Source: Stentor roeselii
Lineage: Eukaryota > Ciliophora > Heterotrichea > Heterotrichida > Stentoridae
DNA: 64,000 bases
NCBI GenBank assembly: GCA_006503475.1
Contig: RSEH01000108.1
Span: forward strand, 62,001-126,000
Reading direction: 5' to 3'
The notes under the pieces: generated by a model
What the model was told of the DNA's origin: nothing
The model's database searches: none
Seen by the model: only the letters and a program-made list of their open reading frames with translations
Shown here: positions 1 through 64,000 of the stretch, piece after piece
How the letters are laid out: each line of letters starts with the position of its first letter
Numbering within the stretch: position 1 is the stretch's first letter
Program-made: the position numbers and the translations under genes

Positions 1-189
1 TGTTATAAAGTTACTGAAGGACTCGCGTTTTGTGGATATTGTCCTGTTAAAAAGTGCTGCAATTGTAAAGCGCATATTTATGGAGGGCAGGTCCTATCAT
101 GTGCATCGAAAATCAAACTTATACAAGCTTATCAAAATCATTGTGAATGTACAATTTGCATGAATTGCTTGATGACTCAAAGAATTTAA
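1..189 (+). CDS. C-terminal fragment of a Cys-rich (RING-like) protein
   Basis: The window opens inside a reading frame that runs 62 codons to a TAA stop; its start lies outside the window. The fragment is rich in Cys and His in CxxC pairs (FCGYC, CCNCKAH, HCECTICMNC), as expected for a zinc-binding module. The CKAH motif followed by a late CxxC also occurs in the RING-like protein at 60821-61984, so the two may belong to one family. Function is unknown; an E3-ligase type role would be inference only. About 150 bp separate it from the next gene. Confidence 0.5.
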   Translation, partial: CYKVTEGLAFCGYCPVKKCCNCKAHIYGGQVLSCASKIKLIQAYQNHCECTICMNCLMTQRI

Positions 190-338
190 TTACTTAGGAA
201 ATCATATCTTAATATTATTAAAATTATAAATTATACTTTGAGTAAAGGATACCATTCTAATTCTTTTACTTAAATCAATTTCATCATCCCTACAATTCTA
301 TTTAAAAAAAATCATTTAAAATATGTTCTATATTTTTT

Positions 339-1196
339 ATGAAAATATATAGCGTTCTAATAGCTCTATTTACCTTTGGAAATTCTCTGCTATGTGACGT
401 TCAGAATTGTGAAACCTGCTCAAATCCTGTCATTTGCATAAACTGTGATCCAGGCTACAAGCGAGCATTAGACGGTTGCATAAAATTAAGTGATGAAGTA
501 AGAGAAATCATAGAAAACTGCGAAATCGTTTTAGATTCAAATTGTTTAAAATGCGCAGATGGATATTCCCTAAAAGTCGGTCGTTGTTACCCTATTTGTG
601 CTGATGACTGTGAATGTATTTATCCTGGTCAGTGTTTATCAAGGAGTCTTGCTAGTTGTGGAGATCAATGCAAAGCATGCTGTTCAAATTCAGTTGATTG
701 TTGTCAGTGTGAAAGTGGTTATAAATTGATTCAGAATACTTGCACAAGTGGCTGTTCAGCTCATAAATGTATTACTTGTGATAAGAAAAATATCGCTTGT
801 TTGGAGTGTGATAGAGGATATATAGTGAAAAATGGAGCTTGTTCTAAATGTGAAGATAGTAATTGTTTAGAATGCTCACCTGATGATTTGAAAAAATGCT
901 TGAATTGTGAAGAGGGGTTTAAAGTTGTGAATGGTGTTTGTACTTCATATTGTGATAAAAAATGTGAATCAAACGTTAATGATGAAACTAAAGGTTATCC
1001 TGAGTAGGATCCTAATTATGGAAGCGTGGAAACAGATACGGATACAGGTACAGGTACAGAGTCAGAGTCAGAATCTAGTTCAAATGGTTCAGGTGGTACA
1101 GTTATTATAATTTCAGTATCTGTAAGTGTTCCAGCTACGTAATTTTTATTTAGATGCATTTGTTGTGTTTTTTGGATTTGGATATGCAGGAAATAA
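339..1196 (+). CDS. Furin-like Cys-rich membrane protein, interrupted by an in-frame TAG
   Basis: The first 222 codons encode a signal peptide (residues 1-19) and at least five Cys-rich repeats of the growth-factor-receptor/furin type (CxxCxxGY...C spacing). A TAG at 1005-1007 ends this frame. The same frame then continues with an acidic Ser/Thr/Gly stalk, a hydrophobic segment starting VIIISVSVSV, and a 15-nt intron at 1139-1153. After splicing it ends with a membrane-spanning stretch (CICCVFWIWICRK) and TAA. The intact tail and canonical intron indicate a type I membrane protein with an external Cys-rich domain. The TAG could be a recent nonsense change, or part of a 21-nt GT..AG intron (1004-1024), which would keep the frame but does not match the 15-nt rule. 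A decayed copy lies just downstream. Confidence 0.6.
1139..1153 (+). other. 15-nt intron
   Basis: GTAATTTTTATTTAG: GT..AG ends and A at position 10. Removing it joins the hydrophobic segment to the rest of the transmembrane tail of the Cys-rich protein. Confidence 0.75.
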
Positions 1197-1394
1197 TAGT
1201 TAGTATTATTATTAATGGTTCATCTGAAAAGTTAGCATTCTTAACCTAAAAAAGTGAATTTTTAACAACAACTGAATAAACTATAATCTTAAACATAAAG
1301 ATTAAGATATTTTCTATAAAATAATAAAATATATATATAATTAAAATTTGTTGCTGGCAAAACCAAAGTTATGTAAAGCATTGAGAAACTTACT

Positions 1395-1690
1395 CCTCTT
1401 CATCTCAATAATAAGCATCAACTGTGATATCATCTCAGAAGATCTCTCATGACTGTGAAGAAATCACAAGATACAAATTCTATTGAAATCTGCGATATTT
1501 CTTTAGATTCAAAATGAATGTAATGCTCAGGAAACTTTTCATTAAAATCAGACGTTATAATCCTGTCTTTTCCAAAAACTGTGAGTGCATTCCTAGATAA
1601 AATACCTAGCTAAGAGTTTTAAAGTAGTGGAAATCGCTATAAAGTTCCTGAGAATATTTGCAGATTAGCTCTCAGTGAGAATCTGGATAT
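1395..1690 (+). pseudogene. Decayed tandem copy of the Cys-rich membrane protein gene
   Basis: This stretch keeps clear nucleotide similarity, in the same order, to three blocks of the gene at 339: the block around GCATAAACTGTGAT, the block around TTTAGATTCAAATTG, and the block around GTTATAAATTGATTC. Remnants of the peptide pattern (ICDISLDSK, then NCECIP-like) can be read only by moving between frames and past several stop codons. It is therefore a broken tandem duplicate of a host gene, not an active locus. No signal peptide or membrane tail is recognisable. Confidence 0.65.
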
Positions 1691-1699
1691 TCGTTGGCT

Positions 1700-2163
1700 G
1701 ACTCGATCATTCAAAAACAAAGAATTATCTGATCTTGAAGTTCTTTATTCATTTCCAAAGTTGATGATCTGATACTAGTCTCTATTATCCTCAAACTCCC
1801 TGATCATTCGTCAATAGTATCCAAAGTCCACAAGCATTAAAAAGCTCTAGAAAGTCGATCTGATCATCAGAAATCCTTAAAAAATGAATGTTTATTGGTA
1901 CATGAAACACAAACTAATTAATCTAATTAGTGAATTTCACACAAGATTACTGTTAATAGTCTTTGAAAATCCTAACTAATCTTATTTTCTTCTAAAATCA
2001 CTACAATAAAATTCTTACCTATAAACTACTTCTAAAAAATCATTCTTTTCTTATTTAAAACCTGCTTCAACTCTCAAAAATTTCTAAACCTAACTAAAAC
2101 CAGCCCTTTCCTAAAAAAATCCAAAAAAACTCTTCTCCAACCAAATATCCCAATCAGATAAAA
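1700..2163. other. Non-coding spacer with C/A-rich leader
   Basis: No supported gene. The last ~120 bases before the DnaJ start codon are strongly enriched in C and A on the sense strand, a pattern repeated before several other genes here and probably the core promoter/5' leader. Confidence 0.4.
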
Positions 2164-3528
2164 ATGTTTTTTTTTCTACTGCTTCAATCCTTCCTCCTCC
2201 AAGTGCATTGCCAGTCATACTACGACCTGCTCGAAATTTCAAAAGACGCAGACGAAAAGCAAATAAAAAAAGCATTTAAAAAATCAACATTAAAATACCA
2301 CCCAGACCGAGGCTCGGACAAGTCGCAGGAGACCTACATGAAAATATCTCTGGCCTACGAGGTGCTGATGAACGCTGCCAAGCGTGAAATTTACGACCGC
2401 TACGGCGAAGAAGGCTTGAAAAACCCCTGGATGTACAACGCAGAAGAAATTTACGACAACTACTTCGGCCAGAAGCAACCTCGGTTCAAGCCTGTTGCAG
2501 ACCTGCTCTATTCAGACTCTTCAGTTATTGAGTTGTCTGAATCAACTTCTGCGAGTTTTTATAACCGGAAAGATATTTGGCTTGTACAGTTCTATGGACC
2601 TAGAAGTCTTACTTGTCGAGAACTCTCTGGGGACTGGAAGGCTTTAGGAAAAAGAATGGAAAATCTTGTCAAGGTTGCTGCAGTTAACTGTGAAGAAGTT
2701 CCTGATATGTGCAGGGAGTTTAATGTAAGAAAGTATCCTCTTATTGTTTTTTTTAATGAGAATCCACAACAAGATCCGGAAATTTATTCGGGACCGAAAA
2801 ACTTTAGGTCGTTGTTTGAGTTTATTCAAGGAAAAATCAGGAATTTTTTGAGGCCTGTCACAAGTCGGGATTATCAAGACTTTTTGAACTCGAATAATCA
2901 ACTATCGAAAATCATTTCGTTTACTAATACTAAAGAAAATCTACCGCTTATTAGAAACCTCTGCAAGAAGTACAAAGGAAGAGTTTCATTCGCAGAGGCC
3001 AAAGCTTCAGACACCTCCTTAGTCTCTTTATTCGGACTGAAAACCTTCCCTGCCCTAGTCCGGGTGAATACTGAAGGCTTCGAGGTATTCGAAGGCGAAA
3101 TCGAGAACTATTCGGTTCAGAACTGGATAAACCAGAAAGTTGGACAAGAACTTGTTAAAGTTTTAGCCATCGAACTCAATCGACCTTTATTTAATGTCGG
3201 AAATTGTAACGAAAACGACGCTTTTACTTGTTTAATTGCCACTGACCCTGATGAGGACGAGGTTAAAGCTTTGAATGAGGTCGCTGATAAGTTTGTTAAC
3301 GACCAAGTTAAGGTTTTTTGGATTCTTTCAGAAAAATTCCCTGAAGCTGCTGCGAAAGTTGGAAAAATCGCTGTTGTCAAGGGCAAGAAAAAGAAAATCA
3401 TTCGAATTCAGTGTCAGGTTAAAGATTTTCAATGTGTTGAAGAGAAGGTTACAGAAATACTCGCTGGAGGTGTTGAAGAAGAAAACTTTGAACAGTTGTT
3501 TTTTGCAGATGTGAAAAGTGATCTATAA
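2164..3528 (+). CDS. ER-lumenal DnaJ-thioredoxin protein (ERdj5/DNAJC10-like)
   Basis: Encodes 454 residues: a signal peptide (1-17), a J domain (about 18-85) with the HPD tripeptide at 46-48, then one or more thioredoxin-like folds. J domains recruit and stimulate Hsp70, so this is a likely co-chaperone of the ER Hsp70. The first thioredoxin module (about 125-230) has the expected strand pattern and a cis-Pro region (RKYPLIVFF), but its active site reads SLTC instead of CxxC, so disulfide-exchange activity looks reduced or lost. A second degenerate thioredoxin-like region with KTFPALVRV follows. The C-terminus is KSDL, only loosely like a KDEL retrieval signal. ER location is inferred from the signal peptide and family. 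Confidence 0.8.
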   Translation: MFFFLLLQSFLLQVHCQSYYDLLEISKDADEKQIKKAFKKSTLKYHPDRGSDKSQETYMKISLAYEVLMNAAKREIYDRYGEEGLKNPWMYNAEEIYDNYFGQKQPRFKPVADLLYSDSSVIELSESTSASFYNRKDIWLVQFYGPRSLTCRELSGDWKALGKRMENLVKVAAVNCEEVPDMCREFNVRKYPLIVFFNENPQQDPEIYSGPKNFRSLFEFIQGKIRNFLRPVTSRDYQDFLNSNNQLSKIISFTNTKENLPLIRNLCKKYKGRVSFAEAKASDTSLVSLFGLKTFPALVRVNTEGFEVFEGEIENYSVQNWINQKVGQELVKVLAIELNRPLFNVGNCNENDAFTCLIATDPDEDEVKALNEVADKFVNDQVKVFWILSEKFPEAAAKVGKIAVVKGKKKKIIRIQCQVKDFQCVEEKVTEILAGGVEEENFEQLFFADVKSDL

Positions 3529-3678
3529 TAATAGAGTTTAGTTTCTATTGTTCATGTTTAATGAGTCAATTATTGATGATTAGAAGATGATAAAACGTAA
3601 AAATAATAAACTTCATTAAAATTCCAACTTACTCGAAAAGCTAAAAAATAAAGTTAAATAAAAACTTTAAAATCTACC

Positions 3679-4662
3679 CTAACCTTGACTAACCTGGAAC
3701 TCAAGCCAAGCATTCATCAAGCTGATGGCAGCCATTCCTTCAACAATCGGAATAGCTCTAGGAAGAACACAAGGGTCATGTCTTCCCTTACACTGTAAAA
3801 CCTGTGGCTGTCCATCCCAATCCACTGTATTCTGCGGGACCTTAATAGTAGAAACCGGTTTAAAAGCGACTTCAAACAAAACCTGCTGTTCACAACTTAA
3901 CACCCTGAATCCCTTAACACTCGGAATCGACATAACAGCGAACCCAATCAAACTAGGCATTTTTTTCCTAAACTCCTCTAAAAACTCCCTCTGAAGTCCT
4001 TCAACTCGACACCTAATAACCCCTCCAAGTGAATTTCCCTCTTCCTTACTCTTTAAAATCAATTCACAAACTTTTCTAGCAGTATCCTGATGAGGACATC
4101 GAGTATTCAAAACTTCTCCATCCCTTTCAACAACTCCTAAACTTTCCACTTCTTCCCTTGAAAAGTTCTGAAAATGAGGAATGCTGAGATTATTAACACT
4201 TTGCACCCATGCAACGACCTGAATTCCTCTAGTTTCTAGAAAAGTAAGACAAAGTCCTCCAGCGGCCACTCGGGCCGCTGTTTCTCTGGCGCTTGCCCTT
4301 CCTCCGCCGCTGTCACTGTTAACGTTGTACTTTTCCTTATAAGTAAAGTCAGCGTGCCCCGGGCGGGGCACGGCCCGAAATGAGTAGTCTTCGGGGCGGG
4401 TGTCGGTATTTTCTATGAGAATGCAAATAGGAGTGCCAAGAGTCAGACCTTTTTGAATACCGCTCTGGATTTTTATCAAGTCTTCCTCGTTTCTGCTAGT
4501 TGTCAATGCGTTTTGACCTGGCCTTCGACGGGACACGTGACGTTGGATCTCGCTGGAGTCTATTGGAAAACCGGAGGGGAAACCCTCGATTATGCAACCG
4601 ATACTTTTGCCGTGGGACTCGCCGTAGGTGGTCACGCGAAGTAAGGATCCTATTGAACTCAT
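3679..4662 (-). CDS. aroC: Chorismate synthase
   Basis: Converts EPSP to chorismate, the last shikimate-pathway step, using reduced FMN. The 327-residue product begins with the family signature region (TTYGESHGKS, residues 12-21). It also has RPGHADFTYKEKYNV, the GGGRASARETAARVAAGG motif and the C-terminal GRHDPCVLPRAIPIVEG block, so all main signature blocks are present. It is slightly shorter than typical 350-400-residue members. It is a stand-alone enzyme without the bacterial neighbours of an aro operon. The gene is divergent from the coiled-coil gene at 4768 and its 3' end is about 150 bp from the DnaJ stop. Codon use and leader composition resemble the neighbours, so there is no obvious sign of recent bacterial transfer. 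Confidence 0.93.
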   Translation of the reverse strand: MSSIGSLLRVTTYGESHGKSIGCIIEGFPSGFPIDSSEIQRHVSRRRPGQNALTTSRNEEDLIKIQSGIQKGLTLGTPICILIENTDTRPEDYSFRAVPRPGHADFTYKEKYNVNSDSGGGRASARETAARVAAGGLCLTFLETRGIQVVAWVQSVNNLSIPHFQNFSREEVESLGVVERDGEVLNTRCPHQDTARKVCELILKSKEEGNSLGGVIRCRVEGLQREFLEEFRKKMPSLIGFAVMSIPSVKGFRVLSCEQQVLFEVAFKPVSTIKVPQNTVDWDGQPQVLQCKGRHDPCVLPRAIPIVEGMAAISLMNAWLEFQVSQG

Positions 4663-4767
4663 TAGGCGTTTTAATATGGAGATTTTGTTTGGGTGAGATT
4701 TGGAAGGGCTGGGTGTTAGAGGGGTGATTTTTAGGGAGAGTTTTTTTAGATTTTGTTTTATAAAGAT

Positions 4768-6018
4768 ATGGATCTTGACTCACTTGAAGAATCTATTTCG
4801 TTGATTCAAAGACTTATTGATGCAGACTCGATTATCAAGCATTTGAATGAACAGTTGAAGGTTAAAGATGAGATGATACTATCACTTGAACAGAAGATTA
4901 AGGCTTATACATCGAATAACCAATTGAAGACATATATCTCATCTTTAGAGGAACAGGTGAATTCACTTCAACGACGTGTGGAAGAACTGGAAATTGTAAT
5001 TTTTATTCAGCAAATCTCGGAGAATAAAGAAAATCCAAGTTCTCTGGGATTGTCAAGTGAATCAGCCTGCCCCCCTCCACGTAACCTTACTTCTTTACTT
5101 CTCTCACCATCGATCTGGTCAAGTTTTTCAAGTTACCTAAACGAAGAAGACAGTTTCAAAGTCCTAGTAACTCTAAACACCCACAAATCCGACCTTCTTA
5201 AAAACCTTCCGAGTCTATCATCTTTAATCAAGCCAGTCAAACAAGTCCAACCAATCGAAAACAGAGAAATCCGAGGCCTTCTGAAACAGTAATCTTCACA
5301 TAGAGAGCATTACTTCGAACTAACTCTAAAACCCCTTGAAGAAAAAATCGTCACCGTGATGAAAACCTTGCTAGTCATGCAAAAAACCACAGACATTCTC
5401 ACTTCAGTCTCAATGCCAAGCGAAAAATACTCAAGCATTGAAGAACTCGTGATAAATCGTTTCACGCCAGACAAAACCATTCAACTCTTAGTCCGAAGTG
5501 CTTCATTTCTATCAAACAACCCAAGCAAAATGAACGACTGGGTCGTTTTCGTTGATAACAGCTTCGCAGGCCTCCTCTTCGAGTCGGCGAAACTTTTAAT
5601 TGACGGTAAAAATATCGACAAACTAAAAAAAGACCTGGTTGAAAAACTCAAAGTCGCTGAAGAATTTCTCATCACTCTAGAAAATGAAAGAAAAGAACTC
5701 GAAGACCAGCTGGAAACTGAAAAAAGTCTAAAAATTCACCTCGCACAAAGATTAAAAAAAGTAGAATCAGAAAACTCGAAACGCGCCTCAGAAATCATTA
5801 AACTAAGAGAAGCTCTTCAACAGTCAGAACTCGAAAAAATCCACAACGCGAAAAAACTTGAAACTATGTCTTCTGAGTTTGAATCACATCGAAAACTTAT
5901 GTCAAGTGAGATTTTCCGGCTTCGGAATCATTCAAAGATTATAACGACTCAGAAAACTGAGATTCTTGAAGCGTTTTCAGAGTTTTCACAGATTTTGAAC
6001 TCGCTTTCCTTCGACTAA
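4768..6018 (+). CDS. Coiled-coil protein (two exons)
   Basis: Two frames (4768-5288 and 5304-6018) join across a 15-nt intron to give a 411-residue protein. The join reads ...LLKQ-EHYFELTLKP... and restores frame exactly. ATG at 4768 is preferred because the frame upstream has only TTG. Residues 1-85 and about 255-385 are heptad-rich coiled coil (for example LKVKDEMILSLEQKIKAY and KELEDQLETEKSLKIHLAQ), separated by a less ordered middle. There is no catalytic domain; a structural role in the cytoskeleton or basal body is possible but not shown. Its stop is 8 bp from the stop of the convergent calcineurin B gene. Confidence 0.75.
5289..5303 (+). other. 15-nt intron
   Basis: GTAATCTTCACATAG: GT..AG, A at position 10. 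It contains the TAA that would otherwise end the first frame, and its removal restores a 411-residue coiled-coil frame. Confidence 0.85.
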
Positions 6019-6026
6019 CTTATCTA

Positions 6027-6530
6027 TTATTTAAAATGAAGAGTGAGTTTGTCTCCGATTTCGAGGTTTCTGATCATTTTGCAGAACTCTTCGTAGGAGA
6101 TCTTTCCGTCGTAGTCCTCGTCTGCCCTGATTATTGTTCGGTCAACTAGTTGTTGTAGCTGCACGTCTGTCAGGTTGTTGCCCACCATCATTTTTAGAAC
6201 TTTGAATAGTTCTCCGTTTGAGATGAACCCGTCGCCTTCGATGTCGTAGATTGAAAATAAAAAACGCATTTTGTCTTCTTCGGAACCTGCTTCTGTCAAC
6301 TTGGAGATACCCGTGACAAACTCGTAGAAGGAAATATTTCCGTCTTTGTTTTTGTCGAACACTGAAATCACTCGCTGCACTAGCGGGTTCTGTGCGAGTT
6401 CTGGAATGTCAAAAAACTCGTTCGGTTCCAGCATACCGCTGCCGTCTTTATCCAGTCGTCGGAACCGTTGCTCGAGCATCAGAAGTTCTTCCTGAGAGAA
6501 GGGAATTTCTTGAGAGATCTTTACACCCAT
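6027..6530 (-). CDS. Calcineurin B regulatory subunit
   Basis: Encodes 167 residues, the usual length for the regulatory subunit of the Ca2+/calmodulin-dependent phosphatase PP2B. Four EF-hands are visible (loops starting DKDGSG, DKNKDG, DIEGDG, DEDYDG). The family-specific linkers NPLVQRVISVFD and GELFKVLKMMVGNNLTD match animal calcineurin B closely. The protein starts MGVKIS, so N-myristoylation is likely, as in other members. Each EF loop keeps acidic first positions, so Ca2+ binding should be intact. The catalytic calcineurin A partner is not in the window. It is tail-to-tail with the coiled-coil gene ending at 6018. Confidence 0.9.
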   Translation of the reverse strand: MGVKISQEIPFSQEELLMLEQRFRRLDKDGSGMLEPNEFFDIPELAQNPLVQRVISVFDKNKDGNISFYEFVTGISKLTEAGSEEDKMRFLFSIYDIEGDGFISNGELFKVLKMMVGNNLTDVQLQQLVDRTIIRADEDYDGKISYEEFCKMIRNLEIGDKLTLHFK

Positions 6531-6765
6531 TTATTTGAGTTGACTGAATGGATGATGGAATCGATTTGGAAAATCAATAAGCAGAGAATAATGAAAGGCG
6601 GGGAAATGTGTTTTAAGAGATTTTTAAGTTGTTTGGGGAAGTGGAAGTAAATTAGGGATGGTTTAAATTTGATTTATTTGAGAATGGTACTTCACTACTC
6701 CCACCCCTAAAAATTTTCTAAAATTCCAACCCTAATTAATACAATTCCTAAAACTCATCTAAAAT

Positions 6766-7437
6766 TTATTCAGGAAGTGGTTCCAAGCTTCTAAAAACAG
6801 CAGTCACAACCATATCATTTTGAATCAAATGACTAGCAAGATTATTTTCATACTTCATCTCCCTTCCCGAAAAGAAAAGTCTCAAACTTTCACAAGAAAC
6901 AGCTTCTTTCTCAGCATACATTTTCCTTAATTCCTCTCCAGTAAGACAATTATTAACCTGAAAAACCTGATCATCACTGACTCCAGGTTTCCTGATCTTG
7001 ACATTAATCGTAAGATTTTCAATAATCTGTTGTTTCTGAACGGATTTCTTATGTTCATTGGAAAAAGAAACCGGGTCATTAACAATAAACAAAGGAATTT
7101 CATATAAATTTCCATTAGTATCTTCCAGTAATGTGATATTTTCACCCTTTAAAGCAACTCCACTCATCTGAAGCAATAAAGAAGCAGTCTCGTGATCTGC
7201 TTCGACTGCCGATTTGATCACCATCCAGACGTTGCGTCTTCCAGTGGTCCGGGTATTCCAGAATTCTTCTCGTTTTGAATCGAGTTGAAGTCTTGATATT
7301 GTTGCTTTCCATGCAAGTGTCTTTTTGATACCTTCTCCTGTGAACTGACCTTCGATCTCCTGGTAGTCTTTCCCAATGGAAAACTTTGGCTTGGTTTCTC
7401 GGTCGTCGTGTTCTGACCTGGCACAGTAATTTCCCAT
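6766..7437 (-). CDS. UBTD1/2-like (DC-UbP) ubiquitin-domain protein
   Basis: Encodes 223 residues. Residues about 30-125 match the UBTD N-terminal domain (SKREEFWNTRTTGRRNVW, then HETASLLLQMSGVAL and NGNLYEIPLFIV), which in animals binds E2 enzymes of the UBE2D class. Residues about 140-215 form a ubiquitin-like fold (VFQVNNCLTGEELRKMY, SLRLFFSGREM, LIQNDMVV). It lacks a terminal diGly, as expected for a non-conjugated UBL. The N-terminus MGNYC is a good candidate for myristoylation plus palmitoylation, so it may sit on membranes. A role in regulating ubiquitin transfer is inferred from the family. Confidence 0.8.
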   Translation of the reverse strand: MGNYCARSEHDDRETKPKFSIGKDYQEIEGQFTGEGIKKTLAWKATISRLQLDSKREEFWNTRTTGRRNVWMVIKSAVEADHETASLLLQMSGVALKGENITLLEDTNGNLYEIPLFIVNDPVSFSNEHKKSVQKQQIIENLTINVKIRKPGVSDDQVFQVNNCLTGEELRKMYAEKEAVSCESLRLFFSGREMKYENNLASHLIQNDMVVTAVFRSLEPLPE

Positions 7438-7461
7438 AATTATTAAGATGTTAATTAGGCG

Positions 7462-8517
7462 CTATGGACTGAAATTCCATTTTGAGATCTTTTCCTTGAG
7501 ACGACGGTTTTCCTCGGAAATTAGATCTTTTTCTTTTTTTATTTCGCTGATTCTGGATGACCAGTCAGGTATTTGAACAGTTTCATCTTCTTCATAATCC
7601 AAATCTTGAGCATCCTGCACATCAGCTGAAAGAAGTTCAAGCAGGTCATCTTTTTCCTGATAAAGCGCATAAAGACGAATATTCAACTTCTGAAACATAT
7701 GATTAAGTTGCATAAGTTCAGGTTCATGTTGTTTAGAGTAACTTTCCTGAACCTTAACCTCCTGTTTAAGCAATTTTATTTTCTGTTGGGAATTTTCAAT
7801 TCTTTTCCTCAAGCCCTCAACTTCCTTTTCAGCAATTTTCAAATTTTTAATAAGTTCATTTTTCATCGATAGTCTCGACTGAAGTTTCAAAGCATTATCA
7901 GACAACTGATGATAAACCTTCATATTATGAAAGCTAAGTTTTCTTTTCATATTCTTTTTCGCCTTGATTCCTTCCATGATTGCCTTAGAATGTTGTAAGT
8001 TTTGCACTTTTCCCTGCAAATCCGCGACTTCTGACACAAGTAACTCATGTTGATCTGCAAGTTTATCATTATCGTTAATCAAAGTGTCCTGTCGTTTACA
8101 CAGTTCAATTTTTTCATCATAAGCCAAACAGAGTTCTTCATAATGATCCTTGAGTGAGTCGATGTAAGTTTCTTGTTGAAAGTTCATTGAAAAGATGTGT
8201 CTTGGTAAGTCAAGCGTTTCTTCCTTCAGAAATTTGATTTGGTCGAAATTTGACTGTGAAGTGGACCCACTGGATGAAAGACCTTTTTTGATGAAATTAA
8301 GTATTTGACGAATTTCTGATAAACGCTTGTTTAGCGACTTGCAAACTCCAAGGGCTTCTTTTGAATCTCGGTACTCGATGTTTGATTGGGCGTAGCTTTT
8401 TTTTATCTTCATCAGGTTTATTTCTGAGTAAAGACTCGACTTTCGGAAGAGGCAGGACTTTAGAAGTTGGATCTGTGATATTATTTCTTGGTCGGAGGTT
8501 GAAGGATTAAACTGCAT
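7462..8517 (-). CDS. Coiled-coil protein, 351 aa
   Basis: Most of residues 85-310 is heptad-patterned coiled coil (for example LQGKVQNLQHSKAIMEGI and KEVEGLRKRIENSQQKIKL), followed by an acidic patch (YEEDE) and a final short coil. There is no signal peptide, membrane segment or catalytic motif. It is a probable structural or scaffolding protein; a ciliary or cortical role would fit the surrounding coiled-coil genes but is inference. It lies in tandem on the minus strand between the next coiled-coil gene and the UBTD-like gene, with spacers of about 25-45 bp. Confidence 0.75.
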   Translation of the reverse strand: MQFNPSTSDQEIISQIQLLKSCLFRKSSLYSEINLMKIKKSYAQSNIEYRDSKEALGVCKSLNKRLSEIRQILNFIKKGLSSSGSTSQSNFDQIKFLKEETLDLPRHIFSMNFQQETYIDSLKDHYEELCLAYDEKIELCKRQDTLINDNDKLADQHELLVSEVADLQGKVQNLQHSKAIMEGIKAKKNMKRKLSFHNMKVYHQLSDNALKLQSRLSMKNELIKNLKIAEKEVEGLRKRIENSQQKIKLLKQEVKVQESYSKQHEPELMQLNHMFQKLNIRLYALYQEKDDLLELLSADVQDAQDLDYEEDETVQIPDWSSRISEIKKEKDLISEENRRLKEKISKWNFSP

Positions 8518-8563
8518 TTATATTGGAGGTTGTGGAGTAGAATGATGAATTATTATTTGAATG

Positions 8564-9274
8564 CTAGTCGTTTTCTAACTGGCTACGAAGGTGATCGTGT
8601 TGGTCTTTTCGTAACTTTAGAAGCTCTTGGCTGTTGATTTCGATGCTTTTACGTAGTTGGTCTACTTTTGATTTCCATTCTTGGGAGGATGGGTTCGGAT
8701 TTTTTAGATATTCTCGGTACATATATTTCTGTTGCGAAAGCTCAGAATCTATATGCTCAGCACTTTCAGTCCAATTTTTTTCCATCCTAGCTGATTTTTC
8801 CACATTAACAAAACTTTCAAAATGTTTACTATTCCTCATACTTTGTTCTTCAAGTTGACAAATTCTCTTATTAAGCAAATCATGTTCAGTTTCCTTTTGC
8901 ACAAGTTTTTTTGTAAGTATTTGAAGTTCTTCCTGCAACATGATAATCATTCTTTGATTCTGTTTATTTTCAATCACATCCTGTTTCAAAGAGTTATTCT
9001 CTGAAATCAACATCAAGTTTTCCTGTTCTAAAGTTTTTACCCTTTCACACAAATAAATAATATCTTGTTTCATTGAGGATTCTTTTCCGAAAAACTCATT
9101 CTTCAGCAGTTCGAACTTCTTGTCATATGACTCTCGACTCGAAAAACTCGCATAAGACGACTCGCTTAGTTCGTTTTGAAGTTTCGAGTTCTGTTCTCGT
9201 AGTTCTCTCAGTTGCTGTTGCAAAGCACGGACTGCGGCAGCAGCTGCCGAGGTTTCTTGAAAGCTGAATTCCAT
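8564..9274 (-). CDS. Coiled-coil protein, 236 aa
   Basis: Almost the entire protein is predicted by eye to be coiled coil: AAAAVRALQQQLRELREQN near the N-terminus, then KTLEQENLMLISENNSLKQ and a C-terminal KVDQLRKSIEINSQELLKL. It is rich in Glu, Gln, Lys and Leu, with no other domain. Its start codon lies 15 bp after the stop of the RING/RBR-like gene on the same strand, an extremely short promoter space. Function unknown. Confidence 0.75.
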   Translation of the reverse strand: MEFSFQETSAAAAAVRALQQQLRELREQNSKLQNELSESSYASFSSRESYDKKFELLKNEFFGKESSMKQDIIYLCERVKTLEQENLMLISENNSLKQDVIENKQNQRMIIMLQEELQILTKKLVQKETEHDLLNKRICQLEEQSMRNSKHFESFVNVEKSARMEKNWTESAEHIDSELSQQKYMYREYLKNPNPSSQEWKSKVDQLRKSIEINSQELLKLRKDQHDHLRSQLEND

Positions 9275-9289
9275 TATATTGATAATAAT

Positions 9290-10696
9290 CTAATTAAGCT
9301 CTAACATCATGAGTATTCTAATCGAGAGTAAAGAGTTAAAGCAATTCAAATTCAAACATTTGAGCATGAACTGTTTCTGGGTCCTTTCTTCGTCTCCAAG
9401 AGTGTCTGGGTCAGCATTTCTTAATTCATCAAACATGACTTCTAAGTAAAATATAAATTTTTTTTCAGGTACACTGTTGATTTTTTGAGGAAATGTAATC
9501 ATATTTTTTGAATCTGCAGTGAAATTATTCGTTACTATATTGTTGCAAGTCTGTTGATCCATTAAGTCAGAAAAAATATAATCTTTTTGTTTTGCGAATC
9601 CGAAATAATATTCTAAATAAGGGTTTTTTATTTCCCATATTTTAGTAATTTTCCTAGGAACGTTAAAACTTTGCTCGATCTTAGAAGTTAATTTTGAGTA
9701 AAGGTCTACGATATGCTTCACGCCTTCTGGAGGCTGGGGTAACATTGGGCTGTTAAGGTTTATGATTTCATATTTGTTGTTTCCTGAAATTTTTTGCATT
9801 TCGTCACAGGTCAGTCCAGGGTGGCTACGTTGGCAACATTTCATGCAATGTGAGCAACTTTTGCAAGTCATGGACATCTGTAAAAGTTGTTCAACATTTC
9901 CACAGTTTTGATTGGGACATCTAATTAATTTAGCCCTACCTGCAAAGAAATTTGCGAATTTTTCATCAGTGACGAAATCAATGTATCTTTTTTCAATATT
10001 AAATTGTATGAGGTATATTTGTAAATTTTGAACAAAGTCATTTTGACTTGAAATTTCATTATAACATAGGCAGCGGATCTCAAAGATTAAGTTGCTGATG
10101 TCTTTACTTCTGTCACAAATCATGTCCCAGTAATAGTTGAGTGTATTAATTATCAGGGTCTGAATACAAGTATAGCATAGAATATGGGTACATAAAAATC
10201 TAGTTCCTGCTGATATATGAATCTGGGTAGAGCAACTTGAGCAGTAGATAAATGTGCTAGGATCTTGATAGTTTTGCCTGTAATATTCGATTTGTTCTGG
10301 ATACAATTGTAAGATGTTGGAGATATCGTTATCTGAAAATGTTGGCCCTTGTTCATTTAGAGTTGTGCATCTTTGGCATGCAATCAGATTATTTGGATTT
10401 TTATTGAAACATTCTTCTATCCATTTCTTTAAACAAAATGAGCAAAACATGTGATGATGGTTTGGGAAGCTATTTAGTGAGTTCTTCTTGTGCTTGTTTT
10501 GATTATTTTTGCAGTAGCCATCACAAACTACCATTTGATTTTTTTTCTTTAGTGTTAAACTGAGTCTAAACAAAGGAAAACTATTGATGTGCATGATAAG
10601 TCTTGAATATATTTCATTCACATTTCCTGGGTTTATGTTTAACAATGCTTCGTTCATCTCATCTACGATCATCTCACGTCTCGACTTCTTAGCCAT
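9290..10696 (-). CDS. RING/RBR-like zinc protein with truncated PARP-like C-terminus
   Basis: Encodes 468 residues with several Cys/His clusters. One at about 59-125 has HHHMFCSFCLKKWIEEC and CQRC. One at about 148-220 has CSSCSTQ and THILCYTCIQT. One at about 265-305 has CPNQNCGN, CKSCSHCMKCC and HPGLTC. This order resembles RING-between-RING ubiquitin ligases and parallels the protein at 20388-21866. Near residue 350 the stretch KITKIWEIKNPYLEYYFGFA matches the start of a PARP catalytic domain (consensus I-x-K-I-x-x-I-x-N-P-x-L), but no His or Tyr active-site block follows. The transferase part therefore looks truncated or highly diverged. Ubiquitin-ligase activity is inferred, not shown. 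Codons are AT-rich and a long AT-rich spacer lies upstream. Confidence 0.65.
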   Translation of the reverse strand: MAKKSRREMIVDEMNEALLNINPGNVNEIYSRLIMHINSFPLFRLSLTLKKKNQMVVCDGYCKNNQNKHKKNSLNSFPNHHHMFCSFCLKKWIEECFNKNPNNLIACQRCTTLNEQGPTFSDNDISNILQLYPEQIEYYRQNYQDPSTFIYCSSCSTQIHISAGTRFLCTHILCYTCIQTLIINTLNYYWDMICDRSKDISNLIFEIRCLCYNEISSQNDFVQNLQIYLIQFNIEKRYIDFVTDEKFANFFAGRAKLIRCPNQNCGNVEQLLQMSMTCKSCSHCMKCCQRSHPGLTCDEMQKISGNNKYEIINLNSPMLPQPPEGVKHIVDLYSKLTSKIEQSFNVPRKITKIWEIKNPYLEYYFGFAKQKDYIFSDLMDQQTCNNIVTNNFTADSKNMITFPQKINSVPEKKFIFYLEVMFDELRNADPDTLGDEERTQKQFMLKCLNLNCFNSLLSIRILMMLELN

Positions 10697-11373
10697 TTAT
10701 TAAAGTTGTATAAACATAGAACTTTTATCTTAAGACTTAATATAATTCCTTGAAACAATCATCTATTCTGTTTAAGAATAAAAAAGAAGTAACAAATTAT
10801 TTCACTCTCATAATAAGTCCATGATAGTCAAAGACTATTGTAATTTTAAAGTGCCTTATGTAAAGGTTTAAATACAAAAAAACCTTAGGATTGATTTAAA
10901 GACTCATTGTTTCAAGATATTGAACATAGAGTATGTTTAAATCACCGATTTGCATTTGAATGCTATTTTAAGATTCATCAACTTCGATTAAAGTTTTTAT
11001 AGATATTAAACAAAAACAAAAATTTGATTGTAATTCAGCTTAGCTGACTGGAAGAGTTAAAGAAGATTATAATGATTTATGATTTATGTTTAATTTGATT
11101 CGAAGCTTTTGGGATTTCAATATTTAGAACTACTATGGGAATGTTTCTAGATTTGGAATCTGAGTTGATTTTTAGAAATTTATTATCGAAATTTGGTTTA
11201 TTTGTAGATATTTACCTATTTTTAGGTCTTAAAAATTAGAGCTTTTCATTACCTCATGCTCTAAACTCATCAAATCAATCTATTCCCTTACCTATATAAT
11301 ATTCTTCCAAATCAATTTATCAACAAAAAATAAACCTCACTCAACAATTTGATCGCTAACACCTTTAATACAA
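10697..11373. other. AT-rich intergenic spacer
   Basis: No open frame, RNA gene or repeat could be supported. It separates the divergent RING/RBR-like gene and the two-exon gene at 11374. The last ~80 bases before 11374 are C/A-rich, as before other genes. Confidence 0.5.
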
Positions 11374-12105
11374 ATGACAACCCAAACCCCAGAACCTTTC
11401 ATATACAACCCTCATATCCGAGGTCTGAAACAAGTTAAAAGTTGTTTAAAGTTAAGTCAAAGGACAAAGCAGCTCTATTCAAGTATTTTTCCAAAGCCAG
11501 TCGAAACCCTAGAAAGCGAATTCCCTCCTTACAAGCCTCGGGGCCGTTTACAAGGTTTTCAACCAGCAGAGCTTTTCCTAAAACCTTCAAAACTAAAACA
11601 TTCTCTATCCTCAAACCAAAAAACATCATCCTCAGGAGCAAAAGATCCAAAAGTCTTTAAAAAACAAGAACTTTCAATATCAGAAGAGGCAAAAGTAGAA
11701 GAAATGATAAAACTAAAACTAAAATCAAAACATCTTCAAATAAAAAACTCAATTTGCAAGAAAATCCAAAAAAACAGCGAAACTTGTGTCTTCCCTCAAG
11801 ACTTTCTAAACACGCGAGTAGAGTCATTAGCAGCAGTGGAAGTAAGAAAATAGTAAAAGTTAATCAGCGAGCAGCGAGTTTTTCCTAAACTAAAACGAGA
11901 AGCGATATCTGAAGTGATACTAAAAAGAAAAAAATCAAGAATGATCAGAAATCGCGAAGACCTTCTTGAAGAAGTTTCAAGTCTTTTGGTAAACAAGGCG
12001 AGTTATATTCCGCGATTTTTAAATGAAGCTAGCGGCGACTTCAAGAAAATCAATGAAATGGCTCAGGAGTGTTTAAAGAAGTACTCCGTTAAATTAATGA
12101 AGTAG
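11374..12105 (+). CDS. Basic protein of unknown function (two exons)
   Basis: Exons 11374-11852 and 11868-12105 join across a 15-nt intron to give 238 residues; the join reads AAVEVRKY-EQRVFPKL. The protein is Lys/Arg-rich, disordered at the N-terminus (several Pro and Ser), with a helical middle (SISEEAKVEEMIKLKLKSK) and a helical C-terminal half. No known domain is recognised. The stop is separated by one base from the stop of the convergent coiled-coil gene, so the 3' untranslated regions must overlap. A cytoskeletal association is only suggested by its neighbours. Confidence 0.7.
11853..11867 (+). other. 15-nt intron
   Basis: GTAAAAGTTAATCAG: GT..AG, A at position 10. It begins at the last base of the TAG that ends the first frame, and splicing reads straight into the second frame. 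Confidence 0.85.
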
Positions 12106-12106
12106 T

Positions 12107-13111
12107 TTATATCAAGTGTTTTACATGGATTTTCTTCCAGCTTGACGGGTGGTTGTAGTCGGAATGGCTCCTCATGTGACGCTTTGAATGATTGGATTTT
12201 AAAGGACTTCTTGGGTCGCTTAGAAGAAATGCGTCTGGAGGTTTTGTCTGCTTTAGAAGGGGATTTTCGCATTTTTTTTTTTGGGAATAAAGTTTTTTTG
12301 AGTTTTCTAGGATTAAGGATTTGTTTATTGCGTGGACTTTGTTTAGACTGCTTTCGATCAGGTCTTGTCGCCGCTTTGTTAGGATTTTTTGCTGGGAACC
12401 TAAACTGGAGTGCTTTTCGATTTCTTTTCGTAAGGAAACACATTCGCTTGTTGTTTTTTCTAAAAGGCCTTTCATTAGAGTGAAGTCTTGGAGGAGCTTT
12501 AAGTAGCTTTTTTCTTTTTTGTTATAATTTTCTTCGAGTTTACGGATTTTTTGGGTTTCGACTGAAAGTGATTGAGTATCTACTTTGAATTTTTGACTTA
12601 TCTTCGCGATTTCTTTCGCGAAATGTGTTTCTAAATTAGATATTTTTTCATTAACAGATTCTCCTGTTGATAATTCTAAGGTTTTAATGATATGTTGAGC
12701 ATTTTCATACTTTAATTCCAATTCAGCATTTTTTTGCTGTAAACCTTCAACCAAAAGTTTAAGTTGATGCTCATTACTAATATGTTTCCTGACATCAGCT
12801 TCTTGTTTCTGCAACATTTTTTCAAGTTTTTCACATCTAAGAGCAAGTTCTTCAGATGACGACTCTTTCATATTCCTCTTAAAACTAACAAGAGATTCCA
12901 GAAGATCTTTAAGATTTTCAAGTACTTCCAAATGATCAAGTTCTTCCAAGGTCATTATTTCTTCATCAGTGACACTTGCATTATCCAAGTGGCAGTTAGC
13001 AATGAAGTGAGTTTTAAACAAATCCTTAACCACAAAAAAATAATCATTCGAATCTTCAACAAGACCAAAAGGTTTAAGTTTTGAGAACTTTTCCAATAAA
13101 ACCGCTTTCAT
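12107..13111 (-). CDS. Coiled-coil protein, 334 aa
   Basis: The N-terminal ~75 residues are globular and acidic. Residues about 80-240 are coiled coil (CEKLEKMLQKQEADVRKH, VEGLQQKNAELELKYENAQ). The C-terminal ~70 residues are basic and disordered (KKKCENPLLKQTKPP, HSKRHMRSHSDYNH). There is no enzyme motif. Its start codon lies 22 bp from the start of the divergent kinesin gene, so the two must share a bidirectional promoter and may be co-expressed. That placement makes a microtubule-related role attractive but unproven. Confidence 0.75.
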   Translation of the reverse strand: MKAVLLEKFSKLKPFGLVEDSNDYFFVVKDLFKTHFIANCHLDNASVTDEEIMTLEELDHLEVLENLKDLLESLVSFKRNMKESSSEELALRCEKLEKMLQKQEADVRKHISNEHQLKLLVEGLQQKNAELELKYENAQHIIKTLELSTGESVNEKISNLETHFAKEIAKISQKFKVDTQSLSVETQKIRKLEENYNKKEKSYLKLLQDFTLMKGLLEKTTSECVSLRKEIEKHSSLGSQQKILTKRRQDLIESSLNKVHAINKSLILENSKKLYSQKKKCENPLLKQTKPPDAFLLSDPRSPLKSNHSKRHMRSHSDYNHPSSWKKIHVKHLI

Positions 13112-13133
13112 CTATTATTAATCCGTGCTCATA
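13112..13133. promoter_or_regulatory. 22-bp divergent start-to-start spacer
   Basis: Only 22 bp separate the ATG of the minus-strand coiled-coil gene from the ATG of the plus-strand kinesin. Any promoter must be bidirectional and/or overlap the coding regions. No TATA-like or other motif is claimed. Confidence 0.4.
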
Positions 13134-15206
13134 ATGAAATCCAATGAAGATAAAGTTCAAGTCATTATTCGTTTCCGCGCGCTAATCGAACCAGAGCTAA
13201 CTTGCAACCCTTTGTCTTGTGTCGATCTGACTGAAACTGAAGTAACTCTTTACTCATCCAACTCAAACTCTTTAATCTTCTCTTTTGACAAAGTCCTCAG
13301 TCCGATGTCGACTCAAGAAGAAGTCTTTCAAAGTGGCCCTGGAATTATTGTGGAAAATGTGATGAACGGCTTTAATGGAACTATTTTCACTTATGGGCAA
13401 ATCGCTTCTGGAAAAACTTTCACCATGTTCGGAGACTCGACCGATGCTGAAAGACTTGGAATCATTCAGAGGTCGGTAAGGAGAATGTTTCAAGTTATTG
13501 ACTTGAGTGACGAGACTGACGAGTTTTTAGTAAAGTTCAGCTTTTTCGAGATGGTCAATGAAAAAATCAGGGACTTGCTGAATCCTTTAGGGCAAGGACT
13601 GAAAATTAAGACTGATAAAAGTGGAGTTGTTATAAAGGGATTAAGGGAAGTTTATACTCGTAATGATTCTGATGTTTTGGAATTGATTGCCTTGGGTGTT
13701 GAGAATAAGGTGAAAATCCAGCAGGCAAGGCACACTTTTATTTCTTTGACTGTGCAAAGGACGTCTAATGATGGAATGGTTTTAAGTAAACTTTACTTGG
13801 TTGACTTGGCTGGTGTTGAAAGACCCAGCTCGTTGCCGACGAGTCCTAGATCCGCGACTATGAAATCAATGAACCTTTCACTTTCAACGTTAGGAATGGT
13901 GATAAGTGCATTATGTGAAAAAAATACGGGATTCGTACCGTATAGAGCTTCAAAACTAACGCGGATTCTTGAAGATTCCTTAGGAGGTAACTCGAAAACT
14001 TTACTGATAGTCACTTGCTCACCATCTCCTGCAAGTGCTGAAGACACCGCAAGCAGCCTTCGCTTCGCCTTGCGTGTAAAATCAGTCTCGAACAAACCAG
14101 TAATCAACAAAGAACTCGGCCTTCACGAGCTAAATCTTCAGTACCTTCAAAAACTCGACCGGCTTAAAAAACTCAACAAAACACTTGACTCCCTTCTCAG
14201 TCAAAAACTTCAAATTTCCAATGAAAAAAACAGTCTCCTTGAACTTGAATCCCCAAAGCCTTTACTTGATCTAACTGAAATTCGCTTGGAACTTGAGGAA
14301 GTCTATTCCAGGATTAAAACTCAAGAAGAAACACAGAGTCTTCTTCTTACTTCCATTGAAAATGATTCAAATCTAATTGAAAAAGCTCAGGAAGTAGAAA
14401 AAAAATGTGAAAAACTCGTCTTACAGCTAACAAGCCACTCTGATCTTCTTGAAGAAGAACTTCGAGATCATGAAGAAAGCTCAGAAATTCTACAAAGCGC
14501 GACTGAGAAGCTTTCCGAAGAAATCCAAGAAAAAAATCAAGAAATTTCAATTATAGAAAAAAAAGTCGCAGAAGTCTTCAGTGAAATCGAGCACTTAAAG
14601 TGTAAACTTTCATGTTTGAAAGAAATGCGCTCAAGTCTCTCAAAAGCTGCTGTCGAGGAGCAGCTTCGTCGTCGGATAAAAGAAGAAAAAGTAAATAACA
14701 AGAAGTTGAAAGAAGAAATGAAACAGGTGCAAGAAGAAATCGATCTTTTACTATTTAAAAGATTTAAAGAATACGTCGTTGCTGAGGACTTGCAAATTTC
14801 TGCTAAAAAGATTTTTGACCTTGAATTTGCTGTTGATTCTGAAAGGGCAAGGTACTTGGAAGATGAACTTTCTTTGACACCTTTACAAAAAGCTATGAAA
14901 AATAAACATGAATCTCTTGAAAAAGTCGCTGATTGTGTTGGAAAGGACTTTCGAAATGTTACTGCTAAATTCGCTCAGATGAATTTAGAGAAAAGTCTTC
15001 AACACAAAAAAATCAAACGACTTGAAGAAAAAAATATGAAAATTGAAAATGACTTGAAAAAAGTTTGTAAAAAGTTAGATAAGGTTGTCAAATTTAATGA
15101 AGTTTCAGCGAGTTGTCCACAAAAAGTTTTGAGGTCTGGATCTGTTAGGGCTAGTTTGATTTTAAGGCAGATGAAGTTATCGGTTGAATCTGAACTCCAA
15201 GAGTAG
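13134..15206 (+). CDS. Kinesin-like motor protein with divergent switch I
   Basis: A 690-residue protein with an N-terminal kinesin motor (about 5-330) and a long C-terminal coiled coil (about 335-670). ATG at 13134 is chosen because the upstream in-frame codon is GTG. The motor has the P-loop GQIASGKT (about 88-95), switch II DLAGVE (about 224-229) and the late motifs NLSLSTLGMVISAL and VPYRASKLTRILEDSLGG. The usual switch I SSRSH is replaced by QQARHT, so ATP hydrolysis may be altered. Motor-first architecture implies a plus-end-directed, kinesin-1-like or orphan ciliate kinesin; the exact family is not clear. It shares a 22-bp divergent spacer with the gene at 12107-13111. Confidence 0.88.
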   Translation: MKSNEDKVQVIIRFRALIEPELTCNPLSCVDLTETEVTLYSSNSNSLIFSFDKVLSPMSTQEEVFQSGPGIIVENVMNGFNGTIFTYGQIASGKTFTMFGDSTDAERLGIIQRSVRRMFQVIDLSDETDEFLVKFSFFEMVNEKIRDLLNPLGQGLKIKTDKSGVVIKGLREVYTRNDSDVLELIALGVENKVKIQQARHTFISLTVQRTSNDGMVLSKLYLVDLAGVERPSSLPTSPRSATMKSMNLSLSTLGMVISALCEKNTGFVPYRASKLTRILEDSLGGNSKTLLIVTCSPSPASAEDTASSLRFALRVKSVSNKPVINKELGLHELNLQYLQKLDRLKKLNKTLDSLLSQKLQISNEKNSLLELESPKPLLDLTEIRLELEEVYSRIKTQEETQSLLLTSIENDSNLIEKAQEVEKKCEKLVLQLTSHSDLLEEELRDHEESSEILQSATEKLSEEIQEKNQEISIIEKKVAEVFSEIEHLKCKLSCLKEMRSSLSKAAVEEQLRRRIKEEKVNNKKLKEEMKQVQEEIDLLLFKRFKEYVVAEDLQISAKKIFDLEFAVDSERARYLEDELSLTPLQKAMKNKHESLEKVADCVGKDFRNVTAKFAQMNLEKSLQHKKIKRLEEKNMKIENDLKKVCKKLDKVVKFNEVSASCPQKVLRSGSVRASLILRQMKLSVESELQE

Positions 15207-15241
15207 TGTAACGTAATAATTTTAAAGACTATTCATAATAT

Positions 15242-16015
15242 ATGATAGAAGAGACATCAGAAAAGGCAACCAACTCCAAATTCCTTCTGGAAAACCTAGG
15301 CCTTCAATTGAATAACCTGAAAATCAGGAAAATCGGAACAGATATCGAAGACCTTTCATTCATTTCACCGTCAAATTCAAAAATAAACTTGACAACTCGA
15401 TTCAATTTCAGCAAATCATGCCAAAAAGTTCAAAAATCCTCAAAAAAGCTACTCCACGCTTTAAAAGCAAATGAAAACCAACTTGAAACCGATAAAATTT
15501 TTATCGAAACCTTAGAAGGACCTGAAAAAAGCAGCAGCGAATTAAGACTCCTGACAAAAACTCCTTCTTTCTCCAGAACCAAATCTCAAGAGCTCGAAGA
15601 GCTGAAAGAAATGTTCGACAAGCTGAAGTCAGAGCAAGAAAAGCTGAAGAGTCAGCTAAGCTTACAGAAGAACCTAATCAAAATGATAGGAAATAACTTC
15701 CAAGCGCCAGGAATTGCAGGAAAAACAGGAGAATCCGAAAGCCGGATAAGAAAAACGAGTAAAGCCTTTTCAAGCATGCTAAAGTCAAAAACTCCGAATA
15801 AAACAAGAACAACTCGTCTTTTAGGAGATTTAAACACCTCTCAAAACTCTTCTAAACTACTTGATGACTCTTTTACACTACCAGTGCTTTCAAGCATCAA
15901 CTCTGACAGAAAAATCACATCAAATAAGTTCACTTTTCTGAAATACTCGAGAGACTTGCCTGTTCTGAGCAAGAATCTAAAGTTGCCTAAAGATGTGTTT
16001 GTTGTTAAAAAGTAG
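15242..16015 (+). CDS. Coiled-coil/disordered protein, 257 aa
   Basis: Starts 35 bp after the kinesin stop on the same strand. It contains a central coiled coil (about 118-150: QELEELKEMFDKLKSEQEK) flanked by basic, Ser/Thr-rich disordered regions. No catalytic domain, signal peptide or membrane segment. Closeness to the kinesin is suggestive of a cytoskeletal partner, but genes here are packed regardless of function. Function unknown. Confidence 0.7.
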   Translation: MIEETSEKATNSKFLLENLGLQLNNLKIRKIGTDIEDLSFISPSNSKINLTTRFNFSKSCQKVQKSSKKLLHALKANENQLETDKIFIETLEGPEKSSSELRLLTKTPSFSRTKSQELEELKEMFDKLKSEQEKLKSQLSLQKNLIKMIGNNFQAPGIAGKTGESESRIRKTSKAFSSMLKSKTPNKTRTTRLLGDLNTSQNSSKLLDDSFTLPVLSSINSDRKITSNKFTFLKYSRDLPVLSKNLKLPKDVFVVKK

Positions 16016-16057
16016 ATTAATTTAATTATTCTGCTTCATTTTTAGTTGTTGTTTATA

Positions 16058-17641
16058 ATGTCTGTCCTTACCCGTCTGATAAGAACCTCTTGGTCAACAC
16101 TTGATACTTCGACACTCAGTGGCTCGGTTCCATATACTGTGCAAAATTTCGTCTCGGGGGAGTGGAGACCGGCTAACTCTTCGATATCGATTCCGGACCC
16201 TTTAAATGGTGAGGCTTTCATACAGGTCTCGAATACCTCGATTCCTGAATCTGAAGAGTTCTTTCAAGCAGCTCGAAAAGTTCCAAAGTCAGGTCTCCAC
16301 AACCCATTCCGTAACGTGACCCGATACAAGACCTACGGTTCAGTATGCGAAAAAGTAGCATCAAATCTTCACGATGCAAGCACTTTCGAATTTTTCTGGC
16401 GTTTAATCCAAAGAACAGCTCCAAAATCAGACGAGCAAGCAATCGGAGAGTTATCAGTCGTCCGTACCTTCTTCGAGAACTTCAGCGGTGACCAAGTTCG
16501 TTTCCTAGCTCGAGGCTTCAGCGTTCCGGGTGACCGTGACGGTCAAGTTTCCCAAGGTTTCCGTTGGCCATACGGTCCAGTGGCAATAATAGCTCCTTTC
16601 AACTTTCCTTTAGAAATCCCTGTGCTTCAAATGATGAGTGCTTTATTCATGGGCAACCACGTCACCATCAAGCCTGACCCAAGAGTCGCAGTCTGCTTAG
16701 AACAGTGGCTTCGCTTCCTTCATCACTGCGGCATGCCCGTCACCGACGTCAACCTTCTCAACGGCCACGGGGAAGCCATCGAGCACCTCCTCAAAAAAGA
16801 CGTCTTCCGAATGGTCCAGTTCACCGGAAGTTCAAAAATCGCGAATAAAATCGCCATAGACTGCAAAGGAAAAGTTAGAATCGAAGACGCAGGCTTTGAC
16901 TGGAAAATCCTCGGCCCTGACGTGCAAGATCTGGAGTACGTCGCATGGACCAGCGATCAAGACGCTTACGCCTTCGGAGGGCAGAAGTGCTCAGCGCAGA
17001 GTATTTTATTCGCACATCAGAACTGGGAAAATGCAGGAATCTTTGAAAGACTTGCAGATTTAGCCTCTAGAAGACGTTTGGCGGATTTGACAGTTGTTCC
17101 GATTTTGACTTGGAATAATGAAAGGATTCAAAAACATGTGGATAGTGTTTTGAGGATTCCTGGAGCTAGATTGCTGTTCGGAGGAAGACCTATTCGAGAG
17201 CCTCATCGGATTCCAGTGGTTTATGGGTCTTATGAACCTACTGCTGTTTATGTTCCTATTCATGAGATTCCTCAGCATTTTGAATTGGTGACTAGTGAAC
17301 TGTTTGGACCCTTTCAAATCGTGACTACTTGGAATGACCTGGCGCAGGTTTTTCCTTTGTTGGAAAGAATGGAAAATCATCTGACTGCAGCAGTTGTATC
17401 GAATGATCCAGTGTTTAGGAGACAGGTTCTTGGAAATACTGTGAATGGCACAACTTATGCGGGAATCAGGGCTAGAACTACTGGAGCTCCTCAGAATCAC
17501 TGGTTTGGACCTGCTGGAGACCCACGAGCTGCTGGCATTGGGACTCCTGAAGCTATTAAGATGGTTTGGAGCTGTCATCGTGAAATCATTGAAGATACTG
17601 ATGCCATTCCTAGAGATTGGGTACTGCCTAAGTGCTCGTAG
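16058..17641 (+). CDS. Delta-1-pyrroline-5-carboxylate dehydrogenase (ALDH12-like)
   Basis: Oxidises glutamate semialdehyde/P5C to glutamate with NAD+, the second step of proline breakdown, normally in mitochondria. The 527-residue protein has the aldehyde dehydrogenase fold. Key blocks are the substrate/cofactor block GPVAIIAPFNFPLEIP, the NAD-binding FTGSSKIA (about 256-263), the ALDH12-type KVRIEDAGFDWKILGPD, and GGQKCSAQS with the catalytic Cys at about 311. The first ~25 residues (MSVLTRLIRTSWSTL...) are basic and Ser-rich, fitting a mitochondrial presequence. ATG at 16058 is used because upstream in-frame starts are TTG. The last codons (DWVLPKCS and stop) are part of the 72-bp repeat that follows. 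Confidence 0.92.
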   Translation: MSVLTRLIRTSWSTLDTSTLSGSVPYTVQNFVSGEWRPANSSISIPDPLNGEAFIQVSNTSIPESEEFFQAARKVPKSGLHNPFRNVTRYKTYGSVCEKVASNLHDASTFEFFWRLIQRTAPKSDEQAIGELSVVRTFFENFSGDQVRFLARGFSVPGDRDGQVSQGFRWPYGPVAIIAPFNFPLEIPVLQMMSALFMGNHVTIKPDPRVAVCLEQWLRFLHHCGMPVTDVNLLNGHGEAIEHLLKKDVFRMVQFTGSSKIANKIAIDCKGKVRIEDAGFDWKILGPDVQDLEYVAWTSDQDAYAFGGQKCSAQSILFAHQNWENAGIFERLADLASRRRLADLTVVPILTWNNERIQKHVDSVLRIPGARLLFGGRPIREPHRIPVVYGSYEPTAVYVPIHEIPQHFELVTSELFGPFQIVTTWNDLAQVFPLLERMENHLTAAVVSNDPVFRRQVLGNTVNGTTYAGIRARTTGAPQNHWFGPAGDPRAAGIGTPEAIKMVWSCHREIIEDTDAIPRDWVLPKCS

Positions 17642-17830
17642 GTAGAAGTAATGATAATGATTAGAATTATTTGAATGATTGATTAGGATTAGGTACTGAC
17701 TAAGTGATCTTAGATAGGTTTAATGATAATGATTAGAATTATTTGAATGATTGATTAGGGTTAGGTACTGACTAAGTAATCTTTGGTAGATTTAATGATA
17801 ATGATTAGAATTATTTGAATGATTGATAAG
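17615..17830 (+). repeat. Three tandem 72-bp units spanning a stop-to-start junction
   Basis: Units begin at 17615, 17687 and 17759. Unit 1 contains the last codons and TAG of the dehydrogenase gene. Unit 3 contains the ATG and first codons (MIDK) of the next gene. Units 2 and 3 carry diverged copies of the dehydrogenase tail; units 1 and 2 carry copies of the next gene's start followed quickly by TAG. The whole spacer between the two genes is thus a triplication of the original ~70-bp junction. Confidence 0.85.
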
Positions 17831-18763
17831 AACCAGTTCGCCACTCAGGATATGAAAAACGTTGTTGATAAGATTCTTAAGGTCATGCAAAGTGATGATG
17901 ATGAAGAATATCGAGAAGATCGTGAGGAATTTAGGATTCAACTCAATAGCTCTATGTTTACACCTTCAACTATTCACTCCTCGCCTCAAACTGCTGGCAA
18001 GACTAACAATGTGCCTTTGAAAATGAATGTCAAGTCACCTAAATCTCCTAATTTTTCACCTGCTCCGAAGTCGTCTACGGCTGCTTCGAATTCCAGTAAT
18101 TTTGAATCGGTCTATGCTCGCATGCTGGCATTTCAGAAGAGACATGATCAAGAAAGGAAGAAGATGCAGGAAAAACATGATGAGGAGCATAGACTTATAC
18201 ACACTCACACGCCTACCTTAAACGAGAAATCGCGTCAATTAATCCGAGATGTGAGCCCTCTTCACAACCGCTACCAAAAAGAGCAAGAACTCAAAGAAAA
18301 GCGGAGAATTGAGCTAATAAAGCGAGTGGAAGGTATAAAAGAAGAGATCCTAAAAAAAGACCTAACCTTCACCCCGACGACATCCAGAAGTTCCTCAAGC
18401 ATCAGAACAACAGAAGAATACTACAACTACATGAAAAACTGGAAACAAAGCAAAGAAATGATTGGCGTTCGTGAGAGAAAAGTCAAGGAAGATAAGATTT
18501 TAGAAGGGGTCACTTTCAAGCCAGAACTCAACAAAAACTCGACTCATATGGCGAAAGCCTTTCCGAAATTTGAAGTGAGACTGGAAAAAGGTATCCAGTC
18601 GAGAGAAGCAAAGATTAGTGAAAAAAAAAGTGCCTCGCCTTGCTCGTTTAAACCTGAACTGCAGACTAGGTATAAAAAGGTGGAGCTTGGACCGGTTTTT
18701 GAAAGACTTTACCCGAATCATTATAAAAATTTCAGCAGTTTGACTACGAGGGAGAAAGAGTAG
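17819..18763 (+). CDS. Basic repeat-motif protein, probably cytoskeletal
   Basis: Encodes 314 residues. A low-complexity acidic/Ser-rich N-terminus precedes a basic helical stretch (about 105-125, RMLAFQKRHDQERKKMQEK). Short recurring motifs follow: LTFTPTTSRSS, VTFKPELNKNS and CSFKPELQTRY, each followed by helical, Lys-rich spacers, then VFERLY. Similar F-x-P-x-x-N/T-x-x-S motif series occur in protist axonemal or basal-body proteins, which is the basis for a tentative cytoskeletal assignment. The start codon lies inside the third copy of the 72-bp repeat. Confidence 0.65.
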   Translation: MIDKNQFATQDMKNVVDKILKVMQSDDDEEYREDREEFRIQLNSSMFTPSTIHSSPQTAGKTNNVPLKMNVKSPKSPNFSPAPKSSTAASNSSNFESVYARMLAFQKRHDQERKKMQEKHDEEHRLIHTHTPTLNEKSRQLIRDVSPLHNRYQKEQELKEKRRIELIKRVEGIKEEILKKDLTFTPTTSRSSSSIRTTEEYYNYMKNWKQSKEMIGVRERKVKEDKILEGVTFKPELNKNSTHMAKAFPKFEVRLEKGIQSREAKISEKKSASPCSFKPELQTRYKKVELGPVFERLYPNHYKNFSSLTTREKE

Positions 18764-19512
18764 CTGGTATTTAATTATTTAATGAAGAATGAGGAAATCT
18801 TTTAGGGATTTAGTAGGATGAGGTTAGGGATATTTTCGTGGAAATTTGAAATTTTTTTTAGATTTTAGAGGGTCTGCTTGGATTTGTATAAATGGATTTC
18901 TCTTAGTTTTATATGGATTTAAAACCATTAAAATCATTTTCTTTTCAATTTATATAAATGTATTTTTTTTCTCGTATTTTCAGTCAGAACAAAGCTTTTT
19001 TGCCACAAAACAATTATATTTATTTACTATTGTTATCTAAAGCCAAAACTCATCTCATAAACATATCATGAGTAACGAATATGCATCGATTTTACACTTT
19101 ACTTCAGTGATTGTTTTTTGGAAGATATTTTCTAGATATATCAAGAAACTTATTGTGACTTTCGCAATATAGAAATGCCTCCAGTGATTATTTTTATCAA
19201 GGAATCCAAAATTGATTAATGATTCAACGAAATGAAAATTGATTTCTAATTAACCCCCCATGTTTAATCAATCAAGCGAAAATAACTAAGAAATTCATGA
19301 TTCCTGAGAAAACGCGTAGAGAATTTGATTTTCCATTCAAATTCAGCGGAGTAATTATTTGGGTTGATTGATGCCAAATCAGATTGTGATACTCTTAGAT
19401 AAACTTTCATAAAAATGAACTTCTCAAGAAGAATTCCAAACAACTTAGAATACTTTCAGTGCAAGTTTAAATTATCCTCGAGAAATGAAATGGCAGCCAT
19501 CATGTAATAAAC
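18764..19512. other. AT-rich spacer
   Basis: About 750 bp without a supportable gene. A 30-codon ATG frame (from about 19415, ending at the TAA just before 19513) could be an upstream ORF of the next gene, but nothing else supports it. Confidence 0.4.
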
Positions 19513-19839
19513 ATGATCTCATTAGATGAAGACGCGATCGAAGATTCAATTATCAGTCATCCCAAATTATTGTTTTTCGATCAAATGTTTGAAGAGAGTT
19601 CAGGTAAACACTTCTCAAAAGATGTTTCAAGAATGATCTTGGAAGTCACTGCATCATGCTCCGAAGGGCGAAAAAACGTCAACTGGACGAAAGTGTCTGA
19701 AATTTTTCTATTCGATGAATCTCATGCAGGCTTGCTGAAAAAGATTCAGACTCATTACTACAATTGTCGCTGCAGAGAGACCAGGAAAGAGACAAAGAAA
19801 ACGGCAATTAGAATGAAATTTCTAGGTTTAGATCTTTAA
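19513..19839 (+). CDS. Small protein of unknown function, 108 aa
   Basis: The frame begins with ATG and ends with TAA. It has an acidic N-terminus and a basic C-terminus (RCRETRKETKKTAIRMKF). The stretch NWTKVSEIFLFDESHAGLLKKI has a faint SANT/Myb look (Trp plus helices), but too little is conserved to assign it. It is isolated between long spacers. It could be a small DNA-binding protein or a chance frame. Confidence 0.4.
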   Translation: MISLDEDAIEDSIISHPKLLFFDQMFEESSGKHFSKDVSRMILEVTASCSEGRKNVNWTKVSEIFLFDESHAGLLKKIQTHYYNCRCRETRKETKKTAIRMKFLGLDL

Positions 19840-20387
19840 TCGTTAAGCTGAATTTATTCGTTTATTCGATTTCATCTGAATTTCTGTAGTCTGCAGAAAG
19901 AATAGGAAGTCTACAGATATGAAAATAGATACGGTTTCGAAAAGGGTTTATCGGGGAAGAGGATTTTAGGAGTTTTGAGTTCGGGTGGGTTAGATTTGGA
20001 GATTTTGGATGATGTTGGGGTTGTTTATGTTGTTTTAGGGTTTTGTTGGGTTTAGAAAAAGGATTTTGGAATTTAGATGATTGAGATTAGTGATGGCTTT
20101 AGAAACTTACTTTTTTTTGTTGTTTATGATTTGAGTTGGCTTGGGGTTGGTTAGGTATTGTTGCATAATTAAAATTAGACTTTAGGTATTAAAAAGGGAA
20201 GTTCAATCACTAGTCTATATTTGAGCATTCTTTGAATATTACTTAAAATGTGTTAGGTTTTTGAGTAATTGATCTAGGTTGATATGTACTTTGGTATTTG
20301 AGTTATATCTATTCTTTACTTTTATAGCAATGAATTATAACTATCAAACCTTAAACTGAAAATCATATTTCTTACTAATGCATAACT
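19840..20387. other. Spacer with a G/T-rich block
   Basis: No gene is seen. Between about 19950 and 20170 the plus strand is strikingly G/T-rich (C/A-rich on the minus strand). Elsewhere in the window such skew marks 5' leaders of minus-strand genes, yet no minus-strand gene starts here. Confidence 0.4.
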
Positions 20388-21866
20388 CTAATCAAATTCA
20401 ACCAAATACAAAGGCAAGACTATTTCCCTCTGAAAAAACACATAAATATCTGATCGATTCCCCTGACCTTCAACTTGATACGAATTAAATTCAGTGTTTT
20501 TCAGTTCATTAGGAGTTTTTATGGGGTTTTTGCTTTCCATTCCTAAAAACGCTTTACAAATCAGCAATTTCCTTGGATGTCTTTTATTTTTATAATAATA
20601 AATCGAAAGTGTTGGATCAGCAGCAGTATAAATCCCATACCCATAAGCTTTTCCTATTTTAATCTGAACATCAACTCCTCCTATTTTAAACCCATTCTTG
20701 CAGATTTCAGGGTAAATTTCAGCGCTAGTAGAATGAAACACATAAATATCATCAATAAGTCCACCTTTTCCCTGAACATTTTTCTTAAGATTTTCGAAAT
20801 TGTTTATCAATAAAGGGTTATGAATATATGTCACCCTCTTCATGATTAATTTAATTCCACTTTTTTCTACCAGCTGCTTCGCCCCGGCTTCATGTAATTC
20901 TCCTGAAAATAAAAATTTTGCCTGATTAAAGTGGTTTTTGAGATTTTGATCTTGTGAGTCAGCTTTGCATTCAGCTTCAAAGTATTCATTGATTCTTTGT
21001 TTGGCAATAAAGCAAGGAATGTTACCATGAAAAATATTTCCACATAGACAACATAAAATATGATCACAAGCTTGACATTTCTGTTTTCCTCGAATGTGAT
21101 GAAGTTCATTTAAACATTGACAAGAAGGACAGTTTGTTATTAGAATGTCTTTTAAGACTAGTTTTTTTAAAGCTTTTTGGATATTATTAACGAATCTGTG
21201 GTCATTTTCAATTGTGCTGAGAGACTGTCTGATACTTTGATGGGAAATTTCATTATTGCACTCTATACAACTCAATTCAGGTAAAGGTGTTTCAGCCCAC
21301 ATCAGGATATAACTGATTTTACACGGAATGCACATTGCATGCTCACAACTAGGAATGCCATAAGCATCATAAATTTGAGGGCATATAATATTACATCTAT
21401 TTGGTTTAATGAAAGAGCATTTTGTTTTATATTCCGAAGAAAGTTGTTCAAGTCTGAGATTTTTATCTCTTTCAAATATCTCTATTGGGATAACTTGATT
21501 AAAGTAATCATTTGTATGGATTAGCTCTGAAGGATTCCAAGCTGAAAGTGCTGAGCAACCTGGACAGACGTACTTGTGATCACTTTTGTACTTTTTCCAG
21601 TTATCTTCTATGTACTTTTTCATGCAGTGGTTACAAATAAAATGATTGCATTTCTCGAAATAATTAATCTCTTTTTTATCTTTATGAATTGATTTTTGGT
21701 GAAAGTGGTGAAAATGAGATGCGCATTCGTATTTTGGTGTACTTTTTATTGTTATTCTTGCTCTATGAGTCGCCAATTCATTGATGATCTGTTTCGCAAG
21801 CTCTGGATTGTTATTATTAAAACAATACTCAAGCATGCTGATCAAATAGTTAACCTCTGAATACAT
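20388..21866 (-). CDS. RBR-like zinc protein fused to a PARP-type ADP-ribosyltransferase
   Basis: Encodes 492 residues. The N-terminal ~305 residues hold three Cys/His clusters: FEKCNHFICNHCMKKYIE...CPGC; CPQIYDAYGIPSCEHAMCIPCK...CIEC; and CPSCQCLNELHH...CQACDHILCCLCGNIFH. Their order resembles RING-between-RING E3 ligases. Residues about 325-490 match a PARP catalytic fold: MKRVTYIHNPLLINNF, IYVFHSTSAEI (His 378), YGYGIYTAADPTLSIYY (Tyr 413), KLLICKAFLG, then SDIYVFFQREIVLPLYLVEF with Ile 474 where poly-ADP-ribosylating enzymes have Glu. An H-Y-I triad is typical of mono-ADP-ribosyltransferases. The protein thus combines probable ubiquitin transfer with probable ADP-ribose transfer; both activities are inferred. 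Codons are AT-rich and long spacers lie on both sides. Confidence 0.78.
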   Translation of the reverse strand: MYSEVNYLISMLEYCFNNNNPELAKQIINELATHRARITIKSTPKYECASHFHHFHQKSIHKDKKEINYFEKCNHFICNHCMKKYIEDNWKKYKSDHKYVCPGCSALSAWNPSELIHTNDYFNQVIPIEIFERDKNLRLEQLSSEYKTKCSFIKPNRCNIICPQIYDAYGIPSCEHAMCIPCKISYILMWAETPLPELSCIECNNEISHQSIRQSLSTIENDHRFVNNIQKALKKLVLKDILITNCPSCQCLNELHHIRGKQKCQACDHILCCLCGNIFHGNIPCFIAKQRINEYFEAECKADSQDQNLKNHFNQAKFLFSGELHEAGAKQLVEKSGIKLIMKRVTYIHNPLLINNFENLKKNVQGKGGLIDDIYVFHSTSAEIYPEICKNGFKIGGVDVQIKIGKAYGYGIYTAADPTLSIYYYKNKRHPRKLLICKAFLGMESKNPIKTPNELKNTEFNSYQVEGQGNRSDIYVFFQREIVLPLYLVEFD

Positions 21867-22794
21867 TTTTATATTGTCTACATTTACATATTTTTAAAGA
21901 TGATCTGAATGGATGTTTATTCCATAACAATATCGGGCAACTAAAGAATAAGATTGAAGTTAAATAAAATGTATTGAAAGTTGAATACTTTGTCGAAAGC
22001 CTATAAAATCATAGATAAAGATTACAGTTAAAGCATTATACCTTACACCTGAATTAAATCCATATAAACTATTGCATCATGAATATAAATTCAATAAGAG
22101 ATATTTGAAGGAATTTAAATTTTATTTGAGCAGCAAGACTTCTATTCTGATTCGATGTAATTGAGTAACTATTAGGGAATATCGGTGATAACACTACCTT
22201 TAGAACTTATATTAGTAATTATCAAGACTTTTAAACTTTTGAATATTGATTATTAAGTAGCTTAGCAAAATCAATCTTTCATTTGGTAGAATTGAAAATA
22301 TTTCATAAACTTGAAGTTCTTATTGAGTTAAATAAAAGGATTCTAAAAGCATTGAGACTCAGTATAATATTTATATAGATTATGCCTAGATATCCAGGTG
22401 TACTTCAGCAATTATATTTAAACAATCCTACTAAATTTATCTTCATTTTCAATGAGGTGAGTTTGATAGAATGATCCAATTTAAGATTTGCAAATATTTT
22501 ATCATTCAATCTTGAATCCTTGTTATAATTATAGGTTGTTTGATCCACTGTCATAAGATAACAATCATCTATCTGTCTATTCAGTACAAATTCTGATTTT
22601 AATCTCACAATTTTCAAAGAATTATCAAATTTTATATAATATTATTCCACTGTAATTAATACTATTCGAAGTGGTTTGATTTAAATTCAAACTTTCTTAT
22701 ATCCTTAGCTTCAAGTTTAATTAAGAATATATTTTCTTTCCATATAACTTCACAATATACCTAAATAACTAGCAAGTCCATCTATATTGTATTT
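21867..22794. other. AT-rich spacer between divergent genes
   Basis: About 930 bp with no supported gene. A 70-codon minus-strand frame at 22405-22617 has no recognisable domain and AT-driven composition; I do not accept it. Confidence 0.45.
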
Positions 22795-24291
22795 ATGGCT
22801 TTACCCGGTATAACATGTCCAGAGAAGTTTATAGTCCCATTATACTTCAAACCATCCGAGCAAGGCGACCTCTCCAAGCTCTTCCAAAAAGATTCAATAA
22901 TCGATCAACTATTCGACCCCTGGCGTTTAGAATCAACAAAAGCAATTTCATTCGAAGACCAATCTCTATTAAAATACCTTCATTCCCACTACCTATCCTT
23001 GAAATCTCCAATATTCGCATCTTTAAAAGACAGCAAAGACCGTTTTATCGAAACAATAAAAGTCCTATCATCCCCCGGTGACCTATTTTCCTCCCTTCTT
23101 CAAGAGTCCTTCAACAAGAGTCTAAACACCCTAGACAACGAAATAATGATCACAATCCTAAAGTACTACGGAATCCTCGAAGAGCACAAACGCCTTGCGC
23201 AGGTAAAATACGACCATTTAAAATCCGCAATTTCACTCAAGTCAGAAATTGAAAAACTTTCAAGAAGAGTCTCAGAACTCTCTTCAGCTTTACTCTTCGA
23301 AACCTTTTCCAGCATAAAAGTCACGAAACTAGACCCAAACAGTCAACAATTCGCTCGTTGTGATAAAGCTGTCACTGATAACGTCAGGACCGGGCTTTTT
23401 AAAGACTCAGGTTTCGTATCTTTGAAACTTTGCGTTGCTTTTAAACTGGACAACCCTGGACTTTTGAAATCTTTTGAAAAGAAAGTGAAAAGTAGTGAAA
23501 ATTCTTTGTTGAAAGGACTTTTTCTTCCTGTTTCAAAGAAACAAATACCAACTGTTTGTATTTTTGGAGTGCAAACTAATGAGTTTATTAAAAATCATAG
23601 TAAAAGTGAGTATTTTAAAGCGATTTGTAGGATGCCGAAAGAATTCACTGGCAGGACTCGAATTGAAGAGTTTCTTGTTAATTGTGAAGGGTTTGGAAAC
23701 GACTTGTGTGGCTCGACGAGTTCGACTTTGATGAAAGATGAGGGAAAAATAGCGAGTTCGAGTAATTGCTTGATTCTTTTAGTACTTTGTCGCGCTATTG
23801 TCCCCAGGGCGAAACAAGATTCAGGCTTTAATCCTGAGACCCAGGAATACAAAATAAACGACTTTTCAATGGTTTACCCGGAATACGTCTTGATCTGCAC
23901 GAAGGAAAAAAACACTTTTGAAGTAGTTCCGAATAAACACTTCGTCATCCCTGTTAAAATCACAGAACTCAACTTAAAAGACCCAAACGCGAATAAAATG
24001 GGAGTTGAAACTTTTTACAGTTGTCTGAATAAAGCCTTTGAAAATTCAAGTTCTCAAAGAAATAAGATGAAATCTGAAGTTTTATCGAGTTTTGACAGTT
24101 TTTGGAGCAGCAAGTTTAAAAAAGATTCAATGGTTACTGCGATACTTGAAAGTAAAAAACGATTTATAGAGAGACAAAGAATGGAAATAGAGAATCTTAA
24201 GAAAGAACTTATTATTCAACAGCGGTTCAGTGATTCTCTACGTCAGATAAAATCAACTCGTTTCAAAACACAAGGTCCAAATGTATCTTAA
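22795..24291 (+). CDS. Possible divergent PARP-like protein, 498 aa
   Basis: The N-terminal ~170 residues are helical (ending with a coiled coil near 150-165). From about residue 195 the sequence follows the PARP catalytic pattern loosely: LKLCVAFKLDNPGLLKSFEKK resembles the N-x-L helix, CIFGVQTNEFI resembles the HGT block but lacks His, NCLILLVLCRAIVPRA resembles the strand leading to LCRVALG, and YPEYVLIC...HFVIPVKI resembles the EYVVY...LP-x-Y block with a retained Glu. If correct, it is a pseudo-enzyme or a variant transferase. A short C-terminal coiled coil (KKRFIERQRMEIENLKKEL) follows. The assignment is by eye and tentative. Its stop is 27 bp from the convergent TPR gene. Confidence 0.45.
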   Translation: MALPGITCPEKFIVPLYFKPSEQGDLSKLFQKDSIIDQLFDPWRLESTKAISFEDQSLLKYLHSHYLSLKSPIFASLKDSKDRFIETIKVLSSPGDLFSSLLQESFNKSLNTLDNEIMITILKYYGILEEHKRLAQVKYDHLKSAISLKSEIEKLSRRVSELSSALLFETFSSIKVTKLDPNSQQFARCDKAVTDNVRTGLFKDSGFVSLKLCVAFKLDNPGLLKSFEKKVKSSENSLLKGLFLPVSKKQIPTVCIFGVQTNEFIKNHSKSEYFKAICRMPKEFTGRTRIEEFLVNCEGFGNDLCGSTSSTLMKDEGKIASSSNCLILLVLCRAIVPRAKQDSGFNPETQEYKINDFSMVYPEYVLICTKEKNTFEVVPNKHFVIPVKITELNLKDPNANKMGVETFYSCLNKAFENSSSQRNKMKSEVLSSFDSFWSSKFKKDSMVTAILESKKRFIERQRMEIENLKKELIIQQRFSDSLRQIKSTRFKTQGPNVS

Positions 24292-24318
24292 ATAACCTTT
24301 AATCTACCAAATATTCCA

Positions 24319-27300
24319 TTAATCATTATTCTGAAACACTTCCTGCATATTCCTCAGCAATCTATCACTTTCCCCTCTAGGCAAGCAAAGAGCTGATCGA
24401 TACTTTTTAAAGTTTTCAATTCCTTCATCAAAAACGTCTTCTTCCTCAGCGGCCTCTTCTTCAGCAACTGATTCCGTGACAGTTTCACTGACAAGTTCTT
24501 GAACTTCATCAGTGAATTGAATCATTCCTTGAACGCGGTTAAGCCAGGGTGCTTCAGGTTTGCATTTAATATTCTTTAATAAAAACTGCTGTAAAATGCA
24601 AGGTTCGAAAGGAAAGTCAAGAGTCGGCATTTCAACTGAAGGCAATGAAAAAGAAGGTCTTACAAGTATCGGGTAAGCTCTTCCGATTTTCACTTGTTTC
24701 ATTGGAAAAGTACTGGAAAAAGTTGATCGGGCTTCAAGAGGAAGGACTGAAACTTTCCCTGTTTGTTTCAAAAAGGAACTGACAAGTTCTCTGTCGAATT
24801 TAAAAGCTTCTTCAATGTACTCCTTTCCTTGGGACTCGTCTTCTAAGGCCAGGTGAAGGTACCCGACCAAGAAAAGGATCTTGCCTCTATCCGGTCCTTC
24901 TACCATATAAGCCAATTCATTGAGTTGGGTAAGTGCGGCTTCGTAGAACTCAGAAAGAACATTACTCAAAGCCAGGTTATAAACTATTTCAATCGTGTCA
25001 TTATCCTGCGACTCCAAAAGACTCTGGTAAATCGTTTGCAGTGACGAGTAGTCCTCAGTGAAAAAATACCCAATCGCTAGAAACTTCTTAATTTCTCTTT
25101 TCGAAATCAAAAAACCTTCACTTAAATGCTCCTGTAAACTTTTCAACCCTTCTTTAAACTGACCTGCTTGGCAAAGTTCAAAAGCTTTCAGGGTGTTAAA
25201 GTCTTGTAAGATTTTTTTATCATTTTCAATCGCGAGGACTTCTGGAAGAGTTTCAATTGCAGATTTGAGGTCTCCAAGAATTAGAAAACATTTGACCTTC
25301 TGAAGAAGAGCAGGTCTTGTCCTTGCCTTTGCCAGAGAGTTATTGTAAGCTTTGATAGCGTCTTCGACTGAGTTGGTGAGTAACAACAAGTCCCCTGCAT
25401 GGATGTGAACTGCAGGGTCTTCTGGGCTGAGATACAAAAGCTTCTGGTAGTCCGCATAGGCCAAGTTTGTGTCTTCTTTTATGAAAGCGCAGCGCCCGCG
25501 GTAAAGATGTCCTTGCGGCATGTTTTCATTCAGCTGGATCACTGCTGAGAAGTCGTTAAGGGCTTCTTCGTAGTAACCTGAATTCGCGTAGCTTAGTCCA
25601 CGGCATAAATAATGGAAAACGTTGTTGTCTTCGGCTTTTTCAATCGCAGTGTCGAGGTCTTTTATGCATTCTTCGTATTTTCCTTCGTAGTAACTCACGA
25701 TTCCTTTGTAAAAAAGAAGGTCACTGTCACCCGGCTTTAAGTTTAAAGCAGAGTTTAACTCGATTATCGTCTTTTTACAGTCTTTTCGATCGAAGTGAAG
25801 AAATGACTCGTATATATAGGGCTCTGGGTTCTTTGGGTAAAGATCTTTCGCTTTTTGAAGCATTTCTAAACTTTGGTCTGGTCTTTTTTCGCTCGAGAGA
25901 ATTGATTGGGAGATTAGAAAGTTAAATTCTGAGGCGGAATCCAGCTTTTGAAGCTTTGAGGCCGTTGAAAGGTCTTTTACTGCTTTTTCGTGGAGTTCTT
26001 GAGCGGCATATGCGTAGCCTCGGAAGGTGTAACAGTTTCCGATGTACTCTTGGATTAGGGGATGGTTTTTTTTTATTATTTTGGTCAGGAGGACTGTACC
26101 GTCTTTGAACTTGCGTTTCATTAATGTGAGAATTGCTTCGACGTAGTTGACCAGAATCTTTTGCTGCTTGATCTCAACATTGGTATCTGTAGCCCTTTGA
26201 AAAGTATGCATAGCGCCATAATAATCCTTTTGCTTAATCTTGATAGCACCCAAATCATAAATAGCCGCTCCACTAAACTTCCTGCCCACATCATACTTGA
26301 CAACCTGTTCAAGACAAAGAGCAGCATCAGTCAAATTATCAGTACTAAGCTGTACAAGTGCCTTATAATAATAAGCTTCTGCCTCCAAAGGTGCAACCCT
26401 AATAGCTTTATTGAACTCTTTCAAGGCCTTTTTAAAATTATTGCTTTCATAAAAAATCTTCCCTCTCCTCATAAAAGCTTGACTCGAGACATTCCTGCAC
26501 TTTGCAGCGGAGGTCAAAACTTTCAAAGCATTCTGCTGATCTCCCATAGCAATCAAAGCATCAGCAAGTCCAATATACGCATTTCCATCATCAGCGCAGA
26601 GACTAATAACCTTGTAAAAGTCGCTAATCGCCTTGTCCCAAATCTTCGAATGTGTTAAAAGTTGCCCCCGGGCAAGATACGCGTCTTTAAACTTTGGAAA
26701 CTTGCTGACAGCCTTCGTCAATTGCCGCACAGCAGTCGGGTAATCATCAACAGCAACAAAACTCATCGCAAGGGCGATATAAGCGTTTTTTTCAAACAAG
26801 GGAAAATCCTGAACGAGACTCAGCAGGTCAGGGATGGCTTCCTTGTAAGACTGAAGCGAAATGTAACATTTTCCTCGCGAGTATAAAGCGGCAGGGTTGC
26901 TCGGCTCTTCTTTTATCAACTTGTTCAAATGAAGGATCGCGGACTTGAAGTTTGAATCTTTCATGTCACTTTGAGCCTTTTCTAAAAGGATTTGATTTGA
27001 GTCTTTTTTTGGAAGTTCTTTTTGGGTGAATTTTGGAATTGAACGGAAATTGCGATACTTGCCTAAAGACTTGTTTCGGGATTTTAAATGAGCGAATGAA
27101 ATGTTTCGGGACTTGTCTCCGGTGAAGCTTTGGTTTTGTTGAACTGGCGCGTCGTTGTAGCAGGTGAAGGACTTGTTTATTTTTGGAGTGAATTTCTTCT
27201 CGGAATGTGTTCGGACTGACTTCGGGATACGGCTTGCAAGGGTCACTTTAGGCGGCTTTGACTGGATTCCTACTATTGGCGAAAAACCTCGGATTGACAT
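24319..27300 (-). CDS. Long TPR-repeat protein, 993 aa
   Basis: After a basic, disordered N-terminus (1-100), residues about 105-830 consist of roughly twenty tetratricopeptide-like helical hairpins. Good examples are NPAALYSRGKCYISLQSYKE, VSSQAFMRRGKIFYESNNF, EAEAYYYKALVQLSTDNL and DSDLLFYKGIVSYYEGKYEE. The C-terminus has an acidic stretch (VAEEEAAEEEDVFDEG). TPR solenoids are protein-binding scaffolds. The arrangement resembles long TPR proteins of cilia and centrosomes, but no specific orthologue is claimed. It has a single exon, no signal peptide and no membrane segment. Confidence 0.88.
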   Translation of the reverse strand: MSIRGFSPIVGIQSKPPKVTLASRIPKSVRTHSEKKFTPKINKSFTCYNDAPVQQNQSFTGDKSRNISFAHLKSRNKSLGKYRNFRSIPKFTQKELPKKDSNQILLEKAQSDMKDSNFKSAILHLNKLIKEEPSNPAALYSRGKCYISLQSYKEAIPDLLSLVQDFPLFEKNAYIALAMSFVAVDDYPTAVRQLTKAVSKFPKFKDAYLARGQLLTHSKIWDKAISDFYKVISLCADDGNAYIGLADALIAMGDQQNALKVLTSAAKCRNVSSQAFMRRGKIFYESNNFKKALKEFNKAIRVAPLEAEAYYYKALVQLSTDNLTDAALCLEQVVKYDVGRKFSGAAIYDLGAIKIKQKDYYGAMHTFQRATDTNVEIKQQKILVNYVEAILTLMKRKFKDGTVLLTKIIKKNHPLIQEYIGNCYTFRGYAYAAQELHEKAVKDLSTASKLQKLDSASEFNFLISQSILSSEKRPDQSLEMLQKAKDLYPKNPEPYIYESFLHFDRKDCKKTIIELNSALNLKPGDSDLLFYKGIVSYYEGKYEECIKDLDTAIEKAEDNNVFHYLCRGLSYANSGYYEEALNDFSAVIQLNENMPQGHLYRGRCAFIKEDTNLAYADYQKLLYLSPEDPAVHIHAGDLLLLTNSVEDAIKAYNNSLAKARTRPALLQKVKCFLILGDLKSAIETLPEVLAIENDKKILQDFNTLKAFELCQAGQFKEGLKSLQEHLSEGFLISKREIKKFLAIGYFFTEDYSSLQTIYQSLLESQDNDTIEIVYNLALSNVLSEFYEAALTQLNELAYMVEGPDRGKILFLVGYLHLALEDESQGKEYIEEAFKFDRELVSSFLKQTGKVSVLPLEARSTFSSTFPMKQVKIGRAYPILVRPSFSLPSVEMPTLDFPFEPCILQQFLLKNIKCKPEAPWLNRVQGMIQFTDEVQELVSETVTESVAEEEAAEEEDVFDEGIENFKKYRSALCLPRGESDRLLRNMQEVFQNND

Positions 27301-27402
27301 TTGAATGAATTATGGGAAATGGAAGGGATGAAAGACTGTTGATAGGGTTATTTGAGGTTTTTGGAGGATGGGATTTTTTTTGGGTTTTGTGGGATTTTTT
27401 AT

Positions 27403-29169
27403 CTAGTTAGTTATTTTTAGATCTGGGTACCTGATGTAAAGACTGTCGATATGCTCCTTCGGAACCACTGTCTGGAATTTCTCTTCACTAACCTTCAACA
27501 CCAGAACCTCTTCTCCAATACTCTGAAAAGTCATCAAATAATACCCAACAGCCAACTCTTTAAACTCCTTACTTTCAAAAAATCCAGTCTTAAGAAGAGT
27601 TTTCAAATAATCCAAATTCTCTGAAGCCAGCCTATTCTTACAAACAAATTTCGAAATAAACGGCAAAGCATCTTGATGTGGGCGATAACTACAAAGCGCC
27701 TTACTCGGTTTATGCTTATTTTTGGTAAACGAGCAAACTCCAACATTAAGAATTTTCAGTACTTTCGATTCAGGACGTGTGAGAAACTCTTTCACCTCAG
27801 GTGAAACAAAAAACAAGTTTTTCAAGTTTTTAGTCTTCGTAGTCAACAATAAGTCCAAAGCATGATTAGGAAGTCCGAAGACATTAACGATATTTTCACG
27901 ATCATCTCCATCTTCAAGAGGAATAAACTCAGGCTGATCAAGTTCAATAATTTTTCTTCTTTTTTTCGGTTTTTCATTACTTTCAACAGGTTGTTCTTTG
28001 ATATCCTCAAACTCTTCCAGTTCCCTAACAATTCCGACCTTTTTCCTAAAAAGTCCAATATAAAATCCTCCTGTATTCTGATCATGTGGGTAAAGCCTAA
28101 TCGTTCTTTCAAGTCCAGGTATAACATTAGAAGGAAACATAGAAGGCCTAATACTCTTAATATTTTCAGGTACTTGTGAAAAATCAGAATATTCAATAAA
28201 CGGGTTAATTTCCTTGTCCTTCGCATTTCCAAGGACTTTCCAGGTCTTCTGCCCGGGCCTAAAGACAAGTCCAGGACAAATCCTTGCAAGTAATTCAGGC
28301 AAATCGATAATTTCAAGGTCGAATTCCTGAGCGACAACATTGACCACAGCTTCATCTTCAATAGGGTTCAAAGAGCACGTCGAGTAACAAATAAATCCTC
28401 CAGGCCTAACCAGTTGAGCCCCTCTTCTAAAGATATTAATTTGCAGAGGGTGTAAATCTTGCCCATCTTTAACCTTCCACTTCCTCCACTTAGAAGGAAT
28501 TTTCCGAATGGCTCCATCTCCAGAGCAAGGAACGTCACAGAGCACCTTGTCAAACTGAAAGTCAATTCTCGGAAAGCACTGAGCAGCATGGTTCACAACG
28601 ACCATTGAGCTGGTATTGCTGCGATGAAGCTGGTGAATCAACATAAACGCTCGATTTGTGTCAACGTCATTCGCAACGACCATGCCTGACCCGCCCATCA
28701 ATTCAATCAGTTGAGCTGTTTTAGAACCTGGAGCTGCGCACATGTCTAAAACCTTTTCATTTGCCTGAGGCTGTAGAACTAGAGGAGGCAACATCGAGAC
28801 CAGCTCTTGACGAGTGATCAGGCCGGAATCGTTTGCTTTTTGAAGAAATGTGTGAAATTCTTTCACGTTTTCTTGCTTTCGGAGCTCTGAACGGTTACTG
28901 TTCACTTGCCATACCAGGTTGTCTGGGTACCACGGTATTGGCTCTAGTTTTAAAGTTGTTGAGGAGGAGGAGGAGATTGATGAGAGAAGGGATTTGTAGT
29001 TGTTGTGATGAGGGTTCACTCGGAATGTCACTGGAAGCTGAGATTGCAGAATTGACCAGAAAGATGAGAAGTCTGAGGAGGAAAGGTCGAGAACTTGACG
29101 GTAGTACTCTTGCATTAATGGGTTTGATTTGTTTGTGGTGTAGTTGTCTTGTTCTTGCTTCACATCCAT
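27403..29169 (-). CDS. NSUN2: tRNA cytosine-5 methyltransferase NSUN2/Trm4-like
   Basis: Methylates cytosine C5 in tRNA using S-adenosylmethionine. The 588-residue protein has the NOL1/NOP2/Sun catalytic domain: SAM-binding MCAAPGSKTAQLIELMGG (about 142-159), the DVPCSGDG motif (about 212-219) whose Cys helps release the product, and YSTCSLNPIEDEAVV (about 259-273) with the nucleophilic Cys. The N-terminal YYRQVLDL and LPVTFRVNPHHNNY blocks and PIPWYPDNLVWQV are typical of the NSUN2 subfamily. A basic patch near residue 375-400 (KPKKRRKII) could be a nuclear localisation signal. A C-terminal PUA-like region is likely (RPHQDALPF and later). No obvious anomalies. Confidence 0.92.
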   Translation of the reverse strand: MDVKQEQDNYTTNKSNPLMQEYYRQVLDLSSSDFSSFWSILQSQLPVTFRVNPHHNNYKSLLSSISSSSSTTLKLEPIPWYPDNLVWQVNSNRSELRKQENVKEFHTFLQKANDSGLITRQELVSMLPPLVLQPQANEKVLDMCAAPGSKTAQLIELMGGSGMVVANDVDTNRAFMLIHQLHRSNTSSMVVVNHAAQCFPRIDFQFDKVLCDVPCSGDGAIRKIPSKWRKWKVKDGQDLHPLQINIFRRGAQLVRPGGFICYSTCSLNPIEDEAVVNVVAQEFDLEIIDLPELLARICPGLVFRPGQKTWKVLGNAKDKEINPFIEYSDFSQVPENIKSIRPSMFPSNVIPGLERTIRLYPHDQNTGGFYIGLFRKKVGIVRELEEFEDIKEQPVESNEKPKKRRKIIELDQPEFIPLEDGDDRENIVNVFGLPNHALDLLLTTKTKNLKNLFFVSPEVKEFLTRPESKVLKILNVGVCSFTKNKHKPSKALCSYRPHQDALPFISKFVCKNRLASENLDYLKTLLKTGFFESKEFKELAVGYYLMTFQSIGEEVLVLKVSEEKFQTVVPKEHIDSLYIRYPDLKITN

Positions 29170-30033
29170 TTTTATTTTTGGGAGAGTGCTTTAGGATTTT
29201 GGGAAGTTTTAGGGGTTGTTTTGTTGTTTGGATTTTTGATGGGGTATTTTGTTTTTTAGGAAAGTAGGATTTTAGTAATAGGGTTTTTTTAAGATTTGTT
29301 TTTCAAGTTTGAATTATTAGAATGAAGTTTATTGGGAAATTTTTTAAGGTTTTTACAGGAGAAGATATAGTACTTTTTAAGGTTATGGTCGGGGTTAGAC
29401 AGGAAGTGACTTTAAAGTTTTGATTCAGGTATTCTTTATGAAACATGCATAAAATTTCATTTCTCTTATGTTTTCAATTCTGTTTTATATATAGAGTCTA
29501 AGTCTTACTTCTTAAAGGCCGATTACTTGCTTGTAAATGTTTCATTTCTTCTTTAAGAATTTAAATTTTTAAGCTAATAATTAAATAACCATTAAATTTC
29601 CCCTTTATACTCTAGCCTATTTTTTTAACGGATCTTACCTTAATCAAACTTTAGACTCATAAATTGATTAGAAATATTTCTGAGTTAAATTGTTTTTTAC
29701 ATATTTAATCTTTTAAATAGTAATTCTTAAGACCTCTTTTATTTTGCTAGAGCTCCGCTGATTTCTGATATGCCTCTTGACTATCTATTATAGTCTTTAT
29801 AAGATTCCCATTGATTCAAGAGTTATTCCTTGTTCCAGTGAAATTCCCTGTATAAAATACTTCTATAAGTCTAAAAATATCCAATATTACTTATTAACTA
29901 AAACAATCAACAATTTCATGAACTTAACTACATTAACTATTCTCAAATCATGTAAACATAAATTTATCAATAAATCTTTCTCTTTAAAATCCAAAAAAAA
30001 ACTTCTCTTCAAAAGTTATTTAACCCTAAAACT
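29170..30033. other. Spacer, C/A-rich leader then AT-rich
   Basis: The first ~120 bp are G/T-rich on the plus strand, the C/A-rich leader of the minus-strand NSUN2 gene. The rest is AT-rich without a convincing gene; a low-complexity plus-strand frame from 29777 is antisense to the next gene and is rejected. Confidence 0.45.
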
Positions 30034-30408
30034 CTACTCCTTACTTTCTTCCCTAATCCCTTCCAATTCCAGTATCTCGTTCATTTCCCTCAAAGCAGCC
30101 CTTCTCTTTTCAAAAGCATTCAAATTCTTATCATAATGTACACTCTTAGTATTACAATAAGGATCAAACAAGAAAGTCCTACAAATTCCATAAATCGAAG
30201 AAACAGTCCAAAAGATCATCAAGTCCCTAAACAAGATCTTAACATTCCACAACTTAAACCTCTTCATGCCCTGCGAGTTGTAATAAGTAAAAACCAAGGC
30301 AAAAGGCGAAATGAAGAAAACCGAGAAAGGAATACTCCAGCACATCATATGCCTGCACTTAGGAAGCAAAAGACTACTGATGACTGGAATATTCGAATTA
30401 TTTTCCAT
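30034..30408 (-). CDS. Small two-span membrane protein
   Basis: Encodes 124 residues from the ATG at 30408 (upstream in-frame start is TTG). Two hydrophobic segments are visible: about 22-42 (WSIPFSVFFISPFALVFTYY) and about 60-80 (LMIFWTVSSIYGICRTFLF). A charged, helical C-terminal tail follows (NAFEKRRAALREMNEILEL). No family is recognised. The gene overlaps an open frame on the other strand that is merely the upstream extension of the kinase frame. The kinase's own ATG is 30 bp away, giving a divergent pair. Confidence 0.6.
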   Translation of the reverse strand: MENNSNIPVISSLLLPKCRHMMCWSIPFSVFFISPFALVFTYYNSQGMKRFKLWNVKILFRDLMIFWTVSSIYGICRTFLFDPYCNTKSVHYDKNLNAFEKRRAALREMNEILELEGIREESKE

Positions 30409-30438
30409 ATTATCTACTCCCAAATAATTCAAGTAATA

Positions 30439-33102
30439 ATGGGAAGTTGTTCAGGGAAAAATCGAAAAAAGCCTGAGGTCCAAGTGATCCAAACTGAAGG
30501 CCAGCCTTTAAAGCGAAACGAAATTCACCAAATGACCAGGAAAAACTTCAAACAAAAGGCTCCAGTCTTCGATAAACGGCTACCGAACCGTGAAACAGAC
30601 GAAGCTGTAACAGCCAAGATATTTGACAAGAAGAAGTCTGAGCAAGACCTGAAACTTATAAATAGTTCCTTGTCTCGACACTTCATTTTCAACAGCTTGA
30701 GTGAACAGCAAAGGGGACTCATCATTGAAAGGCTCAAGTTCTATGAAATCGAACCGGCTCAGGTCATTTTTGAGCAAAACACGAAAGGGTCTAGTTATTT
30801 TATCATTGCCTCTGGAAGGGTTGAGGTTTTAATCAATAATGAAAGAAAAAATACTTTGAAATCTGGAGATAGTTTCGGTGAAATGGCACTTTTGCATGAT
30901 ACGCCGAGATCTGCTACTATTAGGACTTTGGTTAGATGTACTTTGTGGTCGGTTGATCGCCAGACTTTTAGAAGTACTTTGGAGGAAATGAATAAGAAGA
31001 ATTATTCGGAAAATCTTGCTTTTATCAATAGTGTCAATGTTTTTGAAAGATTAACTGAGAAACAAAAGGAAGATCTTGTGGTTTCTTTGAATTTACAGAA
31101 ATTTCCTAATGGCTCACGTGTGGTAAACGAAGGTGATTCCGGTGATTTATTCTATATAATAAAAGAAGGCTCTGTAGTCTGTTCTCAAAGAGGAAAAGAC
31201 CTGCGAACCCTGGGCAAAGGAAGTTATTTCGGAGAGCAATCTCTTTACTATGGTTCAACTCGAACAGCCTCAGTAGTAGCAGCAGAAGACGTAACCCTTT
31301 TAGCTCTGGGGCAGCAAAGCCTGAAAGAGTGTTTAGGAGACAACCTTCCCTTGATAATTTACAGAAACTCCATTCAAATCGCATTCAGCAAAAACGAATT
31401 GATGAAGAAACTTTCCAAAGACCAGCAAGAAAGTTTGTTTAATGAGATGCAGATTCAAAGTTTCAGTGAGAGAAGCGTGGTGATTCCATCAGGAACTAGC
31501 AAAAAGCAAGGAATTTATGTGATTGTCAAAGGAAGTCTTTTGAATGAGAGAGACTCGTCACAGGTTTATCAGCTTCATGATATCATTGGAGATAATGAAA
31601 TGATCAAAGAAATTGATGGAAGTTTCGATGCTAACTGGCTGGCTCAAGGTGAAGTGGACATCACATTCATTTCAAGTTCAGGTTTCTTCAACTCCATCGG
31701 TGGGGACTACGAGCAAGTAACAGCTCTAAACGAAGCAATCGGTATCCTAAAAAGAGTCCAACTTTTCAAAGGTCTAAACAACGACCAGATGACTCGTCTG
31801 GCCCAAGTCCTAACAATCCAAGACTTCAACGACGGAGAAACAATCGTAGGTCAGAACAAGCCTGGAGAAAACTTCTACCTAGTAAAATCCGGTAAAGTAG
31901 ACATCATAAAAGACTCGCAAGTTCTTCGAAGCATCACAAAAAACGACTACTTCGGCGAGCGTTCTCTTCTTTTCGACGAAGTCAGAACAGCGAGTGTAGT
32001 AGCTCGAAAAAAAGTGCAATGTTGGGTGATGACCAAAAGAGACTTCATAAGCATCTTAAACGAAAACATCCGGAAACAATTAATGCACCGAATAGACTTA
32101 CAAGACGATAAAATCCTTCTCTCCGACCTGATCATTGTAAAAACCTTAGGCAACGGCATGTTCGGAAACGTCTTTCTCGTAGTTCACAAAGAAAAACGCA
32201 CAGTCTACGCTCTTAAAGCTGTTGACCGTCGGAAGATATCAGCTTACGAGATCGAGGAAAATATTGTCTTAGAACGAAAGATCCTTCTCCAGCTCGACCA
32301 TTCCTTGATAGTCAAACTAGTTCGAACCTTTAAAGACTCAAAACGTCTTTACTTCTTAATGGAGTACATTCGCGGCCTTGACCTTTTCGACGTTCTTCGC
32401 AAGTTACAACTATTAAAAGAATGTGATGCACGGTTTTACTTCGGTTGCATCACGAATATTGTTGAACATCTTCATGAACGTGAAATTCTCTTCCGTGACT
32501 TGAAACCTGAAAATATCGTGATTGACTCTGTGGGGTACCCGAAGCTTATCGACTTCGGCACCGCGAAGTTCCTTCGCGGAAGGACTTATACAATAGTCGG
32601 GACTCCTCATTACATGGCCCCTGAAGTGGTCACTGGCCATGGCTACGGCCTTCCCGCTGACTACTGGACTATGGGCATCATGCTCTTCGAGTTCATGTTC
32701 GGATACGTTCCTTTCGGCGAGGACGAAAGCGACCCTTACAGCATCTACGAAAGAGTCATTGAAAGACGACTGGTCTTCCCACAGTGGGTGGACAATAAAA
32801 ACAAAGTAAAAGAATTCGTCGGACAATTACTCAGCAAAAACCCAGCAAGTCGCCTTGGAGGCAGTTTCGAGAAGTTCAAGTCAAACGCCTGGTTTATTGG
32901 ACTTAACTGGGATAAAATCAATACTAAAGAACTCAAAGCGCCTTATGTTCCAAGTCTCGGCTCGATTGACTTGGAAGTCGAGGCGGCCATTGCGAGTGGG
33001 AAGAACTTGGAAGAATTTATCATGAAAATAGAAAATTCAGAAGAAATCCCGAAAACTAAGAGAAAAAGTCAACCACCTGCAGGGTGGGATGAGGACTTTT
33101 AA
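30439..33102 (+). CDS. PKG: cGMP-dependent protein kinase with four CNB domains
   Basis: Encodes 887 residues from ATG 30439. The frame continues upstream only as antisense of the neighbouring gene. The start MGSCSG suggests myristoylation plus palmitoylation. Four cyclic-nucleotide-binding domains lie at about 80-190, 200-320, 320-430 and 440-555. Phosphate-binding cassettes read FGEMALLHDTPRSATI, FGEQSLYYGSTRTASV and FGERSLLFDEVRTASV in domains 1, 2 and 4; domain 3 is degenerate. The AGC kinase domain (about 565-825) has GNGMFGNV, YALKAV, FRDLKPEN, DFG and GTPHYMAPEVV, followed by an AGC tail. Four CNBs with one degenerate are characteristic of alveolate PKG, for example apicomplexan enzymes that control motility and secretion. 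Serine/threonine phosphorylation on cGMP rise is expected. Confidence 0.93.
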   Translation: MGSCSGKNRKKPEVQVIQTEGQPLKRNEIHQMTRKNFKQKAPVFDKRLPNRETDEAVTAKIFDKKKSEQDLKLINSSLSRHFIFNSLSEQQRGLIIERLKFYEIEPAQVIFEQNTKGSSYFIIASGRVEVLINNERKNTLKSGDSFGEMALLHDTPRSATIRTLVRCTLWSVDRQTFRSTLEEMNKKNYSENLAFINSVNVFERLTEKQKEDLVVSLNLQKFPNGSRVVNEGDSGDLFYIIKEGSVVCSQRGKDLRTLGKGSYFGEQSLYYGSTRTASVVAAEDVTLLALGQQSLKECLGDNLPLIIYRNSIQIAFSKNELMKKLSKDQQESLFNEMQIQSFSERSVVIPSGTSKKQGIYVIVKGSLLNERDSSQVYQLHDIIGDNEMIKEIDGSFDANWLAQGEVDITFISSSGFFNSIGGDYEQVTALNEAIGILKRVQLFKGLNNDQMTRLAQVLTIQDFNDGETIVGQNKPGENFYLVKSGKVDIIKDSQVLRSITKNDYFGERSLLFDEVRTASVVARKKVQCWVMTKRDFISILNENIRKQLMHRIDLQDDKILLSDLIIVKTLGNGMFGNVFLVVHKEKRTVYALKAVDRRKISAYEIEENIVLERKILLQLDHSLIVKLVRTFKDSKRLYFLMEYIRGLDLFDVLRKLQLLKECDARFYFGCITNIVEHLHEREILFRDLKPENIVIDSVGYPKLIDFGTAKFLRGRTYTIVGTPHYMAPEVVTGHGYGLPADYWTMGIMLFEFMFGYVPFGEDESDPYSIYERVIERRLVFPQWVDNKNKVKEFVGQLLSKNPASRLGGSFEKFKSNAWFIGLNWDKINTKELKAPYVPSLGSIDLEVEAAIASGKNLEEFIMKIENSEEIPKTKRKSQPPAGWDEDF

Positions 33103-33128
33103 GTATTCAGCTATTTTAATTCTAACAG

Positions 33129-36100
33129 TTATCGACGAGGTCGTAGGTAGTCTGATAAGTTGTCAACCCAACGGGTCTGTCCTTCAGGTTCAAGTCGAAT
33201 TTGGATTATTGCTCCTTCGCTGGAAGTCACTGTGCATGGCTGCCATTTGTTTGAAAAAGTGTCTTGATATTCAAGTTCTGTGCCTTTCGGCAAGTTTTCA
33301 CTTAAAGGCTCTCGGTCAGAGTCATCAATGTCATCTTCGAGGACTTTTCCTTTAAATAGCTTTTTGCAGGCTTCGATTCGTTGTTGATAGGCTCGGGCTT
33401 GATCTTTTGATTTCACATTTCGAGATAATGGGTCGGTGAGGACTGAATTTAACCATTTTAAGTCACCGCGCTTTCGAATTAACCAGTCTCGGATTGATGG
33501 GATTTTAAAGGAAAGCTTTAGAAGGAAGTCGAAGGAGGACTCGGTTGCGATCGGGTATCTTTTGTTGTCTTGGAGTTGCTTTAGGAACTTTGGAAGTAAA
33601 TAATCGTTTCGCTCTGGAATTATGGAGTCGCTTACGCTGAATAGACGGATTAATTGACGCATGTAAGTTTTGTGCTTGTCGTGGTTTGTTTTGTCGATAC
33701 CGGTTATTAGAAAGGTGCCGTATTTGAATGATAGGTCTTTGGAGTCTTTGCAGAGAGTTGAGAAGAATTGGCCGAGGATTCTTCCTCCGTATCTTGAGTA
33801 CCCATCATTCAAGAACATATTCAAAGTTTTTTCTTCAAACAAAAACAAAATCTGTTCTTGTGTCAATTCAGAAACAGTTAAATTCAAAGAAGCAACTAAA
33901 AAGATAAAAGAAGGACTTCCATAGCAATATTCAACTTTATCAGCCACATGAAAATTATCATACCCCAAATAAATATCCGAGTACTGAAAAGGAATATCAT
34001 CATTCAAGTCACTCTGAGGAATTTCTTTCAAATACTGAATGATCCTCGAATGAACCGAGTACTTTTTAATAAGACTCACATTAAGTTTGAGTATTTTAAA
34101 CAAAAGTTCAAAGTACTGCGAAAAGTTGCAAGAATAAGGTTTTCTTGCAAGGTCCAAATACGACAAAATACGTTTAAAGAACAATTCCTGAACATCTTTT
34201 CCAACCTGTTTCAAAGCAGCATGAATAAGTCCAACAACGACTCTTCTCTTCTCATTAAACGGGCAGTCCATAAGTAATTCTTTCAATGTCCACTTGAATC
34301 CAGTCATCTCTAAAAGCCAGTCACTCAAATTTTTATTATCCTTCAAATTTTCCTTAATAATCCTGACACAATCAGCGATACTCGAAAAGTCACGAGACCT
34401 GATCATCACAGTCAAAAAAAAGGAAACAACGAATTTTTGACAGTTTTCTTCTTTTTTCAAGGCAAAACTATTAACAAACTCGAAGTACTCAGAACTGAAA
34501 CACGACTTACACCGCCAATACTTCTTATTTTCTTCCATCACCTCCAATGCAGGTCTATCAGACCCGAACTGAAAACAAGCTTCTTTCAAATTATCTTCTT
34601 CTCTATTATAAATAAATCGTTTTTCTCTTTCATAAATCAAAATATAAGCGTTTCTTATTCGTGACTTCAAAGCTGAAACATTTCCTGAAGTAGACTGAAA
34701 TGAAAACCTTTCCTCACCTCCAAAGGCTTCAGCGGGGATATCATTAGGATCGATTTTTCTAACAATAGTGTCGTTAAACTCGAGCCACTCTCCACTTTCC
34801 TTGATAAACGAGTAGTAATGTCCACCTTCTGCACTTCCTAAATGAATGATGATGCCTCGAAGGGTGAACTGATAATACTCTTGCTGGAACTTTAAATCTG
34901 GAATCACTTTTTTGAATTCATTTCCAGCGAGAAAAGCGGCTTCTTTTTCTTTTAACAACTCAAGTCGCTCGATGCCTTCTTGGGTAAAGTCTTGCATGTT
35001 GAGGGACATGGGAAACTCGCAGTAGTCGTTGATTTTCAGACGGCGCATTGAGTCGTAGTCGAACTCGAAACGTCGAAGGCTGATGAATAAAGTGTTTGGA
35101 AGGAATTTTAAACATACTCTTCGAATCGCTGTCACTTTACTGTCGCAGTAGTCACATTGGTAAGCGTTTGGACCTTCTAGAGTTTCACCTTCTTTGAAAC
35201 TCTCCAGGGACTCGAGAAGAGACTTCTTGCCTTTCACTTGGACTGGAAGAGTTATGAAGGCTTCTGCTACTTCTGAACGGTGGCTGCAGGACTTTTGACC
35301 GATTATTTCATTTGCTAGGAGACCGGAAAATAGGTCTTTTATTAGGGTTGGTGAGGATGTTGATTTCAGCTGCCCTTCAAGACAATCCATAAAAGTATTG
35401 ATAAACTCATCAACATCCATCTGCTCCAAAACATTAACACTTCTCCCTTCCACATCCTTAAAAGCCTTACAAATCCCTTTCGGGTTGACACTTTGTTTAT
35501 CACTAAACTTAAGTCCCGAAAAAACTTTTTGTATCTGCATCAACAAATTTTCCTCATTTTTTTTCCCATCAATTTTTTCCTGATCAAAGTCCAATCCCAA
35601 GACAGTTTCCCTAAACTCTTTAATATGAAAAAGCTGTTGCAAAGCAGAGATAAGATAACAAATGCATCCCAAGTTCTTAATCCCAACAAATCCAGTATCA
35701 GACTTTTCATTTGCCCTCGGATGATTATTCCAATCAGCGGCGCGACTCGTGCGCCAAGAAGGGTCCTGGACTTGTGGAGTCAGATATTCAATTACAATGA
35801 CTCTGGCCTTGGCACTGCGAAAGCAAATTTCTTTTAACAGCGCAAAAGCGCTGCGTCGAGTTGTCTGATGTTTGCACTTCGGAGCGAATCGATTTAAGTC
35901 TGTTGGAATGTCGAAGAGACAAGAGTGAAGGACTAGTCTTGATAAGTCTTCTAAGTCTACTTCTGATGATCTTCGGACTATTTCAGTCAAAACTTCTAAA
36001 ATTCCGATTAAGGTCTGGTCTTGTTGAGAACATGATGATTCGGGATCACGGAGTTTTAAGGATTGTTGGAAGGAATCGTACATGTTGGATATTTCAGTGG

Positions 36101-38885
36101 TTTTTTTTCGGTTTACGTATTTTTTTATTAGATTGAATCTGCTGAGTATGGACCAGGCGATTTCAGCTGAAGCGCTGTTGAGGTCTGGAAGCATTGACAT
36201 TAGCAGTTCTTGGAAGTCTTCATTCTTCGAGAAGAACTCTTCAGGATCAACGACATTCAAAGGATTTGCCAAGATCTCCACCAAAAAAGCAGCAGGATTA
36301 AACAAAGAAATCGATAAATCATCATACAGCAAATCAAGTTTTTCAGAATGATCCTTCATATGACTCGGAATAATCATCACAAAATTACTTTTTTTCCCAT
36401 ATTTTTCCGCAATTTTTTCCCTGACATCTTTGATTTTAGCTGAAGTACTAACTTGCACCCTACTAAAATCTTCATTAACCTGCTTAAAGTGAACAGTTGA
36501 ACTTCCATTTAAAGTATCCGTTTTTTTCACATTAAAGCTCAGAAACTGCCAAAGTACCTGAAGTGCTTTAAGTACAGAATCCTGATCCTTACTCAAAAAT
36601 TCCTTCAAAGTATTGAACAACTCCTGCCAGACGTCTTCCCTGATATCAAAAAGCGAACTATCTAACTTCAGGTTAAGTTTTACCAGCAAGTCAATCGCTT
36701 TAATCATCACAGGTTTAACCTCACATTGAAAAACACTCTTGATTAAAAAGTCGTAACCTGTCAATTCTCGACTTTTCCTCGAAATAAATAACCCGAAGTT
36801 GACTTCTAAGTTTCTCTGATCATTCACCCTCATAAACAACTCGTGAAAGACTGAAAAACTCGTCTCGTCCAGATGAATCAACTCGAAAGGCTTTTGAAGA
36901 AAAAGACCTTCCAATAGTTTCAAGTTGGTTTCAGGTGAAAAGTGTCTTCTTACAAGTGATAAAAGAGATTTAAAGAACTTATTCGATGCTTCTAATATTG
37001 ACTGGGCTTTTACCAGGTCTGCAACTTGACTGATTTGGTCTGTGTTGATCGAAGGCGACTTGGAAAGAAGTAGTTTCCAGAACCGAAGACGGACTTGCAA
37101 ATGCTTTTGAAGAGAAAAAGAACTTCGAGGCTCTGAGAGTTGTTTGAAGGAATCGACGAGTAGTTGAATGATTTGTGGCTCAGAGTCGAAGATTGTTTTG
37201 ATTATTGAAGACTTTAAGCTTTCCTGAGTGATTTCTTTCAGCATGGAGTTGATTAAGTTCATCGACTGGCAGACGGAGTCCATGTTTCTTATGTTTTTTA
37301 ATGATTTTTTCAGGTACTTCTTCCACTTTTCCTCACTTTTGCAAGAAAGAAGCAAACTTTCAAAGGAATCATAAACTAACTGCAATGTTTTACATTTACT
37401 GCTGTCAAGAAGCAGATTATACAAGAACTTTAAAGAATTTTCACATAAATCTGCACTTGAAAGACTTAAAATTTTAAAGGTTTTCAAGAAATGAACTGAA
37501 AATTCTTCAGGACTGACTGAAACAAACTTTTTCCAGAGAAACTTTCTGAAGTTTTCATCAAGACTTTCAGAAACCTCAGAAATTACCTGAAAAGTTGCTT
37601 GTTGTAAAGAATCATGTCGTCCTTGTGAGTGAGTCCAAAGCAGGTTCAGGGTGTTTTCATCAAGTTTTCCAGTTTTAAATAAAAAAACATAAAAAGCAGC
37701 AGTTCTTTTAACCATCTCTTCATGACTTTTTTCAAGGACTGTCGTTAAAATCCGATTTTCCAAGATCCAATTCGCGAGTTTTCCTTGATCAACTGTTGAA
37801 AATTTCGACTTTTCTTCGATTTTACTTGAATTTTCAATGATTTCCTTAACGCCAACAAGTCCTTTCAGTTGTTTTTCAAGGTAAGGACTATTCAAAAGTT
37901 TCATGTTTATCGCAAGTTCATAAGAAACAAGTTCTTCTTCTTGCCCTGAAGTGTGAACGACTTCTAAAAGTTGACTCACCAGATCTTTATCCAAATTTTT
38001 CAATTCTTTATCAGAGATCTGCTCAATTCTTCTAAGCAAAAAATTTTTAAATTTTTCATTCCAAGTCTCGCAAAACGATTCACTTAAAAATCCTGAAATA
38101 TTTAAAACAGGTAAATTAAAAATGAACTTGAAAGGAACTTTTAGTCTTTCCTCACTTTCAGCAAGAATATCTAAAATCGCTGAAAAACCTTCTTTTTTCG
38201 CGAAATAATTAATAAAGAAGTGTAAAGTGAAAGGCTTTTCAACAGTCCTTTCATCAAACAAGTAACTTGTTTTAACCCATTTCCAAGATGCCAGTTGTTT
38301 TTCAGTTCTAAAGTCTTGCCCGAAGAGTCTTTTTAAAGTAAAGAGAAGTTCAGGCCAAGATGCAGCGACGGCAGTTTTGGGATTATCAAGAAAGTTGTCG
38401 TTTTCTTGAAGTGCTGAGAAGTTTGTTTTATACGATTTCAGCCATTTTACAAGGAATCTGATGGTTTTAAGCAAGAAGTTCATTGATAGAGAAAAGTCTT
38501 CTGATGTTTTGTAGTCATTTACCAGGAGACAATCAATTAAAGTAAAAAGTTCTCCTCTTAAGAATTGAGTGATTCCAAAGGCACTAGATGGCAAATTTTT
38601 CATCTTTTCGCTGGCAGAGGATAGAATTGATGGTGAAAAGGAAAAGTCTCGTATTGCGAAACCTTTTTGACCTGTGTAAAGCTCGCTTTTTTTACGGAAG
38701 GGAGCGATTAGACTTGAAGTAAAAGAAAATCGCCTGTCCCACTTGTCGCTCCACCCGTCGTAATGGATTTTTAAGTATTTTGAGTCATGGTTGATTTCTA
38801 CGACCTGAGCCATGCACCAGGTGTTCATCGTATCTCTTGAATCGATATAGCTACCCACTTGGTATTCTCGAAGCCAGTCAGACAT
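33129..38885 (-). CDS. Very large ubiquitin-specific protease (USP9X/24/34-type)
   Basis: A single-exon 1918-residue cysteine protease that removes ubiquitin. A small chromo/Tudor-like N-terminal module (MAQVVEINHDSKYLKIHYDG, then WSDKWDRRF) and a similar one at the extreme C-terminus (KWQPCTVTSSEG...RWVDNLSDYL) bracket the protein. Between them are a long helical solenoid, a ubiquitin-like domain near 800-880 (VSTSAKIKDVREKIAEKYG) and the UCH domain at about 1060-1450. The Cys box reads GIKNLGCICYLISALQQL (catalytic Cys near 1074), with a CxxC zinc pair (CDYC). The His box reads GSAEGGHYYSFIKESGEW, with FND supplying the third residue. The overall plan matches the giant USP9X/USP24/USP34 group. 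Its targets cannot be read from sequence. Confidence 0.9.
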   Translation of the reverse strand: MSDWLREYQVGSYIDSRDTMNTWCMAQVVEINHDSKYLKIHYDGWSDKWDRRFSFTSSLIAPFRKKSELYTGQKGFAIRDFSFSPSILSSASEKMKNLPSSAFGITQFLRGELFTLIDCLLVNDYKTSEDFSLSMNFLLKTIRFLVKWLKSYKTNFSALQENDNFLDNPKTAVAASWPELLFTLKRLFGQDFRTEKQLASWKWVKTSYLFDERTVEKPFTLHFFINYFAKKEGFSAILDILAESEERLKVPFKFIFNLPVLNISGFLSESFCETWNEKFKNFLLRRIEQISDKELKNLDKDLVSQLLEVVHTSGQEEELVSYELAINMKLLNSPYLEKQLKGLVGVKEIIENSSKIEEKSKFSTVDQGKLANWILENRILTTVLEKSHEEMVKRTAAFYVFLFKTGKLDENTLNLLWTHSQGRHDSLQQATFQVISEVSESLDENFRKFLWKKFVSVSPEEFSVHFLKTFKILSLSSADLCENSLKFLYNLLLDSSKCKTLQLVYDSFESLLLSCKSEEKWKKYLKKSLKNIRNMDSVCQSMNLINSMLKEITQESLKSSIIKTIFDSEPQIIQLLVDSFKQLSEPRSSFSLQKHLQVRLRFWKLLLSKSPSINTDQISQVADLVKAQSILEASNKFFKSLLSLVRRHFSPETNLKLLEGLFLQKPFELIHLDETSFSVFHELFMRVNDQRNLEVNFGLFISRKSRELTGYDFLIKSVFQCEVKPVMIKAIDLLVKLNLKLDSSLFDIREDVWQELFNTLKEFLSKDQDSVLKALQVLWQFLSFNVKKTDTLNGSSTVHFKQVNEDFSRVQVSTSAKIKDVREKIAEKYGKKSNFVMIIPSHMKDHSEKLDLLYDDLSISLFNPAAFLVEILANPLNVVDPEEFFSKNEDFQELLMSMLPDLNSASAEIAWSILSRFNLIKKYVNRKKTTEISNMYDSFQQSLKLRDPESSCSQQDQTLIGILEVLTEIVRRSSEVDLEDLSRLVLHSCLFDIPTDLNRFAPKCKHQTTRRSAFALLKEICFRSAKARVIVIEYLTPQVQDPSWRTSRAADWNNHPRANEKSDTGFVGIKNLGCICYLISALQQLFHIKEFRETVLGLDFDQEKIDGKKNEENLLMQIQKVFSGLKFSDKQSVNPKGICKAFKDVEGRSVNVLEQMDVDEFINTFMDCLEGQLKSTSSPTLIKDLFSGLLANEIIGQKSCSHRSEVAEAFITLPVQVKGKKSLLESLESFKEGETLEGPNAYQCDYCDSKVTAIRRVCLKFLPNTLFISLRRFEFDYDSMRRLKINDYCEFPMSLNMQDFTQEGIERLELLKEKEAAFLAGNEFKKVIPDLKFQQEYYQFTLRGIIIHLGSAEGGHYYSFIKESGEWLEFNDTIVRKIDPNDIPAEAFGGEERFSFQSTSGNVSALKSRIRNAYILIYEREKRFIYNREEDNLKEACFQFGSDRPALEVMEENKKYWRCKSCFSSEYFEFVNSFALKKEENCQKFVVSFFLTVMIRSRDFSSIADCVRIIKENLKDNKNLSDWLLEMTGFKWTLKELLMDCPFNEKRRVVVGLIHAALKQVGKDVQELFFKRILSYLDLARKPYSCNFSQYFELLFKILKLNVSLIKKYSVHSRIIQYLKEIPQSDLNDDIPFQYSDIYLGYDNFHVADKVEYCYGSPSFIFLVASLNLTVSELTQEQILFLFEEKTLNMFLNDGYSRYGGRILGQFFSTLCKDSKDLSFKYGTFLITGIDKTNHDKHKTYMRQLIRLFSVSDSIIPERNDYLLPKFLKQLQDNKRYPIATESSFDFLLKLSFKIPSIRDWLIRKRGDLKWLNSVLTDPLSRNVKSKDQARAYQQRIEACKKLFKGKVLEDDIDDSDREPLSENLPKGTELEYQDTFSNKWQPCTVTSSEGAIIQIRLEPEGQTRWVDNLSDYLRPRR

Positions 38886-39003
38886 TTTAATAAAGATTTA
38901 GAAAGCCAAGATAATCAGAGGGATGAAAAGAATTGAAAGAAGCAGTTAAATGATGAAGGTTTGGAAAGATTTTTTAGTAATTTAAGAAATATTTAGTTAA
39001 ATG

Positions 39004-39366
39004 TTTCAAGGAATTTTTATTTAAATAGTGAATTGATGATAAGAGAACTTGAATTATTTAACCTTGCATCAATTTCACAATGATTTTTTATATAAATACT
39101 GAATTGATGATAAGAGAACTTAAATAATTTAAACTTGCATCAATTTCACAATGATTTTTTATATAAATACTGAATTGATCATAAGAGAACTTGAATAATT
39201 AAACTTTGCTTAAATTTCACAATGATTTTTTATATAAATACTGAATTGATCATAAGAGAACTTGAATATTTTAACCTTGCTTCAATTTCACAATGATTTT
39301 TTATATAAATAGTGAATTAATCATAAAAGAACTTAAATAATTAACCTTGCTTCAATTTCATAACCT
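39004..39366 (+). repeat. Five tandem 71-bp repeats
   Basis: The landmark GAATTGATGA (or close variant) recurs at 39030, 39101, 39172, 39243 and 39314, exactly 71 bp apart each time. Each is followed by a TAAGAGAACTT-like block, a CTTGCTTCAATTTCACAATG-like block and a TTTTTTATATAAATA run. The unit is AT-rich, non-coding, and lies between the start of the USP gene and the end of the GCN2-like gene. The first and last copies are partly diverged. Confidence 0.88.
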
Positions 39367-39453
39367 TTTAATCAGTTAAAAAATCTTTTATCTTCAGGTC
39401 TCAATCCAAACTAATTACTATCTCTAAACCTTCATCGTTTCTTCCAGATTAAC

Positions 39454-42400
39454 CTAGTCATCATATTGTTCATCGTCTTGATCATGCCTGGTCTCATAAT
39501 TCAGCTTCAACTTCCTATCAGTTAAAATTTCAAAAGCTCTCTTAACAGCCTCAACATCAGTAATATCAGAAGTTTGCTGTTTATTCTTAGTATAATCAGT
39601 AAACCTCAGCTTTTCTTCACTTCCGTTGCCAAATTCAAGATACGAGCGAATTTTATACCTTCTGCAAGACTCAAGGATCTGTTTAGGCAACAAAGCGTTA
39701 TAATTATAAATCGCAGAGCATCCTTCTTTCCAAAGTTTCAGTAAAACCTCGATTTTCTTGCAGTTAGTCGCGTTTAAGGCGTGATCATGACTGAACCCGA
39801 GAGAACTATTCAAAAAAACAACAGTTCCTCGAATCCAGTTGTAACATTTTGTTTGGATTAAAATGGAAATCATCAAGTCGATGTTAAAAACGACTCCAAG
39901 TCCTGAAATTTCTGAATCATTTGAAGTTTTATTCTTGGTTTGCATGGTGTAATGAGAGATTAAATTATCATAACATCCTCCATAAGCAAGAATAAGGTCT
40001 TCCTTTTTCCTGGTTTTCAAAGTCATTTTGAAGTCTTTGTAAAAAATAGCACAAACGAAGCCTGAGTAATAATGCAGGTCTTCACTCACCAGTCCTAAAT
40101 TAAAGCAAATGTTTTGAACCTTGTAAGCTTCTAAAGCATTCCAAAGTTTATTCAAGTCTTCATCAATGACCTTCGATAAAAACTTGTCTTTTCTAACAGT
40201 TTCCGCTAAGATCTTCTTCACATCACTGTACTTTCCCTGAAATTTAAAGTACTTCTCGAATTTCGTTAAAATCGTAGAAGAAATTCCTAAATTTCCCAAT
40301 TTTTCTCTTAAATTTTTCGTGTTGGTCTTATGAACATTAGCCAAGATCTTCAAAACCTGGACTTTAAGAGTATCTCTGATTTCCAGGTACTCTAAAAGAT
40401 AGTCTAAAATACGAGTATCATTAACATGGACCTCAATGACGCCTCCTAAGCTTTTCAAAGTTTCTGAAAAGATATCCTTAACAGTAAGATTAGCAAGAGT
40501 AAGTAATTCCGCCTGTAAACAAAATTTAAGGTCATTGTCATAAGCCCGGCTATCATAACAAAAGTCAAGACTTGCCTGGGTAGTTTCTTTCGGATGTTCA
40601 CGTTTACCAGAGACTTTATAAATACTTTGAATTGCGAATCTTTTAACAATCCCGCCGTATTCTTTTTTCGAAACTTTTCTCGCCCAGGGCACGACGCAGT
40701 TATCAGGAAGTTGAACAATGACGCCTGACCTGTCAATCAACTTATGAGCTTCCGAAGAATGTTCAACCATCACAGGTCTTGAAGTGCCTTCTTTTCCCTG
40801 AACCATGATTTTAAAGTGTGTGAAGTACGGGTAAAGAACAGGAACCCGTATCTCAACAGCTCCTGCATTTGAGAAGTACTCTCGGAACTTCTCCTCCACA
40901 GCGCTTTTTATCATCGAGTCTACTTTTACCTTGCGTCTTTTTATCTGCTGCACCGTGTTAATTGCTTGAACTTCATTGTAAGTAAATTCGATTTTCTGTT
41001 GATTCGTTTGCTTAAACAACTCTTGGTAAAGCCACTCATTTTCAGATGTGCCGATTCTAGTCGCTACTCTTAAAACCTCTTCGAAGGTCTTTTTATCGAT
41101 TTGATGAGGAAGAAGACTACTCAACAGCAGCTGCTCTGCTGTTGGACGAGCTTCAGGACTAGGTTGAGTGAGCCATAAAATGATTTCTTTCACGTCTTTC
41201 GGAGCGGAAAAGTCTTCTGGAAGGACTCTTTGCTTGGTAAGAGCGCGAATTTCCTTTGTTTTCTGCATGTAAGACCCGAACTTTCGAAACATCTCGAAAA
41301 AAATGATCCCGATTGAAAACATGTCGGACTTCTGGTCAAATCTTCCTGCTTCCTGCTCAGGTGACCAGTAAAGAGGAGTTCCAACAGTAGAGGCTTCATT
41401 TTCTTTAACTTCTGAATTCGCTGCAAGGCCGAAGTCTCCTAATTTGACTTCTCCTTCACCTCCCAAAAAGATATTTGAAGGTTTCAAGTCCCTATGAATG
41501 GTTTTTCTTGAGTGGATATAAGCCAGTCCATTTAAAATCTCTTTCAACATCTTAAAAGCACTGGCTTCATCAGGTAAGTGGTCTTGAATGACTTCTTCTA
41601 ATGACTTCCCTGCGCAGAATTCCATTTGAATGTAAAGTTTACACCCGAGACTTTTTGACTCTTCTTTTGAGAAAAAAGGCTCGATTGACCCGCGTGAACG
41701 TTGGAAGGCGACGATCCAGTTGTCACTTTGAGAAGACTCTGAAAAAGAAGAGCTTTCGTAAGAGTCTTCTGAGTCTTTCTCACTTTCTTCACTGTCACTG
41801 TTTTCCTCGAACCAGGCGTTGTGATAACGAACGATGTTCTGATGCTGAAGGCGAGAAAGGACTAGAACTTCTTTCATGATAGAGGCAGAAGCTTTAAGGC
41901 CTTTAAGTTTGATTATTTTTACGGCATAAACACATTCATCTATTTTGTTAGTCACTCGGTAGACACTGCCGCCTCCACCTTTCCCGATGAGTTCATTTTG
42001 TTCAAAGTAGGACTTGTAGTCAAAACCTGTGATGCTCTGTGGGACTCGAAGAGGACTTTCAAGTAGTTCTTTGTCAAGGTTTTTAATATTTGTAAGAGAA
42101 TTCAACAGCAAAGGCTCGTTCGGTTTAGAGATGTGAGTCCTTAAATTCAGCTCTTCTTGAACCTGCTTTTCCATGTCAAAGCCGCTTTCTTCACAACTTT
42201 CTTCTTCTTTCACTGGAGTCTCTGTTGTTAGAGGAGAAGGCGGGGGTGTCGGGTTCAACTTCAAAAGTTCTTCCTTCAGCCAGGCCGCGATTTCAAAGAC
42301 CAGAGGCTTTGAGAGGGTTGATAAAGATCTCGCTTTTTCCAGTAGTTCTAATTTTAACCTTTGAAAAGTTGAAGGGTCCAGTCCTACTGAGTCTTGAATC

Positions 42401-42780
42401 TCGAATAATGCCTGGCAGGAAGGGTAACGCTTTGGGAAAGTTACTTGAAGAAATAAACTGCTTCGGATTTCTTTTAGCTTTAGAAGAGGATAAAGGAAAA
42501 TCTTGAACTTTGTCTCTACTGAGGAGCTTAGGATTGTTAGGTCGTCTTCGAAGATTGATTTTAATACTTCTAGCTCTTCTTGAGATGATTGAACCTGAGT
42601 CTTTGGCTTTGGAGCTGGGGTTAAGGAGAATAGATCTTCAGGGGATTCTGATTGCTTTGGAACTTTTTTCTTCTTTTTGCGACGTTTTACTTTAGTGGCT
42701 TGCTTTGGAAGGGTGTTGTTTAGCAGACCGAAGGATATTCCTAGAAAAAATGCACTGAAACATGCGATTTCTGCATTCAT
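39454..42780 (-). CDS. GCN2: GCN2-like eIF2alpha kinase with N-terminal hydrophobic segment
   Basis: Encodes 1108 residues. Domains in order are: a hydrophobic N-terminus (about 4-21, IACFSAFFLGISFGLL) followed by a polybasic stretch (KVKRRKKKKK); an RWD domain (about 65-175); a protein kinase (about 260-595) with GKGGGGSVYRV, HRDLKPSNIF near 430, DFG near 447 and GTPLYWSPE; and a HisRS-like region (about 640-1095). An acidic Ser-rich insert (SDSEESEKDSEDSYESSSF) sits between the kinase lobes, as in eIF2alpha kinases. The RWD-kinase-HisRS order is that of GCN2, which senses uncharged tRNA and phosphorylates eIF2alpha in starvation. The N-terminal anchor-like segment is unusual for GCN2 and could place it on a membrane. 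Confidence 0.9.
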   Translation of the reverse strand: MNAEIACFSAFFLGISFGLLNNTLPKQATKVKRRKKKKKVPKQSESPEDLFSLTPAPKPKTQVQSSQEELEVLKSIFEDDLTILSSSVETKFKIFLYPLLKLKEIRSSLFLQVTFPKRYPSCQALFEIQDSVGLDPSTFQRLKLELLEKARSLSTLSKPLVFEIAAWLKEELLKLNPTPPPSPLTTETPVKEEESCEESGFDMEKQVQEELNLRTHISKPNEPLLLNSLTNIKNLDKELLESPLRVPQSITGFDYKSYFEQNELIGKGGGGSVYRVTNKIDECVYAVKIIKLKGLKASASIMKEVLVLSRLQHQNIVRYHNAWFEENSDSEESEKDSEDSYESSSFSESSQSDNWIVAFQRSRGSIEPFFSKEESKSLGCKLYIQMEFCAGKSLEEVIQDHLPDEASAFKMLKEILNGLAYIHSRKTIHRDLKPSNIFLGGEGEVKLGDFGLAANSEVKENEASTVGTPLYWSPEQEAGRFDQKSDMFSIGIIFFEMFRKFGSYMQKTKEIRALTKQRVLPEDFSAPKDVKEIILWLTQPSPEARPTAEQLLLSSLLPHQIDKKTFEEVLRVATRIGTSENEWLYQELFKQTNQQKIEFTYNEVQAINTVQQIKRRKVKVDSMIKSAVEEKFREYFSNAGAVEIRVPVLYPYFTHFKIMVQGKEGTSRPVMVEHSSEAHKLIDRSGVIVQLPDNCVVPWARKVSKKEYGGIVKRFAIQSIYKVSGKREHPKETTQASLDFCYDSRAYDNDLKFCLQAELLTLANLTVKDIFSETLKSLGGVIEVHVNDTRILDYLLEYLEIRDTLKVQVLKILANVHKTNTKNLREKLGNLGISSTILTKFEKYFKFQGKYSDVKKILAETVRKDKFLSKVIDEDLNKLWNALEAYKVQNICFNLGLVSEDLHYYSGFVCAIFYKDFKMTLKTRKKEDLILAYGGCYDNLISHYTMQTKNKTSNDSEISGLGVVFNIDLMISILIQTKCYNWIRGTVVFLNSSLGFSHDHALNATNCKKIEVLLKLWKEGCSAIYNYNALLPKQILESCRRYKIRSYLEFGNGSEEKLRFTDYTKNKQQTSDITDVEAVKRAFEILTDRKLKLNYETRHDQDDEQYDD

Positions 42781-43142
42781 GTTTTTATGATGATGGATAA
42801 TTTGGGATGATTAAGAGGGTTAGAGTTTTTTTGAGGGGTTTTAGAGATTAGATTGAAGGAAAGACTTTTAGATTTATTAGAATGTTTTAGGGAATTATAT
42901 TTTTGATTTAATAATTTTGGTTTAATGGTTGACTAACTAAACTATTGAAAATATTCCATATCAGTCTAAATCAATTATCACTTAATCCTTATAAGCTAAT
43001 CACGATAAATATAATCCAATAAAAATTATTCACTCCTAATCCTCTTCAAACATAAGATGCCAAAAACCCCCATAATTCCCCAAAACTCCTTAAAAAACCT
43101 CCCAAAAATCCTTTCTCCAAATTCTCCATCAATAAACCATCA
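42781..43142. other. Divergent promoter spacer
   Basis: About 360 bp between divergent genes. Both ends are C/A-rich on the respective sense strand (G/T-rich on the plus strand near 42781-42870, C/A-rich near 43050-43142) with an AT-rich middle. This is the clearest symmetrical example in the window of the leader skew. No motif is claimed. Confidence 0.45.
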
Positions 43143-43757
43143 ATGTCAGTATACAGTGGTTTTGTAAGCAAAAACCTAGAAACCAATTATTTCTTCACCC
43201 TAGGAAAACTTCTAAACCTATGCCAATCAACTCTAACTTCCTTCCTCCGCAACGAAAACATCGACTTTTTACTTCTTTCCGAGTCATTCCCGAAGCTATT
43301 TAAAAACCTGAAAGACCTTGAAAACCAAAAATCATCAGAACCTAAATTTTCAGTCTTCTGCAGCGACTTGGCAAAGTACTTCGATTGTCTGAAGCCCCAA
43401 GCAAAGCCGTTGCCATCGAAAATAGAAGAATCAAAAAGTTCTAAGAATTTCGATGTTTTTTTGATGAACGACATCATCAACGTTGAAGCTTTGAAGTCAG
43501 GCTCGCAAGTGATTAATCCGAAAATTGCAGGAAATCGAAGTTTTAGTTCGCAGAAACCTCGGATTAGTTCAAGAAAACTTAATGTTTCTATTCCTGGCAG
43601 GGCAAGACCGCTCTCTTCTAAGTCAAGAGGCACTGTTAATAGCAACTCCAGTAGGAAGTCCTTTTTTGCACCGAAGAAGGAAAAAGTAGTCCCTTCTAAG
43701 TATTATCATCAGAAGGCTCTTGAAATGATTTCGGAAAGTATTGACAATTCTGGATAG
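43143..43757 (+). CDS. Unknown protein, 204 aa
   Basis: The N-terminal ~95 residues look helical and globular (TNYFFTLGKLLNLCQSTLTSF, SVFCSDLAKYFDCLK). The C-terminal half is basic and Ser-rich (SSQKPRISSRKLNVSIPG, SSKSRGTVNSNSSRKSFF), likely disordered. No known domain, signal peptide or membrane segment. It is convergent with the RecQ gene, the stops being 24 bp apart. Real by length, ATG and codon bias; function not recognised. Confidence 0.65.
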   Translation: MSVYSGFVSKNLETNYFFTLGKLLNLCQSTLTSFLRNENIDFLLLSESFPKLFKNLKDLENQKSSEPKFSVFCSDLAKYFDCLKPQAKPLPSKIEESKSSKNFDVFLMNDIINVEALKSGSQVINPKIAGNRSFSSQKPRISSRKLNVSIPGRARPLSSKSRGTVNSNSSRKSFFAPKKEKVVPSKYYHQKALEMISESIDNSG

Positions 43758-43781
43758 AGCGCTAGTTAATTTAAACTATAA

Positions 43782-46757
43782 CTAACTGAACTTCATCTGC
43801 TTTGTGATTGAGCTGCTCTTCTCTGATCTGCTGGTCTTCAAGGAACTGAGCCCAGATTCTATTGAGTTAGTTTCCAGATTGAACGAAAATTTATAGTCGT
43901 CTCGGACTTGATTTAAACCTTTGAAGAATTTAATTTCAGAGTAGAACTCAGAAGGATATGGCCCTGATGATGGGAGTTCTTTTCCTAGTTTAATGATATC
44001 TGATACTGAGCAGATTTCATCGCGAGTCTTTGAAAGCCGTTTGGCAACGATTTCACGGACTGTTATCAATCTATTAACAATTTCGTCGTATAAGTCTTTA
44101 CTTCCACTTTTTCCGTACATCAGGAAATCGATTGAAGATGGACTTTGCTGAATCTTTTCTGGGACATGAGGACTTGATGGTTCGTTCCAGATATCGAGGT
44201 ATGGGTAATCAAGGTCTTCTAGACTAAGCTCAAAATTATTTTGAATCATATTAAAACACTGGCCACTTTCAACCAGAAGATTTTCTCGATCAAAGACCTT
44301 CTCCGGCAGATCCCTTTTATGATCAGAATCCAAATTCGGTACTTTTTCCAAATTTTCAAGATTAACATCATCCAAGTTAAGTTCAAAGTTAAAATCAAGA
44401 TTTTTCGTAAAAACATTCTCCGCATGATTTTTTTCCTTACCCTGAAATTTTCCTTCAATTTCTCCATCCTGATTCCCAAGTCCCTGAAATTCAAGAGCAT
44501 CAAGTAACCTCAAATCAATTTCAGGAAAAATAGCATCAAAGTCCATCTTCTCTTCTTTTACTTTCGGAATTTCAATTTTAAGTAAAACCCTCATCTGTTT
44601 TTTCTCAACTTTCCAGGCATTTCCTCCAATTTCAATTTTCGTCATGGTGTTATTTTTAAACAACTTGACACTTTTTTCCTTTAAAATATCAAGTTGAACC
44701 ATTTTCTTCATAGTTTGTTCTAAAACAACTCGATTTTCATCTTTCAAAACAGCGAATCCATCAAATCGACTCAAGTCTTTTTTTCCACATTTTTTTCCCT
44801 GAACAAAGCTGATGATTTGAATAAGAGTATTAAGATGTTCACGATTATTTTTCAAGATCCTGATGAGAGTGCAAACATGTTCAGTGACATCTTTTTCTAT
44901 AAAAAGCAGTCCTTTCTGGCAGTTGTCACAAGTTTTATTACAAGCGGCGGGGTCGAATTCTTCATTGAAATAAGCGAGTTGTTGTTTCCTTCTACAAGTG
45001 TAAATATCTTCGCAATAAATGATAATTGACTGAAGCTCCTGGAAGTTCAGGTCTTGTTGCTCGACTTCATTGCTTTGACCGATTAAATAATCAAGTTTTG
45101 ACTTATCAGAGTACTTGTAAAAAATCGTACAAAGCGATTCTCGACCATCACGACCAGCCCTTCCAGCTTCTTGGTAATAATTCTCTAAAGACTTCGGAAT
45201 GGAGAAGTGAAAAACAAATCGGACCTCTTGCTTATCGATTCCCATTCCAAAAGCCACAGTGGCGACTAACACCCGAATAGTTCCTTTCATCCAGCCGTTT
45301 TGTATTCGAAGCTTGTCCTGGTAACTGACTTCAGAATGAAAAAACTCGACACTGATTCCAAGATTTTTCAGCTTTTTTACTACTTTTTCACAGTCTTTTT
45401 TAGTAGAACAGTAAATCAGTCCTGAGTCATTCGGGTACCGTTGTTCAATCACTTTAAACATCTGCTCAACAGCGTTTTTAGTCTTTGTTCTGACTTCGAA
45501 AAATAAGTTCGGTCTGTTGAAACTTGATTTAAAAATCGCAGGGTCTTTCATATTTAAATTCAAAATCACGTCTTCAGTGACCTGCTCTGTCGCAGTTCCA
45601 GTCAAGGCGACAATCGGCACATTTGGAAAATTTTCTCTAAATTTAGAGAGTTTCATGTAATCCTTACGGAATTCTCTTCCCCATTTGCTCACGCAGTGAG
45701 CTTCATCAATTACAAAACGACTGAGCCTTCCTCTTTCTTCTAGTTTTTGAAGGAACCAGTTGAGTTTCGTGCTTTGTGATAACTTTTCAGGAGTCGCGAA
45801 TAGGATTTTTATTGAATTTGATTGAATTATGTCGTCGAAGACTTGGTTTTGCTCAGTCATTCCCTGGTTGGAGTTGAGTTCTCGTGCGCCGATTCCTAAA
45901 TCTTGAAGACGTTTGAGTTGGTCGATGATGAGTGAAATAAGAGGCATTATTACTATGGAAATCCCTGGAGATATCACTGCTGGCAATTGGAATGTAAGAC
46001 TTTTCCCTCCTCCTGTTGGCATGATTACAAATACGTCTTTTCCTAGAAGGACTGCGTTGATTATTTCTTGTTGGTTTTGACGGAAGGACTTGTTTTTAAA
46101 GATTTGTTGATTTAGTCTTTTTACCTCGTTGTCCCATGGAAAGCCACTTGTGAAACATTGAGTTTGACTTGGCTTTGAAGAGGACTTTGTGGAGGGGATT
46201 GGAGAGTGTAGTGATTTCAGGGTTGATGCAAGGTCTGATGTCTTGGATTTCTGAAGAGAAGGTTCGGAGATAGGGAAATTTAATGGGGAAGTCTTTTCGG
46301 GAAATGTTTTTGGCGTTGTTGAAATGGACGAGGTTTTAAAGTCTGGTGGATTTGAATGGAAAATATCGACTGGCAACCTGTTGATTAGTACGGAATTTGG
46401 TAATGAGGAACTTGTGAAAGGGCTGAAGTTGTTTTCTGATCTTTTTAATATGTCTTGGCTTTCGTTTTGTTTTGATGAGATTGGGACTTGGAAAAATTCT
46501 ATCTTTATTGGGTCTTTTGTGTTTTGAGGACTTTCTAGTATTTGGATTTTTTTTGATGTTTCTTGGAATCTGTTATCGGCTTTGGCTTCAGGCTTCGGTG
46601 GCTTCGGCTTGAAGATGATTTTTCTTTGCTCGGTCTGAGAGACTAAACTTTCGAGGTCTTCATAAGGAAATAAAGGTTGTGTAAGTTTTTTTTCCCCAAA
46701 CTTCTGAACTTTGTAGTCTTTCAACTTTTGCAGGTTTTCCTGCAAGTTATTTCTCAT
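43782..46757 (-). CDS. RecQ-family DNA helicase
   Basis: Unwinds DNA 3' to 5' with ATP in recombination and replication-fork repair. The 991-residue protein has a disordered N-terminus (1-215), then a superfamily 2 helicase core. The core includes KSFRQNQQEIINAVL (motif 0), MPTGGGKSLTFQLPA (Walker A, about 246-260), VIDEAHCVSKWGREFR (DEAH, about 350), ALTGTA, VATVAFGMGIDKQEVRFV and QEAGRAGRDG. A RecQ zinc region follows near 585-610 (CRRKQQLAYFNEEF, CNKTCDNCQKG). A C-terminal stretch (about 905-955, YDEIVNRLITVREIVAKRL) could be an HRDC domain. The plan is closest to BLM/Sgs1-type enzymes. Single exon. Confidence 0.92.
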   Translation of the reverse strand: MRNNLQENLQKLKDYKVQKFGEKKLTQPLFPYEDLESLVSQTEQRKIIFKPKPPKPEAKADNRFQETSKKIQILESPQNTKDPIKIEFFQVPISSKQNESQDILKRSENNFSPFTSSSLPNSVLINRLPVDIFHSNPPDFKTSSISTTPKTFPEKTSPLNFPISEPSLQKSKTSDLASTLKSLHSPIPSTKSSSKPSQTQCFTSGFPWDNEVKRLNQQIFKNKSFRQNQQEIINAVLLGKDVFVIMPTGGGKSLTFQLPAVISPGISIVIMPLISLIIDQLKRLQDLGIGARELNSNQGMTEQNQVFDDIIQSNSIKILFATPEKLSQSTKLNWFLQKLEERGRLSRFVIDEAHCVSKWGREFRKDYMKLSKFRENFPNVPIVALTGTATEQVTEDVILNLNMKDPAIFKSSFNRPNLFFEVRTKTKNAVEQMFKVIEQRYPNDSGLIYCSTKKDCEKVVKKLKNLGISVEFFHSEVSYQDKLRIQNGWMKGTIRVLVATVAFGMGIDKQEVRFVFHFSIPKSLENYYQEAGRAGRDGRESLCTIFYKYSDKSKLDYLIGQSNEVEQQDLNFQELQSIIIYCEDIYTCRRKQQLAYFNEEFDPAACNKTCDNCQKGLLFIEKDVTEHVCTLIRILKNNREHLNTLIQIISFVQGKKCGKKDLSRFDGFAVLKDENRVVLEQTMKKMVQLDILKEKSVKLFKNNTMTKIEIGGNAWKVEKKQMRVLLKIEIPKVKEEKMDFDAIFPEIDLRLLDALEFQGLGNQDGEIEGKFQGKEKNHAENVFTKNLDFNFELNLDDVNLENLEKVPNLDSDHKRDLPEKVFDRENLLVESGQCFNMIQNNFELSLEDLDYPYLDIWNEPSSPHVPEKIQQSPSSIDFLMYGKSGSKDLYDEIVNRLITVREIVAKRLSKTRDEICSVSDIIKLGKELPSSGPYPSEFYSEIKFFKGLNQVRDDYKFSFNLETNSIESGLSSLKTSRSEKSSSITKQMKFS

Positions 46758-46804
46758 TATATCTTAAATCTTTAGTTTAGATGAGTTATTCCGCTAAATA
46801 ATTA

Positions 46805-47845
46805 CTATTCAAGATACAAATAATCATCTACTTCAGGATAAGTTTCCTGGATTTCTTCCAAAATTTGGTAAAAGTTCTGAATTTTTCTGTAGTATTCTTC
46901 GTTCTTTCCTTCTTCTTCGAAGATAAAAATGTTCTCCTTGTCTAGACCGGAATTCAAATACGCAACTGCATCTGCGTTCTTGTTGCCGAAACCAGCAATA
47001 AATGGATTGGCTACTCCATGAAATTGATTTTTTATTTCTCGAAGTGCGTCTGTTTTAAATAGGTGAGTTGTTTTCATGACTTCTCGTTTTAGACTTGTCC
47101 AGAGGCCTTGAGGGCTTAAAATTACTGGGCCGTCTGGTAGGTGTTTTCCATTGTCTTGGACCCATGATAGGTATCCTCTGGTATAATCTATTGAATCTAT
47201 GCTTCTGGCTGACAAGTAAATAATCTGATATCCTTTCCTCCTCAAAGTCTTATAAAGGTTAACCACCCCTTCCCGTTCCCAATCCTTCTTAATAATATAA
47301 TACAAATGTCCCAAAAAATCAGACTTAGAAACAGTTCCATCAATATCCGAAACCACCAACTTGGTCCTATAGTCCCACAAATAAATCTTCGCGGGTAAAA
47401 TCGTTTGTTTTTTTCTCTGAACTGAAAAATGAACAACATTCATTCCCGATTTCAAGTTAAGTAGTCTCAGCTCATCAGATGTTAAATTGACTGAAAGTTC
47501 AATTTCTTCACTTTTTTCAGCTCGCTTGGTGACCATTGACTGACTTGCGATTGTCATCGTTTCTGAAAGGATCAGGTCTTGGTAGATGTCTCTTAAAAAC
47601 AATCCCCTTCCATCTTTCGTCAATTCCATCAAGACGCCTGTATAAGACCCGTTAATTACAAGGTCCACTCTTTTGTGATTCGACTTGGAAACCTTGAATC
47701 GCCCGAATTTCACGTAAAAGTTGGTAGAACGAAGAAAGCCGTCTTCGTATTTCACTACAATCACGTCCATAGCGCCTGAAAAGGCACTTTTTTTGGGATG
47801 GAGGATGTCGCCGAGGTTTGAAAAGAACTTGGAAACTGAACTCAT
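46805..47845 (-). CDS. Compact lipin-type phosphatidate phosphatase
   Basis: Converts phosphatidic acid to diacylglycerol. The 346-residue protein has an N-LIP region starting LGDILHPKKSAFSGAMDVI, whose residues 25-75 fit the family pattern (DGFLRSTNFYVKFGRF). The C-LIP haloacid-dehalogenase domain has the catalytic DIDGTVSKSDFLGH (about 167-180) and downstream GYQIIYLSARSI, LPDGPVILSP, and KIQNFYQIL near the end. It is much shorter than animal lipins because the middle linker is missing, as in other protist enzymes. No membrane segment is seen, so it should bind membranes reversibly. It is divergent from the gene at 47956 with about 110 bp between starts. Confidence 0.9.
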   Translation of the reverse strand: MSSVSKFFSNLGDILHPKKSAFSGAMDVIVVKYEDGFLRSTNFYVKFGRFKVSKSNHKRVDLVINGSYTGVLMELTKDGRGLFLRDIYQDLILSETMTIASQSMVTKRAEKSEEIELSVNLTSDELRLLNLKSGMNVVHFSVQRKKQTILPAKIYLWDYRTKLVVSDIDGTVSKSDFLGHLYYIIKKDWEREGVVNLYKTLRRKGYQIIYLSARSIDSIDYTRGYLSWVQDNGKHLPDGPVILSPQGLWTSLKREVMKTTHLFKTDALREIKNQFHGVANPFIAGFGNKNADAVAYLNSGLDKENIFIFEEEGKNEEYYRKIQNFYQILEEIQETYPEVDDYLYLE

Positions 47846-47955
47846 TATTTATTTATAATTAAGGAAAGAAAATCTGAGAAAACACTGATAAATTTTAACT
47901 TGTTATCAATTAGAAGAAAAATACTTCAAATAGTGTTTTTAAGTTTTATAAATCC

Positions 47956-48390
47956 ATGGAGCTCAAACTAGTATTTAACAAGCCTCCCCTTTCAAGGCCA
48001 AACAAAAGTGTTCAAAACATCTTAAAACTCAATTCACCCACCTCTCACGAAGGCCTGCCTCCTCTTTTCCAGAAACAATCAACAACACCCAAGTCTCGAA
48101 AAGTGGAAACCTTCGAGTCACCAAAGGCCTCAAAAAAAATCCAAAAACTTTACGAAAAAATCCAAAGTTTCGAGTCACCCAGACCCGCAGTGAAAAGGCA
48201 AAAATACTCCTCTTCAATCAGTCCAAACTCCGATATAAAAATTCTTTCCCTTCTAAAAACTCCATCCCCAAGAAGCAGAAATTCTTCAATCTACTCAGAA
48301 TGGGAAGTTCACGAAGCCCTTCAACCTTTAAAAGGTCGAAATCTACGAGAAAAGCGTTCAACATTGATCGGTTCCTTAAAAAGTTACTAA
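47956..48390 (+). CDS. Basic disordered protein with SP motifs, 144 aa
   Basis: A short Lys/Ser/Pro-rich protein with the element ETFESPKASKKIQKLYEKIQ and a near repeat of it (SFESPRPAVKRQK), plus further S/T-P sites (TPSPRSR). These would suit proline-directed kinases. No fold is recognised. Its stop codon abuts the stop of the convergent gene at 48391 with no base between them, so transcripts must overlap at their 3' ends. Confidence 0.6.
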   Translation: MELKLVFNKPPLSRPNKSVQNILKLNSPTSHEGLPPLFQKQSTTPKSRKVETFESPKASKKIQKLYEKIQSFESPRPAVKRQKYSSSISPNSDIKILSLLKTPSPRSRNSSIYSEWEVHEALQPLKGRNLREKRSTLIGSLKSY

Positions 48391-49170
48391 CTAAAACAGT
48401 TCAGAGCTGAGTTTCCATGCACATTTTGTTCCATATTTCTTATAAAAAGTGTTAATGTTTCTTAGACTTGAAATATGTTGATTCAGATGTTCTTTTAACT
48501 CCATCGTTCTTTCTGAGGCATCTTTTCGAATGTTATAAATTTTTGACTGTGCCAGGACTCCTGAATGGTAAAGTCCTTTAAGTTTATCAAGGTACTCAGG
48601 CAGCACCACTCTTGGAAGTAAAAACTTCTGTTCACTTATAAAAGGCTCTTCAATCATTTTCCGTGATAATTGCTTTTCCATCAAAACTGGCTTCTGAGGA
48701 CTTGACTTATTTTTCGAGTAAATTTCGCTGATGTCTGCATAGTCAAGACTTGACCGTCGAAGTTTCTTGCAAAGTCCGAAACGTTTCGCTTTGCTGATGG
48801 GCAGATGGACTGAGTCATAAGGCCTGGGGTTGTAAAGTCCAACAGGTAAAAAGTCGTTGCTTTTTTTGCAGACTCTTGAAGAAACCTGCGCTTTTGACCT
48901 AAGAAAAGCAACGTTTTGCTTTGGAAAAGAAGGAACAGGGCCTGGTATCGACTCTGACCGTTTGTGAAGAGTTTTAAATGACTCGTGGTTTGACAGTAGT
49001 CGCCCGATGCTGTCACGTTCTTTGATGAAAGGAATAAAGTCTTTAATGTTTTTTGTTTCTGAAAAGGGCAGAGTCGATGTCAGGAACTTTATCGAGTTGC
49101 TGCTTTGATGATGAGGAGAAGCCTTTCGCAGCATTGAGAGAATCGCTGAGTCTTCTTTGGACTTGTCCAT
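48391..49170 (-). CDS. Unknown protein, possible axonemal type, 259 aa
   Basis: The start is placed at ATG 49170 (MDKSKEDS...). The open frame continues upstream, but only antisense to the neighbouring gene. The protein is basic. It has IPGPVPSF and later VGLYNPRPYDSVH, faintly like the PGP-x-Y-x-P elements of sperm-tail/axoneme PG-rich proteins. The C-terminal ~70 residues are helical (LPEYLDKLKGLYHSGVLAQ). The assignment is weak. Start-to-start spacing with the divergent gene is 9 bp, and the 3' end abuts the convergent gene with zero spacing. Confidence 0.6.
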   Translation of the reverse strand: MDKSKEDSAILSMLRKASPHHQSSNSIKFLTSTLPFSETKNIKDFIPFIKERDSIGRLLSNHESFKTLHKRSESIPGPVPSFPKQNVAFLRSKAQVSSRVCKKSNDFLPVGLYNPRPYDSVHLPISKAKRFGLCKKLRRSSLDYADISEIYSKNKSSPQKPVLMEKQLSRKMIEEPFISEQKFLLPRVVLPEYLDKLKGLYHSGVLAQSKIYNIRKDASERTMELKEHLNQHISSLRNINTFYKKYGTKCAWKLSSELF

Positions 49171-49179
49171 TATAGAATT
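49171..49179. promoter_or_regulatory. 9-bp divergent start-to-start spacer
   Basis: Only nine bases (TATAGAATT) separate the two ATGs on opposite strands, so both promoters must lie within coding sequence or be shared. TATAGAAT is AT-rich, but no TATA-box role is claimed. Confidence 0.35.
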
Positions 49180-49479
49180 ATGTGGGCTGAGCACAAGTTG
49201 ACTGAACTGCAGGCGATCGTTGAACAGTATGAAGAAAGGATTCGGAAACTTGAAGAAGAAAATTATGTTCTTAGGGCTGAAAGGGAAAAAGTGGAAAATT
49301 TTAGAGTTTCTATTAGAGGTGAGTCGAATCGGACTTTTAGAGATGATGGAATTGGAAAGGCAAGTGAAGTAACCAACACGTCTTTTGAAGATCTTCAGCA
49401 TTGGATCAGTACCAGAAATGAAAGAAGGCTGCTTTGTAAGCCTTTAAGAAAATATCAATTATTTAGACTTAACAGTTGA
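49180..49479 (+). CDS. Small coiled-coil protein, 99 aa
   Basis: An N-terminal coiled coil (residues 1-45, LTELQAIVEQYEERIRKLEE) is followed by a short charged tail. ATG at 49180 is the first in frame. No other domain. It is wedged between two minus-strand genes, 9 bp from each, typical of the tight packing here. Possibly a small centrosomal or cortical subunit; function unknown. Confidence 0.6.
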   Translation: MWAEHKLTELQAIVEQYEERIRKLEEENYVLRAEREKVENFRVSIRGESNRTFRDDGIGKASEVTNTSFEDLQHWISTRNERRLLCKPLRKYQLFRLNS

Positions 49480-49488
49480 GTTAATTGA

Positions 49489-51057
49489 TCATAAACATGA
49501 CTCTATCACTTGCGCCTGAATCAGTAAAAAGGATGAAAAATCTTCTTCATTTGGTTTTAATTTGAATTCAAGTAACTCAGTGGTAAGTTCAGAAATCTCT
49601 AAAATCGCATGGGCAAGATTTTCTTTAACTTGTTCTTTCTCAGCTTTTTCTCTTTTTTTCTCAGTTTTTTGTTTTTCCAGTTGAATTTCGAGCCTTTTCA
49701 CAATCTCTTCATTATCCAAAGCATTCGATTCAATCAGATCCTTACAAGACTCAAGATATTTTCCATCATTAGAACTTGAGTAAAAAATTTGACATTCAGC
49801 AGGTTTCATTGAAAGTTCCATCAAAAGTTGTTCATTTTTTAACTTCAAAGCTTTTTTCTTATTTTTGCAAGTTTTTATCAAATCCTGAACTTTTTCAAAC
49901 AACGCCCGTGAGTCTTTTCCAAAGATATCAACCAAGTAGTTCAAAGTTGAATCATCAAGTGAAAAGTCCTGATCTGATACCAAATCCTGAAGATCTTTAA
50001 AGTTAGCTCTAATAATTCCTTGTTTTAACTCCTGCAGTTTTTTCTTCAGTTCCAAATTTTCTTCAAGTAAAAAGCGAGCATCAGGTTTGAATGAAGATCT
50101 TGACTTTATCACTTCGAAGTTGCTTTCTTCCAGTTTTAAAGATAGATGTCTTACGTCGGCTTCTTTTTTTTTGAGAATTTTGACGAGTTCTTGAAGTTCT
50201 GAACAAAGGTCTTGGTTTTCTTGCTTTAGGACTCCTTGATCGATCCTTAGTCTCGCGACGAGCTCTTGATGTGCGGAGAGTTCTTCATTGGAAACGTTAA
50301 CAACTCGAGAAAAGTGACTTTCCGCTCGTTTTTGTTCAATTTCTAAAGTTTCTACCCGTTTTTTAAGCTCGTCAATGAGTAAAAGGGCCTGAACTAGTTC
50401 ATTTTCCTTATCACTGCTGATTTTCAAGATCTTTTGAGTGAGTTGGACTGAATTTTCTTTATGAAATTTCAGTTTTTCCTTCATTTCCTCAGCTTCTAAG
50501 TCGAGTTTCGAGTACTTTTCAGTCATTTCCTTGAGTCTTTCATTTAAAACCCGGCATTCGTCTTGAGCTTGGCTGAGTTCAAGTCTTATTCGCTTCATTT
50601 CATCGATTTCTTGCTTTCTCTTGAATGTGAAGTCAGGGGTGAGGGCAGCGAGTCCATTTTTTCCAACAGAGTCAGAAGTTTCTCCAATAACGCCTTCATC
50701 AGAGACTTCATTTTCCAAGTCGATTTTTTGCAAGATCTCTGAATTGTTAAAGCCTTTTTTCTTGTTTTTTAAGATGTCATCCCATAGACGACTGACAAGC
50801 GCGTCTTTTTCACTGATAATCGAAGTTAATGTCTTTGTGTGTCTTTCAAGTTCGTTGTTTTTCGCTGTTAAAATAGAAAGTTGCTCTGATAAGGTCTTTA
50901 CTTTTGTTTTTTCTTTTAATAGTTGCTCGTGGCAAGTGCTTAGCTCGAGTTTTGATACGTTTTCTTCTGCTAAGTCTTCGGATGACTGTAATTTGTAGGA
51001 TGGGTTGTAACTTTGACGTGATCTTAGGTCTTTTAGTGAAGAGTGACTGAGTTTCAT
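49489..51057 (-). CDS. Long coiled-coil protein, 522 aa
   Basis: Heptad-rich from about residue 40 to 500 with few breaks (LSEQLSILTAKNNELERHT, RIRLELSQAQDECRVLNERL, ARLRIDQGVLKQENQDLCS). A Ser-rich basic N-terminus precedes it. No motor, kinase or membrane segment. Structural or tethering role likely; the specific family is not recognised. It lies 28 bp downstream of the PP2C stop on the same strand. Confidence 0.78.
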   Translation of the reverse strand: MKLSHSSLKDLRSRQSYNPSYKLQSSEDLAEENVSKLELSTCHEQLLKEKTKVKTLSEQLSILTAKNNELERHTKTLTSIISEKDALVSRLWDDILKNKKKGFNNSEILQKIDLENEVSDEGVIGETSDSVGKNGLAALTPDFTFKRKQEIDEMKRIRLELSQAQDECRVLNERLKEMTEKYSKLDLEAEEMKEKLKFHKENSVQLTQKILKISSDKENELVQALLLIDELKKRVETLEIEQKRAESHFSRVVNVSNEELSAHQELVARLRIDQGVLKQENQDLCSELQELVKILKKKEADVRHLSLKLEESNFEVIKSRSSFKPDARFLLEENLELKKKLQELKQGIIRANFKDLQDLVSDQDFSLDDSTLNYLVDIFGKDSRALFEKVQDLIKTCKNKKKALKLKNEQLLMELSMKPAECQIFYSSSNDGKYLESCKDLIESNALDNEEIVKRLEIQLEKQKTEKKREKAEKEQVKENLAHAILEISELTTELLEFKLKPNEEDFSSFLLIQAQVIESCL

Positions 51058-51085
51058 TAATTAATTCTAAGATTAGCTTCGAAAA

Positions 51086-52501
51086 TTAGGCAAGCCCTGC
51101 GCAAAATGTTATTAGTAGCGCACTCACGTTGTCTAAAGTTCGGCGAGTATGAACCGCTTCGGTAACCAAATCTTTAACAACCCTACAAGGGTCCTGTTCA
51201 GTAACCTTCATCCTTTTCAACCGATTCCTAGTTTCCTTAACAATATCCGGGTTGGAAAACGCTTCAAAAAGTCCATCACATCCAATAACAAGAAACTCAT
51301 CAATTCCAAAATCAATTTGACTAACAACAACTTCAGGCATACAAGTGACAATTTTTCCAATTCCTTTACCCAGACTCTGTTCATTCATCCCTTTAAATTC
51401 AAAATCTCCAAAAGCTCTAGAAACTGCAAGTTTTCCCTGAACCCTTCCATTGACGACAAATCCTGCAGCCTTTTCAATCCTAAGACGTTCACTAGGAAGT
51501 TCAGGTCGATGATCAGTGGTCAACTGAACCGCCTGGCCTCCTCGAGAAAGAACAGCTCGACAATCTCCACAATTAACAGTGACAAGTAAATTTTTATGAA
51601 TCATGCAAACCAAAGCAGCAGATCCGATTTGTCTGCTGATCACAGGAAAGGCCTGGTCAAAAGCAAGGTCGCATTCTTCAAAGGCTTGACAGACCCTCTC
51701 ATGCCAGGCATTGACATCACGACAGCCTTTCAGGTACTTCTGTAAAAACCTATGAAGATTTTCCTTTAAAAAGCTCGAACACTGGCTTCCTCCATGTCCA
51801 TCAAAAACCGCGTAATACGCGACAGGCTCATCTAAAACCCTCAGATCCTGAATGACTAAATCACAGTCTTCCATCGAGGCCCTTTGACCGATGCTGCTCC
51901 ATTTGCCGTAGTTGAAACGACTTGCCTCGAACTCCAAGTCGCCGATGACGATCAAGTCTCCAGGGTCCAGTCTTTTTTCCTCTGAAAGTCGGAAAGCCAC
52001 TGGCCCTGTCTCGACGTGGATTTCGAAGTCGCCGTCGTTAAAGCGAATAACTGCTGAGAAGTCTTCGAGACTTGGAATTACGAAATCCGCAGGTTTTTTG
52101 TTTGAGACTCGGCAAAGGTCGTGAACTGTGAGAATCATTCGACCTGAGGTTAAAGTGAGACATGATGGAGACTTGGTCAGGGAAGAAACTGTGAAAAGGG
52201 ACTTGTGAAGCTTTAGTTGAGATGAAGATGAGAAACGGTAAGTGCAACCTGATGGAATTCGCAGAAAAGTACCTTTGGATGAGGAAAGGTCGGAAATGTA
52301 GTAGTCGGATTTGAATTGGATCTTGGTGTGAATAGGCTCGAGGTTGCTGTCTTGAAGACTTGCTGTTACTCCTTGATCGTCGAATGAACCGCTGCCTATG
52401 ATCTCGGGTTCCTAGATGAAGGGTACGTTTGAGTTTAGGTAAAGGAATTTTCCTTGGAATAAACCTGATGTGCATCGAAGAAGCATTTCGTAATGTGACA
52501 T
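51086..52501 (-). CDS. FHA-FHA-PP2C protein phosphatase (two exons)
   Basis: Exons 52501-52427 and 52411-51086 join across a 15-nt intron to give 466 residues. Without the intron a TAG cuts the protein after 30 codons. Residues about 1-110 form an FHA-like domain (DYYISDLSSSKGTF is typical). Residues about 117-190 form a second, degenerate FHA-like fold. From about 195 a complete PP2C phosphatase follows: IGQRASMEDCDL, YAVFDGHGGSQCSSF, NCGDCRAVLSRGGQAV, GKLAVSRAFGDFEFKG and VIGCDGLFEAF supply the metal-binding Asp residues. FHA domains bind phosphothreonine, so the enzyme is probably steered to phosphorylated targets. The first FHA lacks the canonical Arg and Asn, so binding may be altered. 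Plant KAPP is an FHA-PP2C analogue. Confidence 0.85.
52412..52426 (-). other. 15-nt intron
   Basis: GTACCCTTCATCTAG on the minus strand: GT..AG, A at position 10, and it carries the in-frame TAG. Removal links the first 25 codons to the FHA-PP2C frame. Confidence 0.85.
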
Positions 52502-52731
52502 TTATTGTGGATATTTGATTATCCATAATTCATTCAAATTTAACTCAAATCATTCAGTTTTCAATTCTAAGCAAATATTCTTAATCATCTAAAACTTTAA
52601 CTTTTCTTGAAATTTTTCATTATTTTCAGAAAAACAGCTGAAAATCTTTATTATTTAAAAATTTTCAACAATCTTCATAATTTCAAGAAAAACTTTAAAT
52701 AACCTAATTAAACATCCTTCTCTTTAAAATA

Positions 52732-53253
52732 ATGGTAAAACTTCTTCATTCAAGACTTGAAAGGTTTGCTAAACTTCGCAAGCTTGTCCCTGCAGTGGCT
52801 TCAACGAGTGGATACGTTTATGTAAGTCACATGCCTGCAGGTCTTGAAGAAGACGGGCTGCGCAAGTTCTTTAGTCAGTTCGGAAAAGTCCTGAAGGTCA
52901 AGGTAAGCAGGTCTAAAAAGACAGGCAGGTCAAAAGGCTACAGTTTTGTTGAATTCGAGGAAAAAGAACCAGCTCGAATCGCAGCAAACACAATGCACGG
53001 TTTTTTACTATTCGGAAAGCAGCTTGTTTGTCAATACTTAGACGAGGTGCACAAGTTCACCATGTTTCCCAACAAAAAGAACGTGAAAGACAAGTACCCA
53101 GAATTCAAAGAAAGGTACAACTCTCAAGAAAGCCTTGAAAGAACAAGAGACCGTGTCAAGCGATTGATAGAAAATGAGAAGATTTTAAGACAAAAACTAG
53201 AAGAAGCAGGAATTTCTTATAATTTCCCAGGATACGCTGCATTAGTTAAATGA
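52732..53253 (+). CDS. NIFK/Nop15-like RRM protein
   Basis: Encodes 173 residues with one RNA-recognition motif (about 25-105): RNP2 GYVYVSHM and RNP1 RSKGYSFVEF are both present. The segment VCQYLDEVHKFTMFPNKKN after the RRM matches NIFK/Nop15 proteins, which act in large ribosomal subunit (ITS2) processing in the nucleolus. The C-terminus is helical. Ends in TGA, one of the cases showing TGA is a stop here. Followed 29 bp later by the next gene on the same strand. Confidence 0.82.
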   Translation: MVKLLHSRLERFAKLRKLVPAVASTSGYVYVSHMPAGLEEDGLRKFFSQFGKVLKVKVSRSKKTGRSKGYSFVEFEEKEPARIAANTMHGFLLFGKQLVCQYLDEVHKFTMFPNKKNVKDKYPEFKERYNSQESLERTRDRVKRLIENEKILRQKLEEAGISYNFPGYAALVK

Positions 53254-53282
53254 GTAGTTAGAGATATCTTCTTTTACGATAA

Positions 53283-53786
53283 ATGGAAAAAGAGTACCTC
53301 AAGTCTCTTAGCTTGAAAGATTTGAAAGAACTGGCAGAGTCTCAACATGAAACTTTAAGGCTGACAACGTCGAATGAACAGCAATTCAGACAAAAAGTCC
53401 TGAAAGTAAAAAAAGATTTAAAGGACTTCATGAAATCTGAAAATAGCAAATTCATCGAAATGGAAGACATTCAAGAATTCACGGCAGTGACAAGAAACAT
53501 CAGAAACCTGGGGTTAGGAATCATGGTACCTTCCTTTATAGCAGCTTGTTACCTGAAGCGTATTCCAGGTTTTCGTAAGATTTCAAGAAACTCCGAGATT
53601 TTTTTAAGACTTTTCATGTTTTTCGCACCTGTCGGTGGGATCTACAGTTACAGCATCGATCAAAACAACCGTTTTGCAGCTTATTTCGATTACAAATACT
53701 CTTACCGAGTCCAGAAGTTCAACCAGACGAAAGACCCTCGAGACATCAACCCTTATTACAAAGACGAGTCCCAAGTGTCTTCTTAA
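53283..53786 (+). CDS. Small membrane protein of unknown function, 167 aa
   Basis: An N-terminal amphipathic/coiled region (1-60) is followed by two hydrophobic segments, about 79-94 (LGLGIMVPSFIAACYL) and about 106-122 (IFLRLFMFFAPVGGIY). A polar tail rich in Tyr and Arg follows (FDYKYSYRVQKF). No known family recognised; a mitochondrial inner-membrane protein is one possibility. Single exon, 17 bp before the next ATG. Confidence 0.6.
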   Translation: MEKEYLKSLSLKDLKELAESQHETLRLTTSNEQQFRQKVLKVKKDLKDFMKSENSKFIEMEDIQEFTAVTRNIRNLGLGIMVPSFIAACYLKRIPGFRKISRNSEIFLRLFMFFAPVGGIYSYSIDQNNRFAAYFDYKYSYRVQKFNQTKDPRDINPYYKDESQVSS

Positions 53787-53803
53787 TAATCTTGATAATC
53801 AAA

Positions 53804-54826
53804 ATGAAATCCTGCAACGTCCTAACCGAGGACAACGGCGTCCTTCTCACAAGCAAGTCTTCTGAAACCCGCGGGTGCCCTGCTTCAAACGTCTTATCCA
53901 ACAATGAAAAAAGACTCTGGATCAGTCTTCCAGGCCTCCCGCAAGAACTCGTCTTTGACCTGAGCCGTGCAAAGCTTCGGCCTGAATTGTGCAAAGGCTT
54001 CGGGTGGTTCTGTTGGCACTCTTATAAATCTAACCCTGCACTTGTCGAACTCTGGGCAAGTCAAGATGGAACCCGCTGGACTCAATGGGCAGAGTTTCAG
54101 GCGAAAGCGGAAAGTGGAGAGAATTTGTTTCGAATTAAACCTTTGCCGAAAATGTTTTTGTTTTTGAAAGTAGTTATTCGAGAAACTTTTGGAGCTGGAA
54201 ATACTTATATGAATCAGGTTCTTTTGTATGAAGAATTTTCTGAAGTTTTGAAAAGTGAGGAACAGAATTTTGAATTGTTTAAAGGAACAAATTTTAGTAG
54301 TTTTGAGGAAAATGTGAAAAATTTGGCGGATTTTGAAAATAGTTTGGTGGGAAAAGGGGTTCCTATTGGAAGGCCACCGCAGATGGTGACTAAAGTTGAT
54401 GAAGTTGGAAAGATTCGAAAGGAAATCAAGGGTTGGGCGCGGGATATGGAAAATATGCAGAAAGCGATTGAAAATATTGCTAATCAAGTTGAAAGGATTG
54501 GTGAAAATGTCAGTTTTCGTGGAAATAGAAGTTTGATACAGGAGATTAAAGATGAACTTGGAAAAACTAATCGATCTGAAACTGAAAGTTTAAGGGCTAA
54601 TGTGAATGATAGGCTTGAAAGTGTTTTTAAGAGTGAAATAGAACGTTGGCAAAAGAGAGTTTTGGAACCTGATTTTTTAATGATTAATAGAATGATTGGA
54701 GCATCGAGCAGATGTCCTCAGGAGATTCTTGGAAGAATTGATGAGAAACTTAGGAGGAAAGCCTTTTTGATTAGGAAAAAAGATATTTTGCAGAAACTTG
54801 CGGGGTATAAACCGAAAAGGAATTAA
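53804..54826 (+). CDS. F5/8C- or DOC-like jelly-roll protein with coiled coil
   Basis: Encodes 340 residues. ATG at 53804 is used because the upstream in-frame start is TTG. Residues about 30-145 fit a galactose-binding-like beta sandwich: VELWASQDGTRWTQWAEFQ and LFLKVVIRETFGAGNTYMNQ are typical of F5/8C, DOC1 or CEP104-type domains. Residues 150-335 are helical with a coiled coil (RDMENMQKAIENIANQVERI). The absence of a signal peptide argues for an intracellular role, perhaps ciliary or centrosomal. The orthologue is not certain. Confidence 0.6.
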   Translation: MKSCNVLTEDNGVLLTSKSSETRGCPASNVLSNNEKRLWISLPGLPQELVFDLSRAKLRPELCKGFGWFCWHSYKSNPALVELWASQDGTRWTQWAEFQAKAESGENLFRIKPLPKMFLFLKVVIRETFGAGNTYMNQVLLYEEFSEVLKSEEQNFELFKGTNFSSFEENVKNLADFENSLVGKGVPIGRPPQMVTKVDEVGKIRKEIKGWARDMENMQKAIENIANQVERIGENVSFRGNRSLIQEIKDELGKTNRSETESLRANVNDRLESVFKSEIERWQKRVLEPDFLMINRMIGASSRCPQEILGRIDEKLRRKAFLIRKKDILQKLAGYKPKRN

Positions 54827-55248
54827 TGTAATTAGAAGGATTGAGATGGTTTATTTGATGAGTGGCAATTGAGGTAGTGTGATTTATTAAAATTTTTATT
54901 AGATGTTTGGAGAATCAAAAGTTTATTGTTTAAGTTTTGAGGAAGAGTTTTTGATAAACATTTACTTGAAAAATAGAAAAAATGGCAATTTTTATCAATA
55001 CCAATAAAGGTGAATTATTTCAACAAAACTTGATTCTAAATGTTTGAACTTAAAATATAGACTGAAGGTAAATACTTCAAGAAATATTAAGTTATTTCTA
55101 CCTATTTCTGATACTATTCCTAGATTTTTCGGTAATCCTTATTCCAAGATTAAAATACAAGTGAATGTATTTATTTAAAGATATAAGTAAATATATATTA
55201 ATCTGCTAAAATCAATTCAAACATGAAAACTAATCATTACTCAGCGAT
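54827..55248. other. AT-rich spacer between convergent genes
   Basis: About 420 bp, AT-rich, no gene, RNA or repeat supported. Confidence 0.5.
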
Positions 55249-58200
55249 TTACACCCAAGTAGGAACAAGAGAGTTACTTGCTGGGGTAATTTTAAAATTT
55301 TTAACTTTAATCCTCAGGTCTTCAAACTCAGATTTCCTTTTTTGAAAATCTTCTAACATTTTTTTCTCAAATCTCTTAATTGCTAGTTTTTTCAGAAAAA
55401 CTAATTCAACTTTTTCCACAAGGTTCATCACGCCAATGAAAGCTGCCATAAGTCCAAAAACCGAGCCAAGTAAACTTCCGATAAATCCAAGCCAGTCCTG
55501 CTTGATAAGTCTTTGAGTTTCCATCGCGTTTTCACTTTGGACTAGGACAACTTTTAAAGCAAGTCCGTTTAAAATGTTTACTCTGTCTTTTACTTACCTT
55601 TCATAATTCGCAAGCGACCCAATCTTCGGCTCTTCATAAGAAGAAATATGAAATCCAGTTATTTTCTCTTTCCACTTACTTGATTCTGAGCGGAAGACCT
55701 GAATAAGAGATACAGATGGGGTGAAACGATATGAAACTATTGAGGGGTCATACCCTCTAAAGACAGTATCAGGTGAAGAAGTAGTGAAAGTCATCATTTG
55801 GCTGCTAATTTGATTCGGTATAGAAGAGTCAGCAGTGATATTAATCGTAATTGAAGACGAATAGCTTCTATATTCCTTAGAATTTACAAAAATTTCAGCT
55901 TTTTCTGAAACAATTTTCATTTTTTCATATACCACAAGTATGCTACAAGTTTCAGTTGTAACTTTGCAGGTCATTTGATATTTGAGATAATCCAGACCTA
56001 CATCTTGATAATGAATATCTGGATGACACGAGTCATTTTTAACACACTCTCCTCCATAAATATAAAAACTGATGTTTAAAGATAAAGAATCTGAGACTAT
56101 TTCCTCCTTCAAAGTAACAACTGGAATCAGAGCACGGTACTCCTGCAAGTTGTCCATTCGAAATCCAATAAGCGCACTGATCACCAAAACCAAAGCGACC
56201 AACAAAAAGATGACAGAAAAGATTCCTCCAATGGGAGTTTTGTTATAGATGATAGGAATGCCAAGACACTTATTATGTTCTTTAGAAAAAACATCAATAC
56301 AGCTCAAGTAGTTCCAAACCACACGATAAAAGAAAAGGCTGCAAGCAAGAAGAGTGAGTAAAGCGGAAAAACAGAGCCAAAGAGCTTTGTTGACTTTTAG
56401 GATGGTCTCCTTGTCGCTGCTGTATTCGTCTGGCTGGACTGACTTGTTGTAATCTAGAATAATATCTCTATGAGGAAAAATTGAACCGATGGGGCACTTG
56501 AAGCCATTTGGACAGTCTAAACAATTGAAAGCTCCTTCAACGCTTGAAAATGTTCCATATGGGCAAGGAATGCATTGGTCTATATTTGAAGACCCGAGAG
56601 TTTTGCTAAAACTTCCTTTTGGACAGTTAACACAATTCTTTTTATCTGAATATGTTCCCTTCCCACATAATTTTCCTGTAGAATCAAACCCATCGCTATA
56701 GTCAAGTGAAAAATTTGGAACATCGGTTACTTCAACTTTAAAGAGATTGTTAGAAACGATTTTTAGAGTTTTGTAATGCTCGATTTTGCCACCTCCTCCG
56801 AAAATATAAAGAGATTTGTTGAAATGGGCTATAGAATGGTCGTAAATATTCAGATCTGAAGGTCCTTCCAGAAAATCACAGTTGTTGTCTTCGAGATTGA
56901 AAAGAGTAAAAGGTTTCAACATGTTGCTATTGTAAATGTGTCCTCCAAATGACAAGATTTTGTTTCCTTGTTTCCAAGATGAAGACTTGGCCTTGATGAT
57001 GCAGGCCGTGTTTTTCACCTCTCGAATGGTAGCATTGTAAGAAAGAGATTCATTAAAGAACCTGATGGTTATTGTGTAGTTACTCGGGGTTGAAACGAAG
57101 TCCATGCCGCCTGTGAAGATGATTTCCGCGACATTCTCCTCTATTTCTTGCGCCCAGCACTTAACACTATTGAAGTTATTTTTCGTGAGTTTTACTTCAA
57201 GTATCTTCAATTCATTATCCTCGAAATTATAAACCCAGATATCATTAAAACCTTTATCATAACTTTTTCCTCCAATAATAAACAACCAGTTGTTTAAAGA
57301 CACAAGGCAAGCCGAGTTCCTTCCTTGGATCAAAGTCCCTGAAGGCGAAATTTTATACCACTTTAAATACGGTTCATGAAAAAAATACAAATCATTCAGC
57401 AACCCGCCTTCATTTTCCCCTCCAAAGACCACAAAGCGATTTCCACCAATTTTAGTTGAAGCGAAATGTTTTCTCTTTGTAGGGACTTCCCCAAGAGGAG
57501 TAACAAATTCCCAAGTTTTATGAATCAAGTCGAATCTCCACATATCAGAGTAAATATTTTCAGTATCGTGTAAATATCCTGAAGTACCTCCAAAGACGTA
57601 CATGAAAGTGTTGATCACATGAGCACAATGTGAAAATCTTTCAGTAGGAGTTAAGAAGTTTTTGCTGAGTTCTTGAACTTTTATGGGATCTTGAGAGAAA
57701 TCAAGGGTATATACTGAGTTGAAAATGCCTTTTTCATCTCGGCCGTATAGATAGTAGCCTTTTGACCCGATTAGGACTGAAGCTGACAAAACTCTGATTA
57801 ATTCAGCACTGAGGCTCACTAATGACCATTTTTTTCTCTCGAAGTTAAATTTGTTTACTTTGTTAGAAGCTGATTGAGTTTCGATGATTGCACCGAAGAG
57901 GATGAACATATCTCCATTGTAGACGAAGACTGAGTGAAGACTTATCGGAGGGGGTTTTTCGCCGATAGTTTCTACGACTTCCCATTCCTCAGAGTTCAAA
58001 TCATATCTGTAGAGGTTGTTGTCATAGGCTTCACCGTCTGAACTACTTCCGAAGTAATAAAGAGATTCGTTATAATAAGCAAGGGTGCACTGCATCCGAT
58101 TTTTAGGCATTTTTCCTGAATTTTTCATTTTCGTTGAATGAAGATTTTCCATATCAATTCTGCTTATAACTTACAAATATAAATCGTTGTTGTATCCTTT

Positions 58201-58659
58201 TTCAGTTATCCCTCCAAAGATACCGACATAGTTAATTCCCTTGAAATTGAATGAGGAGTACCCTGCGTTTATGATATTTCCAACTAAACTACCTGAAATT
58301 TTTTCGTAAGTCCAAGATGATGTGTCGAGATTAAATGCAAAAACATCTGAACAGGTCCCAAAGACAAAGATTTTTCGGTCTTGTCTTAAGAATAAAAAAT
58401 GACCTTCGTAGGAACTTGGCTTCATTTCAGATGTCGATCGAATTGTGTGAAATTCGTTCGTTTTCAAGTTGAATGAACGCACTTGTGAATGAGCGAAATC
58501 AGATGAGGACTCTCGACCACCTATTGTGATTATCTGATCGTTTTGAATGTCGTAAACTGCTGATGAGTCTATCATCGCTCTTGGTGGAGACTTGGATTGA
58601 GGGATCTGGGTCACTTCAAATGAAAAGATGGACTGGAGCAAGATTAGAATCCTCATCAT
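55249..58659 (-). CDS. Kelch / Cys-rich / multi-pass membrane protein (three exons)
   Basis: Exons 58659-58175, 58159-55598 and 55582-55249 join across two 15-nt introns into one 1126-residue protein. A signal peptide (1-15) leads into about ten kelch repeats (about 20-620; for example KINTFMYVFGGT-like GG motifs), which would form one or two beta-propellers. A Cys-rich ephrin-receptor-like (GCC2/GCC3) segment follows near 655-710 (CPKGSFSK, CPYGTFSSVEG, CPNGFKCPIG). There are two membrane spans near 753-776 and 804-828, a ~215-residue loop with Cys residues and N-glycosylation sites, a third span near 1046-1067 in the last exon, and a charged coiled tail. External kelch and Cys-rich domains suggest a surface or vacuolar receptor/adhesion protein; channel-like topology is only a thought. 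Confidence 0.82.
55583..55597 (-). other. 15-nt intron
   Basis: GTAAGTAAAAGACAG on the minus strand: GT..AG, A at position 10. It removes a TAA and joins the long middle exon to the C-terminal membrane span. Confidence 0.85.
58160..58174 (-). other. 15-nt intron
   Basis: GTAAGTTATAAGCAG on the minus strand: GT..AG, A at position 10. It removes a TAA and joins the signal-peptide/kelch exon to the middle exon. Confidence 0.85.
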
Positions 58660-59308
58660 TTTGTGGTTTATTAAATCAAAATTTTTTCTTAAATTTTTGA
58701 TTCAATATTTGAGGTTTAATGATTATTTTTAAATCATTTATAGATATTACTACAAGCATTACTTTAAGGACCTTATAATAATTACAATTATACCAGGGTA
58801 GCAAGTTTTAGAATATTGGAAGGTTATTTTATTTAAATTCACGAATCTCTTTGTTTCAATTTATTATGTTTAAGTTAATTATTTGGATAGTTTTATGAAT
58901 TTCTGGGTGAGTTTAAAGTTTTAATTGATTATATCAGCTTAATTCCTGATATCATGGAATTAAAAACGCTTAGATTATATATTCGGTCTTTTAAAATTGA
59001 ATGGAATGTCTGAAGATTTATTATTGAAGTTGATTATAAGATTTAAGCTTTTGTAGTTAAAAAAAACTCAAATTATTTGGTAAAGTGTTGTTTATATTTT
59101 TGATTTTGTTATATAGCTAAGTATTCAATGAAGAAAATTTTTTTTTACTTTGAATAATTTATCAAAATCTTAAGATGCAATTAATACAAATAGATGATAT
59201 GAAATCAAAAAATATATTCTATTATATCAATAAAATTCTTTAAACATTTCCTTTTACTTTTCTTAAAAATTATTTCTAATTTTACTCAATCATTATTTAA
59301 ACACCTAC
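58660..59308. other. AT-rich spacer
   Basis: About 650 bp, very AT-rich, lying between two minus-strand genes. No gene, repeat or RNA could be supported. Confidence 0.5.
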
Positions 59309-60142
59309 TTATTTATTATTGATAGAACCACTAGGCACAAAGCAATAATATTCTTCATTTTTTCTATTTAGGACAAGTTTAACATCTTGATGATTGACAA
59401 AAATCAGAAAATTGCAAAAGCCCTCAAGACTATTGATGATAAATGCAATAATATTAACTTCAGGTATATTTTCACCAAACTCTTCAATCACCCTGCATAT
59501 AGTGATAGGTGTATAAACAATAAAAAGCATCATAGGATAATATTTTATCCTTTTAATTAATTGATCCTCTGCTCCTCCAATGAGAATTGTGAGTTTTTTT
59601 GAAACAAGTAATGAAATAAAAGTATTATAGCTTATAGTTCCCCATACCAGACAATAAGCCAAACCTATTCTGAGCAGCAATGACTCTTTTTCATTAGATT
59701 TCTCGTTTTTGATCCAGCACCATGCACCTGACTTTCCATAAAAACCAAATTCAAGTGGAATTAAACTTAATGCAATACAGAAAACTATGATAATGGAAAA
59801 TGGCACAGTAAGACCGTATTTTAGTGGAGAATTTTCTTTTATTACAACTGAGTACATTTCGAATGAGATATACGAGAGCCAAAACATGTTTACTATGGCA
59901 GTAGTTTGGTTTATGAAACCTTGTATTGTACATAGAAGCTGGGATGATAATATTACTGCAGGAATGATTCGATTGAGAAATAGAGCGAATTCTATAATTG
60001 ACAAAACTAGAACTAGTTTAAAGTGACTATTTCTTCTAATAAATTCAGAATAAATGCAAACTATGATTATAAAGAAGCAGGAAAGAAAGCTTAGGCATGA
60101 GAATGGTAATACAATATAATAATCAAGGTATGCTATTCCCAT
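59309..60142 (-). CDS. cAMP-receptor-like seven-helix GPCR
   Basis: Encodes 277 residues with seven hydrophobic segments (about 9-31, 43-64, 72-95, 109-131, 158-179, 200-222, 232-250) and short loops. The second extracellular loop holds GKSGAWCWI, a hallmark of class E (cAR/CRL) receptors known from Dictyostelium and ciliates. The C-terminal tail is short and basic (VKLVLNRKNEEYY). Ligand unknown; coupling to a heterotrimeric G protein is expected only from the family. It sits in an AT-rich island between long spacers. Confidence 0.78.
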   Translation of the reverse strand: MGIAYLDYYIVLPFSCLSFLSCFFIIIVCIYSEFIRRNSHFKLVLVLSIIEFALFLNRIIPAVILSSQLLCTIQGFINQTTAIVNMFWLSYISFEMYSVVIKENSPLKYGLTVPFSIIIVFCIALSLIPLEFGFYGKSGAWCWIKNEKSNEKESLLLRIGLAYCLVWGTISYNTFISLLVSKKLTILIGGAEDQLIKRIKYYPMMLFIVYTPITICRVIEEFGENIPEVNIIAFIINSLEGFCNFLIFVNHQDVKLVLNRKNEEYYCFVPSGSINNK

Positions 60143-60820
60143 TTTATATGAAATATGTAATTTCTCGATAAGAATCTTATTACTCTTTGCAACTAAAATG
60201 ATATATTAATTTATTACTTTTCCCTGAATTCAACAATCTAGAATCTTAAACTTATCGAAAATCTTGAAGTTACATGCTAAGTCAGAGTTTCTGATCAATA
60301 TACGAGATTATTTTGAAGCATGATTCTCAAATGTCTTTATTATATTTAAATCTATTCCTCTGATGATAGTATAGCAGATTATTGATTTTCGAATCAAAAA
60401 TTATATTATTAAAGACATCAACTATTTAAATAAAGCTTTTAACATAATATATGAACTATTTCTATTTGTTTCACAAAAGATTACCTTTGCGAAATTACAT
60501 TCGAAGTATTTTTTTTACCTTCATAATATTATTAAGCGCCATTCGATTAATTTGATTAAAAGGAATATGTCATCATCATTCCATACAAACATAAAGGGTA
60601 GTTATAAATAATTTTATAATAAATTGAATTCAATATCAAAAAAAAGAAATACAGAAATACTCAAACATCAATATAAAACACTAAATAGCTGAAGAAATTG
60701 ATTATGTAAATGAATTTGATCAATATCTTAAAAATAACTCTCATGTCATATTTAGATACTAACAAAACTAAAATAATTCTATATTTCCATTATACTAAAT
60801 TATAGACACTTACTATAAAA
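60143..60820. other. AT-rich divergent spacer
   Basis: About 680 bp between the divergent GPCR and RING-like genes. No gene, RNA or repeat supported. Confidence 0.5.
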
Positions 60821-61984
60821 ATGAAAAGAGGATTCGAATTTAATTTTAACCCTGAGTTGAAAGCAAGTGTTAAAAACTCAAGCCAATATCTCAAAAAAAA
60901 AGATTCGAATATAAAAGCAAACGATACTAAAATCGAGAATATATCAAAAGAAAAAGAATCAAAAATAAATCCAAGTCAAAATATAATGATCATTCAAAAT
61001 GATTCCAAAGAAAAAGAAACAATCCCCACAAGAGAATTCATGACACCAAGCAATATCCAAGCTTTGAAGCAAGAAAGAGGTAGAAGTTTTCAAAATTCAA
61101 ATAATATTCGTTGCTTTAGTTGTAATGAGAGTCTTAAGGCAAACAAAAATCTATTATTTCACTGCAAAGCGCATATTTATTGCAATGTTTGCATAACTAA
61201 ACCTATAAACCCAGAAAAAATCAGAAGAGAATGCACAAAATGTTTCGACGAACTGCAAACTCGGTGCCCTAAAAGTAATTTAAGAAGTCAAAGTAAACCT
61301 TTCAATCAACTTGACGACTCTATAAATAAATTTTCAAATACCTCAGTTATATCTCATCGAGAATTAGAAATATCAAAGCTTCCAAACAATAGATTTAATA
61401 TTACTGGAGCACAGACACCAGTTTCTAGATATAATGAAAAGATCTACCAAAAAAATGTTTTCATGCCTTTTCATAGAGTAGATCACTATCAAAAAGAGTA
61501 TTATACTAATAGAATAAACACAAGCAATCTCTCTACAGTGAAAAATTCAAACCTCATCTATTCAAGATTAAGTTCGAAGGATTCAGATCAAAATCAAAGC
61601 ATTTTACCGGTGGTGCCTGATTGTAATAACTGTAGAGGGAAGAAACAAGTTAAAGGATTTATGTGCAACCACAATTTTTGTAGTGTTTGTTTAACTTATA
61701 GTTGCTGTTCAAATATTTATGATTTTTTTTTACAGCATAAAGTATTTTCTGGGATCATTAATTACTCTTTCACTTATTATTGCCCAATATCTACTTGCAA
61801 CTCTATCATTTCAGTTCCAACTGCAATGATTATTAATAATTTAAAAGGGTTTAAGACTGATACTGGGATTTGTGAGAAATTCAAGAAATTTGACGGAATT
61901 TTGATATATTTTGAAAATAATATGAGAACTGCTGAAAAATGGATTGCATTTTTTGATGGCTTTGCTTTTGAATTTATAATTTGA
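60821..61984 (+). CDS. RING-like zinc protein, 387 aa
   Basis: A basic, Asn/Lys/Ser-rich disordered N-terminus (1-100) and a disordered middle are interleaved with two Cys/His clusters. The first, about 104-145, reads CFSCNESLKANKNLLFHCKAH then CNVCITK and CTKC. The second, about 270-330, reads CNNCRGKKQVKGFMCNHNFC then SVCLTYSCC and CPISTCNS. CNHNFCSVCL is RING-like, and the spacing resembles the RBR-like proteins at 9290 and 20388, so it is a likely relative without a PARP domain. E3-ligase function is inferred. Ends in TGA. AT-rich codons. Confidence 0.6.
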   Translation: MKRGFEFNFNPELKASVKNSSQYLKKKDSNIKANDTKIENISKEKESKINPSQNIMIIQNDSKEKETIPTREFMTPSNIQALKQERGRSFQNSNNIRCFSCNESLKANKNLLFHCKAHIYCNVCITKPINPEKIRRECTKCFDELQTRCPKSNLRSQSKPFNQLDDSINKFSNTSVISHRELEISKLPNNRFNITGAQTPVSRYNEKIYQKNVFMPFHRVDHYQKEYYTNRINTSNLSTVKNSNLIYSRLSSKDSDQNQSILPVVPDCNNCRGKKQVKGFMCNHNFCSVCLTYSCCSNIYDFFLQHKVFSGIINYSFTYYCPISTCNSIISVPTAMIINNLKGFKTDTGICEKFKKFDGILIYFENNMRTAEKWIAFFDGFAFEFII

Positions 61985-62525
61985 GTAGAGATAGGTATTT
62001 TTTTTAATATTGTTAGTTTTAACTTTAATTGATGCATTTAAATGATTCTTAGATTTTTTGTTTTTGAGACAGACAAACAAGATAAAATTAAAGTAATTCT
62101 AGTTGATTAGAATACTCTTTTCATAAAAATAAAACTTTGTTTGTAAAGAGAGATTATCTATAGTTATTTAATATAGAACTTTTTTTACCATAATTCCTTT
62201 GAATAGGCTCAACACAAAGTTTTTTAGACCAGCTGAATATTTGGTATCCTTTATGAGTTAAGTAATATTCAGTTGTTTCTAATGAGATATTGCACTTTTA
62301 TATCAAAGATGATGAGCCTTTATCCAGTTTATTTGGTCCGAATAGCTTCAATATATTTCAAACCTTAATTGAATCCACAAGTAAAAAAAATTAGAAGACT
62401 ATCCGTACTAATGATTTATTTGATCAATGAATTAACCAATAATTTGAATTGAAGTCACTTAAGCATTGTTCAGAGGGATTATTCATTTTCGCGAAATTAA
62501 ATAAATTAATTGTTCTTGATTTATA
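61985..62525. other. AT-rich spacer
   Basis: About 540 bp between two plus-strand genes. No supported gene, repeat or RNA. Confidence 0.5.
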
Positions 62526-63719
62526 ATGGGAAATTGTACTAAGTATAAAGTTAGACACAATTTTACGATTACTGATGATTATAAAGAAGACAGAAAAATC
62601 CTGCTAAACTCTTTGTTTAAACAAGTTTATATCGATAAGAGCTGTAAAAATGAAGAAATTTTAAAAATTTCTCTAGAGATAAAAAATCTCAACAGTCTGA
62701 TTTATAGAATGAGAAATGAACATGACGAAAAACAACTGGACTGCGCATTAGGAGCTGTCATAGGAGCTTTTATCGGAGATTCTCTCGGTTCCTCGCTTGA
62801 GTTCAAACAAAACATCTCTTCTCAAGCTCTAAATCTCGCTCTTGAAATGAAAGGAGGAGTATTCGGTAACGGCCCAGGGCAAGTGACAGACGACTCAGAA
62901 CTTGCAATGTGCTTATTGAATGGCATTTCTGATAGTCTTCCACTCTGGAACGGAGATTCTGTCGCTAAATACTACCGAGACTGGATCCTAAGTCATCCTT
63001 TCGATGTAGGAAGCACTACTCGAAAAGCTTTTCGTTTACTTCCCGATCATCAAGACTCGCACGGTCTAGCAGATGTTGCGAGAAAGTGCGCAAGTGAAAG
63101 CAACCAGTCATCTCTCAGCAATGGAAGTTTCATGCGTTCCTCTCCTTTAGCAGTATTTTGTAGACATTTCGAACCTGACCTGATCAACTGGATCGTCACA
63201 GAAGACGTGTCAATGACTCACCCAAAAAAAATCATTCAAGAGGCAGAAACTCTTTACATCATTTGCATCGCTCATCTTATTCAAAACCCTCAAGACAAGG
63301 CAGGAGCTATTCAAAAAGTTCAAAATTATGCAAATTTTAAATGTGAAGATGAGGCAAGATTGTGGCTTAGTGATTGCTTTCGTCCAGATAAGGAAATGAA
63401 GGGAAATTTTAATATTGGTTACGTCAAAATCGCATTTGATCATAGTTTCAGAGAACTTAGAAAAGAAAAAGTTAACTTTTTTGAAAGTATGAAAAGGATT
63501 TTAATACTTGGAGGAGATACTGATACGAATGCTGCAATTGTTGGAGCCATGGTTGGAGCTTATGTTGGGTATAAAGCTATTCCTAATCAGTGGAAGGAAA
63601 AAGTTGAGGGGTATACTTATGAAAGGGAACAAGGAATAAAAAGACCTTATGAGTTTCTTGATCAGACTAGAGTCAAGGGGTTAGTTGAAAAAATATTTTG
63701 GGGAGTTATGGAAGATTGA
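62526..63719 (+). CDS. ADP-ribosylglycohydrolase family protein
   Basis: Encodes 397 residues of the DraG/ARH fold, which removes ADP-ribose from proteins or other acceptors with bound divalent metal. The core starts near residue 70 (LGAVIGAFIGDSLGSSLEF). Metal ligands are visible in VTDDSELA (Thr121, Asp122, Asp123) and GGDTDTNAAIVGAMVGA (Asp331, Thr332, Asp333). All three canonical sites (GDxxG, TDD, DTD) are present, so the enzyme looks active. The N-terminal ~65 residues are an extension starting MGNC, a candidate for myristoylation and palmitoylation. It could oppose the PARP-type protein at 20388-21866, but that link is inference. Ends in TGA. Confidence 0.88.
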   Translation: MGNCTKYKVRHNFTITDDYKEDRKILLNSLFKQVYIDKSCKNEEILKISLEIKNLNSLIYRMRNEHDEKQLDCALGAVIGAFIGDSLGSSLEFKQNISSQALNLALEMKGGVFGNGPGQVTDDSELAMCLLNGISDSLPLWNGDSVAKYYRDWILSHPFDVGSTTRKAFRLLPDHQDSHGLADVARKCASESNQSSLSNGSFMRSSPLAVFCRHFEPDLINWIVTEDVSMTHPKKIIQEAETLYIICIAHLIQNPQDKAGAIQKVQNYANFKCEDEARLWLSDCFRPDKEMKGNFNIGYVKIAFDHSFRELRKEKVNFFESMKRILILGGDTDTNAAIVGAMVGAYVGYKAIPNQWKEKVEGYTYEREQGIKRPYEFLDQTRVKGLVEKIFWGVMED

Positions 63720-64000
63720 TTGAGTAAGTTTAAAGATTATTTTATAGTTTTGTAATAAATAATTTAAGTAAAATATATAAGTCATAATTATCAGCTGTTC
63801 TATATATATTATATAATTTAAGATTTTGCTTTTACATTACTAAAGATCTAATCAAAGTAAAAAACTAACTGGAAATCTTTAAATTCTACTTCGTTAACAA
63901 TTCTAAAAATAAATCTTTTTATTTAAATATCGTTTAGATATCTATAGAGATTGAATAAGTACTTCATTTATGATAGTGAAAAGCCTTGAAATGACATCTA

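Follow-up and report, generated by a model that had tools for sequence, protein, structure and literature searches.

Whether a single protein can hold both a zinc module of the ubiquitin system and an ADP-ribosyltransferase, and what such a protein would do, is the question raised by a gene of the ciliate Stentor roeselii. This gene lies in a stretch of 64,000 nucleotides (hereafter the window), which corresponds to C13:62001-126000 in the assembly searched (44.4 Mb in 522 contigs). It occupies positions 20388..21866 of the minus strand as an uninterrupted open reading frame of 492 codons, read in the standard code and closed by a TAG stop, and the 492-residue protein proposed by a sequence-only reading of this DNA is therefore intact from end to end. 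The product aligns over residues 3-491 with a paralogue, C109a, with 36% identity. The assignment of the standard code relies on the stops of 23 open reading frames of the window (TAG in 11, TAA in 9, and TGA in 3) and on the full-length rows of the family, which end together under this code. Another genetic code was rejected, as translation table 6 passes the TAG to give 664 residues. Candidate introns of 15 nt amount to four (three with a GTAA start), a class that does not stand out because other lengths yield up to nine. A viral origin was also rejected, since the window protein, when scanned once against viral contigs, gave three pattern matches and zero relatives.

The layout of the protein is read as a RING-like cluster, a RING1, an IBR, a linker, and a PARP domain, which is the order of RBR proteins with PARP in the position of RING2. 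In front of these domains there is a putative N-terminal segment with no assigned role (residues 1-45, 21732..21866, minus strand), which is aligned across the family and shows a helix only in a model with a pLDDT of ~30. Both AF2 models, for which only proteins of the window were supplied, have a pLDDT of about 30 (means of 28.5 and 32.7), and for this reason the folds discussed here are those predicted from the sequence.

Mono-ADP-ribosyl transfer is the best-supported part of the predicted function. The PARP catalytic domain, already proposed in the sequence-only reading, covers residues 338-492 (20391..20855, minus strand) and scores 47.5 bits against PF00644 (E 2e-12, with a cut-off of 26.7), the match extending over residues 338-473. 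The top match of the window protein in a phmmer search of the PDB is PARP12 (E 1.7e-5), and the profile built from seven PARP rows of the family (alignment A3) reaches PARP12 (2pqf, E 2e-14), ZAP (4x52, E 7e-13), and PARP14 (1.4e-9). A chance match was rejected on account of the E values of Pfam and of the seven-row profile. The residues of the H-Y-I triad, read in the alignment on the same strand, are His378 (20733..20735), Tyr413 (20628..20630), and Ile474 (20445..20447), all of them at the residues given in the earlier reading. The His and the Tyr are kept in six of the seven PARP rows. In the third position, where polymerising PARPs hold a Glu, these rows show I, Y, F, Y, Y, W, and W, and the catalytic Glu appears in none of the seven, which is consistent with the mono-ADP-ribosyltransferase signature previously claimed. 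The copy on C80 holds F and R in the positions of the triad H and Y, and should consequently be inactive as an ADP-ribosyltransferase. The His motif of the window protein is H-S-T, while the usual motif of PARPs is H-G-[ST]. According to the available part of a review on human PARPs, the H-Y-I and H-Y-Y members are classed as mono-ADP-ribosylating, and the table included in that part contains no H-Y-F or H-Y-W member (PMC8946771). The window protein thus contains a genuine PARP domain by sequence, with mono-ADP-ribosylation as its predicted activity.

Another PARP protein of the genome, of 261 amino acids (C510:1446-2228), reaches 31.2 bits against the cut-off of 26.7 and holds no recognised zinc module. 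With respect to the removal of ADP-ribose, the window also encodes, at 62526-63719 on the plus strand, an ADP-ribosylglycohydrolase of the eraser type (PF03747, 153.8 bits), which is one of six matches in the genome. A link between this gene and the fusion is not claimed, because they are about 41 kb apart and none of the six matches lies on C109, C122, or C80.

The N-terminal half was studied in an alignment of nine rows (A2), which includes the window protein, C109a, C109b, C109c, C80, C122a, C122b, C122c, and a relative encoded elsewhere in the window (9290..10696, minus strand), with the broken copy C122d omitted. In the zinc part of this alignment 16 of the 18 invariant columns are Cys or His, and the mean column identity is 33%. 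The three Cys/His clusters reported in the sequence-only reading are found at residues 48-104, about 150-203, and 246-285. Cluster 1 (21555..21725, minus strand) is RING-like and holds eight candidate ligands in the window protein, arranged as C48-x2-H51, C73-x-H75-x2-C78-x2-C81, and C101-P-x-C104. Among them, C48, H75, C78, C81, C101, and C104 are invariant in the nine rows, H51 is kept in eight, and C73 in four; the sole RING match of the protein reaches 17.2 bits, the cut-off being 50. Cluster 2 (residues 150-203, 21258..21419, minus strand) is of the RING1 type and shows only C182 and C203 as invariant in the nine rows. Its first ligand pair is irregular in the window protein and its subfamily, and takes the form C-x2-C in the C122 rows and in the 9290-10696 relative. 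Cluster 3 (residues 246-285, 21012..21131, minus strand) is an IBR (BRcat), and its eight ligand columns are all invariant in the nine rows.

Profiles of single proteins and those of the family differ in what they recover from this half. When the window protein is used alone, PF01485 (IBR) gives 19.5 bits, below its cut-off of 24.3, and there is no Pfam match for RING1. At E values up to 1, seven of the ten A1 rows match PF01485 and four match zf-C3HC4, the best of the latter at 9e-7. Positions 144-287 of the family profile align to ARIH1 (5udh, E 3.5e-11), in a stretch that we take to be its RING1 and IBR. This profile also matches two further RBR proteins, RNF216 (4.5e-5) and the RanBP-type and C3HC4-type zinc finger-containing protein 1 (7yui, 8.2e-5), and then plain RING proteins. 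The one match that reaches the RING2 of ARIH1 is a secondary one, which is not significant and originates from the IBR positions of the profile. The proposal that the clusters belong to the RING/IBR type is supported by the family profile for clusters 2 and 3, while the IBR and RING scores of the single protein stay below their cut-offs. Given the alignment to RING1 and IBR of ARIH1 and the absence of a RING2 after them, the three clusters are predicted to be, in order, RING-like, RING1, and IBR.

The signs of E2 binding in this zinc half are mixed. RING domains that bind E2 enzymes usually exhibit a hydrophobic residue in the first ligand pair and the proline of a CPxC motif. In cluster 1 of the window protein the first pair is C-A-S-H, without the usual hydrophobic residue, and that of RING1 is irregular, as noted above; the CPxC proline of this cluster is present in five of the nine rows, including the window protein, and absent in the C122 rows and in the 9290-10696 relative.

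The absence of RING2 is the feature that separates this family from RBR ligases. After the last IBR ligand, none of the nine family rows shows a RING2 motif, nor so much as a CxxC (76-259 residues were examined per row, two rows ending early in copies that are broken). In contrast, the 12 control RBR loci from the same genome all exhibit a RING2 motif, located 12-26 residues downstream of the IBR. These controls are the top-scoring 12 of 117 matching stretches and lean to canonical RBR genes, as they were chosen for being the best IBR matches. In all nine rows the last IBR ligand was placed from the alignment; the locus L015 and the 9290-10696 relative show no match to the IBR pattern. An unanchored RING2 pattern, which caught RING1 stretches in three of the nine family rows, failed to detect RING2 in one of 13 controls, and was misplaced in two, was replaced by the pattern anchored on the IBR. 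In the window protein, the cysteines that follow the IBR are just C300, C389, and C437. In RBR ligases, as described in the available text of one paper, ubiquitin is passed via the cysteine of RING2/Rcat, and that cysteine is required for activity (PMC3940038). Since this cysteine is absent and RBR transfer needs it, the RBR mechanism was rejected, and the window protein is, as predicted from its domain content, not an RBR ligase in mechanistic terms. The earlier description of an RBR ubiquitin-ligase module with an RBR-like order cannot be maintained, because in all nine rows the IBR is followed by neither a RING2 nor a catalytic cysteine.

The fusion is not restricted to one gene. A search with the window protein, in which the best candidates were scored, indicates that its own genome holds at least nine fusion copies. 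This search retrieved three copies on C109 (five matches), three on C122 as long matches together with part of a fourth, one on C80, and, on C396, an RBR gene of the plain type, and a further search found more of the fourth copy on C122 (C122d). Six copies are open through both halves (the window gene, C109a, C109c, C122a, C122b, and C80), and three are broken, although assembly errors are possible: the frame of C109b is interrupted at an A run, C122c contains two stop codons in a row, and the frame of C122d is broken several times. The earlier claim that a zinc module of the ubiquitin-system type and a PARP domain of the mono-ADP-ribosyltransferase type share one polypeptide is borne out, and since this combination recurs in nine copies of the genome, it is no accident of the gene model.

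The four copies on C122 (C122:44000-53999) lie within about 6.3 kb, two of them being open and two broken. In the tree of the zinc part, C122a and C122b group with C122c (support 100/99), and in that of the PARP part C122a groups with C122b (100/100), in both cases separate from the fusion copies located outside C122. The remaining inner branches mostly lack support, also in the zinc tree, and C80 forms a long branch. The agreement between both trees is as would be expected if one ancestral fusion had preceded the duplications, while falling short of proof. Nei-Gojobori pN/pS ratios range from 0.31 to 0.60 in seven comparisons covering both halves, and are rough values because synonymous sites are saturated; between the window gene and C109a, pN/pS is 0.471/0.786 in the zinc part and 0.38/0.747 in the PARP part. 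The tandem copies, the broken copies, the dead enzyme, and the strong divergence resemble, we infer, what is seen in gene families in conflict with parasites. A different gene of the window with many relatives is the Cys-rich one at 60821-61984 (plus strand), which has no Pfam match and shows 31 matching stretches in the genome (itself included), many of them clustered on C352, C517, C152, C50, and C122. Those of its relatives that were read mostly end in W-[IV]-P-[YF]-[FL]-D-G, and the Cys-rich gene itself shows W-I-A-F-F-D-G.

The relative encoded at 9290-10696 presents the same RING-like/RING1/IBR layout and has a C-terminus without a PARP match. Its IBR score is 22.2 bits, also below the cut-off of 24.3. 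When this relative is used as the query, its other matches fall on C522 and C503 (two on the latter) and are not fusion copies. No PARP match was found in it or in those of its kin that were scanned (the gene on C522 and one of the two on C503), and an hhalign comparison of the C-termini of this relative and its kin with PARP gives a probability of 5.9% and an E value of 0.0064, over 26 columns only.

Several known systems share part of this architecture. Proteins of the PARP12/ZAP (PARP13) group hold the nearest catalytic domains by sequence, and PARP12 is also H-Y-I according to the available part of the review (PMC8946771). However, PARP12 carries CCCH zinc fingers and a WWE domain, as stated in the accessible text of a PARP survey (PMC4245714), whereas the window protein carries the RING-like/RING1/IBR module instead, and has no WWE or CCCH Pfam match up to E 1. 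ARIH1 and other RBR E3 enzymes share the RING1-IBR stretch, but the window protein lacks RING2/Rcat, holds PARP in that place, and shows an extra RING-like cluster in front. In the case of DTX3L-PARP9, a RING-type ligase is physically coupled to a PARP and ADP-ribose meets ubiquitin chemistry; according to the portion of the source that is available, Deltex ligases attach ubiquitin to ADP-ribose, and DTX3L pairs with PARP9 (PMC7615817). These are separate proteins, in contrast to the one chain described here. Deltex ligases combine a RING with a DTC domain, which binds ADP-ribose, and there is no DTC match among the Pfam matches of the window protein up to E 1.

Single-chain fusions have also been published. 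The Dictyostelium protein DDB0232928 joins a U-box, a macrodomain, and PARP (PMC2964712, as far as its accessible text goes); it is a single polypeptide with both PARP and a domain of the E3 type, and has a U-box and a macrodomain where the window protein has RING1-IBR and no macrodomain Pfam match. In the UBC-PARP fusions of the PARP6/8 clade (PMC4245714, available text), the ubiquitin-system domain is an E2 domain and not an E3-like zinc module. In the accessible parts of both surveys, the domains that accompany PARP are the U-box and the macrodomain (Dictyostelium), UBCc (fungi, a moss, and a green alga), UBA (Acanthamoeba and Trichomonas), and a macrodomain (Paramecium) (PMC2964712, PMC4245714), and four clade 3 PARPs of Tetrahymena have no known domain outside PARP (PMC2964712). 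The word IBR is absent from the main texts of these surveys, as available (PMC2964712, PMC4245714). Among the literature matches listed, which comprised titles and the openings of abstracts, with subscription literature mostly outside, there is no report of the RING1-IBR-PARP layout, which falls short of absence from print. Because U-box-PARP and UBC-PARP fusions had been published, the available text of both surveys makes "an undescribed system", as the locus had been called, too strong a term (PMC2964712, PMC4245714). The S. roeselii genome encodes a second, different PARP-ubiquitin fusion at C54:19738-22941, where one open frame holds UBA, PARP, and UQ_con matches above their cut-offs.

The explanation towards which we lean, by a small measure, is that of a PARP12-like, H-Y-I mono-ADP-ribosyltransferase whose RING-like/RING1/IBR module would dock E2~ubiquitin, ubiquitin, or a substrate. 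In this scheme, the zinc module would first capture a ubiquitylated substrate, ubiquitin, or E2~ubiquitin, and single ADP-ribose units would then be added to the recruited protein by the PARP domain, a way of working that would resemble the DTX3L-PARP9 pair in its logic, though within one chain. The catalytic activity, the binding of E2 or ubiquitin, and the order of events are what we infer here, and ubiquitin-ligase activity would be possible. A bolder version, which we regard as unlikely, postulates that RING2 has been functionally replaced by PARP, with RING1-IBR holding E2~ubiquitin in the manner of RBR ligases, so that the ubiquitin meets the NAD+-loaded site of the transferase in place of a catalytic cysteine. 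If this were true, one polypeptide would yield ubiquitin modified with ADP-ribose, or a substrate bearing a hybrid of ADP-ribose and ubiquitin.

The zinc module might instead serve only for recognition or as a scaffold, binding protein, RNA, or ADP-ribose and unconnected with ubiquitin, and the protein would then be a plain mono-ADP-ribosyltransferase built on a re-used RING1-IBR, much like PARP12 with its CCCH/WWE. Such a role would agree with the lack of RING2 in nine of nine rows, with the irregular first pair of RING1 in the window subfamily, with a CPxC proline that is lacking from the 9290-10696 relative and from the C122 rows, and with the persistence of relatives that keep the zinc layout without a PARP match. 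It is nevertheless doubtful, although it has to be taken seriously, as the eight IBR ligands are kept in all nine rows despite identities of 18-30% to the window protein, and RING1-IBR is elsewhere a module of the ubiquitin system, according to the available text of PMC3940038. The homology of RING1-IBR to ARIH1 could also suggest a fusion of PARP with a genuine RBR-type E3, in which the cysteine used for transthiolation would lie elsewhere than in a canonical RING2. This is extremely improbable considering that no row of the nine holds a RING2 motif or a CxxC past the IBR, that the window protein offers just the three cysteines named above, and that the Rcat cysteine is necessary for RBR activity, as reported in the same partial source (PMC3940038). 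As for a decaying or neutral gene family whose fusion copies are duplicated relics, three of nine copies are broken, assembly errors being possible, and C80 has lost the H and Y of the triad; yet the window copy is open throughout and retains the complete triad and every IBR ligand, and pN is lower than pS in both halves, which makes this reading very unlikely.

Regarding the preferred reading of a mono-ADP-ribosyltransferase with a docking module of the ubiquitin system, its interest lies in the fact that in animals the contact between ubiquitin signalling and ADP-ribose signalling is made by separate proteins, DTX3L and PARP9 among them. The retention of RING1-IBR without RING2 bears on what this half-module does alone. 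A single-chain fusion with six open copies and varied third triad residues suggests that the coupling is useful to the organism, and provides a compact test system.
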